Below the pieces are notes generated by a model. It was not told the DNA's origin. It ran no database searches and was given only the letters and a program-made list of their open reading frames with translations. Shown here one piece after another: positions 1 through 64,000 of a stretch of DNA of 64,000 nucleotides (positions are counted from its first letter, which is position 1; each line of letters starts with the position of its first letter). A program made the position numbers and the translations under genes. The stretch is from Halobellus sp. LT62 (GTDB lineage Archaea; Halobacteriota; Halobacteria; Halobacteriales; Haloferacaceae), in contig NZ_JAYEZO010000001.1 in assembly GCF_037031285.1 (NCBI RefSeq), positions 434,001-498,000 of the forward strand, in the 5' to 3' direction.

Positions 1-729
1 GCGCTGGAACTCGGATATCGCCACGTCGACACGGCGCAGATGTACGGCAACGAGGCCGAGGTCGGGCGTGCGATCACCGATGCCGACGTCGACCGCGAGG
101 AGGTGTTTCTCACGACCAAGGTGTCCCCGCGTAACGCCCGTTACGACGACGTGGTCGAGTCGACCAGAGCGAGCCTCGATCGCCTCGACACGTCCTACGT
201 CGACCTCCTGTTGCTCCACTGGCCCAACCCGCTCGTGTCGGTCTCGAAGACGATGCGCGCGATGGATCGGCTCGTCGAGCTGGGCGAGGTGTACAACGTC
301 GGTGTCAGCAACTTCCCGCAGGTGTTTCTCGACCGCGCGCGGGCGGCGGCGGAGACGCCGATTGCCACGAATCAGGTCCAGTTCCACCCGTACAAGCCCC
401 AACGCCGGATGCTCAGGTACTGCCAGTCGGAGGGGATGTTCCTCACTGCCTACAGCCCGCTGGCTCGCGGGACGGTCCTCGACGACGAGGACGTCCGACA
501 GCTCGCCGAGGCGTACGACAAGACGCCCGCCCAAGTCGTCCTCCGGTGGGCGATCCAGCACCGCGACGTCGTCGTGATCCCGAAGTCGTCCGACGAGGAG
601 CACTTGCGAGAGAACCTCGAACTGTTCGATTTCAAGCTCACGCGCGAGGAGATCGATACGCTGACCAAACCGTCGCTGTTGAAGTCCGGGAAGGCGATGC
701 TCGACGGGATGGTGGGCGAGTTTCGCTGA
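1..729 (+). CDS. aldo/keto reductase (5' truncated by window edge)
   Basis: The reading frame is open from base 1 and the first visible residues read ALELGYRHVDTAQMYGNE, the conserved AKR stretch containing the catalytic Asp and Tyr. The start lies outside the window. Further AKR hallmarks are the catalytic Lys (LTTKVSPRN), the His of LLLHWP, the GVSNF motif and the C-terminal cofactor segment VIPKSS. This indicates a soluble NADPH-dependent carbonyl reductase; the substrate cannot be told. The stop codon overlaps the ATG of the next gene (TGATG), so the two are probably cotranscribed. Confidence 0.93.
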   Translation, partial: ALELGYRHVDTAQMYGNEAEVGRAITDADVDREEVFLTTKVSPRNARYDDVVESTRASLDRLDTSYVDLLLLHWPNPLVSVSKTMRAMDRLVELGEVYNVGVSNFPQVFLDRARAAAETPIATNQVQFHPYKPQRRMLRYCQSEGMFLTAYSPLARGTVLDDEDVRQLAEAYDKTPAQVVLRWAIQHRDVVVIPKSSDEEHLRENLELFDFKLTREEIDTLTKPSLLKSGKAMLDGMVGEFR

Positions 730-1271
730 TGGACGACGGCGCAGTATCGCAGCAAAACAGCCGCTCGCGACGCCCCTCACATCCCTCGCGACACCGCTCG
801 TCGCGACGCGCTCGCCGCCTCGCAGCGTCGTGGATCGGGCTCGTCGTCCTCGTCTCCGTCGTCGATCCGGCGGTCGTGTTCGACGCGGTCTCGGGGGTCG
901 CAAACGCCGCGTCCGAGCCCACCGCCTCCGGATCCAATCCGGGCGCATCAATCGGCATCGTCGGTGCCACCGCGTCCCGAATCAACGTCTTCGCGTTATC
1001 GCACGTCGTCGCGTACGGCGTCCTCGCGTGGCTCCTCGCGGACGGACTCGGTGGACGCGGCGGCACCGACGGGGGCGGGAGTCACCGGGGCCGACGGTTG
1101 CTGATTGCCGTCATCCTCGCCTCCATCGTCGGCCTCGGCGTCGAATTAGCCCAAGCGCCGCTTCCGGTCCGCACGGCGAGCACCGTCGACGCCGCGGTCA
1201 ACGCGCTCGGCGCGGTCGCGGGCGTCGGCGTCCGCGAAGGGATTCGAGCGGCGCGGGGCTCACGTCACTGA
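729..1271 (+). CDS. VanZ-like family membrane protein
   Basis: A 180-residue protein with an Arg/Ser-rich N-terminus (residues 1-30) and hydrophobic segments near residues 31-52, 86-107, 122-142 and 155-170. The second half has the VanZ-type layout: a helix with SHVVAYGVLAWLL, a polar Gly-rich loop, then a helix ending VELAQ followed by a short loop and Asp in TVDAAVNALGA. VanZ proteins are small membrane proteins without a settled biochemical role. The ATG overlaps the stop of the upstream aldo/keto reductase, which fixes the start. The stop codon lies in a duplicated segment (see repeat 1268-1319). Confidence 0.75.
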   Translation: MDDGAVSQQNSRSRRPSHPSRHRSSRRARRLAASWIGLVVLVSVVDPAVVFDAVSGVANAASEPTASGSNPGASIGIVGATASRINVFALSHVVAYGVLAWLLADGLGGRGGTDGGGSHRGRRLLIAVILASIVGLGVELAQAPLPVRTASTVDAAVNALGAVAGVGVREGIRAARGSRH

Positions 1272-1319
1272 GAGGAGTCGATGGCGACCCGTGACCTGAG
1301 AAGAGTCGATGACGACACG
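1268..1319. repeat. imperfect tandem duplication over the VanZ-like stop codon
   Basis: Two copies of a roughly 21-24 bp unit start at 1268 and 1296 (28-bp period). The core beginning CTGAGA matches at 19 of 21 positions. The TGA stop (1269-1271) lies inside copy 1. This is one of several such repeats at gene 3' ends in this window. Confidence 0.7.
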
Positions 1320-1374
1320 CGCCCGCGACGACGCGCGGTTTTTACCCGCCGAGCACCAACGGGAGGCAGATCCG

Positions 1375-2148
1375 ATGTCCGCGACGGCGCTTCACCGACC
1401 GACTCACCGCGACGCCCTCGGGCTCTTAGAGGCCGCATTCGGCGACGGGCGGCTGGTGACCGTGTTCGGTCGGTGCACCGTCGACTACGACGGCCGGGCG
1501 TCCTCGGAACTCGGCCCGGGAGACAGGCTCGTCGTCTGTAAGCCCGACGGGACGATCCTCGTGCACACCGACGAGAACCGCAAGCCGGTCAACTGGCAGC
1601 CGCCGGGTTGTGTCCACCGCGCGAGCGTCCGGGACGGTCGACTCCGGATCCGCAGCGAGCGCTCCGCGCCCGACGAACGGCTCGATGTCGGCTTCGAGCG
1701 CGTCGAGCAGGTCACCGCCTACGAGGTGAGCGACAGGAGCGATCTCCGGCTCACCGGCAGCGAGGAGGACCTGCGCCAGCGGATCCTCGACGACCCGGCG
1801 CTCGTCGAAGCGGGCTTCGAACCGACGGCAACGGAGCGGGAAACGACCGCCGGTCCGGTCGACATCTTCGGCGGGGACGACGCGGGCCGGCCGGTCGTCG
1901 TGGAGTTGAAACGCCGTCGCGTCGGTCCGTCGGCGGCGAGTCAGCTCCGGCGCTACGTCGAGGCAGTCGACGAGGAGTTCCCCGACGAGGGCGTTCGCGG
2001 CCTGCTCGTCGCCCCGTCGGTCACTGACCGGGCGGCGGCGCTGCTCGAGGAGCTCGATTTGGAGTTCGTCCCGGTCGAGCCGGTGCAGACCGGGTCGTCG
2101 GCACAGACCGATTCGCCGACGCGGTCGGAGCCGACCACGTCCGAGTGA
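1375..2148 (+). CDS. nucS: endonuclease NucS / EndoMS
   Basis: This is a 257-residue NucS/EndoMS-type nuclease of archaea and actinobacteria, acting on branched or mismatched DNA. The N-terminal beta-sheet DNA-binding half includes VTVFGRCTVDYDGRA and NRKPVNWQPPG. The C-terminal RecB-like half shows the metal and catalytic residues: Asp in PVDIFGGD, the E-x-K motif in VVVELKRRR, and QLRRYVE. An ATG exists 66 bp upstream at 1309, but a TATA-like TTTTTA at 1339-1345 lies about 30 bp before 1375, favouring the inner start. The Gln/Ser/Thr-rich tail after VPVEP is low complexity. Confidence 0.93.
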   Translation: MSATALHRPTHRDALGLLEAAFGDGRLVTVFGRCTVDYDGRASSELGPGDRLVVCKPDGTILVHTDENRKPVNWQPPGCVHRASVRDGRLRIRSERSAPDERLDVGFERVEQVTAYEVSDRSDLRLTGSEEDLRQRILDDPALVEAGFEPTATERETTAGPVDIFGGDDAGRPVVVELKRRRVGPSAASQLRRYVEAVDEEFPDEGVRGLLVAPSVTDRAAALLEELDLEFVPVEPVQTGSSAQTDSPTRSEPTTSE

Positions 2149-2156
2149 CGGCGACG

Positions 2157-2870
2157 CTATTCGGTCGCCAGCCGAACGAAATTCTCGAACGTCCGCTCGA
2201 CGGAGACACCGTCGAACTCGCGGTCGCGGTCGTTCGTCGGCCAACCGAAGTCGCCTTCGATCTGTGGGAGGAGCGCGGCGGTGAACTCCGGGTGGTACTG
2301 GACGGTCCACAGCGGCGCGTCGCGGTGTCGACTCCCGAGGTACTCGTAGTAGTCCGCGGTGGCGATCCGTTCCATTCTCTCTCCCAGTTCCGTCACGAAG
2401 TCGCCGTGGACCATCGGGACGCGGCGACCGACGCCGTCGAACAGCGGGTCGTCGTCGAAACTGACTGTCTCGATTCCCTTCCGGAGGCCGCGGTGCTCGA
2501 CGGTGCCGCCCAGCGCGTCGTTGACGAGTTGATGCCCGAAACAGATGCCGAGCGTCGGAACGCGTTCTCCGACGAGTTCCGGGACCAGCGCGCGCAACTC
2601 GTCCATCCACGGATACGACGCTGTCTCGTAGACGCCCGCAGTGCTTCCGGAGAGGACGACGGCCTCGGCCTCCGCGAGCGCGTCGGGTCGACCGCCCGAA
2701 TCGGCGTACGTGTAGACTCGAACGCGTGCGCCCGCGGCTTCGAGATGCCGGCGGATCTCGGGGACGAAGTAGCGGGCGTCCGTGTCCACCTCGTTTTCGA
2801 GGACGAGTATCACGTCTGATTCGACGACGCCCGCGACCATATATCGTGGCGTTTGCAACCCATTGCTCAT
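2157..2870 (-). CDS. class I glutamine amidotransferase (GMP synthase-like)
   Basis: This is a free-standing class I (triad) glutamine amidotransferase of 237 residues. The nucleophile elbow GICFGHQ carries Cys110, and the His/Glu pair lies in QYHPEF (His193, Glu195). The oxyanion strand reads [11 protein letters not shown]. There is no fused synthetase domain, so the acceptor is unknown; GuaA subunit A and gamma-Glu hydrolase-like proteins are alternatives. The first 10 residues may be untranslated, because an in-frame Met at residue 11 precedes the usual family start. It runs convergent with nucS, with only 8 bp between the two. Confidence 0.85.
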
Positions 2871-3061
2871 CCGATCGAACGACTGCGTGCGATCGCGTGA
2901 ACGAAGACGTGCAAACGCTGCGATCTCATCGTGTCCACGTCGCCAGACGCTCCGTTTGCGACCGGAACGGCCCTTCCCACCGAGCCAGCTTCGCTGTCGA
3001 TTCGCGGCGAACAGTTCGAAGCGCTTTTAGGTCGTATGGGCGTTGTTTCGCACAAGTAACT

Positions 3062-3592
3062 ATGTCCGACAAACCCGCCTCAATGTACCGGGAACTGTCG
3101 AAGCCGTCCTACACGCGGCGCGACTACGTCACGGGGATTCCCGGCTCGAAGATCGCACAGCACAATATGGGCAACCTCCAGACCGGTCCCGAGGACTACC
3201 CGGTCCAGATCAGCCTCCGCCTCGAAGAGGAGTGTCAGGTCCGCCACGGCTCGCTCGAATCCGCGCGGCTTTCGGCGAACCGCGTGATGCTCAAGGAGGT
3301 CGGACAGGAGCACTACAAGATGGTGCTCCGGAAGTTCCCCCACCAGATCCTGCGCGAGAACAAGCAGGCGACCGGTGCGGGTGCGGACCGTGTTTCCGAC
3401 GGAATGCGCCAGGCGTTCGGCAAGCCCGTCGGCACCGCCGCGCGCGTTCAGAACAACGAGCGCGTCTTCACCATCTACTGTCAACCCGAACACGCCGACA
3501 TCGCGAAGGACGCGCTCCGCCGCGCCTACAACAAGATGTCGCCGCCGTGCCGAATCGACGTCGAGAAGGGCGAGAAGCTCCTCGTTTCCTGA
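3062..3592 (+). CDS. rpl10e: 50S ribosomal protein L16 (L10e)
   Basis: A 176-residue archaeal L10e/uL16 protein, which binds 23S rRNA near the peptidyl-transferase centre and P-site tRNA. Family features are the start [20 protein letters not shown], the conserved [14 protein letters not shown] and the loop [20 protein letters not shown]. The start is fixed by homology and by a TATA-like TTTTAGG at 3025-3031, about 30 bp upstream. It stands alone, without other ribosomal genes, as is usual for this gene in haloarchaea. Confidence 0.97.
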
Positions 3593-3759
3593 AGTCGCGC
3601 GACGGGACGCCTGCCGCAACGGCGACCTGATGCTTTTCACCGCTATTCCGCGTCCGTAGTCACGACGTCAATCTTGCTCGCGCGGGGTGCGCTTCGCCGT
3701 TGCTCTCGGGGGCGGTCGGGTAACGAAAAAACGAATCCGGACCCGTCGGTCGCGACGCC

Positions 3760-4122
3760 CTATTCGAGATCGATCGAGGCGGAGTCGTCGACCTTCTCGA
3801 AGGTGACCTGCAAGATCCCGTTGTTGAAGGAGGCGTTCGCGGAGTGCTCGTCGACGCGGGCCGGGAGGCGAATACGCTCGTCGTACTCGCGACGATCGCC
3901 GGCCGCGGAGATCGTGAGCACCTCCCCGTCGCACTGCAACTCGACGGCGTCTTTCGCGACGCCCGGGAGGTCGGCGACGAGTCGAAGCTCCGAGCCCTCG
4001 TCGTACACGTCGACGTGGGTCTCAGTGGCGAACCCGGAGGCGTCGCTGCCGGTCATTTCGTCCATCATCCGCTCGATCCCATCGAAGAAGTCGTCGAACG
4101 GGTCGTCGCGGTCGTCTCTCAT
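3760..4122 (-). CDS. Hsp20/alpha-crystallin family small heat-shock protein
   Basis: A 120-residue protein with an Asp-rich N-terminus (MRDDRDDPFDDFFDGIERMM) and an alpha-crystallin domain from about residue 35. Domain hallmarks are LRLVADLPGVAKDAVELQCDG and IRLPARVDEHSANASFNNGIL. The classical C-terminal I-x-I motif is replaced by IDL. It is likely an ATP-independent holdase; GvpH-type roles are an alternative, but no gas-vesicle genes are nearby. A TATA-like GCTTTTCTTC on the minus strand (4145-4154) lies about 27 bp from the ATG, with a perfect palindrome just upstream of it. Confidence 0.9.
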   Translation of the reverse strand: MRDDRDDPFDDFFDGIERMMDEMTGSDASGFATETHVDVYDEGSELRLVADLPGVAKDAVELQCDGEVLTISAAGDRREYDERIRLPARVDEHSANASFNNGILQVTFEKVDDSASIDLE

Positions 4123-4496
4123 CGTTCGGTGGTAGGGAGGTTCCGAAGAAAAGCCTTCTCCCCCCGGCCGAATCGGCCGGACAGTGCCGGTAGCGGCGCA
4201 GTCGCTTGATGCTCGCGGCGCGGTCGCGAAGATATCGATGAGCTGAGGAGTCTGTTCACGTTTGGAGAATCCGTTCGCGTCGAGAGCCCGTTGTGATGTT
4301 CGGTTGTACATATTTCCGACCGTCTTTGCAGTTTCAGTGATTGGTTCTGCACGACTCTCGTATCTGTTATTCGATTTTGGAGACCGTCCAATTGCGTATT
4401 GTGCCGGTATGAGCTCTATCGATGCGTGTTTCGAGTCCTTTCGAATCAAATCTGATGACACCGGGATTCAAGTAGGTGGACAATGTGTACTCAGAT
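4123..4496. other. divergent intergenic region between hsp20 and gap
   Basis: A 374-bp gene-free stretch serving two divergent promoters. The hsp20-proximal part is GC-rich and holds a 17-bp palindrome. The gap-proximal part (about 4230-4496) is noticeably more AT-rich than the surroundings and contains a TrmB-like motif at its end. No credible ORF was found on either strand. Confidence 0.8.
4164..4180. promoter_or_regulatory. 17-bp perfect palindrome upstream of hsp20 TATA
   Basis: Arms CCGGCCGA and TCGGCCGG are separated by one base. Relative to the hsp20 start at 4122 the palindrome covers about -42 to -58, just upstream of the BRE/TATA-like GCTTTTCTTC. That is where archaeal activators usually bind. 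The role is inferred from position only. Confidence 0.45.
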
Positions 4497-4502
4497 ATGA
4501 GT
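4488..4502 (+). promoter_or_regulatory. TrmB-like motif (TACT-N7-GAGT) over the gap start codon
   Basis: TACT at 4488 and GAGT at 4499 are separated by 7 bases, matching the published haloarchaeal TrmB consensus TACT-N7/8-GAGTA except for the final A. The gap ATG (4497-4499) lies inside it. TrmB controls glycolytic and gluconeogenic genes, including gap, in Halobacterium. Binding here is inferred. Confidence 0.4.
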
Positions 4503-5543
4503 GAAAAATCCAATTTGGATTCCACCGCCGACGTCGACGACACCGTTCGGGTCGCGCTGAACGGATTCGGTCGGATCGGTCGAAACGTCTTCCGTGCCGT
4601 GCGCGACCACCCGAGAGTCGAACTCGTCGGCATCAACGACGTGATGGATTTCGAGGATATGGCGTATCTCGCGAAGTACGACACCGTGATGGGCCGCCTC
4701 GATGAGGTCGCTCGGGACGGCGACGCCCTCGCCGTCGGCGACACGTCGGTCCCGCTTTTCAACGTGCAGGACCCAACGAACCTCCCGTGGGACGACCTCG
4801 ACGTCGACGTCGCTCTCGAATGCACCGGTATCTTCCGCACGAAGGAAGACGCCTCCGCACACCTCGAAGCGGGTGCCGAGAAGGTCGTCATCTCCGCGCC
4901 GCCGAAGGGCGACGACCCCGTCAAACAGCTCGTGTACGGCGTCAACCACGACGAGTACGACGGCGAGAACGTCGTCTCGAACGCCTCGTGTACGACGAAC
5001 TCCATCAGTCCCGTCGCGAAGGTGCTCGACGAGGAGTTCGGCATCGAACACGGACTGCTCACGACGGTCCACGCCTACACCGGCAGCCAGAACCTCATCG
5101 ACAGCCCGCACTCCAAACAGCGTCGCGGACGCGCGGCCGCCGAGAACATCGTCCCGACCTCGACCGGCGCGGCGCAGGCGACGACTGAGATCCTCCCGCA
5201 GCTCGAAGGCAAGCTCGACGGGATGGCGATCCGCGTCCCCGTCCCGAACGGCTCGATCACGGAACTCGTCGTCTCGCTCGACGCCGCCCCCTCCGTCGAG
5301 GAACTCAACGACGCCTTCCGCGCGGCCGCCGACTCCGGCCCGCTCGCGGGCGTCCTCGGCTACACCGACGACGAGGTCGTCTCGTCCGATATTCAGGGAC
5401 TGCCCTTCTCCTCGACGGTCGACCTGCAGTCGACGAACGCCGTCAACGGCGGCGGGCTCTACAAGATCCTGACGTGGTACGACAACGAGTACGGCTTCTC
5501 GAACCGGATGCTCGACGTCGCACACTTCGTCACCCACGACTGA
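4497..5543 (+). CDS. gap: class I glyceraldehyde-3-phosphate dehydrogenase
   Basis: A 348-residue bacterial-type GAPDH interconverting glyceraldehyde-3-phosphate and 1,3-bisphosphoglycerate with NAD(P). The Rossmann motif NGFGRIGRN starts near residue 22, the catalytic Cys165 lies in SNASCTTN, and the His lies in TVHAYTGSQ. C-terminal KILTWYDNEYGFSNR is diagnostic of the class. An upstream ATG at 4476 exists, but MSEKS at 4497 fits relatives. pgk follows 124 bp downstream. A second, unrelated class II GAPDH lies 2.6 kb further on, matching the Haloferax volcanii arrangement in which this type works in glycolysis. Confidence 0.97.
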   Translation: MSEKSNLDSTADVDDTVRVALNGFGRIGRNVFRAVRDHPRVELVGINDVMDFEDMAYLAKYDTVMGRLDEVARDGDALAVGDTSVPLFNVQDPTNLPWDDLDVDVALECTGIFRTKEDASAHLEAGAEKVVISAPPKGDDPVKQLVYGVNHDEYDGENVVSNASCTTNSISPVAKVLDEEFGIEHGLLTTVHAYTGSQNLIDSPHSKQRRGRAAAENIVPTSTGAAQATTEILPQLEGKLDGMAIRVPVPNGSITELVVSLDAAPSVEELNDAFRAAADSGPLAGVLGYTDDEVVSSDIQGLPFSSTVDLQSTNAVNGGGLYKILTWYDNEYGFSNRMLDVAHFVTHD

Positions 5544-5567
5544 ACCGACCCACGGGTGAACCGACCC
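5541..5567. repeat. direct repeat beginning at the gap stop codon
   Basis: The 11-mer TGAACCGACCC occurs exactly at 5541 and 5557 (16-bp period). The first TGA is the gap stop codon. Confidence 0.65.
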
Positions 5568-5667
5568 GCTACTCACCGACCGCAACGACCGGACACTTCG
5601 TCCGACGCAGCGATCGAATCCGACCACGACTAAGTAATTCCTTCTCGAATCCACCAGCCAACAACCG

Positions 5668-6900
5668 ATGTCACCAGCCACTCCGACCGCCACGTTCGAC
5701 ACGCTCGACGACCTCCCCGCCGACCAGCGCGTCCTCGTCCGCCTCGATCTGAACTCGCCGATCGAGGGCGGCGAGCCGCAGGACAACCGCCGCTTCGAAC
5801 GCCACGCGGAGACCGTTCGTGAACTGGCCGAGGCGGGCCACCGCGTCGTTCTCCTCGCCCATCAGGGCCGCCCCGGTCGCGACGACTTCGTCTCGCTCGC
5901 GGGACACGCCGAAATCTTGGCCGAACACGTCGGCCGCGATGTCGACTTCGTCGCCGACACGTATGGACAAAAAGCGATCGACGCCGTCCGAGCGCTCGAA
6001 GCGGGCGAGATTCTGCTCCTCGAAAACACGCGGATGTGCGACGACGAACTCCCCGAGGAAGCGCCCGAGACGAAGGCCGAAAGCGAGTTCGTGCGAGCGC
6101 TCGCGCCCCACTTCGACGCGTACGTCAACGACGCGTACTCGGCGGCGCACCGCTCGCACGCCTCGCTCGTCGGCTTCCCGCTCGTACTCCCCGCGTACGC
6201 CGGGCGCGTGATGCAGACGGAGTACGAGGCCAACACCGCGATCGCGGGCAAGGAGTTCGACGGGCGGGTGACGATGGTCGTCGGCGGCACGAAGGCGACG
6301 GACGTCATCGACGTGATGAACAATTTAGGGACCAAAGTCGACGACTTCCTGCTCGGCGGCATCGCGGGGGAGTTGTTCCTCCGCGCCGCAGGCGCGCCCG
6401 TCGGCTTCGACCTCGATCCCGATGCGGACCTCTATGACTCCCAGTGGGCGGCCAACCACGAGGTCGTCGAGGAGATGCTCGACGAGCGCGGCGAGCAGAT
6501 AACGCTCGCGACGGATCTCGCGTACGAAGACGACGGCGGCGAGCGCGCCGAGATCGACGTCGACGTGATCGAGGAGAAAGACGTGTCGTTCCTCGACGTC
6601 GGCACCGACACCGCCGAGGGCTACGCCGATGTCGTCCGCAACTCCGAGGCCGTCTTCGTGAAGGGCGCGCTCGGCGTCTTCGAGGACGAGCGGTTCTCCG
6701 TCGGGACCGTCCGGGTGTTAGAAGCGATCGCCGAGACCGACTGCTTCTCGGTCGTCGGCGGCGGCGACACCTCCCGCGCGATCGAGATGTACGGGATGGA
6801 CGAGGCCGACTTCGATCACGTTTCCATTGCGGGCGGCGCGTACATCCGCGCGCTGACTGGGCAGCCGCTCGCCGGCGTCGAAGCGCTGAAGCGAGACTGA
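5668..6900 (+). CDS. pgk: phosphoglycerate kinase
   Basis: A 410-residue phosphoglycerate kinase, making ATP from 1,3-bisphosphoglycerate or the reverse in gluconeogenesis. Features in order: RVLVRLDLNSPI with the substrate-binding Asp/Asn, LLAHQGRPGR, LLENTRM, then NDAYSAAHRSHAS. The C-terminal nucleotide domain has VVGGTKATDVI and VVGGGDTSRAI. The length is typical for archaeal PGK. It lies downstream of gap on the same strand, with a TATA-like CTAAGTAATT around 5629-5638, so it may have its own promoter. Confidence 0.97.
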   Translation: MSPATPTATFDTLDDLPADQRVLVRLDLNSPIEGGEPQDNRRFERHAETVRELAEAGHRVVLLAHQGRPGRDDFVSLAGHAEILAEHVGRDVDFVADTYGQKAIDAVRALEAGEILLLENTRMCDDELPEEAPETKAESEFVRALAPHFDAYVNDAYSAAHRSHASLVGFPLVLPAYAGRVMQTEYEANTAIAGKEFDGRVTMVVGGTKATDVIDVMNNLGTKVDDFLLGGIAGELFLRAAGAPVGFDLDPDADLYDSQWAANHEVVEEMLDERGEQITLATDLAYEDDGGERAEIDVDVIEEKDVSFLDVGTDTAEGYADVVRNSEAVFVKGALGVFEDERFSVGTVRVLEAIAETDCFSVVGGGDTSRAIEMYGMDEADFDHVSIAGGAYIRALTGQPLAGVEALKRD

Positions 6901-6920
6901 AATAGAGGACCAGCCACACA

Positions 6921-7472
6921 ATGCTCGTCGGACTCTGTTCGGACACGCACGACAACCTCGGTCTCGCAGAGCGAGCGGTCGACACCTTCGAGCGCGAGGG
7001 CGTCGACGCTGTGATCCACTGCGGCGACGTCCTCGCGCCGTTCACCGCGGCGGTCTTCGACGCCGACTTCGACTTTCACGCCGTCCGCGGCAACAACGAC
7101 GGCGAGTGGGCGCTGGCCGAGACGATAGAAGCGTTCGGCACGTACCACGGCGAGAGCGCGCACCTGACGTTCCGAGGTTCCGACTCCACTGACGTCGGCG
7201 ACGAGCCAAATGGTGACGTCGCCCCGGACGATGGCGTCGACGTCGCCGTCTACCACGGCACCAGCGAGCGACTCGTCGACGCGCTCGTCGACTGCGGCGA
7301 GTACGACTACGTCGTCCGCGGCCACACCCACGAACGCGGGATCGAGACGCGTGACGGGACGGTTCACGTCAACCCCGGCGGCCTCCCGTTCGATGGTGCC
7401 GACGACGCCTACCACGTGGCGGTTCTCGACACGGACACCGGAGACGTGAACTTCCGCGAGATCGACGCCTAG
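6921..7472 (+). CDS. YfcE/MJ0936-type metallophosphoesterase
   Basis: A 183-residue calcineurin-like phosphodiesterase. All metal-binding motifs are visible: SDTHDN near residue 7, HCGDVL, GNNDG, and GHTHERG followed by VNPGG. The family hydrolyses phosphodiesters in vitro; the physiological substrate is unknown. An acidic loop between TFRGSDS and DDGVDVAVYHG is longer than usual. It starts 20 bp after pgk, so cotranscription is plausible. Confidence 0.88.
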   Translation: MLVGLCSDTHDNLGLAERAVDTFEREGVDAVIHCGDVLAPFTAAVFDADFDFHAVRGNNDGEWALAETIEAFGTYHGESAHLTFRGSDSTDVGDEPNGDVAPDDGVDVAVYHGTSERLVDALVDCGEYDYVVRGHTHERGIETRDGTVHVNPGGLPFDGADDAYHVAVLDTDTGDVNFREIDA

Positions 7473-7496
7473 CCGCCGTCGATTCTCTCCGGACGT

Positions 7497-8099
7497 TCAG
7501 GTTCCCGGCAGGATGTCCCCGAGCGCCGCGCCGATGGCCATCGGGACGAACGCGACGACGACATCGCCGAGCGCCAGCACCGGTTCCCCCCACCCGACGC
7601 GCCCCCACGCGGTCATCACGACGGCCGCCGTGAGAAACGAGACGCCGAGGACGGCGACGAGCCGTCGGGGAACGACGCCGAAAAGCGGGTCTTGGACCCG
7701 GACGTCCTGAATGTCGGCGACGTAGAGGATGCCGACGACGAGGCCGACCGTCCCGACGAGCGTCCCGACGAGCGAGATCGGGTGCGTGGCGAGGTGCTGA
7801 CCGACCTCGTTGGTCCCTCCCTCGACGAACATCGGGATGCCGAACAGGACGCAGCCGAGGAACGCCTCCGCGAGGTCGGCGCGGTCGAACCCGCGGATCA
7901 CTCTGCCGAAGACTGGCGCGTCGGCGACCGCGACGACCGCGGCGCGGCGGGCGCTGCGAACGCGCTCTCGCTCTTTCGGGGAGTCGACCGTCTCCGCTAA
8001 GGCGTCGAACTCCGCCAGCAGTCGTTCTAAGTCGTCGCGGTCGGAATCGGACGGTTCGACGTCCGGTGGATGCGTGTCGTCGGGCACGGGAACGAGCAC
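7497..8099 (-). CDS. DUF2391 family integral membrane protein
   Basis: A 200-residue protein with a hydrophilic N-terminal third containing LERLLAEFDALAETV and a charged helix, followed by the conserved segment VIRGFDRADLAEAFLG. About four hydrophobic segments follow (residues 75-95, 110-130, 145-165, 175-195), with the conserved loop MFVEGGTNEVGQHL between the first two. This matches the haloarchaeal DUF2391 family; no function is known. It lies convergent with the phosphodiesterase and 67 bp before the class II gap stop. Confidence 0.75.
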   Translation of the reverse strand: MLVPVPDDTHPPDVEPSDSDRDDLERLLAEFDALAETVDSPKERERVRSARRAAVVAVADAPVFGRVIRGFDRADLAEAFLGCVLFGIPMFVEGGTNEVGQHLATHPISLVGTLVGTVGLVVGILYVADIQDVRVQDPLFGVVPRRLVAVLGVSFLTAAVVMTAWGRVGWGEPVLALGDVVVAFVPMAIGAALGDILPGT

Positions 8100-8166
8100 G
8101 CCCGGCGGGATAATAAGTGTCGTACGTAAGTTACGTCGGTCTCGATCTCGCGATCCGCTCCGCCAG

Positions 8167-9240
8167 TCAGTCGTCGGCGGTCTCGACGCCGACGCGATCG
8201 GATTCGTTGAACCCCGAGGGGTCGCCCGCGAGACCGATCCCGATCGTCCGGTTCGTGCGCTCGATGCTCTCGTCGGCGTCGGCGGACTCGGTCATCGCGC
8301 GGATCGCGTCGACGTTCTCGGGGATGACGTCGGACTCTTGGTGAATCGCTTGGAAGAGATACAGGTCGCGACCCTCGACGGCGATCGACTCGCCCCACAC
8401 GCAGTTCTCCCAGAGGTCGCCGCGCGGACGTCCGGCGTCGAGCGCGAAGTCTTTCAACTTCCCCGCTCCGTCGAGGCCGAGTCCCTCCGGAATGACGTAG
8501 ACGCGCGATTCGCCCTCTAAGAGCTGGCGGACGTGCGCGGCGGTCACGTCAGATCCCAGTGTGACGTTGAGCGCGTGGACGTGCATCAGCGTCGCGGGAA
8601 CCTTCAGCCCCATCGTGTCGATTTCGAGGTCGGGGAAGATCGTCTTCACGTCGGGGCCGTGGTGCGAGGGGATCTCGATCGGGTTCGGGAGGATGTCGTT
8701 GATCGGTCCGCGGGAGTTCTGGCCCGGGTCGCCGCCGCGGCGGACGAGCGTCGCGCGGACCTTCTCGACGCCGTACTCCTCCTCGAGTGGTGCGACGATC
8801 CGCGACAGGCCGGTCGTGTTACAGGAGACGACGCGGACGGTATCCGCGCCGCGGGCGTCGTCGTAGTTCGATCGGGCGTTGAAGCTCACCTGCGCGACCT
8901 CCGACCCCTCGCCGCCTTGGAAGATCGCGGGCGTGTTGTAGGAGGTGTACAGCGATCGGTTCTCCGCGCCGATGCCCGACGGCGTGCAATCGACTATCAC
9001 GTCGGCGTCGGCGACGAGTTCGTCGACGACGCCAGCGGTCTCGATTCCGGCGTCGCCGAACAGCGGCGCGCGCTCGGGGATCGCCGCGTACATCGGGTAC
9101 CCGCGCTCGACGGCGGTGTGGGCCTCGAAGTTGGGTTGCGTCTTGGCGACGCCCACGACCTCCATATCCGGCTGGGCCGCGACGGCGTCGGCGACGCGTT
9201 TACCGATCGTTCCGTAGCCGTTGACACCCACTCGTATCAT
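8167..9240 (-). CDS. class II (archaeal) glyceraldehyde-3-phosphate dehydrogenase
   Basis: A 357-residue class II GAPDH, not alignable with the class I enzyme at 4497. Motifs are [17 protein letters not shown] at the N-terminus, [12 protein letters not shown], the catalytic Cys140 in [27 protein letters not shown], and the His of [10 protein letters not shown]. Relatives are often NADP-linked. In Haloferax volcanii the equivalent enzyme (GapII) is needed for gluconeogenesis while the class I enzyme serves glycolysis. An extra Met one codon upstream (9243) is possible. TATA-like GAAATAACT on the minus strand lies about 35 bp upstream. Confidence 0.95.
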
Positions 9241-9442
9241 CACCCGAGAATCCGGGGAGCAGACGCATAGTTATTTCGGAGCCAAACGTCGAGAAATTAA
9301 CTCCTCGATGAGTAACGCGGGCGATTTCCCCGGATCCGAGTACCGACGCGGGTGGCTGATTTTCGGGGCCGTTCGGCGCTGTCTCGTCGATAACACCTTC
9401 CTAATCCGAACGCCTAACACCGCGGGCGACGCAGACGCAGAC

Positions 9443-10393
9443 ATGTCGAACGACGGACTCGCGACCGCCGCGACGACGGCGGTCCGACAGTGTATGGCGC
9501 TCGACGCGTCGGAGTCGTGCGTGATCGTGACTGACGACGAGCGCCGGCCGATCGGCGAGGCGCTCTACGACGCCGCGCGCGCGGTCACGGACGACGCGAC
9601 GATCCTCCGCTATCCACCGGGCGACCAGCACGGCGAGGAGCCGCCCGCGCCGGTCGCCGCCGCGATGGCCGCCGCGGACGTCTTCCTCGCGCCGACGACG
9701 AAGAGCGTCAGTCACACCCGGGCCCGCGGGAAGGCCTGCGAGGCCGGCGCGCGCGGGGCGACGCTCCCCGGAATCACCGAAGACGTCTTCGTGACTGGCT
9801 TGGACGCCGACTACGACGCCATCGCTCAGCACTGTCGAGACGTGCTCGAACAGGTCGAAGACGCCGAGGAGATCCGCGTCACCGCGCCCGCCGGCACGGA
9901 CATCACGTTCGAGCCCGGCGACCGCGAGTGGAACACTGACACTGGAATCGTCCACGAGGCCGGGGGGTTCTCGAATCTGCCCGCCGGAGAGGTGTTCGTC
10001 TCGCCGGTGACCGCCAACGGCACCTACGTCGTCGACGGGACGATGCGCCCACACGGACTACTCGAGGCGGGCGAGACGCTGCGCTTCGAGGTCGAGGACG
10101 GCTACGTGACCGAGATCTCGGACGACGAGATTCGAAGCCAAGTCGAGACCGCGGCCGAGGAGGTCGGCCGCGACGCCTACAACCTCGCGGAGCTCGGGAT
10201 CGGGACCAACGTCGGCGTGACCGAACTGGTCGGCTCGGTCCTCTTAGACGAGAAGGCTGCCGGAACCGTCCATATCGCCATCGGCGACGACGCGGGGATC
10301 GGCGGCGACACCGACGCGCCGCTGCACCTCGACGGTATCATTCGGGAGCCGACCGTGCGGGCGGATGGGGAGGCAGTGGAACTGCCTCGATGA
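9443..10393 (+). CDS. aminopeptidase-like protein (leucyl aminopeptidase / M29-related)
   Basis: A 316-residue haloarchaeal protein usually annotated as an aminopeptidase. The N-terminal region has a nucleotide-fold-like layout (ESCVIVTDDERRPIGEALYDAAR and FLAPTTKSVSHTRAR). The C-terminal region carries motifs seen in M29-type enzymes: GGFSNLPAGEVFVSP, GTMRPHG, and NLAELGIGTN with VHIAIGD. Metal ligands cannot be assigned with certainty. The frame is open to 9221, but the ATG at 9443 fits homologues and the upstream part is unusual in composition. It is divergent from class II gap. Confidence 0.75.
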   Translation: MSNDGLATAATTAVRQCMALDASESCVIVTDDERRPIGEALYDAARAVTDDATILRYPPGDQHGEEPPAPVAAAMAAADVFLAPTTKSVSHTRARGKACEAGARGATLPGITEDVFVTGLDADYDAIAQHCRDVLEQVEDAEEIRVTAPAGTDITFEPGDREWNTDTGIVHEAGGFSNLPAGEVFVSPVTANGTYVVDGTMRPHGLLEAGETLRFEVEDGYVTEISDDEIRSQVETAAEEVGRDAYNLAELGIGTNVGVTELVGSVLLDEKAAGTVHIAIGDDAGIGGDTDAPLHLDGIIREPTVRADGEAVELPR

Positions 10394-10501
10394 GCGAACG
10401 GCGAAGCCGCAACACTGCGCTCGACTCGAATGCGAGCCAGCGTCTCCCACGCGGACGTGTAGAAGGGCGGACTTTTACGGCCAGACGGGATAGGAGGCCG
10501 T

Positions 10502-11161
10502 ATGAGCGCACCTCAGGACCGCCTCGCGGTCGAATGTCCCTCCTGTTCGCCCGCCGAATCGATGGTCCACGAAGTACTGAAGGAGGGGAGCGGACACAAC
10601 ACGGTCCGGTGCAGCGAGTGCGGTCACGTGCACAAAGTACAGATCGAATCGGAGACCGAGGTCGAACGAGACGTCATCATCTCTCAGGACGACGAGTCGT
10701 TCTCGACGACCGTCGACGCGCCACCGGCGGAGACCATCGCCGTCGGCGAGGAGTTCATCGTCGACAGCCCCGAGGCGATTATGCTCGTTCGGATCACCGG
10801 GATCGAAATCGGTCCCGAACAGCGCGTCGAGGAGGCGGCAATCGAGGACATCGACACCATCTGGACCCGCGCGGTCGACAACGTCACCGTGAAGGTGACC
10901 GTCAACCCGAAGGAGGGCACCGGCGACCGCGAGGACACCCGGAGCTTCGACGTTCAACTGCCGGGCGATCACGAGTTCGTCGTCGGCGAGACCGAGTCCT
11001 TCGGCGACGAGGAGTTCTCGATCAAGGCGATTCAGGTCCGACAGGACGCGCCGGAGTACCGCCACGGCAAGTTCGATCACGAGGGCGATATGGTGTATGC
11101 GAAGGACGTCAAACGACTCTACGGCACGGACAAGACCACGTCGGCTTGGTCGGCTTGGTGA
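10502..11161 (+). CDS. HVO_0476 family zinc-finger protein
   Basis: A 219-residue haloarchaeal protein with an N-terminal zinc ribbon (CPSC near residue 12, CSEC near residue 37), then a mostly beta region with repeated acidic strands. It ends in KRLYGTDK and a short Trp-containing tail, SAWSAW. Family function is unknown; the ribbon suggests nucleic-acid or protein contact. The tail is encoded by a perfect 9-bp tandem repeat ending at the stop codon. TATA-like ACTTTTACGG at 10468-10477 is about 30 bp upstream of the ATG and supports the start. Confidence 0.85.
   Translation: MSAPQDRLAVECPSCSPAESMVHEVLKEGSGHNTVRCSECGHVHKVQIESETEVERDVIISQDDESFSTTVDAPPAETIAVGEEFIVDSPEAIMLVRITGIEIGPEQRVEEAAIEDIDTIWTRAVDNVTVKVTVNPKEGTGDREDTRSFDVQLPGDHEFVVGETESFGDEEFSIKAIQVRQDAPEYRHGKFDHEGDMVYAKDVKRLYGTDKTTSAWSAW
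11141..11158. repeat. 9-bp tandem repeat abutting the zinc-finger gene stop
   Basis: TCGGCTTGG occurs twice head-to-tail and is followed directly by the TGA stop at 11159. It encodes the SAWSAW tail. Confidence 0.6.
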
Positions 11162-11286
11162 CTTGCCGTCCGTTCGGTCGACCCGACTGAGCAGAGACCG
11201 TCGGTGACCGCGACGCCCGTTCGTTTTTCGAGGAACCACTCGTCGACGGTACACTTACGTCGTGCTCGCGAGAATACGATCGCGGA

Positions 11287-11496
11287 ATGACACGAACTGC
11301 CGCCCACGCCCTCCTCGTAGCCGCGGGTGCGCTCGCCGCCCCGATCGCCCTCGCCGGCCTCGTCTTCCCCGTGTGGACGTTCGACGCGATCGGGTTCTAC
11401 GGCTTCCTCCTCGCGGTCGCGTGCGTCGTGGCCGCGGGGACCGTTCTCGCCGTCGTCGATCTCGCTAGCGCTGTCGAGCGAACGCTCGGGCCGTGA
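11287..11496 (+). CDS. small two-helix membrane protein
   Basis: A 69-residue protein with two hydrophobic segments (about residues 6-30 and 36-60) joined by a short loop, FPVWTFDAIGFY. The family is not recognised with confidence. Similar small membrane proteins accompany PCMT genes in haloarchaea. It ends 63 bp before pcm on the same strand. Confidence 0.6.
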   Translation: MTRTAAHALLVAAGALAAPIALAGLVFPVWTFDAIGFYGFLLAVACVVAAGTVLAVVDLASAVERTLGP

Positions 11497-11559
11497 GTAC
11501 TGCCCGCGGACGACACGTCCGGGGAAAGATTCGACTCGCTGGCGTGTCAACTCGGGGGC

Positions 11560-12198
11560 GTGAGCGATACCGCTGCGGACGAGCGGCACGCGCTCGTCGA
11601 GCGACTGCGCGAGCGCGGACACGTCGAGAGCGACCGCGTCGCCGCCGCGCTGGACGCCGTGCCGAGACACGAGTTCGTCCCCGCGGGGCTCCGCGACCGC
11701 GCGTACGCCGACCGGCCGCTCTCGATCGGCAACGGACAGACCGTGAGCGCGCCGCATATGGTCGCGGTGATGTCGGAACTGCTCGCTCCCGACCGCGACG
11801 ACCGCGTGTTGGAGATCGGCGCGGGCTGTGGCTACCACGCCGCGGTGACCGCCGAATTGGTCCCGTCAGGGGACGTCTACTCGATCGAGTACGACGCCGA
11901 CCTCGCGGCGGACGCCCGCGGTCGACTCGCCCGCCTCGGCTACGACGACCGTGTTTCGATCAGCGTCGGCGACGGCCGCGAGGGATGGCCCGACCGCGCA
12001 CCGTTCGACGGGGCGTACCTCACCTGCGCCGCGCCCGACGTTCCCCCCGCCCTCCGCGAGCAGGCTGCGCCCGGCGGACGGATCATCGCCCCCGTGGGTG
12101 ACGTCCGTCAGGAGCTCGTCGTGCTCGACAAACGAGATGATGGGGCCTTCGAGCGGAGCGAACACGGCGGCGTCCGATTCGTTCGCATTCGCGGGTGA
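11560..12198 (+). CDS. pcm: protein-L-isoaspartate O-methyltransferase
   Basis: A 212-residue SAM-dependent PCMT that repairs isoaspartyl residues in damaged proteins. Family signatures are VPRHEFVP, DRPLSIGNGQTVSAPHMVA, the SAM motif VLEIGAGCGYHAAV, and GDGREGWPDRAPFD. The start is GTG, as no ATG fits the N-terminus. A second, divergent PCMT-like gene follows 69 bp downstream. Confidence 0.94.
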   Translation: MSDTAADERHALVERLRERGHVESDRVAAALDAVPRHEFVPAGLRDRAYADRPLSIGNGQTVSAPHMVAVMSELLAPDRDDRVLEIGAGCGYHAAVTAELVPSGDVYSIEYDADLAADARGRLARLGYDDRVSISVGDGREGWPDRAPFDGAYLTCAAPDVPPALREQAAPGGRIIAPVGDVRQELVVLDKRDDGAFERSEHGGVRFVRIRG

Positions 12199-12267
12199 GA
12201 CTCTCCCTGACACGGTCGCCGTGGTCCGGAGCGTGCAGTTGATTAGTCCGCGCTCTCTATCTCGCGT

Positions 12268-13116
12268 ATGGACCCGGGAGACCTCCGCGATGAGATGGTC
12301 GACGGCATCGAGTCGCGGCTGTCGGTCGACGACGCCGTCGCGCTCGCGATGCGGACGGTCTCCCGGACGGACTTCGTCGACGACGCGCCCTACGACGGGC
12401 GGAGCGAAGTCGACGGGACGACCGCGCTCGCCCCCGAGATGGTCGCGCGCCTGCTCACGGCGCTCGACGTCGACGCGCGGAACGTCCCGGGAGACGCGGC
12501 AGATAGCGGAGCGGAGGCGGTCGGGACCACAGGGGACGCGGATGAGAGCGCAGAAGACGCGGTGCGGTCGGCCGATACACCCGACGCTCCCGGCGACGTG
12601 CTCGTCGTCGGGGCGGGCGTGGGCTACACCGCGGCGATCCTCGCGGAACTCGTCGGCGAGACGCGCGTCCACGCGGTCGACATCGACCGCCGGCTCGTCT
12701 ACGCCGCGCGATCGAACCTCGAATCGGCGGGCTACGGCGGCGTCCTCGTCGACGCGGGCGACGGCGCGCGCGGACTTCCCGACTACGCGCCGTTCGATCG
12801 GATCCTCGTCGAGGCCGCCGCGATCGAACCCCCGCGGCGGCTCGTCGAGCAACTCGCACCCGACGGCAGGCTGGTTCTCCCGCTCGGCGGCCCCGAGCAG
12901 TCGCTGGCCGTCGTCGACGAGACGGGCTCGGTGATCGAGCGCTGCGGTCCGGTCGCGTTCAAGCCGCTCCTCGTCGACGGCGAGCAGGGCAGCGCTCCAG
13001 CGCGGAACCGAACGGTTCGCGAGGACGCCGAGCGCGCCAGCGAGCCCGGCTACTTCGCGAAGACCGGCTGGGAGCAGGAGTGGATCGACTGGGACGAACA
13101 GCTCCGCCGACGGTGA
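12268..13116 (+). CDS. PCMT-like SAM-dependent methyltransferase (divergent paralogue)
   Basis: A 282-residue paralogue of the upstream pcm. It keeps the catalytic-region layout (RTVSRTDFVDDAPYDGRSEVDGTTALAPEMVARLL, cited here as a span, not a contiguous motif) and a SAM motif VLVVGAGVGYTAA, but lacks the canonical NGQTxSxPH. An acidic low-complexity insert occupies about residues 71-110. The C-terminal extension with KTGWEQEWIDWDEQ is absent from the upstream gene. It may act on a different substrate. Confidence 0.75.
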   Translation: MDPGDLRDEMVDGIESRLSVDDAVALAMRTVSRTDFVDDAPYDGRSEVDGTTALAPEMVARLLTALDVDARNVPGDAADSGAEAVGTTGDADESAEDAVRSADTPDAPGDVLVVGAGVGYTAAILAELVGETRVHAVDIDRRLVYAARSNLESAGYGGVLVDAGDGARGLPDYAPFDRILVEAAAIEPPRRLVEQLAPDGRLVLPLGGPEQSLAVVDETGSVIERCGPVAFKPLLVDGEQGSAPARNRTVREDAERASEPGYFAKTGWEQEWIDWDEQLRRR

Positions 13117-13140
13117 TTTCCGACCGCCGAAGCTCCGCAG

Positions 13141-14286
13141 CTACGTTTTCAGTCCGCTCCCGGTGAGCGCCACGACGACATCGTCGTCGGGAGCCACGAG
13201 CCCGCGCTCCCGATAGACGTCGAGAGCCGCGGTCGCGACCGCGCAGGTCGGCTCGACGTAGAACCCCCGTCGGTGTAGCGCGTCGAGTTCGCATTCGACG
13301 CGGTCGGCGGGGAGCGCGACCGCGTCGCCGTCGGTGGCGTCGATCGCACCTAGGATCTGCGTTTTCCGGACCGGCTCGCGGATCTGGATGCCGTCGGCGA
13401 CGTTGTTGGCTCCGGCGGCCGCTTCCCGTCCGTGTAGTTCCGCGACGATCGGCGCGTAACCGGCGGCCTGCGCGCCGAGGAGTCGCGGTAGCTCGTCGAT
13501 CCAGCCGAGTTCGTAGAGATCTCGGAAGCCGCGGTACGCGCCGAAAAAGAGCGTCCCGTGGCCGAGCGGTGCGACGACGACGTCCGGGGCGGTCCAGTCC
13601 CGCTGGGCGCACACCTCGTAGGCGAACGTCGCCGTGCCCGCGAAGAACGCCGGGTTCCACGCGTGGGAGGCGTACCACGCGTCCTCGGATTCGACGGCGT
13701 CGACGCAGGCGGCCGTCACGTCCTCGCGGCTGCCCTCGACCGGGACGACCGTCGCGCCGGTCCGCTCGATCGCGCGGCGCTTGCTCGGTTTGACCGAGGC
13801 GGGCACGTAGATCTCGGCGTCGATCCCCGCCCGCGCCGCGTACGTCGCGATCGCGGCACCCGCGTTGCCCGAGGAGTCCTCGACGACCCGGTCGACGCCG
13901 AGTTCGGCCGCGACCGACAGCGTCACGGTCGCGCCGCGGTCCTTGAACGATCCGGTCGGAAAGACGTATTCGAGCTTGAATTCGGCGTCCCAGTCGGGCG
14001 CGTCGACGAGCGGCGTCGATCCCTCGCCGAGCGTGACGTGCGGGCCGACCGGAAGCAGGTCGTCGAAGGCCCACAGTCCGGCGCGGGTGTCCCGCGAGTG
14101 CGGTGCGGGGTCCGAAGGCGACGCCGGCGGTTCCGCCGGGAGCGCCTCGTGTTCGTCCCCCGAGAGCGCCTCGCGCTCGTACGCCGGGGTCGCGAAGTCG
14201 AGCGGTGCGCCGCACGCACACCGCCACGTCCACTCGTCGTAGCTCCGGCCGCAGGCGGTACACGCGAGATCGAGTGCGGCGCACAT
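13141..14286 (-). CDS. threonine synthase-like PLP-dependent enzyme
   Basis: A 381-residue fold-type II PLP enzyme. An N-terminal zinc-ribbon-like segment (CTACGRSYDEWTWRCACG) is typical of archaeal threonine synthases. The PLP lysine lies in FPTGSFKDRGA, the phosphate-binding region in EDSSGNAGAAIA, and a C-terminal TGSGLKT matches thrC. It would convert O-phosphohomoserine to threonine, but haloarchaea often carry several such paralogues, so the substrate is uncertain. It is 3 bp from the AstE/AspA-like gene upstream on the same strand, suggesting cotranscription. Confidence 0.82.
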   Translation of the reverse strand: MCAALDLACTACGRSYDEWTWRCACGAPLDFATPAYEREALSGDEHEALPAEPPASPSDPAPHSRDTRAGLWAFDDLLPVGPHVTLGEGSTPLVDAPDWDAEFKLEYVFPTGSFKDRGATVTLSVAAELGVDRVVEDSSGNAGAAIATYAARAGIDAEIYVPASVKPSKRRAIERTGATVVPVEGSREDVTAACVDAVESEDAWYASHAWNPAFFAGTATFAYEVCAQRDWTAPDVVVAPLGHGTLFFGAYRGFRDLYELGWIDELPRLLGAQAAGYAPIVAELHGREAAAGANNVADGIQIREPVRKTQILGAIDATDGDAVALPADRVECELDALHRRGFYVEPTCAVATAALDVYRERGLVAPDDDVVVALTGSGLKT

Positions 14287-14289
14287 CGC

Positions 14290-15246
14290 TCAGTACGTGT
14301 CGATGTTGATCCCGACCGAGCAGACGTACTCGCCGGTCGCGACCTGCGGGAGGCGTCGACTCCGCCAGAAAATGCCGTCGTTCTTGGCCGTCACGCGTGC
14401 TTTCAGCTCCCCGAAGACGTCGGTCACCTCAAAGAGGAGGTCGCCGGCGGAGACGCGGTCGCCGAGGTCGACCTCGAACCGCACGAGTCCCCCGCTCGGC
14501 GAGCCGTACTGATCGAACCCCCTCGCGCGGACCTGCCGGTCAGGGGCCGTCTCGCCGTCGAGGAACCCGTATCCCCGGAGAACGTTGAACACTCCCTCGA
14601 CACCCGCGGTGATGCTGTCCTCGTCCCAACCGACGCAGCCGCCGAGTTCGGGATCGATCGTCGGGATCCCCTCGTTGGGACCGACGCGGGCGAGTTGCCC
14701 CTGCGGACCCTTCTGATCGAACACGTAGCCGCAGCCGAACGTCTTCGCGAGTTGGAGACACTCGTCGTGGAGGCGGTGCCGACGGCCGCAGCGGACCCGG
14801 ACCTCGTCGATCATCCGGGAGGTCGAGCCCTGGTGGAGATCGAGGATGAGGTCGGCGCGCATCGCGACCTCGAAGGTCGCCGCGGCGATCCGCTCCGAAG
14901 AGGTGCCGTTCTCGTCGCCGGGGTACGCCCGGTTCATCTTCGTGTCGTCGATCGGGTTGCGATGCTCCGCCACTTGGAACGCGTGGTAGTTGACGATGCC
15001 GACGACGAGGATCGTCCCCGAGAGCATCCCCGGATCGAGTTGCGGAACGGCCCGGCTGACGACGCCGACGCCGTTCAGTTCGTCGCCGTCTGAGGCCGCC
15101 TGCAGGTACAGCGTCTTCCCGTCTTTCGCGCCGTTTACGACCGCGCAGGGAAGGCCGACGGTCGAGCCGTCGCGGGATTCGCCCACCGTCAGACGGCCCG
15201 TGTCCATCTCGCCGGGGGCCGCACTCGCCGTTCCGAGTGTCGTCAT
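14290..15246 (-). CDS. succinylglutamate desuccinylase/aspartoacylase-family metallohydrolase
   Basis: A 318-residue AstE/AspA (M14-like) zinc hydrolase. Visible motifs are LYLQAASDGDELNGVGV (metal region, where DGDE replaces the usual H-x-x-E/GDE), MNRAYPGDENGTSSERIA, LDLHQGS with the zinc His, and the C-terminal beta-barrel that ends VCSVGINIDTY. It probably deacylates an N-acyl or amide substrate; the identity is unknown. It lies just upstream of the threonine-synthase-like gene in the same operon. Confidence 0.8.
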   Translation of the reverse strand: MTTLGTASAAPGEMDTGRLTVGESRDGSTVGLPCAVVNGAKDGKTLYLQAASDGDELNGVGVVSRAVPQLDPGMLSGTILVVGIVNYHAFQVAEHRNPIDDTKMNRAYPGDENGTSSERIAAATFEVAMRADLILDLHQGSTSRMIDEVRVRCGRRHRLHDECLQLAKTFGCGYVFDQKGPQGQLARVGPNEGIPTIDPELGGCVGWDEDSITAGVEGVFNVLRGYGFLDGETAPDRQVRARGFDQYGSPSGGLVRFEVDLGDRVSAGDLLFEVTDVFGELKARVTAKNDGIFWRSRRLPQVATGEYVCSVGINIDTY

Positions 15247-15332
15247 TACCCGACAGTCGAAGGGACCGAACTTTAGGGGTTCGGTCGGCTCCGACCGACG
15301 ATGCTTTGTCGACCGCGTGGGAAGGTTCGAGC

Positions 15333-15623
15333 GTGAGCGAAGAGGTCCCAGACCGGCCGCCGCAGTCCGGGCTGCTCGACGCGCTTCGCATCCCTCGAAA
15401 CGCGGCCGTCGGCGTCGGTGTCGGCGTCGCGCTCGCCGTCGCCGTCTACGTGGCCCGCGTGCTGGAGCTGTTCGGGCCGTTCGGCGGAACGCGCGAGTAT
15501 CCCGTATTGGGTCCCGAGGGATGGTTTCTCGTCCTCGCGTTCGTGCTCGCGACGTCGACGGCGCTCCTCGTCGCGTCGGCGTTGACGGTCGTCGAAATCG
15601 TGCGGCTAGCCAGAGAACTGTAG
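15333..15623 (+). CDS. small haloarchaeal membrane protein
   Basis: A 96-residue protein beginning at a GTG (VSEEVPDRPPQ), with hydrophobic segments at about residues 25-45 and 65-90 and a conserved-looking loop LFGPFGGTREYPVLGPEGWFL. The open frame extends to an ATG at 15237, but the first 32 residues of that version would run through the divergent promoter. The family is not recognised. Confidence 0.6.
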   Translation: MSEEVPDRPPQSGLLDALRIPRNAAVGVGVGVALAVAVYVARVLELFGPFGGTREYPVLGPEGWFLVLAFVLATSTALLVASALTVVEIVRLAREL

Positions 15624-15653
15624 CGACTCACGAGACCGTGAGATCCGGGGATA

Positions 15654-15700
15654 GTCACTGCTCCCGATCGAAGGCGTCCCGTCACTGATCGAAGGCGTCC
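15654..15700. repeat. tandem duplication of the PhoU/TrkA_C gene C-terminus and stop
   Basis: GATCGAAGGCGTCC occurs at 15666 and 15687, and GTCACTG occurs at 15654 and 15681. On the minus strand the last codons read EDAFDQ-stop, followed in the same frame by RDAFDREQ-stop. The duplication therefore includes the stop codon and is in frame (21 bp). Confidence 0.75.
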
Positions 15701-16908
15701 TCGCCGCCGACGAGCTCGCGCAGCCGATCCGCCCCGGTCCGGGTCCCTTTCGCGATGATGACGTCGCCGCCGCGGAGTTCCGTCGTCGACCCGGGCTGGA
15801 CCACCCACTCGCCGTCGTCGCCGCCGCGGCGGACCGCGATGACCCGCATCCCGGTTTCGGTCTTGACCATCTCCTCGCCGAGCGTCGAGCCCGCGAGGGG
15901 GGCGTCCACCCCGACCGAGAGCCGGACGATCACCTCGTCGGACTCCTCGACGGCGGCGGCGACGACGGGGTGGGCGTCGATCCCGCGGAGGACGCCCTCG
16001 CTGATTTCGAGCGCGGCGTCTGAGATGACTTCCGTGGCCGACGCGAGGTGAACGAGCCCGCGGAGGCGGACCGGATCCTCCACGCGGCTCGCCGCGCGCA
16101 GCGTCCACGCCTCGAACCGCGATTTCAACGCGTCCACCTCCGCTTCGAGCTCTTTGACCTCTTCTGCGACGCCCTCGCTGTCGAACAGCACCGCCCCGTA
16201 GGCCAGATCGACCGCGAGTTCGCTCATGTCCTTCATCAGCGTGATCGAGTCGACCGCCCGTTCGAGGTCCTCGATCGGCGGCTCGACGGCGTCGGGCGAC
16301 TCGTAGGGCCGTCCGGTGACGTCCTCGTAGACCGTTTCGATGCCGTCGAGCGGGCCGCGGAGCAGGAGCGAGTCGCCGGGTTCGAGCCGGCTGTCGGGAC
16401 CGGGATTCATCAGCCAGCGCCGCTTGCCCGTGACTGATTGTCGCCGGATGGCGATGACGCGGACGCCCGTCTCCGTCTCCATGTTGACGTCGAGGAGCGT
16501 TCGATCCGCGTACGGTGAGCCCTCGTCGACCGTCGCGCGGACTAACACCTCGATGGCCTCCGGAAGCGCGGTCCTGATCGCGTCGGGCATCCCGATGTCT
16601 TCGAGGACGATCTTCGCGATGTCTCCCGCGGCGTTGGAGATTTTCTCGGCCGCGCCCATCACGCCCAGCACCGGTGCGAGCTGTTCGGCGTCTTCGGGGC
16701 TGCGCGCCGCCATCAGGAGGCTCATCCGGCCCTGAAGTTGGAGGATGTCCATCCGTCCTTCGAGTTCCAGCACCTCCCGGGCGATGTCGTCGCTGCCGTT
16801 GAGGACGGCCGAGTACGAGAGATCGATGAGGAGCTCCGCGGTGTCTTTCATCTCCGCGAGCACCTCCTTGACGCTGACCGGCTCGTACTCGACGTCCTGT
16901 GGGTCCAT
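15682..16908 (-). CDS. PhoU-TrkA_C-PhoU-TrkA_C regulatory protein
   Basis: A 408-residue protein built as an internal duplication. A PhoU-like helical domain (residues about 10-110) is followed by a TrkA_C/RCK-C domain (120-195, with LLDVNMETETGVRVIAIRR). A second PhoU-like helical domain (215-310) precedes a second TrkA_C domain (325-400, TLGEEMVKTETGMRVIAVRR). TrkA_C domains bind small ligands such as c-di-AMP and control K+ or anion transport. With no membrane part, it is probably a soluble regulator of a transporter or channel. It is divergent from citZ. Confidence 0.85.
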   Translation of the reverse strand: MDPQDVEYEPVSVKEVLAEMKDTAELLIDLSYSAVLNGSDDIAREVLELEGRMDILQLQGRMSLLMAARSPEDAEQLAPVLGVMGAAEKISNAAGDIAKIVLEDIGMPDAIRTALPEAIEVLVRATVDEGSPYADRTLLDVNMETETGVRVIAIRRQSVTGKRRWLMNPGPDSRLEPGDSLLLRGPLDGIETVYEDVTGRPYESPDAVEPPIEDLERAVDSITLMKDMSELAVDLAYGAVLFDSEGVAEEVKELEAEVDALKSRFEAWTLRAASRVEDPVRLRGLVHLASATEVISDAALEISEGVLRGIDAHPVVAAAVEESDEVIVRLSVGVDAPLAGSTLGEEMVKTETGMRVIAVRRGGDDGEWVVQPGSTTELRGGDVIIAKGTRTGADRLRELVGGEDAFDQ

Positions 16909-16997
16909 ACCCCGCGGTTCGCCGCCGACGACAAAAACGCTTGGTGCTCGGTGTGCGCGCGAGCGGGGAATGCCGTCTGAGACCCGGAAACGGTAAC

Positions 16998-17008
16998 GCT
17001 TTTTTCAC
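16998..17008 (+). promoter_or_regulatory. TATA-like box of citZ
   Basis: The T-run following AACGC (GCTTTTTTCAC) is centred about 27 bp before the citZ ATG at 17030. This fits a leaderless transcript and supports that start over the in-frame ATG at 17012. Confidence 0.5.
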
Positions 17009-17029
17009 ACGGTGGGAAACCGAATAGGT

Positions 17030-18169
17030 ATGTCAGACGACCTGAAGCGCGGGCTGGAAGGCGTCCTCGTCGCCGAGTCGGAACTGAGTTATATCGACGG
17101 TGACGCCGGGAAACTGGTCTACCGCGGGTACTCCATCGAGGACCTCGCCCGCGAGGCGTCCTACGAGGAAGTCGTCTATCTCCTGTGGCACGACGAACTT
17201 CCCGACGCCGAGGAGCTCGCAGACTTCGAGTCGTGGATGGCCGAGCGGCGTGCGATCGACGACGAAGTCCTCTCTATCGTCCGGAAACTCGCCGAGGCCG
17301 ACGAGGTCCCGATGGCTGCGCTGCGGACGATCGTCTCCTCGCTGTCGGCGTACGACGCCGACGCCGACCACGAGGACGTGACCGATCTCGACGTGAATCT
17401 GCGGATGGCCTGTCGGATCACGGCGAAGATCCCGACCGCCTTGGCCGCCTTCGAGCGCGTCCGAAACGGGAAGGAACCGATCGAACCGCGCGAGGACCTC
17501 GATCACGCCGAGAACTTCCTCTATATGCTCAACGGCGAGGTGCCCGACGACGTGCTCGCGGAGACGTTCGATATGGCGCTCGTCCTCCACGCCGATCACG
17601 GCCTGAACGCCTCGACGTTCTCCGCGATGGTGACGGCCTCGACGCTCTCGGATCTGCACAGTGCCGTCACGTCCGCGGTCGGCACGCTCGCCGGGTCGCT
17701 CCACGGGGGCGCGAACGCCAACGTGATGCGGATGCTCAAAGAGGTCGACGAGAGCGGCGACGACCCCACCGAGTGGGTCGAGAACGCGTTGGCGGAGGGG
17801 CGACGAGTCCCCGGGTTCGGCCATCGAGTGTACAACGTCAAGGATCCCCGCGCGAAAATCCTCGGCGAGAAGTCGAAGGCGCTCGCGGAGGCCGCGGGCG
17901 ACACCAAGTGGTACGATTACTCCGTCGCGATCGAGGAGTACATCGCCGAGGAGAAGGGACTCGCGCCCAACGTCGACTTCTACTCGGCGTCGACGTACTA
18001 CCAGATGGGAATCCCGATAGACATCTACACGCCGATCTTCGCCGTCTCTCGCGTCGCCGGGTGGATCGCGCACGTCCTCGAACAGTACGAGGACAACCGT
18101 CTGATCCGCCCGCGGGCGCGCTACGTCGGCCCCACGGACCTGCCGTTCCCGGCGCTCGAGGACAGATAA
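17030..18169 (+). CDS. citZ: citrate synthase
   Basis: A 379-residue citrate synthase condensing oxaloacetate and acetyl-CoA. Catalytic regions are HADHGLNASTF, GSLHGGANANV (first catalytic His), GFGHRVYN (second His), and PNVDFYSASTYYQMGIP (Asp). C-terminal RPRARYVGP is family-typical. 2-Methylcitrate synthase is the main alternative, but the length and sequence match haloarchaeal CitZ. Confidence 0.97.
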   Translation: MSDDLKRGLEGVLVAESELSYIDGDAGKLVYRGYSIEDLAREASYEEVVYLLWHDELPDAEELADFESWMAERRAIDDEVLSIVRKLAEADEVPMAALRTIVSSLSAYDADADHEDVTDLDVNLRMACRITAKIPTALAAFERVRNGKEPIEPREDLDHAENFLYMLNGEVPDDVLAETFDMALVLHADHGLNASTFSAMVTASTLSDLHSAVTSAVGTLAGSLHGGANANVMRMLKEVDESGDDPTEWVENALAEGRRVPGFGHRVYNVKDPRAKILGEKSKALAEAAGDTKWYDYSVAIEEYIAEEKGLAPNVDFYSASTYYQMGIPIDIYTPIFAVSRVAGWIAHVLEQYEDNRLIRPRARYVGPTDLPFPALEDR

Positions 18170-18642
18170 CGGACGCCTTCCCCGTAGCGTCTCTTCGATC
18201 TGGTTTTTTGGCCGTCTCTCGGCGCGAGGCTCCCGAAATCTCGGAAGATCTCGCGGCCGTATCTGACCCGTCCGCGTACCGACACGCGGGCGACATCGCC
18301 GCCCTCGTTGACTCCGAGTCCGGCTTTACTCTGGGCGCTACTCCGGGCTGCTGGTCAGCGCTGCTGGTCCGCGCGACTGCGAAAGCAGACGGGCGACGGA
18401 CAACCGTCAGACAGCACCGAGTAGGGGCCTGCTGTCGCCCGATTTCACTTTCACCCCGCGTGGGGGATATTTATGTACCTCCCGGACTCATACTCAGGTG
18501 CACGTCGCACGCGTGCATTCCCCCTTTCCCCTTTACACCGCTGAGCGACGCCGTTAAGCGGATCTCGATCCGTCCACGTACGTCGCGGAAACGCGGCCAG
18601 ACACGAAGATTTAGGCCCGACGACCGGAAACTTTCGGGTGAT
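18170..18642. other. gene-free region between citZ and ilvA with an internal promoter-like element
   Basis: There are 473 bp without a credible ORF. Around 18465-18476 lies an AT box (GATATTTATG) usable in either direction, followed by a 10-bp palindrome GCACGCGTGC and a CCGCT/AGCGG hairpin, then the ilvA-proximal TATA-like GATTTAGG near 18608. It could hold a small RNA or a long ilvA leader; neither is shown. Confidence 0.5.
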
Positions 18643-19854
18643 ATGCTCTCTCTCGCCGACGTCGAGGCGGCGCGCGACCGGATCGACGACGTGGTCCGGT
18701 GGACGCCGCTGGAGTACTCGCACACGTTCTCGGAGATGACCGGGGCGGACGTCCATCTCAAGCTCGAAACGTTCCAGCGGACCGGCGCGTTCAAGATCCG
18801 CGGCGCGACCAACCGCATCGCGACCCTCGACGAGCGTGCACGCGAGGCGGGCGTCGTCACGGCGAGCGCGGGCAACCACGCGCAGGGAGTCGCACTGGCG
18901 GCCTCGCGGTCCGGCGTCGACGCGACGATCGTGATGCCCGAGCACGCACCGATCTCGAAGGTGGAGGCGACGGAGCGCTACGGCGGGCGGACGGTCCTGT
19001 ACGGTGCGGATTACGACGAAGCGCAGGCAAAAGCCCACGAGATCGAGCGCGAGGAGGGGCGGACGTACGTCCACGCCTTCGACGACGAGCAGGTGATGGC
19101 CGGACAGGGGACGATCGGCTTAGAGATCGTCGACGACTGCCCCGAGGTCGACACCGTCGTCGTCCCCGTCGGCGGCGGCGGCCTGATCGCCGGGATCGCC
19201 ACCGCGGTCAAAGCCCGGAAACCGGACGTGCGCGTCGTCGGCGTCCAAGCGGAGGGGGCGGCGTCGCTGCCCGAATCGTTCCGAACCGGGCACATCACCG
19301 AACTCGAATCGGTAAATACGATCGCCGACGGGATCGCGACTCGAAAGGTCGGCGAGCGCCCCTTTGAGATCATCCGCGAGCGCGTCGACGAGGTCGTCAC
19401 CGTCGACGACGAGCAGATCGCCGTGGCCCTGACGTATCTCCTCGAACGGTCGAAGACGCTCGTCGAGGGCGCGGGCGCGGTGCCGCTGGCGGCGCTGCTC
19501 TTCGACACGTTCGACTACGACGAGGGCGAGACGATCGTCCCGGCGTTGTGCGGCGGCAACATCGACACGAACCAGCTGACGACCGTTCTGGTCCGGGGGC
19601 TCGTCGAAACCGGGCGCTACCTGAAGATTCGGACTATCCTCAAGGATCGACCCGGCGCGCTGCAGGACCTCGTCGAGATCATCTCCGCGAAGCGGGCGAA
19701 CATCTACGCGATCCAGCACGACCGGACCTCCCGCGACGTGGCGATGAACGAGGCCGACGTCGAGATCGACATCGAGACGCGCGGCCACGACCACATCGGC
19801 GAGGTCCTCGACGCGCTCAGGGGCGCGGGCTACGAGGTCGACGTATTGGCGTAG
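18643..19854 (+). CDS. ilvA: threonine ammonia-lyase (threonine deaminase)
   Basis: A 403-residue PLP enzyme deaminating threonine to 2-oxobutanoate, the first step toward isoleucine. The PLP Lys is in RTGAFKIRGA, with TASAGNHAQG, the phosphate loop VPVGGGGL and NTIADGIA. A C-terminal ACT domain (from about residue 325, YLKIRTILKDRPGALQDLVEI, given as a region) suggests feedback control by an amino acid. A catabolic TdcB-like role is possible. The stop codon is the first unit of a 16-bp tandem repeat. Confidence 0.93.
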   Translation: MLSLADVEAARDRIDDVVRWTPLEYSHTFSEMTGADVHLKLETFQRTGAFKIRGATNRIATLDERAREAGVVTASAGNHAQGVALAASRSGVDATIVMPEHAPISKVEATERYGGRTVLYGADYDEAQAKAHEIEREEGRTYVHAFDDEQVMAGQGTIGLEIVDDCPEVDTVVVPVGGGGLIAGIATAVKARKPDVRVVGVQAEGAASLPESFRTGHITELESVNTIADGIATRKVGERPFEIIRERVDEVVTVDDEQIAVALTYLLERSKTLVEGAGAVPLAALLFDTFDYDEGETIVPALCGGNIDTNQLTTVLVRGLVETGRYLKIRTILKDRPGALQDLVEIISAKRANIYAIQHDRTSRDVAMNEADVEIDIETRGHDHIGEVLDALRGAGYEVDVLA

Positions 19855-19971
19855 CGGCGTGTTGGGTAGCGTGTTGGCTTGGCATAGCGGCGTGTCGGCG
19901 TAGCGGTGTGTCGGCGTGTCGACGTGTCGGAGTAGCGGCGTGTTGGGCGAAGCGTCGGCGTAGGCGTCGCG
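19848..19971. repeat. degenerate 16-bp tandem repeat starting at the ilvA stop
   Basis: The unit TAGCGGCGTGTCGGCG or a variant begins at 19852 (the ilvA TAG), 19867, 19885, 19901, 19917, 19933 and 19961. Spacing is mostly 15-18 bp. Copies are imperfect and have no fixed spacers, so this is a decayed simple tandem array, not a CRISPR. Confidence 0.75.
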
Positions 19972-20107
19972 TTCTCAACTCGTAGGAATCGGCGGTCGAA
20001 CCATTATCCGTCTCCGAGTAGTAGGTACACGACACCGATTCCCGACGCATCCGACGTACGTCTTCGACGCGCCCACAGCCCGCTCCGATAACCGACACCG
20101 CCAACCA

Positions 20108-21550
20108 ATGATCGACCCCGCACTCGCCAGTCGACTCCAGTTCGCGCTCACGACGATCGTCCACATCATCTTCCCGGTGATGAGTATGGGGCTCGCCCCG
20201 TTTCTCGTCTATTTCACGTGGAAAGACATCCGGACCCAGAAACCGGTGTACGAACAGCTCCGACGGTTCTGGACCAAGATATTCGCCGTCTCGTTCGTCG
20301 TCGGAACCGTGACGGGAATCGTCCTCGAATTCGAGTTCGGGACGAACTTCGCGGCCTTCTCGACGGCCGCGGGCGAACTGTTCGGCGGCCCGCTCGCCGT
20401 CGAGGGGATGATGGCGTTTATGCTCGAAGCGACGTTCCTCGGCGTCTTCGTGTTCGGTCGCGAGCGCGTCGGCGACGCGCTGTATATGATTTCTGCGGTG
20501 GCTGTCGGGCTGGGGACGTGGCTGTCGGCGGTGTGGATCCTCGTCGCCAACTCGTGGATGCAGACGCCCCGCGGGTACGAACTCGTCGTCGAGGAGGGAC
20601 AGACGGTCGTCTCGCTCGTCGACCCGATCGCGGCCTACGCGAACCCGCGGTTCCCGTGGATGTTCGTCCATATGCAGAACGCCGCCGTGCTCTCGGTGGC
20701 GCTGTTTATGGCCGGCGTGGCCGCCTATCACCTGTTCCGACACTACCACTGGGAGTACCCCGTCGAGCACCCGGAGTTCTGGGAGACGACGCTCAAGATC
20801 GCGATCGTCGTGATGCTGCTCACCGCGCCGTTTCAGGTGCTCCACGGCGACGCCTACGCGCGGCACGTCGCCGAGACCCAGCCGCAGAAGTTCGCCGCGA
20901 TGGAGGCCGTCTGGGAGACCGACAGCTACGTCCCCGAGTACATTTTCGCCGTCCCGACGGACCTCGACGATCTGTTGAACCCGCGCGCGAAGGAGATATT
21001 TGGAATCGGGATTCCCGGCGGGGCCTCGTGGCTCGTGAGCGGCGGCGATCCGACCGCGGAGATCACCGGGTTGAACGAGTTCGACACCCAAGCGCCGCCG
21101 GTCGCGATCGTCTTCTGGTCGTTCCGAATTATGGTCGCACTCGGCTTCTGGTTCGTCCTGCTGGCCTTCTGGGCGGGCTACCGCTGGCGGCGCGGACAGC
21201 TGCTCGAGGACGACCTCCTCCACAAGTCGCTGATGGCTTCGTCGCTGCTCGGAATCCTCGCCGTCGAGGTCGGCTGGATCGTCACCGAAGTCGGCAGGCA
21301 GCCGTGGGTGATTCAGGGCGTGATGAAGACCGCCGACGGGGTGTCGCCGGGGCTGACCGGGTTCGAGGCGACGCTGACGCTCGTCGGGTTCGGCGTCGTC
21401 TACCTCGGACTGCTCACCCTGTACACCTATGTCATCGCGCGGATCGTGCGGGCCGGACCGCCGGCGATCGACGACCCGTCTGTCGACGAACCGTCCGACC
21501 GGCCGGCATCGAGTGACTCGGCGACGACCGCGGGAGGGGAGGATGACTGA
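20108..21550 (+). CDS. cydA: cytochrome bd-type oxidase subunit I
   Basis: A 480-residue quinol oxidase core subunit of the plasma membrane, reducing O2 to water. The haem-ligand His near residue 18 lies in TIVHIIFPVMSMG, a second lies in PWMFVHMQNAAVL, and the conserved GRQPW appears as TEVGRQPWVIQG. About nine hydrophobic segments are visible. The short Q-loop is like cyanide-insensitive (CIO) oxidases. Its last 8 bases overlap cydB (ATGACTGA). Confidence 0.95.
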   Translation: MIDPALASRLQFALTTIVHIIFPVMSMGLAPFLVYFTWKDIRTQKPVYEQLRRFWTKIFAVSFVVGTVTGIVLEFEFGTNFAAFSTAAGELFGGPLAVEGMMAFMLEATFLGVFVFGRERVGDALYMISAVAVGLGTWLSAVWILVANSWMQTPRGYELVVEEGQTVVSLVDPIAAYANPRFPWMFVHMQNAAVLSVALFMAGVAAYHLFRHYHWEYPVEHPEFWETTLKIAIVVMLLTAPFQVLHGDAYARHVAETQPQKFAAMEAVWETDSYVPEYIFAVPTDLDDLLNPRAKEIFGIGIPGGASWLVSGGDPTAEITGLNEFDTQAPPVAIVFWSFRIMVALGFWFVLLAFWAGYRWRRGQLLEDDLLHKSLMASSLLGILAVEVGWIVTEVGRQPWVIQGVMKTADGVSPGLTGFEATLTLVGFGVVYLGLLTLYTYVIARIVRAGPPAIDDPSVDEPSDRPASSDSATTAGGEDD

Positions 21551-22610
21551 GCACCTCGCGGCGGTCGTGGGCTCGGGGGTCCCCCTCGCGGACCCGACCG
21601 TCCTGCAGGCGGGGTGGCTCGCCGACGGGCCGCTGTTCGGCCTCCCGCTCACCGACCTGTGGTTCGCGCTCGTCTTTTTCATCCTCGGGACGTTCCTCTT
21701 TCTCGACGGGTTCGACTTCGGCGTGGGCGTGCTCTTTGCGACCCGGGAATCGGCGTCCGACCGCGAGCAGCTGTTGGCAGCGATCGGTCCCTTTTGGGAC
21801 GGCAACGAGGTGTGGCTCGTCGTCTTCGGCGGCGCGCTGTTCGCGGCGTTCCCCGAGGTCTATGCGACGCTCTTCAGCCGCCACTACCTGCTGATGTTCG
21901 CTATCCTCGGTGCGCTCATCGTTCGCGGTCTCGCCCCGGAGATGTACGAGCAGCGCCACGACGACGCGTGGCAGCGCTGGTGGGGGCGCGCGTTCGTCGT
22001 CGGCAGCGTGACCGCCCCCCTCTTTCTCGGGGTCTTCGCGGCGAACTGGCTGCTGGGTGCGACGGCGCTCGTCTCGCTCCCGTCGGTCGTCGTTGGCGTC
22101 GCGCTGGTCGCGCTCTCGACGACGGGCGGTGCCGCGTTCTTGGGGCTGAAGACGCGCGGGCGAGTCCAGCGGGAGACGACCGCCCACGGGCCGCGAGCGC
22201 TGGTCGGATATCTGGCTCTCATCGTCGTCGCCGTCGGCTTCCTGCTCGCGACGCGGCCGGACCTCCGGGGGGAGCTGCTCGCGCCGACGGCGCTCGCGCT
22301 CCTCGTCGCGAGCGTCGGTCTCGGGGCGGCCTACGTGGTCGCGATGCGCCGGGAGTCCTACGTCGGGGCGCTGGCGGCGACCGCGGGGCTCACCTACGGG
22401 CTGGTCGCGCTGATCGCGTCGGTCCTGTACCCGGTCATCGACCCCGTAACGGGACTGACCGTCGCCGACGCCATCGTCTCGACGATCCCGTTGAATCTGA
22501 TGAGCGTCGGGGCCGCGCTCTTGCTCCCGCTCGTGTTCGCGTACTTCGTCGTGCTCTATTCGGCGTTCTGGGGACCGGTCGAGGAGGGCGAGGGCTATGC
22601 GAGCGAGTAG
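21543..22610 (+). CDS. cydB: cytochrome bd-type oxidase subunit II
   Basis: A 355-residue CydB with about eight membrane segments. Signature stretches are FLDGFDFGVGVL, PFWDGNEVWLVVFGGALFAAFP and FSRHYLLMF. It forms the membrane heterodimer with CydA. Start is ATG inside the last codons of cydA, indicating translational coupling. The C-terminal tail EGYASE is the first unit of a 24-bp tandem repeat that carries on past the stop. Confidence 0.95.
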   Translation: MTEHLAAVVGSGVPLADPTVLQAGWLADGPLFGLPLTDLWFALVFFILGTFLFLDGFDFGVGVLFATRESASDREQLLAAIGPFWDGNEVWLVVFGGALFAAFPEVYATLFSRHYLLMFAILGALIVRGLAPEMYEQRHDDAWQRWWGRAFVVGSVTAPLFLGVFAANWLLGATALVSLPSVVVGVALVALSTTGGAAFLGLKTRGRVQRETTAHGPRALVGYLALIVVAVGFLLATRPDLRGELLAPTALALLVASVGLGAAYVVAMRRESYVGALAATAGLTYGLVALIASVLYPVIDPVTGLTVADAIVSTIPLNLMSVGAALLLPLVFAYFVVLYSAFWGPVEEGEGYASE

Positions 22611-22656
22611 GCTGCGGGCCACACGAGCGAGTCGACTGCGGGCTATGCGAGCGGGT
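22592..22656. repeat. 24-bp-period tandem repeat across the cydB stop codon
   Basis: Three units beginning GGGCTATGCGAGCG, GGGCCACACGAGCG and GGGCTATGCGAGCG start at 22592, 22616 and 22640. The period equals eight codons. In copy 1 the frame reads GYASE-stop (GAG TAG). Copy 2 has GAG TCG at the same place and copy 3 again encodes GYAS. The stop may thus have truncated a longer repetitive tail. Confidence 0.75.
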
Positions 22657-22746
22657 GGTCCTCTCCGTCCTCATCGACCACGCCGCTACGACCGGCACCG
22701 ACCTCGGAGCGAGAGGTTTTAGCCGACAGGACGGCTCTGACCGAGC

Positions 22747-22950
22747 GTGACTCGAACCCGATCGGCGCTTCTGTGGGGGGTCGTCGGCGCGCTGGCGTTT
22801 CTCGTGCTCGTGCAGGGGTATCGACTGTTCGTCGGCTCACTTGGCATTGGGCTGCCCCGCGCGGCGGGTGTCGCGGTCGGTATCGGCGTCGCCGTCACGG
22901 GGATTTCCTACGTCGCCGAGCCTCGAATCGCGGCGAAGGGAAGGACTTAA
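22747..22950 (+). CDS. small membrane protein
   Basis: A 67-residue protein with a GTG start, hydrophobic segments at about residues 7-27 and 36-56, and a basic C-terminus (PRIAAKGRT). A TATA-like GGTTTTAGCC at about 22713-22722 lies roughly 28 bp upstream. It resembles small haloarchaeal membrane proteins without assigned function. It ends 27 bp before tRNA-Ser on the same strand. Confidence 0.6.
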   Translation: MTRTRSALLWGVVGALAFLVLVQGYRLFVGSLGIGLPRAAGVAVGIGVAVTGISYVAEPRIAAKGRT

Positions 22951-22977
22951 ACGAGTCAGTAGGTTACCTCCGTTCGA

Positions 22978-23058
22978 GCCAGGATGGCCGAGTGGTAAGG
23001 CGCACGCCTGGAAAGCGTGTTCCCTCTGGGATCCAGGGTTCAAATCCCTGTCCTGGCG
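22978..23058 (+). tRNA. tRNA-Ser (anticodon GGA)
   Basis: A full class II cloverleaf can be folded by eye. The acceptor stem is GCCAGGA/TCCTGGC with discriminator G. The D stem is GCC/GGC and the anticodon stem CACGC/GCGTG has loop CTGGAAA (anticodon GGA at 23010-23012). The variable arm CCC-TCT-GGG is as expected for Ser, and the T arm is CAGGG-TTCAAAT-CCCTG. CCA is not encoded. It decodes UCC/UCU. The 3' end is duplicated downstream. Confidence 0.96.
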
Positions 23059-23195
23059 TCGTTTTCGCGCGAGCAACACACGCGAGCACCGCGTAGCGTG
23101 TGCGAGCGGCAGCGTGAGCGCGAACGGCGATGCGACAGGGATTTGAATCAGAGAGCAGCTCCGCTGCGACCGTGGTTCAAATCCCTGTCCTGGCG
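23037..23195. repeat. att-like duplication of the tRNA-Ser 3' end
   Basis: A 22-bp sequence covering the T arm and acceptor end (GGTTCAAATCCCTG then TCCTGGCG) occurs at 23037-23058 and again, identically, at 23174-23195. A third, inverted partial copy, GACAGGGATTTGAA (23134-23147), is perfectly complementary to 23177-23190. Such tRNA 3'-end duplications are left by tyrosine-integrase elements. No integrase is nearby, so this would be a scar. Confidence 0.7.
23059..23130 (+). other. structured sequence directly downstream of tRNA-Ser
   Basis: Several complementary blocks (TTTTCGCGC with GCGCGAA; CACACGC with GCGTGTG) can fold this stretch into an imperfect long hairpin. It lies between the tRNA and the duplicated att-like site. 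It may be a tRNA trailer or part of the integration scar. Confidence 0.35.
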
Positions 23196-23315
23196 CTTCT
23201 CGAATCACCTACCTCGCGAGACGGATCGCCGTCGAGCGACCGATTGGACTCTCTTTTTTGAAGTTGATGAGCGCCACAAAGTTAATGAGTGTGGGAGACT
23301 TCGACACGGGTGACA

Positions 23316-23489
23316 ATGCCTGACACGAAAACTGGCCGGGAGCGCAAGGGCCGGAACAAACGCAACCAGCTCCAAGAGGACCTCTACGAGGAGGAGATGG
23401 AAGCGCTCGACACCGACGAGGAGCTTCCGCAGTTCGAGCCGTCACGAGAGCGACCGTTCGTCGCCGACGAATTACCCGAGGAGCTGTAA
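23316..23489 (+). CDS. small conserved charged protein
   Basis: A 57-residue protein with a basic start (MPDTKTGRERKGRNKRNQ) and a very acidic remainder ending ADELPEEL. It has no membrane segment and no known motif. The ATG at 23316 is preferred over 23289 because the basic start looks like the true N-terminus. It has the look of a haloarchaeal small hypothetical protein; function is unknown. Confidence 0.65.
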   Translation: MPDTKTGRERKGRNKRNQLQEDLYEEEMEALDTDEELPQFEPSRERPFVADELPEEL

Positions 23490-23794
23490 TCGAGGTCAGG
23501 AACTCTCATCGGAGACGAGACGAAGTTCTGCGGACGTATCGAACCCGTGCGGCTCATCTCTCGCGTCGGACAGTACCAAGAGAGCTATCCGAATCTTGTG
23601 CATTGCCGAGACTGTCGTATTTAAAGACGCGTCATCGACTCCAACCCCCGACGGTTCTATGTTACTGAGTATCATACAATACCGACGTCGAGTGGCGGAT
23701 TTCTCCCGTTTTTTGTGCTAACACGTAGTCTCCGTAGCGATCTGGAAAACAGCAAAAAGCGTAGGTTTTTTATAGAATCACAAACAATCAGTCG
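23490..23794. other. intergenic region upstream of the thermosome gene
   Basis: There are 305 bp without an ORF. It contains an AT-rich stretch around 23600-23690, a T-run CCCGTTTTTTGTG near 23707-23719, and the thermosome promoter at its end. Confidence 0.6.
23767..23777 (+). promoter_or_regulatory. thermosome core promoter (TATA box)
   Basis: TTTTTATAGAA lies about 22-28 bp before the ATG at 23795, so the transcript is probably leaderless. The same 11-mer recurs at 25785-25795 upstream of the alanine dehydrogenase-like gene. Confidence 0.65.
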
Positions 23795-25480
23795 ATGTCT
23801 ATGAGTCAGCGAATGCAGCAGGGTCAGCCGATGATCATTATGGGCGAGGACGCCCAGCGCGTCAAGGATCGCGACGCGCAAGAGTACAACATTCAGGCCG
23901 CTCGAGCAGTCTCCGAGGCCGTACGCTCGACACTCGGCCCGAAGGGGATGGACAAGATGCTCGTCGACTCGATGGGCGACGTGACCATCACGAACGACGG
24001 CGTCACGATCCTCAAGGAGATGGACATCGACAACCCGACGGCCGAGATGATCGTCGAGGTCGCCGAGACCCAAGAGGACGAGGCCGGCGACGGCACGACG
24101 ACGGCCGTCGCGACCGCGGGCGAACTCCTCAAGAACGCTCAGGACCTCCTCGAACAGGACATCCACCCGACGGCGATCATCAAGGGCTTCCACCTCGCGA
24201 GCCAAGAGGCCCGCGCGCAAGTGGACGAGATCGCCGAAAACGTCGAGCCCGACGACACGGAGCTTCTCCGGAAAGTCGCCGAGACCTCGATGACCGGCAA
24301 GAGCTCCGAGCTCAACAAGGATCTCCTCGCTGACCTCATCGTCGACACGGTCAGCGCGGTGACCGTCGAAGCCGACGACGGCTCCCACGTCGTCGACCTC
24401 GCGAACGTCAACATCGAGACGCAGACCGGTCGTTCGACCGGCGAGTCCGAACTCCTCAAGGGCGCGGTCATCGACAAGGATCCCGTCCACGACGATATGC
24501 CGACCGAGTTCGACGAGGCCGACGTTCTGCTCCTCAACGAGGCGGTCGAGATCGAAGAGGCCGACGTCGACACGCAGGTCAACATCGAGTCCCCCGATCA
24601 GCTCCAACAGTTCCTCGATCAGGAGGAGAAACAGCTCAAGCAGAAGGTCCAGCAGATCGTCGACTCCGGTGCCGACGTCGTCTTCTGTCAGAAGGGCATC
24701 GACGATATGGCCCAGCACTACCTCGCGAAGGAGGGCATCCTCGCGATCCGCCGGACGAAGAAGTCCGACATCGCTTTCCTCCGCGACGTCGTCGGCGGCA
24801 GCGTCGTCTCCGATCTCGACACGCTCGAACCGACGGACCTCGGTCGCGGCTCGGTCCGCCGCGACGGCGAGGACGAACTGTTCTACGTCGAGGGCCTCGG
24901 CGACGAGTCCCACGGCGTCACGCTGCTGCTTCGCGGCTCGACCGACCACGTCGTCGACGAGATCGAACGCGGCGTCACCGACGCGCTCGACGTCGTCTCG
25001 ACGACCGTCTCCGACGGTCGCGTCGTCGCCGGCGGCGGTGCCATCGAGGTCGAACTCGCCCGACGCCTCCGCAGCTACGCCGGCTCCGTCGGCGGTCGCG
25101 AACAGCTCGCCGTCGAGGCGTTCGCCGACGCCGTCGAACTCGTTCCCCGCGTCCTCGCGGAGAACGCCGGCCTCGACTCCATCGACACGCTCGTCAGCCT
25201 CCGCGAGGCCCACGAGAACGGTGAGGTCCGCGCGGGTCTGAACGTCTTCAGCGGAGACGTCGAGGACACCTTCGAGGCGGGCGTCGTCGAACCTGCCCAC
25301 TCCAAGGAACAGGCGCTCTCCTCGGCCACCGAGGCCGCGAACCTCGTGCTCAAGATCGACGACATCATCGCCGCCGACGAGCTGAGCACCAGCGGCGACG
25401 GCGACGAAGGCGGCGCACCCGGCGGCGCTGGCGGTATGGGTGGCATGGGCGGAATGGGCGGTATGGGCGGCGCTATGTGA
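23795..25480 (+). CDS. thsA: thermosome subunit (group II chaperonin)
   Basis: A 561-residue ATP-driven chaperonin subunit. ATP-site motifs are [23 protein letters not shown] near residue 47 (span), [16 protein letters not shown], and [13 protein letters not shown] in the C-terminal equatorial half. It ends in a GGM-rich tail (repeats of GGMGGMGG), typical of chaperonin C-termini that project into the cavity. Haloarchaea usually have two or three paralogues; only one is here. Met1 and Met3 are both possible starts; the TATA spacing suits the first. Confidence 0.96.
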
Positions 25481-25502
25481 AAGGAGTCGGAGAATCCTTT
25501 CT

Positions 25503-25535
25503 ATAGGCCGTCAGGCTCCGCCTGACGCAGCCTAT
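25503..25535 (+). terminator. nested hairpin after the thermosome gene
   Basis: The inner stem is GTCAGGC-TCC-GCCTGAC (25510-25526) and the outer stem is ATAGGC (25503-25508) with GCCTAT (25530-25535). It begins 22 bp after the stop codon. There is no T-tract, so it may stabilise the 3' end instead of terminating transcription. Confidence 0.5.
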
Positions 25536-25784
25536 GTTGAGTGCGGTCCCGTAGGAACTACCACACCCACACGCCAACGCACCGCTTCGTCGGCCTCCAC
25601 CGACTGCAACCGATTTTCTTTCGACGATGCAGACCGGTAGCGCCTCGCCTCGGCGTCGCGAGCGCGGTCCGTTATCGGTGAATGCGACGATTCGGTATCG
25701 CGAGCCCGATCCGCAGCACGGTTTACTTCAGCCGACAGCACCCACTAGACACGGAAAATATGAATCCGAATACCACATTTAGGA

Positions 25785-25828
25785 TTTTTATAGAAATGAT
25801 TTCGAAAATAGGATGAACTAAGTGTATA
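25785..25828 (+). promoter_or_regulatory. two TATA-like boxes of the alanine dehydrogenase-like gene
   Basis: TTTTTATAGAA at 25785-25795 is identical to the thermosome box. A second box, GTATAT, at 25823-25828 is about 22 bp before the ATG at 25847. The distal box would give a leader of roughly 30 nt and the proximal one a leaderless transcript. Confidence 0.5.
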
Positions 25829-25846
25829 TCTCACGAACTCGATGGT

Positions 25847-26854
25847 ATGGAGACGCTTCTGTTGAACGGGACGGACGTCCACGAGAACGCGTCGATGAAC
25901 GAACTCGTGCCCGCCATCGAGGAGGCGTTCGCCGCGTTCGAGCGCGGCGACGCGCAGATGCCGCCGAAGTCGTACATCGATCTCCCGCAGTACAACGGGG
26001 ACTTCCGATCGATGCCCGCGTATCTCGACGTTCGCGGGAGCGATTCCGCGAGCGAGTGGGACGCCGCGGGCGTCAAGTGGGTTAACGTCCACCCCGACAA
26101 CCCCGAGAAGTACGATCTGCCGACGGTGTTGGGAACGATGATCTACTCCGATCCGGAGACGGCCGTTCCGCTGTCGATTATGGACGGCCGGGAACTGACG
26201 ATGCTCCGAACCGGCGCGGCCGCGGCCGTCGCGACCGATCACCTCGCGGTTCCGGACGCCACCTCGCTCGGCATCGTCGGCGCGGGCGCGCAATCGTACA
26301 CGCAACTCCGCGCGATCGCCGAGGTCCGCGACATCGAGACGGTGGTCATCGCCGATCTCAACGAGGAGCGCGTCGCCGACTTCGTCGACACCTTCGCGGA
26401 CGAGTACGACGTCCGCGCGGGGTCGATCGCCGAGGCCGCCTCCTGTGACGTCCTCTCGACGGTCACCCCGGTCGAATCGCCGATCGTCGCCCGGGATGAC
26501 GTCGGCGAGCACACGCACATCAACGCGATGGGCGCGGACGCCGAAGGGAAACACGAACTGGCGGATGCGATCCTGCTCGATGCGAAACTGGTGATCGACG
26601 ACTACGAGCAGACGACTCATTCCGGCGAGATCAACGTCCCGTGGAGCGAGGGCGTCCTCGACGACGACGACATCTACGGTTCGGTCGGCGAGATCGTCAC
26701 CGGGAAACGACCGGGCCGGACCGAGGAAGACGGAATCTCCGTCTTCGATTCGACCGGCCTCGCGATTCAGGACGTCGCCGCGGCCCACGTCGTCTACGAG
26801 CACGCCACCGAGAAGGGAAACGGATACGCCTTCGACCTGCTCGGCCTGGCGTAG
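25847..26854 (+). CDS. ornithine cyclodeaminase/mu-crystallin family, probable alanine dehydrogenase
   Basis: A 335-residue NAD(P)-binding enzyme of the OCD/mu-crystallin family. Signature segments are MPPKSYIDLP, AGVKWVNVHPDNP, MDGRELTMLRTGAAAAVATDHLA (span) and the Rossmann motif LGIVGAGAQSYTQLRA. In archaea this family includes alanine dehydrogenase (as in Archaeoglobus) and other imine reductases. The substrate is therefore inferred; alanine is the most likely. It is monocistronic. Confidence 0.85.
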   Translation: METLLLNGTDVHENASMNELVPAIEEAFAAFERGDAQMPPKSYIDLPQYNGDFRSMPAYLDVRGSDSASEWDAAGVKWVNVHPDNPEKYDLPTVLGTMIYSDPETAVPLSIMDGRELTMLRTGAAAAVATDHLAVPDATSLGIVGAGAQSYTQLRAIAEVRDIETVVIADLNEERVADFVDTFADEYDVRAGSIAEAASCDVLSTVTPVESPIVARDDVGEHTHINAMGADAEGKHELADAILLDAKLVIDDYEQTTHSGEINVPWSEGVLDDDDIYGSVGEIVTGKRPGRTEEDGISVFDSTGLAIQDVAAAHVVYEHATEKGNGYAFDLLGLA

Positions 26855-26932
26855 GTCGGGTTTCAATCGCGGCCGACTCCCCGCAGTCAGTCGCTCCGGT
26901 AGCTTTTACAGACCGGCCGACGGTGAGCAGGT

Positions 26933-27436
26933 ATGGTCTGGGTACGCGCCGAGTACGCGGGAGCGTTGGCGGTCGTCTCGACGTGGATCGCCGCGCTCGT
27001 CCCGTGGAACATCACCTATTCGACGGGCGTCTCCGGCGGTTCCGTTCTCTTCGTTCGGTTTCCGTTCTTCCAGATACGATACGCCTACGGCGTGCCGACC
27101 GCACGCGGCGTCAGCGTCTCCGACCCCCTCTCGGCGACCGCGTTTCAGGCCGGACAGACGATCCAGGCGGCCTATCAGGTCTGGTCGGTCGGCGCGCTCG
27201 TGCTCGCGCTGGCTGTGGTTTTCTCGTTTCTCTACTACCGCTACGAGGAGCGCGTCGAAGACGGTCCGGTCGACCCGGTTCGGCTGCTCGGTGGACTGCT
27301 CACGCTCACCGGCCTCCTGCTCGCGGCTTCGACGTACCTCCTCGTAACGCGCGGGTTCCCGGGACTTCCCCTGCCGGTCGGCGTCATCCTGCTGTTCGTC
27401 TTCGGCGGCCTGTTGCTGACGGTCGATCGGACGTAG
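26933..27436 (+). CDS. haloarchaeal four-helix membrane protein
   Basis: A 167-residue protein with hydrophobic segments at about residues 7-25, 78-100, 115-133 and 143-163. A polar loop after the first helix contains FVRFPFFQIRYAYGVP. It belongs to a family seen in haloarchaea without known function (possibly DUF7549). It has no enzyme motif. Confidence 0.65.
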   Translation: MVWVRAEYAGALAVVSTWIAALVPWNITYSTGVSGGSVLFVRFPFFQIRYAYGVPTARGVSVSDPLSATAFQAGQTIQAAYQVWSVGALVLALAVVFSFLYYRYEERVEDGPVDPVRLLGGLLTLTGLLLAASTYLLVTRGFPGLPLPVGVILLFVFGGLLLTVDRT

Positions 27437-27562
27437 ACCCGGTCTCTGCGACAACCGGGGTGATCCCAACGAGGGTTTACATACGATCGGGCGGCAAGAC
27501 GCCTCGTGATCTGCTGACCGTCCCGCGTCGGGCCGCGGTTGCTCGGCACATCGACGCGGGTT

Positions 27563-27592
27563 GTCGACGACGGTGGCGTGGACGTCGTCGAC
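27563..27592. terminator. hairpin between convergent genes
   Basis: A 10-bp perfect stem, GTCGACGACG with CGTCGTCGAC, has a 10-nt loop. It lies between the stops of the membrane protein gene and cbiZ, so it could end transcription from both sides. It also contains part of a direct repeat TCGACGCGGGT (27551 and 27588). Confidence 0.45.
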
Positions 27593-27628
27593 GCGGGTGC
27601 CGACTGTTCGCCTTCTGCCGTGACAGCT

Positions 27629-28456
27629 TCAGCGACGCCGTTCGCTCCGTTGGTCGCTGCCGATTTGACTGACGCGGGCCTGCTCGCTCGTCACGACGCC
27701 GTATTCCGCTTCCCCGACCGACGCAGGCGGATCCTCGTCGTCGTAGCGAGAAGCCATTGCCGCCAGTAACGCGTCGCGAACGCAGGCGCGGGCGGCCGAC
27801 CCGACAGCCGTCGCGCTCCCCGAAAACGTCGCCGCCTCACCGTCGGGGTCGCAGCCGACCAGTACGGCGTCCGAGGTCGTCCCCGGGAACCCCGTCTTCG
27901 CGAGTAGCGTCGCCGCTTTCGCCTCGGCGGCGATCGCGACGAGGTTCGCGAGCGCGCCCGGTCCGAGCGACCGGGTCGTCCCGACGACGACGTTGACCGT
28001 CCCGTCGTGTCGTCGGTCGTCGACGCGTTCGCTCGCGTTCGTCACACTCGCCTCGACCGGCGACATCGGGAGCGCCGCCGGATTGTTCACGCCCGCGGTG
28101 ACGACCGCCTCCACGGGGCCGAGTCGCGCGCGTCGAGCGTGTCGCATCGAGACGCCGGTGAGGAGTGCCGGCGCGTCCAGCGTCGCGTCCAACGGCGCGT
28201 CCGCCGAATCGGTACTGACACCGTCGTCGAAACCGGCATCCCGGCGACGACGCGCGACGTACGTCGACACGTCGACGTCGTCCCAGCCCTCGGGAACCGA
28301 GACGAGGAACGCGTGGTCGCCGACCGACGCCCCGCCGTCGTATCCGGTCGAGAGCCACCGCGTTCCCGGTCGGTAAAGCCGACAGACCTCCTCGCGAACG
28401 GTCGTCTCGAAGATCGGCTCTTCCGGCGACTTCGAGAGACCAGATCCGTCGCTCAT
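27629..28456 (-). CDS. cbiZ: adenosylcobinamide amidohydrolase
   Basis: A 275-residue CbiZ, removing the aminopropanol arm of adenosylcobinamide to give adenosylcobyric acid for salvage. Family stretches are RWLSTGYDGG, LLTGVSMRHAR, VTAGVNNPAALP, TVNVVVGTTRSLGPGALANL (span) and FPGTTSDAVLVGC. It is the last gene of the cobalamin operon; its ATG overlaps the stop of the Thr-P decarboxylase by 4 bp. There is no fused CobZ phosphatase domain as in CbiS proteins. Confidence 0.92.
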   Translation of the reverse strand: MSDGSGLSKSPEEPIFETTVREEVCRLYRPGTRWLSTGYDGGASVGDHAFLVSVPEGWDDVDVSTYVARRRRDAGFDDGVSTDSADAPLDATLDAPALLTGVSMRHARRARLGPVEAVVTAGVNNPAALPMSPVEASVTNASERVDDRRHDGTVNVVVGTTRSLGPGALANLVAIAAEAKAATLLAKTGFPGTTSDAVLVGCDPDGEAATFSGSATAVGSAARACVRDALLAAMASRYDDEDPPASVGEAEYGVVTSEQARVSQIGSDQRSERRR

Positions 28457-29460
28457 CGATCCAACAGAGCGTCGAGCAGCAGGTCGTTCTCGTGCGGGCG
28501 GCGCACGGCCACGCGCACGTGCGAGTCCAAACGCGAGAAGGTCCGCGCGTCGCGGATCGCGACTCCACGGCGGCGCGTCCGGTCGAGCACGGCGTCGGCC
28601 GGTTCCTCGCCGACGTCGACGAGCAGGAACGGCGCGTCCGACGGCGCGACGTCGTAGCGCACCGAAAGCGCCTCGCGCATTCGGGCGCGCTCGCTCGCGA
28701 TCCGCTCGCGCGTCCGTTCCACGAACTCCGTCTGCCGGAGGCAGTAGCTCCCGACCGCCGACGCGGGAGTCGACAGTCCCCACGTCGGCCGGGCGGTCCT
28801 GAGTCGATCGCCGAGTTCGCCGGTCGCGACCGCGAAGCCCGCGCGGATTCCGGGCAGGCCGAACATCTTGGTCAGCGAGCGGGCGACGATCGCGCCCGCC
28901 TCGCCGGCGAGGCTCTGCGCGTCGGTGAAGTCGAGGAAGGCCTCGTCGACGACGAGCGCGGTGTCGGCGTCGCGACAGGCGTCCAGAAACGCCCGCAGCT
29001 CGCCCGGATCGGCGAGCCCTCCGGTCGGGTTGTTCGGGGTACAGACGACGGCGGCGGCGTACGCTGTCGGGTCGCGATCGAGCAATCCGTCGTGAGCGAC
29101 GCCGACGGGCTCGCCGCCTTGGAGCCGGATCTCACGGGCGTACTCGCCGAAGCTCGGCTCCGGAACGAGCACGCGGTCGCCCGGGGAAACGGTGACGCCG
29201 AACGCGAGTCGGAGCGCCGCGAGCCCGCCGGCTGTCGGGATCACGTCGTCCGCAGCGCAGTCGACGTAGTCCGCGGCGGCCGACCGGAAACCGTCGAACC
29301 CGTCGGCGTAGCGGGTCGATTCGGCGAGTGCTGCCTCGTATACTCCCGCGATACCCTCGGGACGGATGGGGTTGGTATTCGCGCTGAAGTCGATCACATC
29401 AGCGTCGTCGCTGCCACCGTGAGGGACGCGGTCGACCGCTGTGACGCTGTCAGGATCCAT
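28453..29460 (-). CDS. cobD: L-threonine-O-3-phosphate decarboxylase
   Basis: A 335-residue fold-type I PLP enzyme of the HisC/CobD group. It makes (R)-1-amino-2-propanol phosphate for the nucleotide loop of cobalamin. Motifs are [13 protein letters not shown] at the N-terminus, [22 protein letters not shown], and the PLP Lys in [16 protein letters not shown]. Context separates it from histidinol-phosphate aminotransferase: it overlaps cobT-like (11 bp) and cbiZ (4 bp). Confidence 0.9.
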
Positions 29461-30469
29461 CGGCGGTCGTCCCCTCCCGTTCCCCGTCGGTCACCCGGTC
29501 CAGCACCGTCCGGGTCGCTTCGGTCACCTCGCCGAGCCGTCCGGCGTCGTCGGCGAGCGAGAGCGCGCCGCCCATCGCCGCACCCTCCTTGGCGACGCCG
29601 TCGGCGTACGCCGACAGCGGTCCAGCCTCGTCGGCGTCGAAGCCCGGATCCGAGATACGGAGGTCGAGCCCGAGCGCGTCGGCCGCACTCGCTACGTTCG
29701 GAACGTCGCTCGCGAGGTACGTCGTCGTCGCGAGCGTCGCACGACGGGGAACGCCCGCGTGACGGACGAGTGCCGCGACCGCGAGCAGTTGTGTTCCGCC
29801 GCCGAGGACCACTTCGGTCCCGGATTCGAGCGCGCCGGCCGTGAGCCCCGCGGCGACGGCCAACACCGGGTCGCCGACGAACCGGACGGCGAGTTCCGGG
29901 TTGTGAGCGGCCTGACCGGGTTCGATCTCCGACGACGCGAAGGCGGCGTCGACGACGCGCGCCTTCAGGTCGAGCGGGTTCTCCGGCAGCGACGACGACG
30001 TCGATTCGATGGCGTCCTCGCCGAGCGCGCGGAGCGTCGCCATCGCCGTGGTCGTCCCGCCCGGGATCGTCTCGCCGACGACGACGCGGTCCTCCGGCAG
30101 CGAGCGGCCGAACTCTCGAGCGGCCGCGAACGCGCCGGGAGCGGTCTGGACGGGGTCGGATTCGCGGATGTCGCGACCGGGACGCGCGCCCACCGAGACG
30201 GTCGGCGCGCCGGTCGGACGCGCGAGGCCGCCGTCGACGACGGTGACCTCGAAGTCGAGGAGTTCCCGGACGGCGCGCGTCACGACCGCGGGCGTCGGAC
30301 AGCCCGTCGGACTCACCGGCGTCACGGGCGCGCGGACCGTCTCGCCGTACGCGAGGATCTCCGCGTCGGCGCTCGGGGTGTGCAAGAGCAGGTCGCGGGT
30401 GGCTCCCGCGGCGCTGATGCCGTCGATCTCCGCAGTGCGGGTCGTCCCCGCGACGAGGATCACCCGCAC
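29450..30469 (-). CDS. CobT-like nicotinate-nucleotide dimethylbenzimidazole phosphoribosyltransferase
   Basis: A 339-residue protein of the archaeal CobT-like (TIGR00303) family. It probably activates the lower-ligand base to its riboside phosphate. Notable segments are [24 protein letters not shown] (span), [38 protein letters not shown] (span), and [16 protein letters not shown]. Base specificity cannot be told. It overlaps cobY by 10 bp and cobD by 11 bp. Confidence 0.88.
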
Positions 30470-31137
30470 AGCGCCTCCGCGAGCGCCCTGTCTTCGGGTC
30501 GGTTCACGTTGACCGCGAGGCGGGCGTCGTACGTCAACGCCACGGTGTCGTCGTCGCCGGCGACGACGTTCAGCCCGGTCGGCGCGACCCTCTGTCCCCC
30601 GTGCTCGAAGGTCGTCTCGACCGACGCGCCGAGTTGACGCTTCAGCGCGGCGGGGACGCAGACCGTGAGCGACGTCGGTTCGCGTTCGGTCGTCGCGGAC
30701 GACAGTCTCGTGTGCGCCACCGGCGCGCCGACTGCCTGATCGATCGCGTCGTCGACGTGTTCGCGCGCGAGCAGCGGCAGGTCAGCGGGAACGGTGAGCG
30801 CGGGGCGACCGACCGCTTCGAGTGCGGTACTCAGGTCCTCGACGTAGCCGTCTCCGGGGGTCTCGACGACGGAGAGCGACCGCTCCCGCGCGCGCTCGGC
30901 CGTCGCGGGGGCGTGCGGCGAGACGACCGCGTGGATCGTACCCCCAATTACCGCCTCGCGCTGCTGGTTCGTCTCCCCGCGTCCGATTCGACTCGCCGCC
31001 AGCGCATCGACGACGCGGTCGAACATCGGGACGCCGCCGACCTCCACGAGCGGCTTTTCGGCGTCTGTACCGCGCGTCCCGTCTCCGCCGGCGCGGAGCC
31101 GGCTCCCGCGGCCGCCGCACATCACCAGAGCGTCCAT
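30460..31137 (-). CDS. cobY: adenosylcobinamide-phosphate guanylyltransferase
   Basis: A 225-residue archaeal CobY, which replaces bacterial CobU as GTP:AdoCbi-P guanylyltransferase. The NTP-transferase signature [12 protein letters not shown] and [16 protein letters not shown] lie at the N-terminus, followed by [17 protein letters not shown]. An Ala/Gln-rich segment (about residues 55-65) is slightly expanded. The ATG lies inside the end of cobS (16-bp overlap). Confidence 0.92.
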
Positions 31138-31910
31138 ACGATCACCCCCGCGTGGACGCCCGCGACGCGCCCGAGTTCGTTCGCCGCGCCGAGGACGTCG
31201 CCGTTGATCCCGCCGAGTGCGCCGTCCGCCCATCGGCCGACGAGCCACGCCGCGCCGATCGGCGCGAGGAGCGCGCCGGCCGCAGCGGCGGCGGCGTAGC
31301 CCCCGCCCGCCACCGACGCGACCGCGACAGTCGGGAGGACGGCCACGGCGACCGGAAGCAGCTCACCCGGCGTCGCCGGCTCGGTCAACGCGGATCCGAG
31401 GCCCTCGTGCGCGGCGGTTCGGGTGCAGACGAGCAGCGCGATTCCGGCTTTCGCACCGACCTCTGCAGCGAGCGCGAGCGAGAACGCGACGCGCGGGAGC
31501 GTGCCCGCCAGTCCCAGCGCGCCGAGTCCGAGCGTCACGAACGCGAGCGAGAGCGCCAGCGCGCCGCCGACGCCCGTCTGGGAGTCTTTGAGCACTTCGC
31601 GCCTGCGCGCGGCGTCGACGCCGCCGTGGACCGCGGCCGCGTCGCCGAGATCCGCCAGCCCGTCGGCGTGCGTGACGCCCGTGAGGAGGACCAGAGCCAC
31701 GAGATACAGTGCAGCCGCGCTCGGGGCCGGGATCGGAAGGACCAGCGGCAGCGCCGCGAGCGCGCCGACGACGTAGCCGACGAGCGGAATCGAGACGGGC
31801 GTCCGACGGAACGCGTTCCACGCCGTTTCGTCGCCGCCGACGGGGAGGCGAGTGAGGAACGTCAGCCCTCCCCGGACGGCGGTGAGCGTCGTCGATAGGG
31901 TCAGAACCAT
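31122..31910 (-). CDS. cobS: adenosylcobinamide-GDP ribazoletransferase (cobalamin synthase)
   Basis: A 262-residue polytopic membrane enzyme joining AdoCbi-GDP with alpha-ribazole (phosphate). Family markers are LTFLTRLPVG, THADGLADLGDA (the Asp-rich active site), KDSQTGVGGALAL and GGINGDVLGAANEL. About six hydrophobic segments are visible. The start overlaps cbiB by 10 bp. Confidence 0.94.
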   Translation of the reverse strand: MVLTLSTTLTAVRGGLTFLTRLPVGGDETAWNAFRRTPVSIPLVGYVVGALAALPLVLPIPAPSAAALYLVALVLLTGVTHADGLADLGDAAAVHGGVDAARRREVLKDSQTGVGGALALSLAFVTLGLGALGLAGTLPRVAFSLALAAEVGAKAGIALLVCTRTAAHEGLGSALTEPATPGELLPVAVAVLPTVAVASVAGGGYAAAAAAGALLAPIGAAWLVGRWADGALGGINGDVLGAANELGRVAGVHAGVIVWTLW

Positions 31911-32911
31911 ACTATCACTCCCACGAGCGCGAACGCGAGCGCCCCGGCGCGTCGCGTGAGTCGAACCGCTCGAGTCGCGCTTGCGACGTCCGGAAGCGGG
32001 GCGGCGTCGCCGCGCGCGGTCCTCGCACCCGACGCGCTCGGATCGAGATTGTACGCCCCCGGCTTGTGCAACCGCGCCGGAAGCACGACGGCCATCGTCG
32101 CCATCGGCCAGCCGGAGTTCGGCGACGACGGCCGGCGGGCGAGTGCTCGGACGTCGGTCCGCAGCGCAGCGTCGGGAGCCCCCGCCGCGACCGCGAGCAG
32201 CGCCGCCGAGAGCCGCGCCGGGAGCCACATCACGAGATCGTCGAGTCGCGCCGGAGCCCAGCCGATCGGCTTCGAGCGGTAGCCGAGCATCGAGTCCAGC
32301 GTGTTGACCGCTTTCACCCACGCGGCCGCCGCCGCGCCCGCGACGAGCGGGAGCGCGGCCGTCGGTTCGATCGCCACCGAGAGTCCGAACGCGCTGACGG
32401 CCGCCGCGGCGACCGCGAACGCGACGAGCGGGGCGACGAGCCCGTCGGCGAGGTTCTCCGCGAGGCTCTCCACCGCGGCGGACCGAAGGTGCGGCGCGTC
32501 CAACGAGGCGGCGTCGCGTCCCGCCAACGCCGGGAGAGCGGCGCGGGCGGCGTCGATATCGGCGTCGCTCTCGTCGATCACCGCCCGCGCGCTGTCGAGC
32601 AACAGCCGCAGGCTCGTCGTCGAGAAGAGCACGCCAGCGGCCAGCGTCGCGCCGATCCACGGGTCGATCGCCGATCCGATCCAGACCAGCGCCACGGCGA
32701 CGGCCGCGAACCCGAGCGGGAGCGCGAGCACGAGGAGGACGCCCGCGACGCGGGGGTACCATCCACTGGAGACAGCCGCTTGGGTGTCGACCGCACGCTC
32801 GGCCCACGCGACCACGCGGCCCAACAGCGCGACCGGATGAATCCGGGTCGGCGGCTCCGCGCTCAGGGCGTCGAGTACAGCCGCGAGCGCGACGGCGACC
32901 GTCGCCGTCAC
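31901..32911 (-). CDS. cbiB: adenosylcobinamide-phosphate synthase
   Basis: A 336-residue membrane protein (CbiB/CobD type), attaching aminopropanol phosphate to adenosylcobyric acid. Markers are EPPTRIHPVALLGRVVAWAE (span), DAPHLRSAAVESLAENLADG (span), VNTLDSMLGYRS and NSGWPMATMA. The start was chosen as GTG at 32911 because it overlaps the stop of the upstream HAD gene (GTGA). A GTG two codons earlier (32917) is possible. Confidence 0.92.
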   Translation of the reverse strand: MTATVAVALAAVLDALSAEPPTRIHPVALLGRVVAWAERAVDTQAAVSSGWYPRVAGVLLVLALPLGFAAVAVALVWIGSAIDPWIGATLAAGVLFSTTSLRLLLDSARAVIDESDADIDAARAALPALAGRDAASLDAPHLRSAAVESLAENLADGLVAPLVAFAVAAAAVSAFGLSVAIEPTAALPLVAGAAAAAWVKAVNTLDSMLGYRSKPIGWAPARLDDLVMWLPARLSAALLAVAAGAPDAALRTDVRALARRPSSPNSGWPMATMAVVLPARLHKPGAYNLDPSASGARTARGDAAPLPDVASATRAVRLTRRAGALAFALVGVIVWF

Positions 32912-33555
32912 CGGCACGAGGAACGCCTCCCGAGGCCGCCGTCTCGAAACCGCGCCGCGATCGCGGGCAGGTCGTCTTCGGTGACGTCGACGAACGTTCC
33001 GCCGATCTCGCGCACTCCGCCGTCGGACGCCTCGTCGTCGCCGACGTAGACGAGCGTGTCGGGACGAACGCCGAGCGACTCGGCGATCGTCTCGAACGCC
33101 TTCCGGTGCGGTTTGCGCCACCCGCAGCCGACGCTCGTCACGATCGCGTCGAAGTCAGCCCGTTCGAGTTCCGAACGGATCAGCGTCCGCGAGACGAGCT
33201 CCGGCACCGAACAGTTCGAGAGGAGTCCGACCGGACCGCACGCCGACGCGGCTTCGACGGCCTCGAGCGCGCCTGCACGCGTTTCGACGTCCGGATCGAA
33301 TGCCGCGACCACCGCGCGGCGGGCGGCGTTGTTCGGCGCGTCGACCCCGCGAGAACGAAGCGCGGCGGCGACGTGTGCGGGGAGCGGGACTTCGGCACCG
33401 CTCGGGGCGTCGATGTGTCGCTCCGCGTACGCTGTTGCCCAGTCGTTCGGAACGGGGACGTCGCGAGCGCGGAGTTCTGCGGCGACCGCCGCTGCGGGGT
33501 CGTCCGGCGCATCGACTGCGACGAGCGTGCCGAAGAGGTCGAACGTGACTGCCAC
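32908..33555 (-). CDS. HAD-superfamily hydrolase, first gene of the cobalamin operon
   Basis: A 215-residue HAD phosphatase. Motif I is TFDLFGTLVAVD (nucleophile Asp followed by Leu-Phe-Gly-Thr; the second Asp of DxD is replaced by Phe-Gly as in some dehalogenase-like members). Motif II is LLSNCSV, the motif III Lys is in GWRKPHRKAF, and motif IV is YVGDDEASD. It begins with GTG. Its position as operon leader, with a 4-bp overlap to cbiB, makes it a candidate for the missing alpha-ribazole-phosphate or cobalamin-phosphate phosphatase. That role is inferred. Confidence 0.85.
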   Translation of the reverse strand: MAVTFDLFGTLVAVDAPDDPAAAVAAELRARDVPVPNDWATAYAERHIDAPSGAEVPLPAHVAAALRSRGVDAPNNAARRAVVAAFDPDVETRAGALEAVEAASACGPVGLLSNCSVPELVSRTLIRSELERADFDAIVTSVGCGWRKPHRKAFETIAESLGVRPDTLVYVGDDEASDGGVREIGGTFVDVTEDDLPAIAARFRDGGLGRRSSCR

Positions 33556-33644
33556 TACAGTTGGAACGGTGAAAATCGACTTGAATTTGCCGGAGCGACC
33601 GCAGCCGTGAGACGAGACGGCTGACAGCCGTCAGACACGAAGGA

Positions 33645-33656
33645 AGATTCAAATAC
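33645..33656 (+). promoter_or_regulatory. TATA-like element of cdrL
   Basis: The AT-rich ATTCAAATACT is centred about 26 bp before the ATG at 33678, supporting that start over the in-frame ATG at 33669. Confidence 0.4.
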
Positions 33657-33677
33657 TGGCTCGCATATATGCAACCG

Positions 33678-34331
33678 ATGAGTAAGATCACGTTCCGTGC
33701 CGACGACGACCTCGTCGAGCGGTTGGAGGCGCTCGACACCTCCAAGAGCGAGGCGATGCGCGACGCGCTGCGCATATACCTCGACGGCGCGGACCGTGAC
33801 ATCGACCGACAGAGCCGGACGGACGAGGGTAGCCACGACGCCGAGCGGGGCGCTCCCGCGGACGAGGAGAGCGGTTCCGTTGACGAGTTCATCCGCGAGC
33901 GGGTCGACGAGCTCGTCGCCGACCGCCTCGACGACCTGATCGCCGGCCATCTCCCGCCAGAGCGTCCGGCCCGCGATTTCAACGTCAACGTGCAACTCGA
34001 CGGCGTACGAGCGGCCCACTCTGTGCCAGCCGAGGTGTCGGCCCGGGAGGCGTCGACCAACGAAGCGTCGGCCACTGAGGCGGCTGGACGGTCGACGGGA
34101 CCCGAGGAACGTAAGACACAGACGGATGAGGTGTCACAGGACGCCGGCTCGAAACCCTGTGAGAAGTGCGGAGAAAACGTCAGTGCCGATCACGTTTACT
34201 GCCCGAATTGTGGAGAGAAAGCGTCTCACCGGGTGTTCTGCGAGTGCGGTGACGAACTCAGATCCGACTGGGCGTTCTGCCCCGGCTGCGGCCGTCGGAC
34301 ATCCGCTGCAGACGTGCTCGAACGCTCGTAA
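33678..34331 (+). CDS. cdrL: CdrL-like RHH transcription factor with double zinc ribbon
   Basis: A 217-residue protein. The N-terminal ribbon-helix-helix (residues 1-40) reads [19 protein letters not shown] then [14 protein letters not shown]. An acidic linker follows, with a helical segment [16 protein letters not shown]. The C-terminus holds [19 protein letters not shown] and [18 protein letters not shown], a paired zinc ribbon. In Halobacterium the long RHH protein CdrL lies next to cdrS-ftsZ2 and regulates it. The same arrangement here supports the name. Confidence 0.85.
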
Positions 34332-34372
34332 ACGCACGCTTGATCGACGTATACGCCGATCCCCCGACTCGT

Positions 34373-34528
34373 GTCTTACAATCGGCGTTACATTTATAAG
34401 GTGTCGCTCTGTGGTAACTGCCGCGTAAGACGGTCGTCTTACAGCCCGCTCCGGGACCGGGAAACGCCCCGCTGTCTCCCGATTTCGGGCGTGTATGACG
34501 TTCGCACGGGGTGTGCGCGCCGTCTTAC
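34373..34528 (+). promoter_or_regulatory. cdrS-ftsZ2 promoter region with GTCTTAC operator-like array
   Basis: A TATA-like ACATTTATAAG lies at 34390-34400. GTCTTAC occurs at 34373, 34436 and 34522 and its complement GTAAGAC at 34425. The middle pair forms an 18-bp inverted repeat with a 4-bp spacer (34425-34442), sitting where transcription would start. GTTAC (34387-34391) and GTAAC (34414-34418) also flank the TATA box symmetrically. If this TATA is used, the cdrS leader is about 120 nt. Confidence 0.5.
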
Positions 34529-34542
34529 CGGGGGAATGCAAC

Positions 34543-34722
34543 ATGGAACGTGTGACACTACGGATTCCGAAACAGCAGATCGAGGAGGTTGAACAGATGG
34601 TCGAGACCGGGGAGTTTCCGAATCGCTCGGAGGCGATTCGGTCGGCTGTTCGCGAGATGATCAACGAACAGCAGGCCGACGGACGCGAGTCGCCGACCAA
34701 ACACACGTGGGCCAAGGTGTAA
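34543..34722 (+). CDS. cdrS: CdrS ribbon-helix-helix cell-division regulator
   Basis: A 59-residue stand-alone RHH protein: [20 protein letters not shown], then [20 protein letters not shown]. In Halobacterium salinarum and Haloferax, CdrS is cotranscribed with ftsZ2 and controls cell division. Here ftsZ2 begins 3 bp after the cdrS stop. The in-frame upstream ATG (34495) would add an Arg-rich stretch not seen in the family. Confidence 0.93.
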
Positions 34723-34725
34723 TCA

Positions 34726-35925
34726 ATGCAAGATATCGTCAGAGAGGCTATGCAGCGCGACGAGGAAGAGCGCGAACAGGCAGCCGAGGCCCCGGACGAC
34801 GACGAGTTCGGGAATCCCCGGATCGTCATCGTCGGATGCGGCGGTGCCGGCAACAACACGGTCAACCGCCTGTATAACATCGGCGTCGACGGTGCTGACA
34901 CGGTCGCGATCAACACCGACAAACAGCACCTCAAGATGATCGAGGCCGACACGAAGATCCTCGTCGGCAAGTCGCTGACGCAGGGGCTCGGAGCGGGCGG
35001 CGACCCCTCGATGGGGGAACGAGCGACCGAGATGGCCCAGGGGACCATCAAGGAAGTGCTCGGCGAGGCCGACCTCGTCTTCGTCACCGCCGGGATGGGC
35101 GGCGGGACCGGAACCGGTGCCGCGCCGGTCGTCTCGAAGATCGCCAAAGAGCAGGGCGCGATCGTCGTCGGAATGGTCTCGACGCCGTTCAACGTCGAGC
35201 GCGCCCGGACCGTCAAGGCCGAGGAGGGGCTCGAAAAGCTCCGCAACGAGGCCGACTCGATCATCGTCCTCGACAACAACCGACTCTTGGACTACGTCCC
35301 GAACCTCCCGATCGGCAAGGCGTTCTCGGTGATGGACCAGATCATCGCCGAGACCGTCAAGGGCATTTCGGAGACCATCACCCAGCCGTCGCTGATCAAT
35401 CTGGACTACGCGGATATGTCCACGATCATGGATCAGGGCGGCGTCGCGGTGATGCTCGTCGGCCAGACCCAAGACAAGAACAAGACCCAAGAGGTCGTCA
35501 ACGACGCGATGAACCACCCGCTCTTGGACGTGGATTACCGGGGGGCCTCCGGCGGCCTCGTCCACATCACGGGCGGTCCCGACCTCACGCTGAAGGAGGC
35601 CGAAGGCATCGCGAACAACATCACCGAACGGCTGGAAGCGCGCGCGAACGTCATCTGGGGCGCGCGTATCCGCGACGAGTACAAGGGCAAAGTCCGCGTG
35701 ATGGCGATTATGACGGGCGTTCAGTCCGCCCAAGTGCTCGGGCCGTCGACGCAGAAACAGGCCGACAAGTCCCGGCAGAGCATCGACGCCACGGAGTTCG
35801 ACGCCAGCGAGAACACCGAGTACTCGCAGGCGCAGAACGGCTCGACCGCGACGGGCGGCTCTTGGCAGTCCGACGGCGGGCAAGAGCAGCGCGAGCAGCA
35901 GAACGGTCTCGACGTCATCCGGTAA
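34726..35925 (+). CDS. ftsZ2: cell division protein FtsZ2
   Basis: A 399-residue tubulin-superfamily GTPase of the division ring. N-terminal nucleotide-binding [14 protein letters not shown], the tubulin signature [13 protein letters not shown] near residue 125, and [11 protein letters not shown] are clear. The FtsZ2 assignment rests on the N-terminus [16 protein letters not shown] and linkage to cdrS. FtsZ2 drives constriction in Haloferax, whereas FtsZ1 scaffolds. The tail after residue 350 is Gln/Ser/Asn-rich and ends GLDVIR. Confidence 0.95.
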
Positions 35926-35995
35926 TCGTCGGGCCCCACTCGACCCGCGCCGACTGACCATCGGCGCACGGTCGTCGTCTCCAGTCTACTCGTTT

Positions 35996-36961
35996 TTACA
36001 CCGCCGCGAGCGACTCCAACAGTCGGCACTTTCGACAGACGTCGCGCGTCGTTTTCGAGCCGCAGCGCTCGCATTCGCGCATCTCGGCGGTCGAGTCGCC
36101 GCGGTAGCGGTCGGCCGCCATCGACGCGATCTCCTCGTAGCCCGAGAGGATCGAGTGCCGCGTTCCGGGGTGGTTCTCTTCCAGTTTCAACAGTAACTCT
36201 TGGATCTCACCGCGGAACGCCTCGGAGGCGTGCGGACACTCGGTGATGTGGGCGGGCAAGTCTTTGAGATGGGCATAGAGCGCGACTTCCTTTTCGGGAA
36301 TGTCGCGGAGCGGCTTCGCTCGCGGCACGAAGTGCGGAGACTCGGTACGCTCGTCGAACGGGCCGAGGCTCGCATCGAAGTGCTTCGCCATCTGTTCGAC
36401 GTCGCCCTCGAAAACGTTCATCAGCGCCGTCTGGGCCTCGTCGTCGAGGTTGTGCCCGGTCAGGAGGATGTCCGCACCGAACTCCTCGGCGTAGGTCTCG
36501 AGGAGGTCTCGGCGGAAGACGCCGCAGTACGCGCAGGGGGCCATCCCTTCGGGGTCATCCTCGACGACCTCGTCCATCCGGACGCCGAACTCCTCCTCGT
36601 AGCTCACGAGTTCGTGGCGGAGATCGAGTTCGTCGGCTAATTCGACGCAGGCGTCGATGCTGGCGTCGCGGTAGCCCTCGATCCCCTCGTGGATCGTCAG
36701 CGCGAGGATCTCGATGCGCGGATCCCGGCCGAACGTGTCGTCGAGGATCTGCGCGAGCACGACGCTGTCTTTGCCGCCCGACAGCCCCAGTACCCACTGC
36801 TCGGGGTCGTCCGGCGAGGCGTCTCTCGGCACGAGGCTGTCGCGGCGGATCCGCCGTCGGACGCGCTTTTCCACCGAGGCGCAGAAGTGCTTCTCGCACA
36901 GGTGCGCACCGGAGTAGCCGGCGTGCATCACCGCGTCGCGCTCGCACTTGTCGCACTCCAT
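35996..36961 (-). CDS. ncsA: tRNA 2-thiolation protein NcsA (TtuA/Ncs6 family)
   Basis: A 321-residue adenylating tRNA thiotransferase. The N-terminal zinc finger is CDKCERDAVMHAGYSGAHLC (span), the PP-loop is LGLSGGKDSVVLAQI, the catalytic Cys region is CAYCGVFRR and the partner Cys is in ITECPHASE. A C-terminal zinc ribbon reads CERCGSKTTRDVCRKC. In Haloferax volcanii, NcsA thiolates tRNA-Lys wobble uridine using SAMP2. It is convergent with ftsZ2, with 70 bp between stops. Confidence 0.92.
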   Translation of the reverse strand: MECDKCERDAVMHAGYSGAHLCEKHFCASVEKRVRRRIRRDSLVPRDASPDDPEQWVLGLSGGKDSVVLAQILDDTFGRDPRIEILALTIHEGIEGYRDASIDACVELADELDLRHELVSYEEEFGVRMDEVVEDDPEGMAPCAYCGVFRRDLLETYAEEFGADILLTGHNLDDEAQTALMNVFEGDVEQMAKHFDASLGPFDERTESPHFVPRAKPLRDIPEKEVALYAHLKDLPAHITECPHASEAFRGEIQELLLKLEENHPGTRHSILSGYEEIASMAADRYRGDSTAEMRECERCGSKTTRDVCRKCRLLESLAAV

Positions 36962-37280
36962 CGATCCGGCGTTGGCGGCGCGGCAGGATACGGGTTTCGT
37001 CTCGGTTCGAAAAACGGGGGAACGCGTGATCGAGGGAGAGGGGGATGGGGGAAGGCACCCCGAGGTAGCGTTACCCCGAGTGGTCACCGCGGGTGACCGG
37101 TCGATCGACACCCCCGAGGTGCCGCCCGTGTGTAGGGACACCGTACTGAAAGATCCTCCGAAACCGCACTGCTGAGTGGATCTCTCACGACAATTGACAA
37201 TTATCTCCGATTCGAATAGCCGTCTTCGTTCCGCGTCGTTCGTCGAAACGCATTCGTCTCCGCGCCCCGTTCGACGGCGT
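36962..37280. other. gene-free divergent region with a structured element
   Basis: There are 319 bp between ncsA and the next gene with no credible ORF. It contains purine-rich DNA (37015-37052) and then a cluster of inverted and direct repeats described separately. Confidence 0.6.
37054..37123. other. candidate structured RNA or operator
   Basis: The outer pair is GGCACC (37054-37059) with GGTGCC (37118-37123). The inner perfect hairpin is GGTCACC-GCG-GGTGACC (37082-37098). Related CCCCGAG blocks recur near 37058, 37074 and 37112. The strand is not known. Confidence 0.4.
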
Positions 37281-37925
37281 ATGAGACGTTCGCGGGCGCT
37301 GACTCGGCTCGAATCGATCGTCGACGTCGTCGAATCGGGTTCGCTTCCGGTCCCAGTGCGTGAGGTGTGGGTCTACGGCGACGTCGCGCTCGGGTTGGAT
37401 CCGATCGAGCGCCTCGACGTGTACGTGACGAAGGACCTGCTCCTCCGTGGCGACCCCGACGCCGCCGACGCGTTCGAGGAGAACCACGGCGTCAAGGGCG
37501 TCGGACGGACGATTTCGGCGGAGTGGGCCGAGGCCAACCCGGAGCTGCTGCGGACGAACGCCAGCGGGTACGCCGCCCCCGAGAAGTGTCTCGCCGCGCA
37601 GTTGCTTCCGGACGACGAACCCGCGCACTTGGAGGTGTGCAACGCGCCGTTCGAGGACAACGTCCGACAACGGCTGAAGGGCGCGCTCGCCCGCGACGCC
37701 CACGAGGAGATTCTCGACCCCCGCGGCGTCTGTCTGTTCGCCGAAGAACAGCGCTCCGAATCGGCGTTCGAGAAGCTTCGGGACGGCGAGTTCGTGTTCC
37801 CGACGCTCGCGGAGGCGCTATCGATGCTCGGTCTCGACGACGACACCGCGGGCGAGGCCGCCGACGCCGTCTCGCAGTACCGCGCCTCGCAGTCGGGGCG
37901 CACCGTTCGCGGCGACGTCGTTTGA
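37281..37925 (+). CDS. haloarchaeal hypothetical protein (DUF7095-like)
   Basis: A 214-residue acidic protein starting MRRSRALTRLESIVDVVE. The central segment VWVYGDVALGLDPIERLDVYVTKDLL (span) resembles a nucleotidyltransferase-like strand-loop, followed by NPELLRTNASGYAAPEKCLA. No catalytic motif can be assigned. The ATG at 37281 is preferred over 37176 because the extra N-terminus would overlap the structured upstream region. Confidence 0.7.
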   Translation: MRRSRALTRLESIVDVVESGSLPVPVREVWVYGDVALGLDPIERLDVYVTKDLLLRGDPDAADAFEENHGVKGVGRTISAEWAEANPELLRTNASGYAAPEKCLAAQLLPDDEPAHLEVCNAPFEDNVRQRLKGALARDAHEEILDPRGVCLFAEEQRSESAFEKLRDGEFVFPTLAEALSMLGLDDDTAGEAADAVSQYRASQSGRTVRGDVV

Positions 37926-37961
37926 GGCGGTGGATTCGATCGTCGACGAGGCCTCTCTGGC

Positions 37962-38789
37962 TCAGTCGTCGCCGACGCGTCCGACGACGACGTCGAACGG
38001 GACGACCTCCGCGCGGCGGTACTTCTCCTCGCGCATCGCGTCGATGACGTCCCGACCCATCTCGCGCCACGCGCCCCGGAGCTCGTCGTATTCGGCGGCA
38101 GAAAGCGTCCTTCGGAGCTCCCGTTCGTGTTGTGCGAGCGCGCCGCCGTTGGCCTTCCGCGTCGCGGCCGCCAGCGCCGCTTCGTCGTACGGTGGTTCAG
38201 TCACCTTCCGGTGGTAGTACCGTTGCGTCCGGACGTCCGACAGCCCGGATTCGCGAAACACCGAGAGGAGTCGATCGTCCATCGAGACGTCCGTCTCGAC
38301 GCCCTCGATGTACGCCGAGCGAACCCGCTTTTCGAGTTCGATTTCCCTGTCGACGGTCGAATCGACGCCGACGTCGCCGTTGTCGGGTTCGATCGCCGCG
38401 ACGAGATCCGTCGAGAGCCCCGAGAACGCTCGGATAGCGGCCGCGGGATCGGGGAGATTGACGAGGAGTGCCTGACAGACGACCAAGTCGAAGGCGTCCT
38501 CGCGGAAGGGCGGACGCGTCGCGTCGCCGGCGACGGTTTCCAGCCCCGTCTCCCCGCGGGCGACTCCGAGGAGCTCCGGGTCGGCGTCGAGACAGGTCAC
38601 CGTTCCCGGCGATTCCGCGTCGAGGACGCGGGCGAGTTCGCCCGTCCCCGCCCCCGCGTCGAGGATCTGCTCTCGATCCCCGAGCGAGAGCGGCGCGAGC
38701 GCTTCGCGGGAGCCGTCCCACATCCCCTCGCGCGTCCGACGCAGATACTCCGGTGAGAACTTCCGCACGCGCCTTCGTACCGGGGGCAT
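37962..38789 (-). CDS. class I SAM-dependent methyltransferase
   Basis: A 275-residue methyltransferase. SAM motif I is ILDAGAGTGELARVL, motif II is TCLDADPELLGVA, and motif IV is FDLVVCQALLVNLPDP. The C-terminal part has RYYHRKVTEPPYDEAALAAA. The substrate is unknown; it resembles generic methyltransferase domain 25/31 proteins. It is 59 bp downstream of nfo on the same strand. Confidence 0.85.
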   Translation of the reverse strand: MPPVRRRVRKFSPEYLRRTREGMWDGSREALAPLSLGDREQILDAGAGTGELARVLDAESPGTVTCLDADPELLGVARGETGLETVAGDATRPPFREDAFDLVVCQALLVNLPDPAAAIRAFSGLSTDLVAAIEPDNGDVGVDSTVDREIELEKRVRSAYIEGVETDVSMDDRLLSVFRESGLSDVRTQRYYHRKVTEPPYDEAALAAATRKANGGALAQHERELRRTLSAAEYDELRGAWREMGRDVIDAMREEKYRRAEVVPFDVVVGRVGDD

Positions 38790-38848
38790 CGTCAAAAGCG
38801 GGTCGATCCCCCGTCGGTTCCGCCCTCGGGAGGCCGCGTCTTCGTGGA

Positions 38849-39679
38849 TTACGCCTCGCGGAGGTCGCGAACGCGCTCGATGTTCCACGCGAACCCCTTG
38901 CCGTCCTCGTTGGGCGTCTCCAAGACCAGCGGCACGTCCACGAGATCGGGATGGTTGACGAACGCCGTCATTCCCGCTTCGCCGATCAGTCCCTCGCCGA
39001 TGTGGGCGTGCTCGTCCTTGTTGGTGCCGCACTCGTGTTTCGAATCGTTCAGGTGGACGCACGCGAGGTTTTCGAGACCGACCTCGGCGTCCAGTTCCTC
39101 GACCGTCTCGTCGACGCCGGCCGCCGTCGAGAGATCGTAGCCCGCGGCGAAGGCGTGAGCGGTGTCGAGACAGATTTCGAGATCCTGTGCGCTCTCCTCG
39201 AGCACGTACCCCAAGTGCGCGAAGTCGTCGCCCATCTTCGTTCCGGACCCGGCGTCGGACTCGACGAGTACGGTGACGCCGTCGGGGACGTCCAGCTCGT
39301 CGAGCGCCGAGACGGCGTTTTCGAGCCCCTGCTGTTCGCCCGCGCCGGTGTGCGCGCCGAGGTGGACGTTCACGTATGGAATATCGAGGAGCGCCGCGGC
39401 GTCGACCTCCCGCTGCATCGAATCGATGGATTTCTCGCGGAGATCGTCTTTCGGCGTGCAGAGGTTTACGAGGTACGATGAGTGAATCACCCACGGGCTG
39501 ACGTCGTGTTCGCTCGATCGCTCGCGGAACGTCGTGGCGTCGTCGTCATCGATGTCGGGGTTCTGCCACACCTGCGGCGAGTGCGTGAAGATCTGTCCGC
39601 AGTTGCCGCCGTCTTCCAGCTGTCGATCGACGGCGTTGGCGACGCCCCCGGCGATCGACTCGTGTGCACCTACTCGCAT
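38849..39679 (-). CDS. nfo: endonuclease IV (AP endonuclease)
   Basis: A 276-residue TIM-barrel AP endonuclease of base-excision repair. Family motifs are [95 protein letters not shown] and [12 protein letters not shown]. All zinc ligand positions appear kept. The next gene downstream is a methyltransferase. Confidence 0.95.
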
Positions 39680-39744
39680 ACGCTTCCCTGTCGCCCCGGA
39701 AGTAAAGCCACTTCGGAGTACGACGCGGTCGCCCCGATCCCGAC

Positions 39745-40569
39745 TCAGGACCGGTCGTCGGGGCGGCGGCGGACCCACTCGTCGCTCCCGTATTTCTCCT
39801 CGACGCGGATTCGCGCGCGTTCTAACTCGTCGTCGGTCCACGTTCCGACCTCGGCGTCCGCCCAGTCCGCAAGCGACTCCTCGACCGCCGCGACCATCTC
39901 CTCGCGGGACGCGTCGACGAGCTCGTCGACGCCCACCACTCGATCACCGAATTGCGCTGGCGACACGTCGTGCCCGGAAAAGACGTCGAGATGCTCGTCG
40001 GCGCGGACGGCGTACGTAAGCGAACCGTGCTGGACAACGGCGTCGCGGCGGCGATACTGGGCATTTCCACTGATCTTGCGCCCCTCGGCGACGACGTCGT
40101 GTGCGGGGTGCAGCTTCCGGAGGTAACACGCGGGCCGCCAGATCTCCGGAACCGACTCGCTCACGTAGTCAGCGTCGATTCCCAACTTGCCGAACGCATC
40201 AAGTATCGGTTCACAGAGCAGGTGGTAAGCGTCCATCAGATCTCCCGGCAGTTCGGACTTCGGCGCGGTGATCGAGTAGGAGACGTCCCCGTCGATGTCG
40301 TGGTAGATGCCTCCGCCCCCCGTCTGTCGGCGGGTTACCGAGACACCCTCGGCGGCGCAGTGCTCCCAGTCGACGGTGTCGGGATCCTGTCCGTATCCCA
40401 GTGAGAGCGTACTCGGCGACCACCGGTACACGCGGACCGTGCGCGGTCCACCGGCAGCGGCCGTTTCGGCGGCGATTTCGTCGAGCGCCATCTGCATCGG
40501 TCCCTCGCGGGCCTCCTCGCGGATCAGCCGCCATTCGCGATCGGCGAGCGGCCCCGGATTCGTGGTCAT
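39745..40569 (-). CDS. lipoate/biotin protein ligase family (LplA/LipB-type)
   Basis: A 274-residue BPL/LplA/LipB family enzyme transferring lipoyl or octanoyl groups to carrier domains. Markers are [50 protein letters not shown] (span), and the Lys in [11 protein letters not shown] lipoate ligase or an octanoyltransferase are both possible. It is divergent from rio2. Confidence 0.88.
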
Positions 40570-40701
40570 ACTGGGTGCTACGGTCGATACGGGAAAGCAA
40601 TTTCGTCACGATCGAGCTGGAATTTAATATACCGAAATATAGTTTATATGGGCTAACAGCCGACTCGCGGGCCTTTTACGCATCGCCCGCTCACTACCGG
40701 T
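40570..40701. promoter_or_regulatory. divergent promoter of lplA-like gene and rio2
   Basis: A short AT-rich spacer has TTTAATATACC and TATAGTTTATATGG around 40622-40649. CTTTTACGC at 40671-40679 is about 27 bp before the rio2 ATG and fits as its TATA box. Confidence 0.45.
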
Positions 40702-41610
40702 ATGGTGCGGAATGTCGCCGGATTGATGGCCGAACTCGAACCCGAGGACTTCTATCTCCTCTCCGGCGTCGAGCACGGAATGCGCTTTTCGGAGTGGGTC
40801 AACCGCGAGAAGCTCCCGTCGCTTTCGAATCTGACCGCCGAGGAGGTGGAGTACCGACTCGATCGGTGTGCGACCCGGGAGTTGATCGAGCGCAAGACCA
40901 TCCAGTATGAAGGGTACACGCTCACCGCCGAGGGGTACGATGCGCTCGCGTTGCGGGCGTTCGCCGAGCGCGACACGATCGAAGGCGTGGGTGCGCCGCT
41001 CGGCGTCGGCAAGGAGAGCGACGTTCTCGAAGTGCAGTCGTATCGACCGCTCGCGCTGAAGTTCCACCGCGAGGGGTACACGAACTTCCGCGAGGTGATG
41101 CGCGAGCGCGATTATACTTCAGAAAACCAACACGTTTCGTGGCTCTACACCGCACGAAAGGCCGCAGAACGCGAATACGAGACGTTGGAATCGCTGTTTC
41201 CCACCGTCTCGGTACCTCGACCGATCGATCAGAACCGTCACGCCATCGTGATGGACAAATTCGACGGGATCGAACTGCACCGCACGAAGTTACCCGACGA
41301 GCAGGCCGTCGGCGTCTTTGATCTGATCCTACGAGAAATCGCGGCCGCCTACGGTATTGGATACGTCCACCGAGATATGAGTGAGTATAACGTCGCGGTC
41401 AGCGAGTCGGGAGTGATGCTCTTCGATTGGCCGCAGGCCGTGCCGACCGACCACGATAACGCGCGCGAGTTCCTCAGACGCGATATCGACAATCTCCTCT
41501 CGTACTTCAACCGCAAATACCCCCGATTGATCCCGGATCTCGACGTCAGCGCGATCGTCGAGAGCGTCGCAGCGGACGACTTCCAGACCGTTCGCGACCA
41601 CGTAGCGTAG
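40702..41610 (+). CDS. rio2: RIO2-type serine/threonine protein kinase
   Basis: A 302-residue Rio2 atypical kinase/ATPase of small-subunit ribosome maturation. The N-terminal winged-helix domain is residues 1-90. The P-loop is GVGKESDVLEV, the ATP-anchoring Lys lies in LALKFHREG, the catalytic loop is YVHRDMSEYNVAV, and the metal-binding Asp is in MLFDWPQAV. The length is typical for archaeal Rio2. Confidence 0.95.
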   Translation: MVRNVAGLMAELEPEDFYLLSGVEHGMRFSEWVNREKLPSLSNLTAEEVEYRLDRCATRELIERKTIQYEGYTLTAEGYDALALRAFAERDTIEGVGAPLGVGKESDVLEVQSYRPLALKFHREGYTNFREVMRERDYTSENQHVSWLYTARKAAEREYETLESLFPTVSVPRPIDQNRHAIVMDKFDGIELHRTKLPDEQAVGVFDLILREIAAAYGIGYVHRDMSEYNVAVSESGVMLFDWPQAVPTDHDNAREFLRRDIDNLLSYFNRKYPRLIPDLDVSAIVESVAADDFQTVRDHVA

Positions 41611-41815
41611 GAGTATTCGGACTATACGGTCTGATTCGTCGACCCAGCACCCAGTGACTTCCTGCTCTCAGACTCATAAATCACATACTACGATACAGAA
41701 AATATCTCCCGCCCGTTGGTATCCTGTTCAGTCACGTGTCACTGTCGTCGATCCGGGCGGCGTCTGACACGGGCGTTACGTTCATACGCGATGGCGTCTA
41801 ACTCCGATATACGGA

Positions 41816-42286
41816 ATGAGGCGGGATTACTTCGCGCTGGATGTCGAGAACGTCTCGTGGGTCGATGAGGGCGACGACCCCAAGAAGCCGCAGGTCCGGA
41901 TCGACTTTCACGGGCCCAAAGAGGTACTTGAGAGCCGACTCTCGGATCCGAACGGCGGCTATCTCGAGGCGAGTGAGACCGACGTCGCGTTTCGGCTGCA
42001 AGACCCCCTCGACGATCCCGACGCGGCCGGCGTCGTGAGCGTTACGAACCGGATCACCGGCGACTTCGTCCTCGAACTCAACGAGTCGGCCGACGACGTG
42101 CTCGCCTTCATTCGCGCCGCGCGCGAGTACGGTCGCAACGCTGACGACGACGGGCGGTACCGCGTCGAAGTTCGCATCGACGGCGAGGAAGCGGTCGTCT
42201 ACGAGAAGCAGACGTTCCTCGTCTACGACGCCGACGGAAATCTGCTCCGCTCTCACAGTCTGATTCCCTCGGGCGTCGAGTTGTGA
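41816..42286 (+). CDS. DUF5793 family protein
   Basis: A 156-residue haloarchaeal protein starting MRRDYFALDVENVSWVDEGD. Predicted strands alternate with acidic loops; ITGDFVLELNESADDVLAFI is a characteristic central stretch. No catalytic motif, membrane segment or metal site is seen. Function is unknown. It is followed 48 bp later by the UDG-like gene. Confidence 0.75.
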   Translation: MRRDYFALDVENVSWVDEGDDPKKPQVRIDFHGPKEVLESRLSDPNGGYLEASETDVAFRLQDPLDDPDAAGVVSVTNRITGDFVLELNESADDVLAFIRAAREYGRNADDDGRYRVEVRIDGEEAVVYEKQTFLVYDADGNLLRSHSLIPSGVEL

Positions 42287-42334
42287 GCCGCGAATCGGTC
42301 CCGTTTTTAACGGTCTCGTTACTACTCCGATAGC

Positions 42335-42964
42335 GTGGAGAACGTCACCGACCGAATCCGAAACCCGTTCGGGATGCGACCGCCGTGTGAGCAGTTCGTC
42401 CCCGGATACGGCGATGCGAACGCCAATTTCCACGTCATCGGCGACCATCCCGGCGTCCACGGCGGGCTCGATACCGGCGTTCCGTTCACCAACGAGTCTG
42501 GGCTCCGACTGCAGGCGGCGTTGCGGCGGGCCGGGCTGCTGCGGGCGACCGGCGAGAACCCGGAGCCGATAGATATGTTCTTCTCGTATCTACATCTGTG
42601 TGCGCCCGACGGAGACGAACCGACGCAGTCGTCCTACGACGACTTAGAGCGCTTTTTCGACGCGGAACTGCGTGCGATCGCCGCGCACGTGCTCCTGCCG
42701 GTCGGCGCGCGGGCGACTTCTCACGTGCTCGAGACGTACACGGCGCAGGCGTGGAAGACGGAGATCGATATGGAATCGCTGCACGCGACGGAGATCCGCG
42801 GGAGCGGTTTCCTCGTCGTCCCGATCAGGGATCCCGCCGAGTGGGACGACACGCACTGCGACCGCCTCGTCGACGGGATCGACACGCTCCGATCGACGGA
42901 CTACCGGCGCGAAGCCGACCTCGGTCGATTCAGCCCCGGCGATGATCCGTATCTGGTTCGGTGA
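42335..42964 (+). CDS. uracil-DNA glycosylase-superfamily protein
   Basis: A 209-residue protein of the UDG fold as annotated in haloarchaea. FVPGYGDANANFHVIGDHPGVHGG (span) corresponds to the G-x-x-P motif I region, FFSYLHLCAPDG to the central strand, and LLPVGARATSHVL to a later strand. Glycosylase activity is not certain because motif II is weak. The GTG start is supported by TATA-like TTTTTAAC at 42303-42310, 28 bp upstream. Confidence 0.72.
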   Translation: MENVTDRIRNPFGMRPPCEQFVPGYGDANANFHVIGDHPGVHGGLDTGVPFTNESGLRLQAALRRAGLLRATGENPEPIDMFFSYLHLCAPDGDEPTQSSYDDLERFFDAELRAIAAHVLLPVGARATSHVLETYTAQAWKTEIDMESLHATEIRGSGFLVVPIRDPAEWDDTHCDRLVDGIDTLRSTDYRREADLGRFSPGDDPYLVR

Positions 42965-43301
42965 ACTTCCGCTGGATAGTCAATATATTATCGATATATT
43001 TGGGGAATATCTCCCGTTCACGGCGGATGGAGTTGCAGTGTTGAATTTCGCTCCGCATCCTCTACCAGAATTGCCCAAATAGTTGAAATCCTCATCGATC
43101 TGGGTGGAAATTAGTTCTATCACAGCACTTTTGAAGATAAACGGAAAACAAACAGTCGACGCGCGTGGTCGAACCGGGCGCGTCAGGTAAGGAGCTGCGA
43201 GACTGGTGCTCTTCGCAGTGGCTTGGTCAGTCAGGGGTCCGCCCGATGCGGCCCCGTTTCCTTTCACCAGTACGGACGCGTTCTGAGGGGATTCCGAGCA
43301 C
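42965..43301. other. AT-rich gene-free region downstream of the UDG-like gene
   Basis: There are 337 bp with no supported gene. Bases 42975-43155 are clearly AT-richer than the flanks and contain the inverted repeat AATATAT-N5-ATATATT (42982-43000), probably a 3'-end hairpin. A short ORF remnant encoding DIFGEYLPFTADGVAVLNF reads through it, but it is not recognisable. Confidence 0.5.
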
Positions 43302-44375
43302 TCACGAGCGCGGCGCACGACGGACGAGAGCCACGCGGCCGACATCGACGAGGAAGCCGACGGTCGCGCCCAGCGGGCAGAGCGCCACGAGAAGGAGGAC
43401 GACGCCGTCGGGAAGTGAAAGGACCGTGTCGACGCCGAGCGCGACGAGCGGCACGAATCCACCGAGGGCGTACAGGTAAGCGAGCCCGCGGCCGAAGGAG
43501 AGCACGACCGCTGTGAGCACGACCGCGAGCGCGACGACCCCGACCGGAAAGAGCAGCGAGCGCGGGGCGTCGAGCGTCGCGGCGAGGGCGAATCCCGACG
43601 GGCCGATGAGATCGAACGTCCCGGTGAGCGCCGCCGCGGGATCCGTACGCGCGGTGCGACGCAGGGTCGCCAGCGCCGCTGCGTTCGCGCTGAGATACTG
43701 CCACAGGCCGGCGAGATAGAGCGTCCCGGCGAGCAACACGCCGAGCCACCCGTACAGCAGCGGCGACGCGCGGCGCTGTGGTTGCGTCATCGTCGCGGAC
43801 GCCGATGTAGTGCTCGCCCCGGACTGATCTGCGGTACCCTCGCTGTGACTGCGGGCCGCGTTCGTCGCGGTCGAAGACGTCCGGTTCGAGCCGGCCCCCT
43901 CGGCGTTCGTCTGTCGGGTGCGATGCGTCCCGTGTCCGAATCGCTGGGACGTCTTCGTCTGGCGCGTATGATCCGCTCGACTCGTCGCCGACTGCCCCTC
44001 TCGGTGGCGTTGTTCGTCGGTTCGGGTTCGACTTCCGGTCTCGGTCGACTGTGTAGTCTCAGTCGATGCCGTGGTTTCAGTCGGGGTTTCGCCCTCGCTC
44101 GGCGTTTCGGCTTCGCTCGTTCGGGATGGTTTTGTCGGCAGCCCGTCCAGTCGCTGGTCGACGTACGCCACGTGGCCCATCCGGTCGTAGGCGGCGCGTT
44201 CGGACTCCTCGGAGAGCACCTCGTGGGCTTTCTTGAGCGTCTTGAACTGCGCACCCGCCCGCGCGTCGTCGTTGACGTCGGGGTGATACCGCCGGACCTT
44301 CCGCCGCCACGCGCGATTGATCTCCTCAGTCGAGGCGTCGCGAGACACCTCCAGCAAGTCGTAGAAGTCTTCCAT
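43302..44375 (-). CDS. J-domain membrane protein
   Basis: A 357-residue protein. The N-terminal J domain (residues 1-68) reads MEDFYDLLEVSRDASTEEIN with the HPD tripeptide in RRYHPDVN, and would stimulate an Hsp70. A long Thr/Ser/Glu-rich low-complexity linker spans about residues 80-200. Four hydrophobic segments occupy residues 205-350. It is thus a membrane-anchored DnaJ-like co-chaperone without Gly/Phe or zinc domains. The in-frame ATG at 44510 would add a stretch unlike the family. Confidence 0.85.
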   Translation of the reverse strand: MEDFYDLLEVSRDASTEEINRAWRRKVRRYHPDVNDDARAGAQFKTLKKAHEVLSEESERAAYDRMGHVAYVDQRLDGLPTKPSRTSEAETPSEGETPTETTASTETTQSTETGSRTRTDEQRHREGQSATSRADHTRQTKTSQRFGHGTHRTRQTNAEGAGSNRTSSTATNAARSHSEGTADQSGASTTSASATMTQPQRRASPLLYGWLGVLLAGTLYLAGLWQYLSANAAALATLRRTARTDPAAALTGTFDLIGPSGFALAATLDAPRSLLFPVGVVALAVVLTAVVLSFGRGLAYLYALGGFVPLVALGVDTVLSLPDGVVLLLVALCPLGATVGFLVDVGRVALVRRAPRS

Positions 44376-44515
44376 CCCCTGCCCGCGCGGTTTGCGAGCG
44401 ACTGAATTGAATGTACCGACGCCGGCGTCCGGTCTTGTCTGTGTATCGATACATACGAGTCGGTATCGCACTACAGTATGGTAACTCTCATAATCGTTCG
44501 CACGATTCACGGCGT

Positions 44516-45610
44516 ATGGACGTCACCCGGATCCCGCTCGGAAACACGGTTTTCGAGGGGCAGAACAACGCGTATCTGATCGAGGGAGACGTGACGACGC
44601 TGGTCGACGTCGGCATCGCGATGGCCGACGTACGCACGGATCTTCTGGACGGGCTCTCCGCCGCCGGTGTCGACCTCTCCGATCTGGATCAAATCCTTCT
44701 CACGCACTGGCACCCCGACCACAGCGGCCTCGCCGGAGAGCTGCAGGAGCGGTCGGGGGCGACGGTCCTCGTCCACGAGGACGACGCTCCGCTCGTCGCC
44801 GGCGACGAAGCGGCCGCCGAGGACCTCACCCGACTCAGAGAGCGACGCTTCGACGAGTGGGGGATCCCCGCCGAGAAGCGCGCGGAGTTGGAGGGCGTGC
44901 AAGCCAATTTCGCCGGCGTCGCGGGCGATCCGAGCGACACGCGGACGTTCGTTGCGGGTGATATGATTCCCGCCGGCGACGGCGAACTGGAGGTGTGGCA
45001 CCTTCCCGGGCACGCCGCGGGCCACGTCGCCTTCGCCTACGAGACGACGGGCGGAGAGATTCCGCTTTCAAACGCTGATGCCGACGGAGCCCGCGGGTCG
45101 GGGCCGTTCTCGGTCGCGTTCGTCGGCGACGTGATTCTCCCCGAATACACCCCGAACGTCGGCGGCGCGGACCTCCGTCTGGAACGCCCGCTCGAACGGT
45201 ACGTCGATAGTTTGGATCGCCTCATCGCTCGCGACCTCGACTTCGCGTGGCCGGGACATCGCGATCCGATCGCGGAACCGTCCGAGCGCGCGCGGGTCAT
45301 CCGCTCGCACCACGTCGAGCGGACGCGACGCGTCATCGACGTGCTTCGCGAGCACGGTCCAGCCGACGCGTGGACGGTCAGCGCGCACCTGTTCGGCGAG
45401 CTCGAAGACATCCATATCCTCCACGGCCCGGGGGAGGCGTTCGCGCACCTAGATCACCTCGATCACGCCGGTACGGTCGCACGAGATGACGCGATCGAGC
45501 GCGCCGAGACGGCCGAACGCGCCGAGACGGCCGATCGCGACGGCATAGCCTACCGGTTGGTCGACCGCGACCCCGACGTCTCGGCGCTGTTCCCGAAGAC
45601 GAAATACTGA
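44516..45610 (+). CDS. MBL-fold metallohydrolase
   Basis: A 364-residue metallo-beta-lactamase-fold hydrolase. The zinc site is LLTHWHPDHSGLAGE (H-x-H-x-D-H), with HLPGHAAGHVAF, VAFVGDVILP and AWPGHRDPI. The C-terminal helical domain (after residue 260) with HILHGPGEAFAHLDHL resembles LACTB2-like hydrolases. The substrate is unknown. The in-coding tandem repeat at 45500-45534 encodes ERAETAERAETADRD. TATA-like CTCATAATCG near 44487 supports the start. Confidence 0.85.
   Translation: MDVTRIPLGNTVFEGQNNAYLIEGDVTTLVDVGIAMADVRTDLLDGLSAAGVDLSDLDQILLTHWHPDHSGLAGELQERSGATVLVHEDDAPLVAGDEAAAEDLTRLRERRFDEWGIPAEKRAELEGVQANFAGVAGDPSDTRTFVAGDMIPAGDGELEVWHLPGHAAGHVAFAYETTGGEIPLSNADADGARGSGPFSVAFVGDVILPEYTPNVGGADLRLERPLERYVDSLDRLIARDLDFAWPGHRDPIAEPSERARVIRSHHVERTRRVIDVLREHGPADAWTVSAHLFGELEDIHILHGPGEAFAHLDHLDHAGTVARDDAIERAETAERAETADRDGIAYRLVDRDPDVSALFPKTKY
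45500..45534. repeat. 18-bp tandem repeat inside the MBL hydrolase gene
   Basis: The unit CGCGCCGAGACGGCCGA occurs at 45500 and 45518 in phase with codons, giving a duplicated ERAETA peptide near the C-terminus. Confidence 0.6.
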
Positions 45611-45636
45611 AACGCTGTGACTGATAACACGGAGAT

Positions 45637-45921
45637 ATGGAACTGCGGGTCATCGACAAGACCGAAGAGGAACTCCGCATCGAGGTCGCCGGTGAGGATC
45701 ACACGTTCATGAACGTCATCAAGGGCGCGCTCTTGGAGACCGAGGGCGTCGCCGCCGCGACCTACGACGTGAACCCCGAGCAGTCGGGCGGACAGACCGA
45801 ACCGATTCTGTCGATCAAGACGGAGTCCGGCGTCGATCCGCTCGACGCCCTCGGCGACGCCTCTCGGAGCGTACAGACGATGATGGACGATTTCTCCACG
45901 GCGTTCGAGTCGGCCGCATAG
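45637..45921 (+). CDS. rpoL: DNA-directed RNA polymerase subunit L (Rpo11)
   Basis: A 94-residue archaeal RpoL/Rpo11, which pairs with subunit D in polymerase assembly. The signature is [16 protein letters not shown] and the C-terminal helix is [14 protein letters not shown]. It follows the MBL gene by 26 bp. The stop codon lies in the first unit of a 17-bp tandem repeat. Confidence 0.95.
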
Positions 45922-45961
45922 TCGGTTCGGCCGCGTGATCCGTTCGGCCGCGTAGTCGGGT
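45911..45961. repeat. 17-bp tandem repeat starting over the rpoL stop
   Basis: Three units beginning CGGCCGCATAGTCGG, CGGCCGCGTGATCCG and CGGCCGCGTAGTCGG start at 45911, 45928 and 45945. The rpoL TAG is at 45919-45921, inside copy 1. Copies 1 and 3 match at 15 of 17 positions. Confidence 0.75.
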
Positions 45962-46005
45962 TCTCTCTTCGTCCCCCGGATCGTTCGAACGACGGTGTTC
46001 GCGGG

Positions 46006-46818
46006 TTACAGCCGGACGGGAACGCCGCGCTCGTGGAGGTACTCTTTCGTCTCTTGGATGCTGTAGTCGCCGAAGTGGAAGATCGACGCCGCCAGCCCGG
46101 CGTCGGCCCCGGCCTCGGTGAACACCTCGTACATATCTTCAGGCCCGCCGCAGCCCGAGGAGGCGATGACGGGGGTCGACACCGTATCGCAGATGGCCTT
46201 CGTCAGCGGGATGTCGTAGCCCTCTTTCGTTCCGTCGGCGTCGATGGAGTTGACGAACAGCTCGCCCGCGCCGCGGGACTCGGCCGTCTTCGCCCATTCG
46301 ACGAGGTCGACGCCCGTCCCCTCGCGGCCGCCCTTCACCATACACTCGAACCAGCAGGACTCGCCGTCGACATCGACGTAGTGTTCGCCGCGTTCGTCGT
46401 AGCGGCGCTTCGCGTCGACGGAGATGACGATGCACTGCGAGCCGAACGCCCGCGCGCCCTCGTCGATCAGGTCGGGGTTCTCCAACGCCGCAGTGTTGAT
46501 CGAGACCTTGTCCGCGCCCGCGCGGAGCGTCTCTTTGATATCGTCTCTCGTTCTGATCCCCCCGCCGACGGTGAGCGGGATGAACACCTCGTCGGCGACC
46601 GCCGAGACCGTATCGAGCATCGTCTCCCGACCCGCCGCCGAGGCGGTGATGTCGAGGAAGACAAACTCGTCTGCGCCCGCCTCGTTGTATCGCTTGGCCA
46701 TCTCCACCGGATCACCGGTGTATTTCAGGTCCTCGAAGTTGACGCCGGTGTAGACGGCGGGGTTCCCGTCGTCGTCGAGGTCGACGTCGATACAGGGGAT
46801 AATCCGCTTCGTGAGCAT
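46006..46818 (-). CDS. hisF: imidazole glycerol phosphate synthase subunit HisF
   Basis: A 270-residue beta/alpha-barrel cyclase of histidine synthesis, working with HisH. Markers are the catalytic Asp in [44 protein letters not shown] (here KVSINTAAL), the second Asp in [10 protein letters not shown], and [11 protein letters not shown]. Length is normal. On the minus strand, GGATAAAAAGG lies about 100 bp upstream and may be the promoter. Confidence 0.96.
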
Positions 46819-47045
46819 TTGCTAGCTGATCGTTCGCGGATGAGCCGCTTGATGGTTTCGACTGTGGCAGGTGATCGATCGCTTCCGGACGCACGCGGCG
46901 GTGCGACGTGCTGACCTTTTTATCCGGAGACGGAACCAGACGCGCCGTGATCTGACATCGACCGCGGCGCGAGAAGCGGGTGTGCGACACACCGCGTCGC
47001 GAGGATCCGTGTCGCCTGTTCGCCCCCACACGTCGATAGCCCGCG

Positions 47046-48854
47046 CTACAGTTCGTACACGCGCGCTTCCCACGGCCGAAGTCGAAACGTTCCCTCCCCC
47101 GGCGCGAGAGCCGTCTCTCTCCGGTCGCAATCGTAGTTCGAGATCACAACCGAGGGGTCCGCGTCGACGACGGCGTCGGCGGAAAGCTCGAATTCGGTCG
47201 GCTCTCCGGAGACGTTGAGCACGACGAGCCACCGCTCCTCGCCGAGGGTCCGCGTGTACGCCCAGAGCCGCTCGTGATCCGGTACGAGCGGGTCGTAGTC
47301 GCCGTAGATCATCACGTCGTGTTCCTCTCGTAGTTCCATCAGCCGTCGGTAGTAGTGCCACACCGACTCGGGGTCGTCGCGCTCGTCGGCGACGTTGATC
47401 TCCTCGTGGTTCGGATTGATCCCGATCCACGGTTCGACGTCGGGATCGGTGAACCCCGCGTTCGACCCGTCGGTCCACTGCATCGGCGTTCGGGCGTTGT
47501 CTCGGCTGTTCGCGCGGACGCCGTCCGCGACCGCCTCGAAAGAGTCGATCTCGCCGCGGTCGATCGCCCGCCGGACGGGGTGTATCGTCTCGACGTCCCG
47601 GTACTCCGCGAGCGACGCGAACGGCGCGTTCGTCATCCCGAGTTCCTGCCCTTGGTAGACGTAGGGCGTGCCGCGGAGCGTGTGAAGCAGCGTCGCGAAA
47701 AGCGTCGCTGACTCGCGGCGGTACGCCCCGTCGTCGCCGAAACGCGAGACCGTCCGCGGCTGGTCGTGGTTGGAGAGATACAGGGCGTTCCAGCCTTCGC
47801 CTTCGAGTCCGGCCTGCCACCGGTCGAAGACGGCTTTCAGTTCGGGGAGTTGCCACGCTTCCGTCTCCCACGGTTTCGCCCCCCGATCGAGGTGCATATG
47901 CTCGAAGTGAAAGAGCATCGAGAGGCCGTCGCCGTCCGGACCCTGTCCGACGTACCGGCGCGCCTGCTCCATCGAGAGGCTTCTGCCGGCCATCTCCCCG
48001 ACCGTGAGCAGGTCGGGCGAGAGAACCGCATCGCGCATCTCTCGTATGAACTCGTGGACTCGCGGCCCCTCGCTGACTCGATCGAACGTGTCGCTCTCGG
48101 GATCGTCCCCGATCGGCGGCAATCCCGGCGGTTTCGAGATGAGGTTGATGACGTCCATCCGGAACCCGTCGATCCCCTTTTCGAGCCACCACGCCATCGT
48201 GTCGAATATCTCTCGACGGACCCGCTCGTTCGTCCAGTCGAGGTCCGGTTGCTTCTCGTCGAACAGGTGGAGGTACCACTCCCCAGTCGTCTCGTCGTAG
48301 GTCCACGCGGGGCCACCGAAGAACGACTGCCAGTCGTTCGGGGGTGCCTCGCCGTCTGGGCCGCTCTCTGCCGCCCACGGCACGTCCGCCGCGGCGCGGC
48401 CCTCGCGCCAGAAATACCACTCTCGGTATTCGTCGTCCCGCGACCGCCGTGAGCGCCGGAACCACTCGTGCTCGTCGGAGGTGTGGTTCGCGACGAGGTC
48501 CATCACGAGCCTGATGTCTCGATCGTGCAGTTCCGCGAGGAGTTCCTCCCAGTCGGTCATCGTCCCGAACTCGTCCATAATCGCGCGGTAGTCCGCGACG
48601 TCGTACCCGTTGTCGGCGTTCGGCGATTCGTACACCGGGTTGAGCCAGACGACGTCGACGCCGAGATCGTCGAGATAATCCACCTTTTCGACGATACCGG
48701 GGAGATCGCCGACGCCGTCGCCGTTCGAGTCGTTGAACGACCGCGGGTAGATCTGATAGACGACGGCTTCCTTCCACCACCGCCGGGTCTCGCCGTTCGG
48801 CAACGTCTCCGTTCCGTCGCGGTCGGCCCCGTCGTCGTTCCGATGCTCGGTCAT
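47046..48854 (-). CDS. GH13 alpha-glucosidase (oligo-1,6-glucosidase-like)
   Basis: A 602-residue GH13 enzyme hydrolysing alpha-glucosidic bonds in short sugars. Conserved regions are VVYQIYPRSFNDSNGDGVGD (span), MDLVANHTSDEH (region I), GIDGFRMDVINLISK with the nucleophile Asp (region II), VGEMAGRSL with the acid/base Glu (region III) and LSNHDQPRTVSRFG (region IV). No signal peptide is seen, so it is cytoplasmic. ATG at 48854 suits the family; 48869 is an alternative. Confidence 0.94.
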   Translation of the reverse strand: MTEHRNDDGADRDGTETLPNGETRRWWKEAVVYQIYPRSFNDSNGDGVGDLPGIVEKVDYLDDLGVDVVWLNPVYESPNADNGYDVADYRAIMDEFGTMTDWEELLAELHDRDIRLVMDLVANHTSDEHEWFRRSRRSRDDEYREWYFWREGRAAADVPWAAESGPDGEAPPNDWQSFFGGPAWTYDETTGEWYLHLFDEKQPDLDWTNERVRREIFDTMAWWLEKGIDGFRMDVINLISKPPGLPPIGDDPESDTFDRVSEGPRVHEFIREMRDAVLSPDLLTVGEMAGRSLSMEQARRYVGQGPDGDGLSMLFHFEHMHLDRGAKPWETEAWQLPELKAVFDRWQAGLEGEGWNALYLSNHDQPRTVSRFGDDGAYRRESATLFATLLHTLRGTPYVYQGQELGMTNAPFASLAEYRDVETIHPVRRAIDRGEIDSFEAVADGVRANSRDNARTPMQWTDGSNAGFTDPDVEPWIGINPNHEEINVADERDDPESVWHYYRRLMELREEHDVMIYGDYDPLVPDHERLWAYTRTLGEERWLVVLNVSGEPTEFELSADAVVDADPSVVISNYDCDRRETALAPGEGTFRLRPWEARVYEL

Positions 48855-48966
48855 ACGGTCGCGACACACCGAGCACAGTTAAGCCTCGTCCGGATTTCGG
48901 GAGGCGTCCCTCCCACGGGCGGCCGATTCGGGAGCGTTTTAGTAGTCGGCGTGCCACGGTCCGCGT

Positions 48967-49161
48967 ATGAGCGATCACGACGGCCACGCTTCAGATGACC
49001 ACGGCCACGACGACCACGGCTCGGACGAACACGGCAGCGAACTCGTGGACACGCGAGTCACGTCGCCGATGCAGGAGTTCGGGATGGGGAAGGTGACGAC
49101 TGGACTGCTGATTCTCGCCGTCGGTCTCGCTATCGTCTTCGGCGTGCCGCTGCTCGCCTAA
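48967..49161 (+). CDS. small His/Asp-rich membrane-anchored protein (DUF7550-like)
   Basis: A 64-residue protein. The N-terminal 25 residues are alternating His, Asp and Gly (MSDHDGHASDDHGHDDHG), followed by SPMQEFGMGKVTTG and a single C-terminal hydrophobic helix. The His/Asp tract could bind metal. Family function is unknown. TATA-like GCGTTTTAGTAG at 48937-48948 is about 27 bp before the ATG. Confidence 0.72.
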   Translation: MSDHDGHASDDHGHDDHGSDEHGSELVDTRVTSPMQEFGMGKVTTGLLILAVGLAIVFGVPLLA

Positions 49162-49237
49162 ACGCAGACGTCTCGCTTCTCACTACCACTCCAGAAGCTG
49201 CACCATAGCGAATCGCTTCCTCGGCCGTTCTCTCCGA

Positions 49238-51367
49238 TTAGTCGAGTTCGGCGGCGAGCACGTCGCGGAGCGACGCGATCGCCGCTGCGTCGACAGCGAG
49301 GGTTTCTCCATCCACCAAGAGCGACAGCGTGCCGTCGGTCGTCGCCTCGCCCAGCTCCGTCACCGGCGCAACGCCCTCGAAGGCGGCTTCGACGGCGTCG
49401 GGATCGGCGGTCTCGATCACCGCGCGGCCGGGCGTCTCCTCGAAGAGCGACGCGACGCCATCGACAGCGATGTCCGCGCCCGTCTCTGCTGTCACCATCT
49501 CCGCGAGCGCGACGGCGAGGCCGCCGTTGCTCACGTCGTGAACCGCGAGCGTCGCCTCGGCGTCTGCGACCTCCGCGAGCGTCGCGACGGCGTCGCTCGC
49601 GTTCTCGGGCAGCGTCGGGAAACGGTCGGAGCCGCCGACCTGCGCGAGCAGTTCCGATCCGCCGAGCGCGTCGCCACCCTCGCCGACGAGCAGAATCGTC
49701 CCCTCACCCGCGAACGCCGCCGCGGGAGCGTCGTAGCCCGCTTTCGCGCCGACCATCGCGAGCGTCGGCGTCGGCGGGATCGGTCCCGCAATGGAGTCGT
49801 TGTACAGCGAGACGTTGCCGCCGACGACCGGAACCGAGAGGTCTCGGCACATATCCGCGAGGCCGTCGACGATGGCCTTGAAGCCGCCGTAGACGTCGGG
49901 TTTCTCGGGATTGCCGCCGTTCAGGCAGTCGACCGCCGCCAGCGGCGTCGCGCCCTTCGCGGCGAGGTTCGTCGCGTTCTCTAAGGCGACCGCGCGGGCC
50001 CCGTCGTACGGGGCGATCGTCGTCCACGCCGGGACCGCGCCGGCCGAGATCGCCAGTCCCGTCCCGGCCTCGCGGATCGCCATCACCGCGGCATCGTCGC
50101 CGGGGAGCAGGGCGGTCCGCGCGCCGACCTCGTGGTCGTACTGGCGGTAGACCCACCGCTTCGAGGCCGTGTTGGGCGCGCTCACGACCGCCTCGAACGC
50201 GGCGTCGAGGTCGATCTCGGGTCGGTCGCGCTCGGGTTGTGTCGGTTCGGTCGCGTCGAGGTCGTTCATCGGCGCGCCGTCGGCGAGGAACGCCGGCGGC
50301 ACGTCGACGACCATCTCTCCGTTGAAGGTACAAACGTAGTTCCCCTCGGCGACCTCGCCGATGACCGAACAGCCGAGGTCGTAGCGCTCGGCGATCTCGG
50401 CGACGGCGTCGACGTCCTCCGGGTGGACCTCATAGCACATCCGCTCTTGGGACTCGGCGAGGATGATCTCCAAGGGATTCATATTCGGCTCGCGCTGGTG
50501 GACGCGGTCGAGTTCGATCCGCGCGCCGAAGCCGCCCTTCGCGACGAGTTCGGAGGACGCGCCGCCGAGGCCGGCTGCACCGAGGTCGCGGGCGGACTGC
50601 ACGAGGTCGGCCTCGATCAGATCCTCGTTGGCCTCGATGAGCAACTTCTCCGAGTAGGGGTCGCCGACTTGGACTGCGGGTCGGTCCTCGGTTTCGGCGT
50701 CCTCCGCGAGGTCCTCGCTGGCGAACGACGCGCCGCCGAGGCCGTCGCGGCCGGTCGCGTTGCCGACGAGGACGAGTTTGTTCCCCGCCTCCTGCGCCTC
50801 GGCTGTGACGAGTCGCTCCTCGTCGAGCAGGCCGACGCAGGCGACGTTGACGAGCGGATTTCCTTCATAATCGTCGTGGAACTCGACGCTCCCACCGACG
50901 GTGGGAACGCCGATCGCGTTCCCGTAGTCGGCGATCCCTTCGACGACGCCATCGAGGAGGTAGCGGGTGTGCTCGCGGTCGAAGCCGCCGAAGTAGAGGC
51001 TGTCCGTCAGCGCGATCGGGTACGCGCCCATCGAGAGCGTGTCGCGGACGATGCCGCCGACGCCCGTCGCCGCGCCGTCGTAGGGATCGACGTACGAGGG
51101 GTGGTTGTGGCTCTCGATACCCATCGTGATGTACGTCTCCGTCTCCGACTCTCCGTCGTTGTCCGGGAGCCGAACCACGGCGGCGTCGTCGCCGGGGCCG
51201 ACGACGACCTGCTCGCCCTCCGAGTCGAACGCGGAGAGGAGCGGTCGCGACGAGCGGTACGCGCAGTGTTCGCTCCAGAGGTTCTCGAACAGCGCCGCCT
51301 CCGTGGGTGTGGGGTCGCGGCCGAGTTCGGCCGTCACCAGTTCGCGATCAGCGTCCGGCAGGCTCAT
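49238..51367 (-). CDS. purL: phosphoribosylformylglycinamidine synthase subunit II
   Basis: A 709-residue PurL catalysing the amidation of FGAR in purine synthesis; in archaea it works with separate PurQ and PurS. Markers are [17 protein letters not shown] (span), [36 protein letters not shown] (span), [21 protein letters not shown] and [13 protein letters not shown]. No purQ or purS is adjacent. TATA-like GCATTAATTCG lies upstream on the minus strand. Confidence 0.96.
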
Positions 51368-51504
51368 TCACTTCCCTGTTCAAGAAGGGCGAATTAATGC
51401 TTTTCTGTGTGCACGTATATGCATTGTTCTGGCGAGTGAGCGGTGCCGGTTCGTTGGACGATCGGATCGGGCCGCTTTTTTAATTCGGGTGACTATCTCC
51501 GCCC

Positions 51505-52188
51505 GTGCTATCGGTCGAGCTGCACGCGCACTCGTCGCTGTCGTACGACGGCCGCGACCCCGTCGAACTGCTCTTAGCGCAGGCGCAGGCCGTCGGCCTA
51601 GACGCGCTCGCGGTGACGGACCACGACGAGATCGACGCCAGCCTCGAAGCCGCCGAGCTCGCCCCGGAGTACGGGCTCGTCGGCATCACCGGGATGGAGG
51701 TGACGTCGGCCGCGGGCCACGTCCTCGCGTTCGGCATCGACGAGCTCGTTCCCGCGGGGCTCTCCTACGACGAGACGCTCGACCGCATCCACGAGCAGGG
51801 CGGCATCGCCGTCATCCCGCACCCGTTTCAGTCCTCCCGCCACGGCGTCGCCGCCCACATCAGCCGCGACCAACTCGCCGCCGCGGACGCGATCGAGGTC
51901 TACAACTCGCGGCTGTTCACGGGCTGGGCCAACCGGAAGGCCGACCGCTTCGCGACCGCGCGCGGCCTGCCGAAGACGGCCGGAAGCGACGCTCACATCG
52001 GCGAGATGGTCGGGCAGGCGGTCACCGAAGTAGCGACGGACGACCGGTCTGCGTCGGGCGTTCTCGACGCCATCGTCGCCGGCGACACGACCGTCGTCGG
52101 CAGTCGGACGCCGTGGCGGATCTCCTTCCGACAGTTCGGCGGCGGCGTCAAGCGCCGAATCCAGCGCACGGTCTCGGATCTGATGTAG
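51505..52188 (+). CDS. PHP-domain phosphoesterase
   Basis: A 227-residue PHP-family metal-dependent phosphatase. Metal motifs are ELHAHSSLSYDG, AVTDHDEID, ITGMEVTSAAG, VIPHPFQSSRHG and KTAGSDAHIGEM. Relatives hydrolyse nucleoside bisphosphates or histidinol phosphate; the substrate here is unknown. It starts with GTG at 51505. Its TAG stop is followed with no gap by the ATG of the asparagine-synthase-like gene, so the two are surely cotranslated. Confidence 0.87.
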   Translation: MLSVELHAHSSLSYDGRDPVELLLAQAQAVGLDALAVTDHDEIDASLEAAELAPEYGLVGITGMEVTSAAGHVLAFGIDELVPAGLSYDETLDRIHEQGGIAVIPHPFQSSRHGVAAHISRDQLAAADAIEVYNSRLFTGWANRKADRFATARGLPKTAGSDAHIGEMVGQAVTEVATDDRSASGVLDAIVAGDTTVVGSRTPWRISFRQFGGGVKRRIQRTVSDLM

Positions 52189-53367
52189 ATGCCCGCAACC
52201 GCTGATTCGTCGGACGATGTCGTCAACGGAACCACCCCCGCGCTCGTTCGGCGGGCGATCGAGACAGGCGAGGCGCTTCCGGGCACCGCCGGGTTCGCGG
52301 GAATCGTCGACGGTCGCCTCGTCTGCGACGTCCTCGGCCGCCAACCCCTGTTCGTCGAGGCCGACGATCCGTCGTCGTGGGCGTTCGATCGACGGGAGTT
52401 ATCCGATCCCGTGCCCGTTCCCGCGGGGGCGGTGACCGTTCTCGGCGACGAGCCACGCGACGACCCGGCGTGGACGCTTCCTGACCCCGCACCGACTGAC
52501 GACGACGAGCGGGCGCTCGCGGCGGTTCGCGCGGCGGTGCTCGATCGGACGGCTGCGGTTGGGAGCGACAGCGAGAACGACGCCCGCGACGTCGCCGTCG
52601 CGTTCTCTGGGGGCGTCGACAGCGCGGTCGTCGCCGCGGGCGTCCCGAACGCGCCGTGCTACGTCGCCGGCTTCGAGGGCAGCCACGACGTCGCGGCCGC
52701 ACGATCGGCGGCCGAGTCGATGGATCGCGACCTCCGCGTCGTCGAACTCGCTCACGAGGATCTCCTCGATGCGATCCCGACGCTCGTCGACGCGATCGGC
52801 CGGACGAACCCGATGGACCTCTCGATCGCGCTTCCCCTGTATCTCGTCGCCGAGCGCGCCGCGAGCGACGGCTTCGAGCGCCTCGCGCTCGGACAGGGTG
52901 CCGACGAGCTGTTCGGCGGCTACGCGAAGGTCGCGAAGGCCTCCGACGACCCGCGAGTCGACGCCGACACCGTCCGCGGCGCGCGACGGGGGGTGCTCGC
53001 GACGATCCCCGGACAGGCCGAGCGCGACGTCCTCGCGATTCGCGCGGCGGGGGTCGAACCCGTGACGCCGCTGCTGCACGACGACGTCGTCACGGCGGCG
53101 CTGCGGCTCCCGGGACACCTCCTCGTCGACGGCGACGAGCGGAAGGTCGCGCTGCGGGAGGCCGCTCGGGAGATCGTTCCCGACGCGGTCCGCACCGCGG
53201 ACAAGAAAGCCGTCCAGTACGGCACGTACGTCTCTCGCGAACTCGATCGGCTCGCTCGACAGGCCGGATACAAGCGTCGGATGGAGAACCACGTCGAGCG
53301 GTACGTCCGAGCACTCGTCGACGACGGTCCCGTTCGTCCGCCGAACGACGAAGACGCGGACGTCTAA
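52189..53367 (+). CDS. asparagine synthase-like protein with degenerate glutaminase domain
   Basis: A 392-residue ATP-pyrophosphatase. The synthetase domain has VAFSGGVDSAVVAA (residues 137-150), LGQGADELFGGYAK, and DKKAVQYGTYVSREL. The N-terminal about 110 residues keep only the distal part of a class II glutaminase (VCDVLGRQPLFVE, FDRRELSD, VPAGAVTVL). The nucleophile Cys2 is absent (MPATADSS). It could use free ammonia to make Asn or act on another acid. It is coupled directly to the PHP gene. Confidence 0.82.
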   Translation: MPATADSSDDVVNGTTPALVRRAIETGEALPGTAGFAGIVDGRLVCDVLGRQPLFVEADDPSSWAFDRRELSDPVPVPAGAVTVLGDEPRDDPAWTLPDPAPTDDDERALAAVRAAVLDRTAAVGSDSENDARDVAVAFSGGVDSAVVAAGVPNAPCYVAGFEGSHDVAAARSAAESMDRDLRVVELAHEDLLDAIPTLVDAIGRTNPMDLSIALPLYLVAERAASDGFERLALGQGADELFGGYAKVAKASDDPRVDADTVRGARRGVLATIPGQAERDVLAIRAAGVEPVTPLLHDDVVTAALRLPGHLLVDGDERKVALREAAREIVPDAVRTADKKAVQYGTYVSRELDRLARQAGYKRRMENHVERYVRALVDDGPVRPPNDEDADV

Positions 53368-53861
53368 TCGGTACGCTCGGCGACCTTCGCCGCGCGTTCT
53401 GCGGCCTCGATCGCCTCAAGCGAGAACTGCACGGTGTCGGGGTCGACATCGCTCTCGCGGAGGTCGCGCTCGTCGTACCACGCCCACGCGTCCGCGTCGG
53501 CCTCGTCGTCGCCCGCGGGGTCGATCCCCCGCGATTCCACGCGGGCGTAGTAGACGTGGTCGATGTGCTGGTGGCCCGCGGTCCCGTCGTCGTGGACGTT
53601 GATGTCGTAGAGCATCTGGTGTCGCGGTCGCGGTAGCACTCGCCCGGCGGGGGCGTCGATCGCAGGGGTCCCGTCGACGAGGTCGGCGTCGAGCCCCGTC
53701 TCCTCTTTCACTTCTCGCAGTCCCGCCTCGTGCGGGAGTTCGTCGCGGTCGACGTGGCCCCCCGGCGGCACGCGGATCCCCAGACGATCGTGGTGGTGCA
53801 GCGCGACGGCCCCGCTCTCGACGATGTACACCGTCGCGGTGAAGTGCCGTGTTGTCTCCAT
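53364..53861 (-). CDS. NUDIX hydrolase
   Basis: A 165-residue Nudix enzyme. The Nudix box is complete: GGHVDRDELPHEAGLREVKEETGL (span), fitting G-x5-E-x7-REVxEExGL. The N-terminal FTATVYIVESGAVALHHHDRLG is family-typical. The substrate is unknown. Its stop overlaps the stop of the asparagine-synthase-like gene tail-to-tail by 4 bp. Confidence 0.9.
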   Translation of the reverse strand: METTRHFTATVYIVESGAVALHHHDRLGIRVPPGGHVDRDELPHEAGLREVKEETGLDADLVDGTPAIDAPAGRVLPRPRHQMLYDINVHDDGTAGHQHIDHVYYARVESRGIDPAGDDEADADAWAWYDERDLRESDVDPDTVQFSLEAIEAAERAAKVAERTD

Positions 53862-53989
53862 ACGCCCCGATGCGACGGAACGCAGGTGGCTCTTACTGTT
53901 CGAGTCCGGGGGCGACAGAGACCGATCGGCTGACGCGGCGGTCGGACACCGCCACGCGGCGATCCATCACTGTCCGCCGTTCGATTGCT

Positions 53990-54039
53990 AACCCGGAATT
54001 CCTCCGGGTGGGAATGGAAGGGGCAGGGGCTTCCGGGTT
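53990..54039 (+). other. structured element with alternative stems upstream of gatC
   Basis: AACCCGGAA (53990-53998) can pair with the near TCCGGGT (54003-54009, loop ATTCC) or with the distal perfect complement TTCCGGGTT (54031-54039). The core CTCCGGGTGGGAATGGAAG has the look of a dispersed haloarchaeal element, possibly a relic of an IS200/IS605-type end. That origin is inferred from memory of similar sequences, not shown here. Confidence 0.4.
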
Positions 54040-54131
54040 GTTCACAACAGCGGTCCCTCTCGTAGCCCACCCTCCAACTCCGTACAGCGCGCACCGAAAC
54101 CCTTACTCCGGGGCCACGGCTCCTCACGGAT

Positions 54132-54410
54132 ATGAGCGAGACGCCCGTCGACGCCGAGGACGTCGAACACGTCGCGGAGCTGGCTCGCGTCGACCTCGAC
54201 GACGAGGAGGTCGACGCGTTCACGGCGCAGTTCGCGGAGATCCTCGAGTACTTCGAGGCCCTCGATGAGGTGCCCGAAGTCGAGAGCGAGGCCGACCTGG
54301 TGAACGTGATGCGGCCCGACGAGATCCGCGAGAGCCTCTCACAGGAGGACGCGTTGCGCAACGCCGCCGAAACCGAGGACGGTTACTTCAAGGGACCGCG
54401 GGTGTCCTGA
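54132..54410 (+). CDS. gatC: Asp-tRNA(Asn)/Glu-tRNA(Gln) amidotransferase subunit C
   Basis: A 92-residue GatC, stabilising the GatA/GatB complex. The motif EDVEHVAELARVDLDDEEV and the tail MRPDEIRESLSQEDALRNA with DGYFKGPRV are diagnostic. Its last base overlaps the first base of gatA (TGATG), so the two are cotranslated. gatB is not in the window. Confidence 0.95.
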   Translation: MSETPVDAEDVEHVAELARVDLDDEEVDAFTAQFAEILEYFEALDEVPEVESEADLVNVMRPDEIRESLSQEDALRNAAETEDGYFKGPRVS

Positions 54411-55759
54411 TGAGTCTGAACGCGTTCATCACCGAGGAGACGATTGCGGGCGACGACGACGGCCCGCTCGCGGGCAAGCGCGTCGCCGTCAAGGACAACA
54501 TCAGCACCGAGGGCGTGCGGACGACCTGCGGCTCGGCGATGCTGGAGTCGTACGTCCCGCCCTACGACGCCACGGTGGTCGACCGGGTGAAAGCCGCCGG
54601 GGCGACGATCGTCGGGAAGGCGAATATGGACGAGTTCGGGATGGGCGGCACCACCGAGACCTCGGCGTACGGGGCCACCAAGAACCCCGTCGACGAGGGG
54701 CACGTCCCCGGCGGCTCCTCCGGGGGATCGGCAGCGGCCGTCGCCGCCGGTGAGGCGGACCTCGCGCTCGGTTCCGACACCGGCGGCTCGGTCCGAAACC
54801 CCGCCGCGTTCTGCGGCGTCGTCGGCATCAAGCCGACCTACGGGCTCGTTTCCAGATACGGCCTCGTCGCGTACGCGAACTCTCTCGAACAGATCGGCCC
54901 GATCGCCGGGAACGTCGAGGACGCGGCGGCGCTGCTCGACGTGATCTCGGGGCCCGACCCGCGAGACTCGACGACGCGGTTCGACGGCGGCGGCGAGGGG
55001 AACGGAAACGACGCCGACACCGGAAGCGATGCCGACGCCGGAAACGACGTCAACGCACACCCCGCGACCGACTCGAACTACGCCGCCGCGGCCGACGGCG
55101 ACGTCGACGGCACGACGATCGGCGTCGTCACCGACCTGCTGGACGGCGCGGACGACCGCGTCGTCGAGCGCTTCGAGGCCGCTCTCGACGACCTGCGCGC
55201 GCAGGGCGCGGAGACCGTCGAGGTCTCCTTGGACTCGGTCGAGCACGCCGTGCAGGCGTACTACGTCATCGCGATGTCGGAGGCCTCCTCGAATCTCGCG
55301 CGCTTCGACGGCGTGCGGTACGGGAAGTCGGGCGGCTACGAGGGCAACTGGAACGACGCCTTCGCCCGGGCCCGCGAGGAGGGCTTCGGCGAGGAAGTCA
55401 AACGTCGCATCCTGCTCGGCACCTTCGCGCTCTCTGCGGGCTATCACGACAAGTACTACAAGAAGGCCCAAGACGCCCGCGCGTGGGTGAAGCGCGACTT
55501 CGATGACGCCTTCGAGCGGGCGGACGTGTTGGCGACGCCGACGATGCCGGTCCTGCCACCGAAACTCGGCGAGAGCCTCGACGATCCCCTCCAACTCTAT
55601 CTGATGGATGCGAACACCGTCCCGGTGAACCTCGCGAATCTCCCCGCCATCTCGGTGCCCGCCGGCGAGGCCGACGGGCTCCCGGTCGGCCTGCAGTTGA
55701 TCGGCCCGAAGTTCGGCGAGGAAGCGATCGTTCGCGCGGCGTCGGCCGTCGAGAACTGA
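54410..55759 (+). CDS. gatA: Asp-tRNA(Asn)/Glu-tRNA(Gln) amidotransferase subunit A
   Basis: A 449-residue amidase-signature glutaminase subunit, supplying ammonia to GatB to convert Glu-tRNA(Gln) or Asp-tRNA(Asn). The catalytic Lys28 lies in VAVKDNIS, the cis-Ser in PGGSSGGSAAAVAAG, and the nucleophile Ser in GSDTGGSVRNPA. An insert of about 30 residues rich in Gly, Asp and Asn (residues about 193-222) interrupts a normally short loop. Its DNA contains near-repeats of GACGCCGACACCGGAA. Confidence 0.95.
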   Translation: MSLNAFITEETIAGDDDGPLAGKRVAVKDNISTEGVRTTCGSAMLESYVPPYDATVVDRVKAAGATIVGKANMDEFGMGGTTETSAYGATKNPVDEGHVPGGSSGGSAAAVAAGEADLALGSDTGGSVRNPAAFCGVVGIKPTYGLVSRYGLVAYANSLEQIGPIAGNVEDAAALLDVISGPDPRDSTTRFDGGGEGNGNDADTGSDADAGNDVNAHPATDSNYAAAADGDVDGTTIGVVTDLLDGADDRVVERFEAALDDLRAQGAETVEVSLDSVEHAVQAYYVIAMSEASSNLARFDGVRYGKSGGYEGNWNDAFARAREEGFGEEVKRRILLGTFALSAGYHDKYYKKAQDARAWVKRDFDDAFERADVLATPTMPVLPPKLGESLDDPLQLYLMDANTVPVNLANLPAISVPAGEADGLPVGLQLIGPKFGEEAIVRAASAVEN

Positions 55760-55799
55760 GCGCCGCGTTCGGGCTTTTGCCGTTGACTTCCGCGAGTCG

Positions 55800-57407
55800 C
55801 TAGCGCTGCCAGAACTCCGGCATCAGGAGCACGAGCACCGGAAAGATCTCCAGTCGGCCGATCCACATCAGAAAGACGAACAGCAGTTTGCTCGCTTCCG
55901 AGAGCGAGGAGTACCCGCCCATCGGCCCGAACTGCCCGAACGCCGGGCCGACGTTGCCGATGGCCGTCGCGGCCGTCGAGACGACCTCCAACACGGTGAC
56001 ACTGAGCCCGACGCGCTGGGCGTCGAGGAAGAACAGCACCGCCGCCAGTACGAAGAGCGCGAGATAGAGGGACGTGAAGGCGTAGATCCCGCGGAGCGCG
56101 CGCTCGTCGATCGGGTTCCCGCCGAGCCGGATCGGGCGGACGGCTTCGGGGTGGGCGGTCGTGAACAGCTCTCGTCGGACGGCCTTGAGAATCACGTACC
56201 ACCGGACGATCTTCACCGCGCCGCCGGTCGACCCCGCGGAGCCGCCGACGAAGATCCCGAAGAGGAGGATCCCCTTCGCGGCCGGGCCCCACGCGTTGAA
56301 GTCGAGGCTCGCGTACCCGGTGGTCGTCACGATGGCGGCCGCTTGGAACAGCGCGTGTCTGATCGCGGGTTCGGCCTGACCGGCGATCGCCGCGCTCAAG
56401 TTTTCGAGGTACGCGGCGTCGTACGTCCCTCCCGCGGGCGCGGTCGCGGCGAACCCGCCGGTGAAGAGCACCGTGGCCAGGAGCGCGGTGAAGACGCCGA
56501 GGACGCCGAGGTAGAACTTGAACTCCGCGTCGCGGACGAGTCGCTTCGGCTCGCCCGACAGCACGTGCCAGAACAGCGCGAAGTTCGTCCCGGCGGCGAT
56601 CATAAACGGGATGATGATCCACTGGGCGGCCGCGCTGAACGCCTCGATGCTCCGCGACTCCGGCGAGAACCCGCCGGTGGGCATCGTCGTCAATCCGTGC
56701 GCGACGGCGTTGTACAGCGTCATCGCCGGGTCGATTCCGGTCACCGACAGCGAGTACAGCAGTATGATTTCGAGGAGCGTGATTCCGAGGTACGCACCCC
56801 ACAGCGCGCGCGCCGTCTCGGCGATCCGCGGGGTGAGCTTCTCGATTCCGGGGCCGGGCGCTTCGGCGTCCATCAGCTGTGCGCCACCGACCGAAAGCTC
56901 CGGGAGGATCGCGACCGCGAGGACGACGATCCCCATCCCGCCGAGCCACTGGGTGAGCTGTCGCCACAGCATAATCGAGCGCGTGTGCGACTCGAAAGAG
57001 ATGTCGCCGAGAACGGTCGCGCCGGTCGTGGTGAACCCGCTCATCGACTCGAACAGCGCGTTCGCCGGGTTCGCGAGCGTCGATTCCGGATGGATCGTGG
57101 CGACGAGCGGCGGTAGGCCGTGCGCTTCGATCAGATACGGTACCGCGCCGACGAGGGCGACGGCGAGCCACGTGAGCGCCACCATCAGGAGCCCCTCGCG
57201 AGCGCGCAGGTCGGGATCGGGTTCGAGGCGTTCGAGGCCGATGCCGACGACGACGGTGAGCGCCATCGTCGCGACGAAGGGGACGACGGTCTCGCCGTAG
57301 TAGAGCGCGACGACGACCGGGAGACACAGCGGCACGGCGAGGTATTTCAGCACCGACCCGACGAGGCTGAGGCTCGCGCGGATGTCGACGCGGAGTGTGA
57401 CGCTCAT
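55800..57407 (-). CDS. trkH: TrkH-type potassium uptake channel
   Basis: A 535-residue polytopic K+ transporter. The four selectivity-filter regions are visible: GFTTTGATVLG, TTMPTGGFSPES, ATTGYAS (in VTTTGYASLDF), and GGSAGSTGGAVKI. It requires the cytosolic TrkA ring for gating. Its ATG overlaps the trkA stop by 4 bp (57404-57407), so trkA and trkH are translationally coupled. It supports the high-K+ cytoplasm of haloarchaea. Confidence 0.95.
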   Translation of the reverse strand: MSVTLRVDIRASLSLVGSVLKYLAVPLCLPVVVALYYGETVVPFVATMALTVVVGIGLERLEPDPDLRAREGLLMVALTWLAVALVGAVPYLIEAHGLPPLVATIHPESTLANPANALFESMSGFTTTGATVLGDISFESHTRSIMLWRQLTQWLGGMGIVVLAVAILPELSVGGAQLMDAEAPGPGIEKLTPRIAETARALWGAYLGITLLEIILLYSLSVTGIDPAMTLYNAVAHGLTTMPTGGFSPESRSIEAFSAAAQWIIIPFMIAAGTNFALFWHVLSGEPKRLVRDAEFKFYLGVLGVFTALLATVLFTGGFAATAPAGGTYDAAYLENLSAAIAGQAEPAIRHALFQAAAIVTTTGYASLDFNAWGPAAKGILLFGIFVGGSAGSTGGAVKIVRWYVILKAVRRELFTTAHPEAVRPIRLGGNPIDERALRGIYAFTSLYLALFVLAAVLFFLDAQRVGLSVTVLEVVSTAATAIGNVGPAFGQFGPMGGYSSLSEASKLLFVFLMWIGRLEIFPVLVLLMPEFWQR

Positions 57408-58741
57408 ATTCGCGCAGTCACGTCGTCGACGACGTCGATGCCGGCGAAGACGACGACGTGGTCGCCGACCTCGACGACGGTGTCTCCCCGGGGCGTGATG
57501 AACTCCCGGTCGCGCGTGATCGCGCCGATGACTACCCCGTCCGGGAGGTCTCGGGTCGATTCTTGAATCGTCCGCCCCGCGAGGAGGCTCTCGGCGTCGA
57601 TCTCGATTTCCAGCACTTCTGCCTTGTCGGACTCGATGAGCGCGACGTTCTCGGCGTTGCCGTCGAGCGTGAACCGAGAGATCTCTTCGGCGACGACGCC
57701 GCGCGGGCTCACGCCGACGTCGACGCCCACAGTCTCGAAGAGGTCGACGTACTCGTCGGCGTCGATGATCGCGATCGTCCGCTCGACGCCCATCCGCTCG
57801 GCGAGAAGCGACACGAGCAGGTTCTTCTCGTCGGAGTCGAGCGCCGAGACGACGACGTCGGCGTCCCCGATGTGTTCGCGTTCGAGGAACTCTATGTCAG
57901 TGGCGTCAGACTCCATCACGACCGTCTTCGGCAGGCGTTCGGCCAGTTCGCGGGCGCGGGCGCCGTCGCGTTCGACCAGCCGGGGTTGGAAGTCGCGCTC
58001 TTCGAGCAGTCGTGCGACGTGATAGCCGATCTCGGAGCCGCCGACGATGACGACCTCCTCGGCGCTGCCGGGCGATTCCTCGGGGGCGACCGACCGGGCG
58101 AACTCTTGGACGCTACCGGGTGAGCCGATCACGACGACTCGATCTTCGGGCTTGATGACCGTGTCACCGCGGACGATCTCGACGCAGCCGTTGCGCAGCA
58201 GCGCGACGAACGTCAGCGAGTCGAAGCGGTCGGCCTCTGCGACGGTCTGGTTCGCCACCGGGCTGTCGGCGTCGACCTCGAATTCGGCCATCTGCACCTG
58301 TCCGCCCGCGAAGGGGTCGACGTCGCGCGCGGCCGGGAGGCCGATCATCCGGACGATCGACTCCGCGGCCAAGAGATTCGTGCAGACCATGAAGTCGACG
58401 CCGAAGGCGCGCTTCGAGCGCTCCCACGTCCGGAGGTACTCGGTGTTTTTCACCCGCGCGATCGTGAACGCGTCGGAGATCGCCTTCGCCGTCGAACAGA
58501 CGACAATGTTCGTCTCGTCGTCGTCGGTCGAGGCGATCACCATATCGACGTCCTCGATGCCGGCCTCTTCGAGCGTCGCTACCGACGTTCCGTCGCCGGT
58601 CACCCCGAGGACGTCCAGCGAGTAGTTCAACTCCTCGACGCGCTCGGGATCGCAGTCGACGACGATCACCTCGTGCGTGCCCGCGAGGTCCGCGGCGATG
58701 CTCGATCCGACCTGCCCCGCACCGACGATCACGACGCGCAC
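57404..58741 (-). CDS. trkA: Trk potassium uptake regulator TrkA
   Basis: A 445-residue cytosolic regulator made of two RCK units. The first Rossmann motif is MRVVIVGAGQVGSSIAADLA (span) with the NAD-binding acid VVDCD; the second is VVIVGGSEIGYHVARLL with LVERD. Each is followed by a TrkA_C domain (residues about 135-220 and 365-445). It binds nucleotides and gates TrkH, the next gene. Confidence 0.95.
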   Translation of the reverse strand: MRVVIVGAGQVGSSIAADLAGTHEVIVVDCDPERVEELNYSLDVLGVTGDGTSVATLEEAGIEDVDMVIASTDDDETNIVVCSTAKAISDAFTIARVKNTEYLRTWERSKRAFGVDFMVCTNLLAAESIVRMIGLPAARDVDPFAGGQVQMAEFEVDADSPVANQTVAEADRFDSLTFVALLRNGCVEIVRGDTVIKPEDRVVVIGSPGSVQEFARSVAPEESPGSAEEVVIVGGSEIGYHVARLLEERDFQPRLVERDGARARELAERLPKTVVMESDATDIEFLEREHIGDADVVVSALDSDEKNLLVSLLAERMGVERTIAIIDADEYVDLFETVGVDVGVSPRGVVAEEISRFTLDGNAENVALIESDKAEVLEIEIDAESLLAGRTIQESTRDLPDGVVIGAITRDREFITPRGDTVVEVGDHVVVFAGIDVVDDVTARI

Positions 58742-58870
58742 GGGGAATCACCCGGATTCATTCTCTCAGAGTGTGTCCGACGCGGGCGTATTTCTCTTTC
58801 GGCATCGACCTATTCCGCCCACAACGCCTCATACGCTGTCGAGGGTCACTGAAACACTCGTCTGTGGCGT

Positions 58871-59404
58871 TCACGACCGCCGTTCGACCGTGAGTTCGAC
58901 CGGACGCGACTGCCCTTCGAGGTCGGCGACGATCCGCTCGACGATCCGCTGGGCCTCGCTCGCGATGGCTGGCTTGAGCCGGTCGACGACCCAGTCGAGA
59001 GAGACGAACCGCGGCAGGCCGATCCCGCCCTCGTTCGCCGACCGGGGATCGTACGACACCTCGAAGGAGACGCGCGTGGCCGTCTCCGCCCAGTCGGGAG
59101 CGTCCGCGGGGAGGTCGTCGAGTTCCTCGATCAGCCAGCGGCCCCCGGCGTCGAGGTTCCTCACCACGCGCCACTCGATGCGCTCGGGCGGGTCGACGTC
59201 GGTGACCTCCGACTCGACGGTGTAGGTGAGCTTCCACCACGCGAATCGCAGCGCGTAGCGCGTCCCCGCCCCGCCGTCGCCGCGCCGCCTGACGACGTCG
59301 CGGAGGTGATCTGCGTACCGCTCATAGCGCGGGAAGTCGACGAGGAGGTCGTACGCCTCCCGGGGAGGCACGTATACGACAGTGCTGACGACGAGTTCGT
59401 CCAC
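58871..59404 (-). CDS. SRPBCC-family protein (polyketide cyclase/START-like)
   Basis: A 177-residue small-ligand-binding fold protein. MDELVVSTVVYVPPREAYDLLVDFPRYERYADHL (span) is the characteristic N-terminus, and the C-terminal long helix is LKPAIASEAQRIVERIVADL. The middle contains YALRFAWWKLTYTVESEVTDVDPPERIEWRV (span). It likely binds a lipid or quinone-like molecule. Function is unknown. Confidence 0.8.
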   Translation of the reverse strand: MDELVVSTVVYVPPREAYDLLVDFPRYERYADHLRDVVRRRGDGGAGTRYALRFAWWKLTYTVESEVTDVDPPERIEWRVVRNLDAGGRWLIEELDDLPADAPDWAETATRVSFEVSYDPRSANEGGIGLPRFVSLDWVVDRLKPAIASEAQRIVERIVADLEGQSRPVELTVERRS

Positions 59405-59594
59405 GCAGGCCGTTCGCGGAGGAACGGCAAAGCGTTGTGGGCCGGCGAGCGGCCCGCGTCACGGACGCGCTCCTCGTCGATCGCCGCGCGTGGACGACTC
59501 TCGCCGTGTGCTCACGTCTCGCACCGTTGTACATCCGACCCACGGAGGACGGCGACCGGAACGCACTTGTTGAAGAACGGTCATATTCCGCACG

Positions 59595-60479
59595 ATGGTC
59601 GGGGCGACCCTGCGGGACATCAGCCGACACGTCGACTGCCTCGCGGCACCCGACGGGCCGTACGCGGTCGTTTGCGGGCGGACCGGCTGTGAGCCCTACC
59701 CCGTGGCCGGCCACCGATTCGATGACCGCGACACCGCTGCCGAGGCCGCCGATGCGACGACCGAGTACCGCGCGACGCTTCGGCAGTACGATCCGCAGGT
59801 CCCCTTCTACGAACCGCTGGTCCACGACCTCGAAGACGGGCCGGCCGGCGTGGCGACGACCGCCGATGCGGACCCGCGAGTCCGCTACCTCGAGTTCTGC
59901 CACAACGTCGCGGGCGCGACGTTCGAGGCGCTTTCTGCGGCGTCGCTCCGCGAGGTGGAGTCGGCGGCGATGGAGACGTACCTCACGCTCGCTGAGGTCG
60001 TCGAGGACCGCGACGACTTCTGTCTCACGATGCTGTGGAGCGTCACGAGCGAGCTCGCACTCCGCGCGGATCGCAGCGAACGGGTCGGCATCGTCGACAG
60101 GGCGGCCCGAGCGCTTCGCGAGCCGAACACGTCGACGGCGCTCAGCCCCGACGAGGCGCTTCGCGCGGCGATCGAAGAACTCGCAGCTGTCGGATTCGTC
60201 TCCGGGGACTCCGTCGCCGTCGGTGCCGGTCCGAACCGCTGGCGGGTGACGTTCGGCAACTACGCGCTCGCCGAGCGGACGGGTCGGCTGCCGACGCTTC
60301 CGGCGTCGATCACTCTCGGACGGCACCTCTCGGAGACGGAGTTCGCCTTTACCGCGGCGACGCCGGTCGGCGACGACCGCTGGCAGCTCACGCTCGAACT
60401 CGACGAGACGCCGAGGGGCCTCGTCTCGGTCGACGCGACCGACGACGAGCGGTTGTACGATACCGACGCCGGGTACTGA
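59595..60479 (+). CDS. haloarchaeal conserved protein (DUF7551-like)
   Basis: A 294-residue acidic protein without membrane segments. The N-terminus MVGATLRDISRHVDCLAAPDGPYAVVCGRTG (span) and VRYLEFCHNVAGATFEALS are likely conserved parts. No catalytic motif is recognisable, although CHN and several His/Cys could bind metal. Function is unknown. It lies upstream of the flavoprotein gene on the same strand. Confidence 0.7.
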   Translation: MVGATLRDISRHVDCLAAPDGPYAVVCGRTGCEPYPVAGHRFDDRDTAAEAADATTEYRATLRQYDPQVPFYEPLVHDLEDGPAGVATTADADPRVRYLEFCHNVAGATFEALSAASLREVESAAMETYLTLAEVVEDRDDFCLTMLWSVTSELALRADRSERVGIVDRAARALREPNTSTALSPDEALRAAIEELAAVGFVSGDSVAVGAGPNRWRVTFGNYALAERTGRLPTLPASITLGRHLSETEFAFTAATPVGDDRWQLTLELDETPRGLVSVDATDDERLYDTDAGY

Positions 60480-60615
60480 TCTCGCGCCTCTCGTCGCTCG
60501 TTGCTTTTCTTTCGTCGCTCGTTTCTCACCGCTCGAGACCGTCGCCCGTGATGCCTTTCGGACCCCGCCGTCCGCAATCGTGAGACTCATCGGCACCCCC
60601 CGCCTTTCGGCTCGT

Positions 60616-61455
60616 ATGGTCACTCAGCAGACAGACGGTACGGCCGACGGCGTCGGCGACGGAGACGCCTCCCCGACGTCCGCGGACGTCCTCGTCGTCG
60701 GCGGGGGCGTCGCCGGACTGACGGCGGCGACGTTCACCGCCCGCGCCGGACTCGACACGATCGTTGTCAATCTCGACGAGAGCATCCTCGCACGAAACGC
60801 CCACTTGGAGAACGTCCCCGGATTCCCCGGTGGCGTCAACGCTCGACAGTTTTTGGACCTGCTCGCCGAACAGGCCGAGGAGAACGGCGTCGAGCGGCAG
60901 TCCGGACGCGTCACCGCGGTCGAACGAGTCGAGGGCGGGTTCGAGGTGTTGGCGAGTACCGTCGATAGCGGATCCAGAACGTCGGACGGCCACTCGGATC
61001 GGTACGTCGCCGACGCCGTCATCGCCGCGTCGTGGTCGGACGTTTCCTACCTAGATGGCCTCGGCGTCGAGACCCGCGACGCGGGCTCGAAGGAGTACGT
61101 CGTCGTCGACGAGGTCGGCCGGACGAACGTCGAGGGCGTCTACGCGGCCGGCCGCGTGGCCGAGAAGTACCATCAGGCGGTCGTCGCCGCGGGCCACGGC
61201 GCGGAGGTCGGCCTGACGGTCGTCCACGACGCCGACGTCGCGTACTACCACGACTGGGTGACGCCGGAGGGCTACTTCACCGACCGCGGCCGGGAGGTTC
61301 CGCCGGGCTGCGAGGAGATCGACGCGGCCGAACGCGATCGCCGTCACGCCGCCTCTCGAAAACGGATGCGCGAGGCGTTTTCCGAGCCGCATCCCGAGCC
61401 GCAGCGAACGCACCCCAGCCTCGTCGACGACGAGTTGGGACGGCTTGACGAGTAG
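60616..61455 (+). CDS. TrxR-like flavoprotein lacking the NAD(P)H domain
   Basis: A 279-residue flavoprotein. The FAD dinucleotide motif is DVLVVGGGVAGLTAATF and the second half of the FAD fold is GRTNVEGVYAAGRVAEKYHQAVVAAGHGAEVGL (span). Between them the NAD(P)H domain and CxxC disulfide of thioredoxin reductases are missing. A C-terminal extension has YYHDWVTPEGYFTDRGREVPPGC (span). It could be an electron-transfer or binding protein. ATG at 60616 is preferred over 60580. The stop lies in a direct repeat. Confidence 0.82.
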   Translation: MVTQQTDGTADGVGDGDASPTSADVLVVGGGVAGLTAATFTARAGLDTIVVNLDESILARNAHLENVPGFPGGVNARQFLDLLAEQAEENGVERQSGRVTAVERVEGGFEVLASTVDSGSRTSDGHSDRYVADAVIAASWSDVSYLDGLGVETRDAGSKEYVVVDEVGRTNVEGVYAAGRVAEKYHQAVVAAGHGAEVGLTVVHDADVAYYHDWVTPEGYFTDRGREVPPGCEEIDAAERDRRHAASRKRMREAFSEPHPEPQRTHPSLVDDELGRLDE

Positions 61456-61500
61456 CGTCCGTCTCCACGATTCACGTCTTTCTCCCGAGTAGCGTTCGTC
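61450..61500. repeat. direct repeat including the flavoprotein stop codon
   Basis: GAGTAGCGTCCGTC (61450-61463) recurs as GAGTAGCGTTCGTC (61487-61500), 13 of 14 bases identical. The first copy contains the TAG stop (61453-61455). Confidence 0.55.
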
Positions 61501-61691
61501 CCACCGGTCGACCGCGGCAGGTCGCAATCCTTGATCGACAGCTGCGCGTGTGCCGTCAATCGTGAACCGGCCGACTGCACGGACCCACCTTTCGGAGATC
61601 AGCGGTGAGTTTCACGCACACCCCGCAGTCGGATGGTTATACTGACCGTTCTTATGTATGAGTCTGCGAGTAACCCTTTTACCCTCATCAG

Positions 61692-61705
61692 CCCTTAAGT
61701 AAGGG
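61692..61705. promoter_or_regulatory. palindrome over the likely transcription start of the HalOD1 gene
   Basis: CCCTTA-AG-TAAGGG ends one base before the ATG (61707). A TATA-like CCCTTTTACC at about 61672-61681 puts a leaderless start next to the palindrome, so a bound protein would block initiation. It is operator-like by position. Confidence 0.5.
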
Positions 61706-61706
61706 A

Positions 61707-61940
61707 ATGAGCGCCGGTTCGGAGTCACAACGGATCTCTTTCCACGTTGCGGAAGCCGTTGCGGCCGCAGAAGGCGTCTCCCCGATGGAGCTGACGCCGC
61801 TCGGAGAGGTCGTGGATACGGACGCCATCGAGGCGCTCTTCTCTAACCCGACGCTCACTACGCTCGAACTCCGCTTCGAGTACGAGGGATACACGGTTTT
61901 GATCGACGAGGAACGGACAGTCACCCTTCTCGACGAGTAG
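61707..61940 (+). CDS. HalOD1 output-domain protein
   Basis: A 77-residue stand-alone HalOD1 domain. Markers are ISFHVAEAVAAAEGVSPMELTPLGEVVDTDAIEALF (span) and a C-terminal beta hairpin GYTVLIDEERTVTLLDE. HalOD1 is found attached to receivers and PAS proteins or alone in haloarchaea; its target is unknown. The stop codon lies in the first of three degenerate repeats. Confidence 0.85.
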   Translation: MSAGSESQRISFHVAEAVAAAEGVSPMELTPLGEVVDTDAIEALFSNPTLTTLELRFEYEGYTVLIDEERTVTLLDE

Positions 61941-61980
61941 ACTCTCTCAACGAGCAGACGGTAGTTCTCGACGGGGAGAT
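61928..61980. repeat. degenerate repeat over the HalOD1 stop codon
   Basis: TCTCGACGAGTAGAC (61928), TCTCAACGAGCAGAC (61945) and TCTCGACGGGGAGAT (61966) are related, with 13 and 12 of 15 bases matching copy 1. The TAG stop is at 61938-61940. Confidence 0.6.
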
Positions 61981-62072
61981 GGCGATGACCGCTCTCGACG
62001 ATCGAGTGGTCCCGCTCGAAGCACCCCGACGGAACGGGGCCTTTTACACCCGGGCCGACGAATCGTCGAGCG

Positions 62073-63305
62073 ATGTTAGACGGGGTCAACGTCGCGCTCG
62101 GCGTCTCGGGCAGCATCGCGGCCGTGAAGGTCGTCGAGCTCGCCCACGAGCTGCGGCGGCAGGGTGCGGCAGTCCGCGGAGTGATGACCGAGAGCGCGCA
62201 GGGGATTATCCACCCGTGGGCCGTCGAGTTCGCGACCGAGAACGATGTCGTGACGGAACTGACCGGGCGCGTCGAACACGTCGAACTCTGCGGCCGCGAG
62301 GGGTGGGCCGACGTGCTGCTGCTCGCGCCCGCGACGGCGAACACGGTCGGCAAGATCGCCGGGGCCGTCGACGACACGCCCGTCACGACCTGCGCGACGA
62401 CCGCGCTCGGCGCGGACCTCCCCGTCGTCGTCGCCCCCGCGATGCACGAGCCGATGTACGACCACCCGGGCGTCTTGGACGCGATCGACCGCGTCGAGTC
62501 GTGGGGAGTCGACTTCGTCGACCCGCGGATCGAGGAGGGAAAGGCGAAGATCGCGACCGAGGAGGCGATCGTGACGGCCGTCGCGCGGGCGACGACCGAG
62601 CCCACGCTCGCCGGTCGCCACGTCGTCGTGACCGCGGGATCGACCGCGGAGGCGATCGATCCCATTCGGATTCTCACGAACCGCGCCTCCGGGAAGACCG
62701 GCCGCGCGGTCGCCCGCGCCTGTCACGTCCGCGGTGCCGACGTCACGCTCGTTCACGACGGCGGCGACGTCCACTACGCCGACTCGGTGACCGTCGAGTC
62801 CGCCGCCGAGATGCGCGAGGCGGTGCTGGCGGCGCTCGGTGGCGGGGCCGGCGACGACGGCAGAAATAACGACAGCGGCGGGGATGGCGACGACAGCGGC
62901 GAGGGGGCAGACGCCGCGGCCGACGCGCTCGTCTCCGCGGCCGCGATCTCTGATTACACCGTCTCGGCGGCCGACGAGAAGCTCCGTTCCGGCGAGTCGC
63001 GCACGCTCGAACTCGAACCGACGCCGAAGCTTATCGACGACGTTCGCGAGGCACATCCGACGCTCCCAATCGTCGGCTTCAAGGCCGAGACCTCCGGCGA
63101 CGACGAGGCGATGATCGAGGCGGCCCGCGGGATCTTATCGCGCTCCGATCTCGCGTTCGTCGTCGCCAACGACGCTTCGGTGATGGGCGACGACGAGACG
63201 TGGACCCTGTTCGTCGATAGCGACGACGCTTCGGAGTTCAGCGGCACGAAGACGGCGCTCGGCGGCGAGATCGCGGCGCGGCTCGCCGCGGTGCTCCGAG
63301 ACTGA
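62073..63305 (+). CDS. coaBC: bifunctional phosphopantothenoylcysteine decarboxylase / phosphopantothenate-cysteine ligase
   Basis: A 410-residue CoaBC making 4'-phosphopantetheine for coenzyme A. The N-terminal CoaC flavoprotein has VALGVSGSIAAVKVVELA, the substrate loop APATANTVGKIAGA and PAMHEPMYDHP. The C-terminal CoaB domain starts near residue 185 with VVTAGSTAEAIDPIR and NRASGKTGRAVA. An Asp/Gly/Ser-rich insert covers about residues 254-283. TATA-like CCTTTTACACC at 62041-62050 supports the ATG. Confidence 0.95.
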   Translation: MLDGVNVALGVSGSIAAVKVVELAHELRRQGAAVRGVMTESAQGIIHPWAVEFATENDVVTELTGRVEHVELCGREGWADVLLLAPATANTVGKIAGAVDDTPVTTCATTALGADLPVVVAPAMHEPMYDHPGVLDAIDRVESWGVDFVDPRIEEGKAKIATEEAIVTAVARATTEPTLAGRHVVVTAGSTAEAIDPIRILTNRASGKTGRAVARACHVRGADVTLVHDGGDVHYADSVTVESAAEMREAVLAALGGGAGDDGRNNDSGGDGDDSGEGADAAADALVSAAAISDYTVSAADEKLRSGESRTLELEPTPKLIDDVREAHPTLPIVGFKAETSGDDEAMIEAARGILSRSDLAFVVANDASVMGDDETWTLFVDSDDASEFSGTKTALGGEIAARLAAVLRD

Positions 63306-63339
63306 ACGCGGGGCGTCTCACGTCGACTGGGGAGGCCGA

Positions 63340-63609
63340 TCACTCCCGCGAGACCTCGGTAGCGTCGGCGATCACCTTGTAGACCAAGCCGATCAGGCCG
63401 GCGAGAACCGCGAGTGATCCGACGAGAACGCAGACCGCCGCCAACAGCCCTCCGACGAGTCCGGCACCACCACCGCGGAGCGCCCATCCCGACGCGAACC
63501 AACCGCCGAGCAGCGTTCCCGCGTAGCCGGCCAGTACGACCGCGTACAGCAGTACCATCTCCCGACCGAGCGCGTATGTGATCGACTCTCTGGCGGTAAT
63601 CGCGGTCAT
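63340..63609 (-). CDS. small membrane protein with two to three helices
   Basis: An 89-residue protein starting MTAITARESITYALGREMVLLYAVVLAGY (span). Hydrophobic segments cover about residues 18-38 and 45-82, separated by a Gly-rich turn RGGGAGLVGG. No recognised family. It is convergent with coaBC. Confidence 0.6.
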   Translation of the reverse strand: MTAITARESITYALGREMVLLYAVVLAGYAGTLLGGWFASGWALRGGGAGLVGGLLAAVCVLVGSLAVLAGLIGLVYKVIADATEVSRE

Positions 63610-63726
63610 CGTCGGTGTATTCCGTCGACGCGCTCTTAATTCGTCGGGGCGCTGATTCCATCTTCGATCCGAACTGGGGACCGTCGTCTCGGACCGTCGG
63701 AATTCTGTCGAGTCGGCGTCCCGCCG

Positions 63727-64000
63727 TTACTCGTCGCCCTCGTCGAGGCAGGTGTCGAACGCGCTGTAGGGGTTCGTGTACTCGTTTCGGATGATCTCCT
63801 CTTCGACGATCTCGAACCCCAGAGAGCTGAGCTCTCTGCCGATCCGGCTCAGGTCGTCGCTGTCGCGGCCGACGGCCGTGATGTGGACGTTCTCCTCGCC
63901 GGTCATGATCTCGCGAACCGAGATCACGCCCTCGACTTCGAGCGCGCTCTCGGCGAGTCGTTCGCGCTCGGGGATGGGAGCCGTACAGAAGATGATCGTG
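63727..64000 (-). CDS. Lrp/AsnC-like regulator, C-terminal part (start outside window)
   Basis: The frame is open to the window edge. The visible 90 residues begin TIIFCTAPIPERERLAESAL and continue VISVREIMTGEENVHITAVG, which fits the RAM (amino-acid-binding) half of a haloarchaeal Lrp/AsnC regulator. The end reads NEYTNPYSAFDTCLDEGDE. The DNA-binding half would lie upstream, beyond base 64000. A GTG at 63927 is internal to this frame and is not the start. Confidence 0.78.
   Translation of the reverse strand, partial: TIIFCTAPIPERERLAESALEVEGVISVREIMTGEENVHITAVGRDSDDLSRIGRELSSLGFEIVEEEIIRNEYTNPYSAFDTCLDEGDE

Follow-up and report, generated by a model that had tools for sequence, protein, structure and literature searches.

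A conserved array of GTCTTAC heptads at the haloarchaeal cdrS-ftsZ2 promoter, a candidate operator for the RHH regulator CdrL

The cdrS-ftsZ2 promoter of Halobellus sp. LT62 carries an array of GTCTTAC heptads that recurs, essentially once per genome, throughout the Halobacteria, and sequence comparison points to an ancient, dedicated DNA operator of this promoter with the consensus GTC-W-TAC. The reading preferred here, at a probability of roughly 0.6, is that the array is the operator of cdrS-ftsZ2, bound by one RHH dimer per heptad, with CdrL as the main reader in most Halobacteria and repression as the outcome. The heptads look like landing sites of a regulator that sets the amount of division protein, and the finding bears on how archaea set the level of FtsZ. 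The array, its position, its conservation and its near-uniqueness were determined here; promoter occupancy was taken from published papers. No report of the GTCTTAC 7-mer at the cdrS-ftsZ2 promoter was found in the literature searched, of which coverage was partial.

Sites and layout at the Halobellus promoter

The window is the whole 64 kb stretch of DNA that was analyzed, and coordinates are window positions. Counts in the list refer to 138 distinct haloarchaeal cdrS upstream regions (210 bp each), which were also used for the copy counts below.

33678-34331, + strand: cdrL; Pfam RHH_1, CdrL_M and DZR above cut-off (RHH, CdrL middle region, double zinc ribbon)
34111-34117, - strand: heptad inside cdrL, codons CGT AAG AC.
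34373-34379, + strand: site A, GTCTTAC, just 5' of the TATA box; exact in 85/138 regions, orientation by lineage
34393-34399, + strand: TTTATAA, the TATA-like box for cdrS-ftsZ2; conservation of 83-100% at each of its first five positions across the 138 regions
34425-34431, - strand: site B, GTAAGAC, where transcription is expected to start; exact in 136/138 regions
34436-34442, + strand: site C, GTCTTAC, inverted partner of B with an N4 spacer; exact in 130/138 regions
34493-34499, - strand: site D, GTATGAC (= GTCATAC), central-base variant; slot exact in 93/138 regions, GTCATAC in 5
34522-34528, + strand: site E, GTCTTAC directly 5' of the ribosome-binding site; exact in 134/138 regions
34530-34535, + strand: probable Shine-Dalgarno sequence of cdrS, GGGGGA; 34532-34536 conserved at 86-96%
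34543-34722, + strand: cdrS, short RHH regulator; Pfam RHH_1, 33.7 bits; 59 aa
34726-35925, + strand: ftsZ2, tubulin/FtsZ division protein of the cdrS operon; Pfam Tubulin and FtsZ_C; 3 bp after cdrS

Exact GTCTTAC was counted on both strands of the window and occurs five times only. The four copies that the initial annotation had placed at 34373-34528 were recovered at 34373 (+), 34425 (-), 34436 (+) and 34522 (+), as was the fifth that it had placed within cdrL, on the - strand. Five copies are ordinary against 3.5 expected; the unusual part is their clustering. The whole 3.23 Mb genome holds 72 copies, and nowhere but at the cdrS promoter do several fall within 200 bp. Site D had been overlooked; most relatives have an exact GTAAGAC in the same slot. 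Isolated GTCATAC heptads were also seen at 40565 and 48850, probably by chance. The gene names cdrL, cdrS and ftsZ2 assigned earlier agree with the Pfam domains, and two other species of Halobellus share CdrS at 100% identity.

Sites B and C (34425-34442) read GTAAGAC-GGTC-GTCTTAC, 11 bp from start to start. Because the pair begins 32 bp after the start of TTTATAA, it should cover the transcription start, as predicted from the TATA-like box. The inverted repeat previously described over the start site is thus present here as B/C, but it does not hold as a general unit: spacer and orientation vary between lineages, which makes the single heptad the unit. The monocistronic cdrS mRNA is reported as ~250 nt (PMC8406309, Fig. 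2 legend), whereas a transcript starting where the TATA box predicts would measure ~300 nt (34422-34722); its leader is possibly processed.

The copy inside cdrL was examined by codon usage. A linker peptide, RKT, is encoded by CGTAAGAC (CGT-AAG-AC) at 43 of the 44 cdrL loci that have it, although CGT makes up about 19% of Arg codons in cdrL; the 37 cdrL loci without RKT lack the heptad. As judged from these codons, the copy at 34111 is probably held at the DNA level in about half of loci. A role as a roadblock or in looping would be a guess. Phasing with the array was rejected, the distance to site A being mostly 218-295 with no clear 10-11 bp pattern. In an automatic test cdrL was the intact neighbour of cdrS at 78/81 loci, and at only 2 of these 78 does a copy fall in the 150 bp before cdrL, so that autoregulation of cdrL through sites in its own promoter finds no support here.

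Conservation across the Halobacteria

Absence of the 7-mers from related cdrS promoters had been named beforehand as a result that would refute the proposal; they proved decisively conserved. Each of 80 named haloarchaeal cdrS loci, picked by CdrS similarity and spanning Halobellus to Natrialba, Haloferax, Haladaptatus and Halorussus, carries 3-6 exact copies in the 260 bp 5' of cdrS. An even sample of 391 Halobacteria genomes, not chosen by CdrS similarity, was then searched for GTAAGAC-N3-6-GTCTTAC. The pair was present in 374; of these, 372 have a single copy and the other two have two, in both cases with one upstream of cdrS; a reversed control pattern was rare in the same genomes. In all 30 loci fetched from this search the pair lies 112-137 nt before cdrS, and every array locus examined lies directly 5' of cdrS. 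Among the 17 genomes without the standard pair, 14 carry a variant array (an N2 spacer, GTCATAC as C, GTGAGAC as B, or three direct heptads at 10-bp pitch), and the assemblies of the other 3 yielded no convincing cdrS. In the three genomes G000, G018 and G007 the only GTCTTAC cluster is that at the cdrS promoter.

The 138 upstream regions contain 591 exact copies, compared with 3.3 in shuffled sequence. A chance origin of the array was rejected on this excess, on the 374/391 conservation and on its being the sole cluster in the genome. Heptad columns of the aligned regions average 92% for the commonest base, versus 54% outside. GTCTTAC is read in 578 slots; the most frequent departure from it, seen in 35 slots in either orientation, is a central T/A swap. 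Site D is altered in, or absent from, about 29% of regions. The B/C spacer is N4 in 112/138 regions and ranges from N2 to N6 overall, and the heptads are separated (B-C 11 bp, A-B 51-53 or 62-65, B-D 62-68). In nearly all Natrialbaceae, and as a conserved site in that family only, a GTCTGAC stands near -46 from the cdrS ATG, between D and E and beside the GTCTTAC array (L016, L021, L039-L048, L053, L059 and others).

These alignments also bear on whether the repeats act as RNA, with leader hairpins formed by B/C, D/E or B/E controlling translation or stability of the cdrS-ftsZ2 mRNA. The presumed leader holds the complementary sites B, C, D and E; in the predicted fold B is paired with E, which stands right beside the ribosome-binding site, and post-transcriptional control of the operon has been proposed (PMC8303175). 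Site A, however, lies 5' of the TATA box, on the + strand in some families and the - strand in others; none of the 138 B/C pairs shows a compensatory change on both sides of a position; the central T/A swap would break pairing; some Halobellus have no B/C hairpin and carry direct heptads at 10-bp pitch instead; and the leader fold z-score is only -1.2. An RNA hairpin was rejected as the main explanation on the placement and orientation of A, the lack of compensatory changes, the central swap, the hairpin-free species and the z-score, and we consider it very improbable. The constancy of the GTCTTAC slots, with a central-base swap as their commonest variant, points to a DNA operator, GTC-W-TAC.

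CdrL as the candidate reader

Genome G018 was matched to Hbt. salinarum by its bacteriorhodopsin, which is 100% identical to the protein of that species. G018 has the array at cdrS and no other GTCTTAC cluster. In this species the cdrS-ftsZ2 promoter was the only reproducible CdrL site by ChIP-seq, with occupancy resolved at the level of the region in 200-bp bins (PMC7439475). The promoter is the same one, and at region level the array lies where CdrL sits in vivo. It is also unique in the genome (in 372/374 genomes with the pair), as is the single CdrL peak. The text of PMC7439475 gives no motif, nor does it describe the heptads, their near-uniqueness, their conservation or the intragenic copy. 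CdrL is the best-supported reader of the array, although its contact with the heptads is one that we infer. The earlier proposal that CdrL and CdrS both bind here is thereby sustained for CdrL, by the published ChIP-seq together with the array in that species, and is less well supported for CdrS in Halobacteria. For CdrL the array supplies a candidate DNA element with base-pair precision, whose sites are open to mutation.

Under the preferred reading, each GTC-W-TAC heptad would most likely take one RHH dimer, and in most Halobacteria CdrL, presumably in direct contact with the heptads, would be the main reader. Dimers would sit on A (5' of the TATA box), on B/C (over the start) and on D/E (in the leader up to the ribosome-binding site), and, once bound, would impede RNA polymerase as it loads or escapes, so that CdrL would most likely repress and meter cdrS-ftsZ2. 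Repression is favoured by this geometry, from 5' of the TATA box across the start site and into the leader. CdrL could also be an activator or act both ways; the published cdrL deletion carried second-site mutations (PMC7439475). Where CdrL is missing, CdrS may still read the array.

Stoichiometry was considered by analogy with other RHH proteins. Omega (ParB of pSM19035) binds iterated 7-bp sites, 5'-WATCACW-3', in either orientation over the promoter of its own genes, one dimer per heptad (PMC9499535). The haloarchaeal promoters likewise hold several copies (3-5 exact) of one 7-bp site in mixed orientation (137/138 regions), and a quasi-palindromic GTC-W-TAC with a free A/T centre would fit one RHH dimer per heptad as in omega. 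The omega heptads differ in being bacterial and contiguous, whereas the GTCTTAC heptads are separated and of another sequence. The N2 to N6 range of the B/C spacer is a poor fit to one rigid dimer-of-dimers and so counts against the preferred reading. AmrZ, an RHH repressor/activator, reads short half-sites through alternating Lys/x/Arg strand residues and represses its own promoter; its half-sites are GGC, two per operator, and it is bacterial and has no wide array (PMC3325190).

CdrL as the sole reader is weakened by genomes that retain the array without it: the array is not confined to CdrL carriers. A CdrL profile search, with eight candidates scored per genome, found no convincing CdrL in 15/391 genomes. 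Three of these also lack a convincing cdrS, and the other 12 all keep B/C. Direct reading of six of the twelve loci showed a gene other than cdrL 5' of cdrS, with exact copies at B, C and E. The whole 2.09 Mb contig of genome G007, a complete chromosome, yielded no CdrL in a full local HMM search, and yet its sole GTCTTAC cluster is at the cdrS promoter. Absence was thus checked by single-sequence search, by profile search, by reading six loci and by HMM search of one chromosome. That twelve CdrL-less genomes keep the pair implies that CdrL is not the sole protein holding the sites under selection, unless every loss is recent. Decay of A and D in these genomes was rejected as proof that CdrL reads them, since D is also altered or missing in the above 29% or so of all regions. 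Three CdrL-less loci scanned for tRNAs (L240, L241 and L242) have a tRNA-Tyr 5' of cdrS in place of cdrL; loss there through an integration or excision event is possible.

A third DNA-binding protein might read the array and recruit CdrL indirectly. This would account both for retention without CdrL and for the flexible spacing. It has no candidate, however, the heptad differs by one base from those of the RHH neighbour CdrS at its published targets, and CdrL occupies this promoter only (PMC7439475). We regard a third protein as improbable.

CdrS-type sites and the origin of the array

In Hfx. volcanii, CdrS ChIP-seq gave a table of 18 sites that includes ftsZ1, dacZ and hisB, and from which the cdrS promoter is absent (PMC8406309). 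Seven other species of Haloferax have GTC[AG]GAC-N4-GTCTGAC at ftsZ1 and GTCAGAC at dacZ. A search for GTCNGAC-N4-GTCNGAC returned the Haloferax hisB promoter, an independent ChIP target, with GTC[AG]GAC-N4-GTCTGAC. The heptad of CdrS targets, GTCWGAC, is one base off that of the array. These CdrS operators resemble the array in their 7-bp heptads, their GTC half and, at ftsZ1 and hisB, their N4 inversion, which B/C shares in 112/138 regions. They differ in reading GTCWGAC rather than GTCWTAC, in having several targets per genome and in lying mostly 5' of promoters, as befits activation, where the GTCTTAC array extends over the start site. The predicted DNA-reading strand is R-x-T-x-R in all 138 CdrS proteins and K-x-T-x-R, without variation, in aligned CdrL. 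Residues of this strand contact DNA in other RHH proteins, for example AmrZ (PMC3325190).

Upstream regions of cdrS from outside the Halobacteria were also examined (L192-L208, L351-L358). In other classes of the phylum the cdrS-ftsZ loci are without cdrL, and exact GTCTTAC was found in none of 17 such loci. These CdrL-free archaea instead carry GTCWGAC heptads at the cdrS promoter, sometimes with GTCATAC in the same 11-bp register. Pairwise distances between heptads, at loci from eight families, are exact multiples of 11 bp in 42 of 44 cases and 12 in the other two. By their sequence and spacing these arrays look like an ancestral, helically phased operator for CdrS autoregulation.

CdrS itself may then read the haloarchaeal array, alone, in competition with CdrL or as heteromers, with GTC-W-TAC combining a CdrS-type half, GTC, with a different half, GTA. 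Autoregulation by CdrS is suggested indirectly by three lines: the CdrS-type arrays outside the Halobacteria, some of them with GTCATAC, the conserved Natrialbaceae GTCTGAC, and the array kept without CdrL. The constant place of the array directly upstream of cdrS is in keeping with it. Against direct reading by CdrS, its own promoter is missing from the Hfx. volcanii list, and GTCNGAC, the class to which its known GTCWGAC targets belong, occupies no array slot in 138 regions. Direct autoregulation through the array is accordingly judged unlikely, though less so than a third protein.

Because CdrL-free relatives carry phased GTCWGAC, the array may have begun as CdrS autoregulation and been re-specified in Halobacteria; on sequence grounds it probably descends from CdrS-autoregulated heptads through a one-base change in each. 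More specifically, and tentatively, at somewhat under even odds, the phased GTCWGAC array would have become GTCWTAC throughout in the ancestor of Halobacteria; control there would have passed to the paralogue or to a CdrS-CdrL heteromer, and CdrS would have retained GTCWGAC at its other targets. With such a hand-over the change of heptad would match the one-residue difference between the strands of CdrS and CdrL. CdrL-type and CdrS-type control are predicted to differ by a single base of the heptad (GTCTTAC to GTCTGAC). Haloarchaea that lost CdrL and non-Halobacteria relatives with a phased CdrS-type array offer natural experiments, and the wiring of an archaeal division circuit and its evolutionary rewiring become open to direct test, with Hfx. 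volcanii or Hbt. salinarum as the host.

Two further loci were recorded. Strain XH8 has a second cdrL-cdrS locus at a contig end (CP132292.1, L042), in which cdrL is apparently frameshifted and which may be an assembly duplicate. In Haloferax, GTCTGAC-N4-GTCNGAC lies between two divergent conserved hypothetical genes (L216, L220), possibly a further CdrS target.
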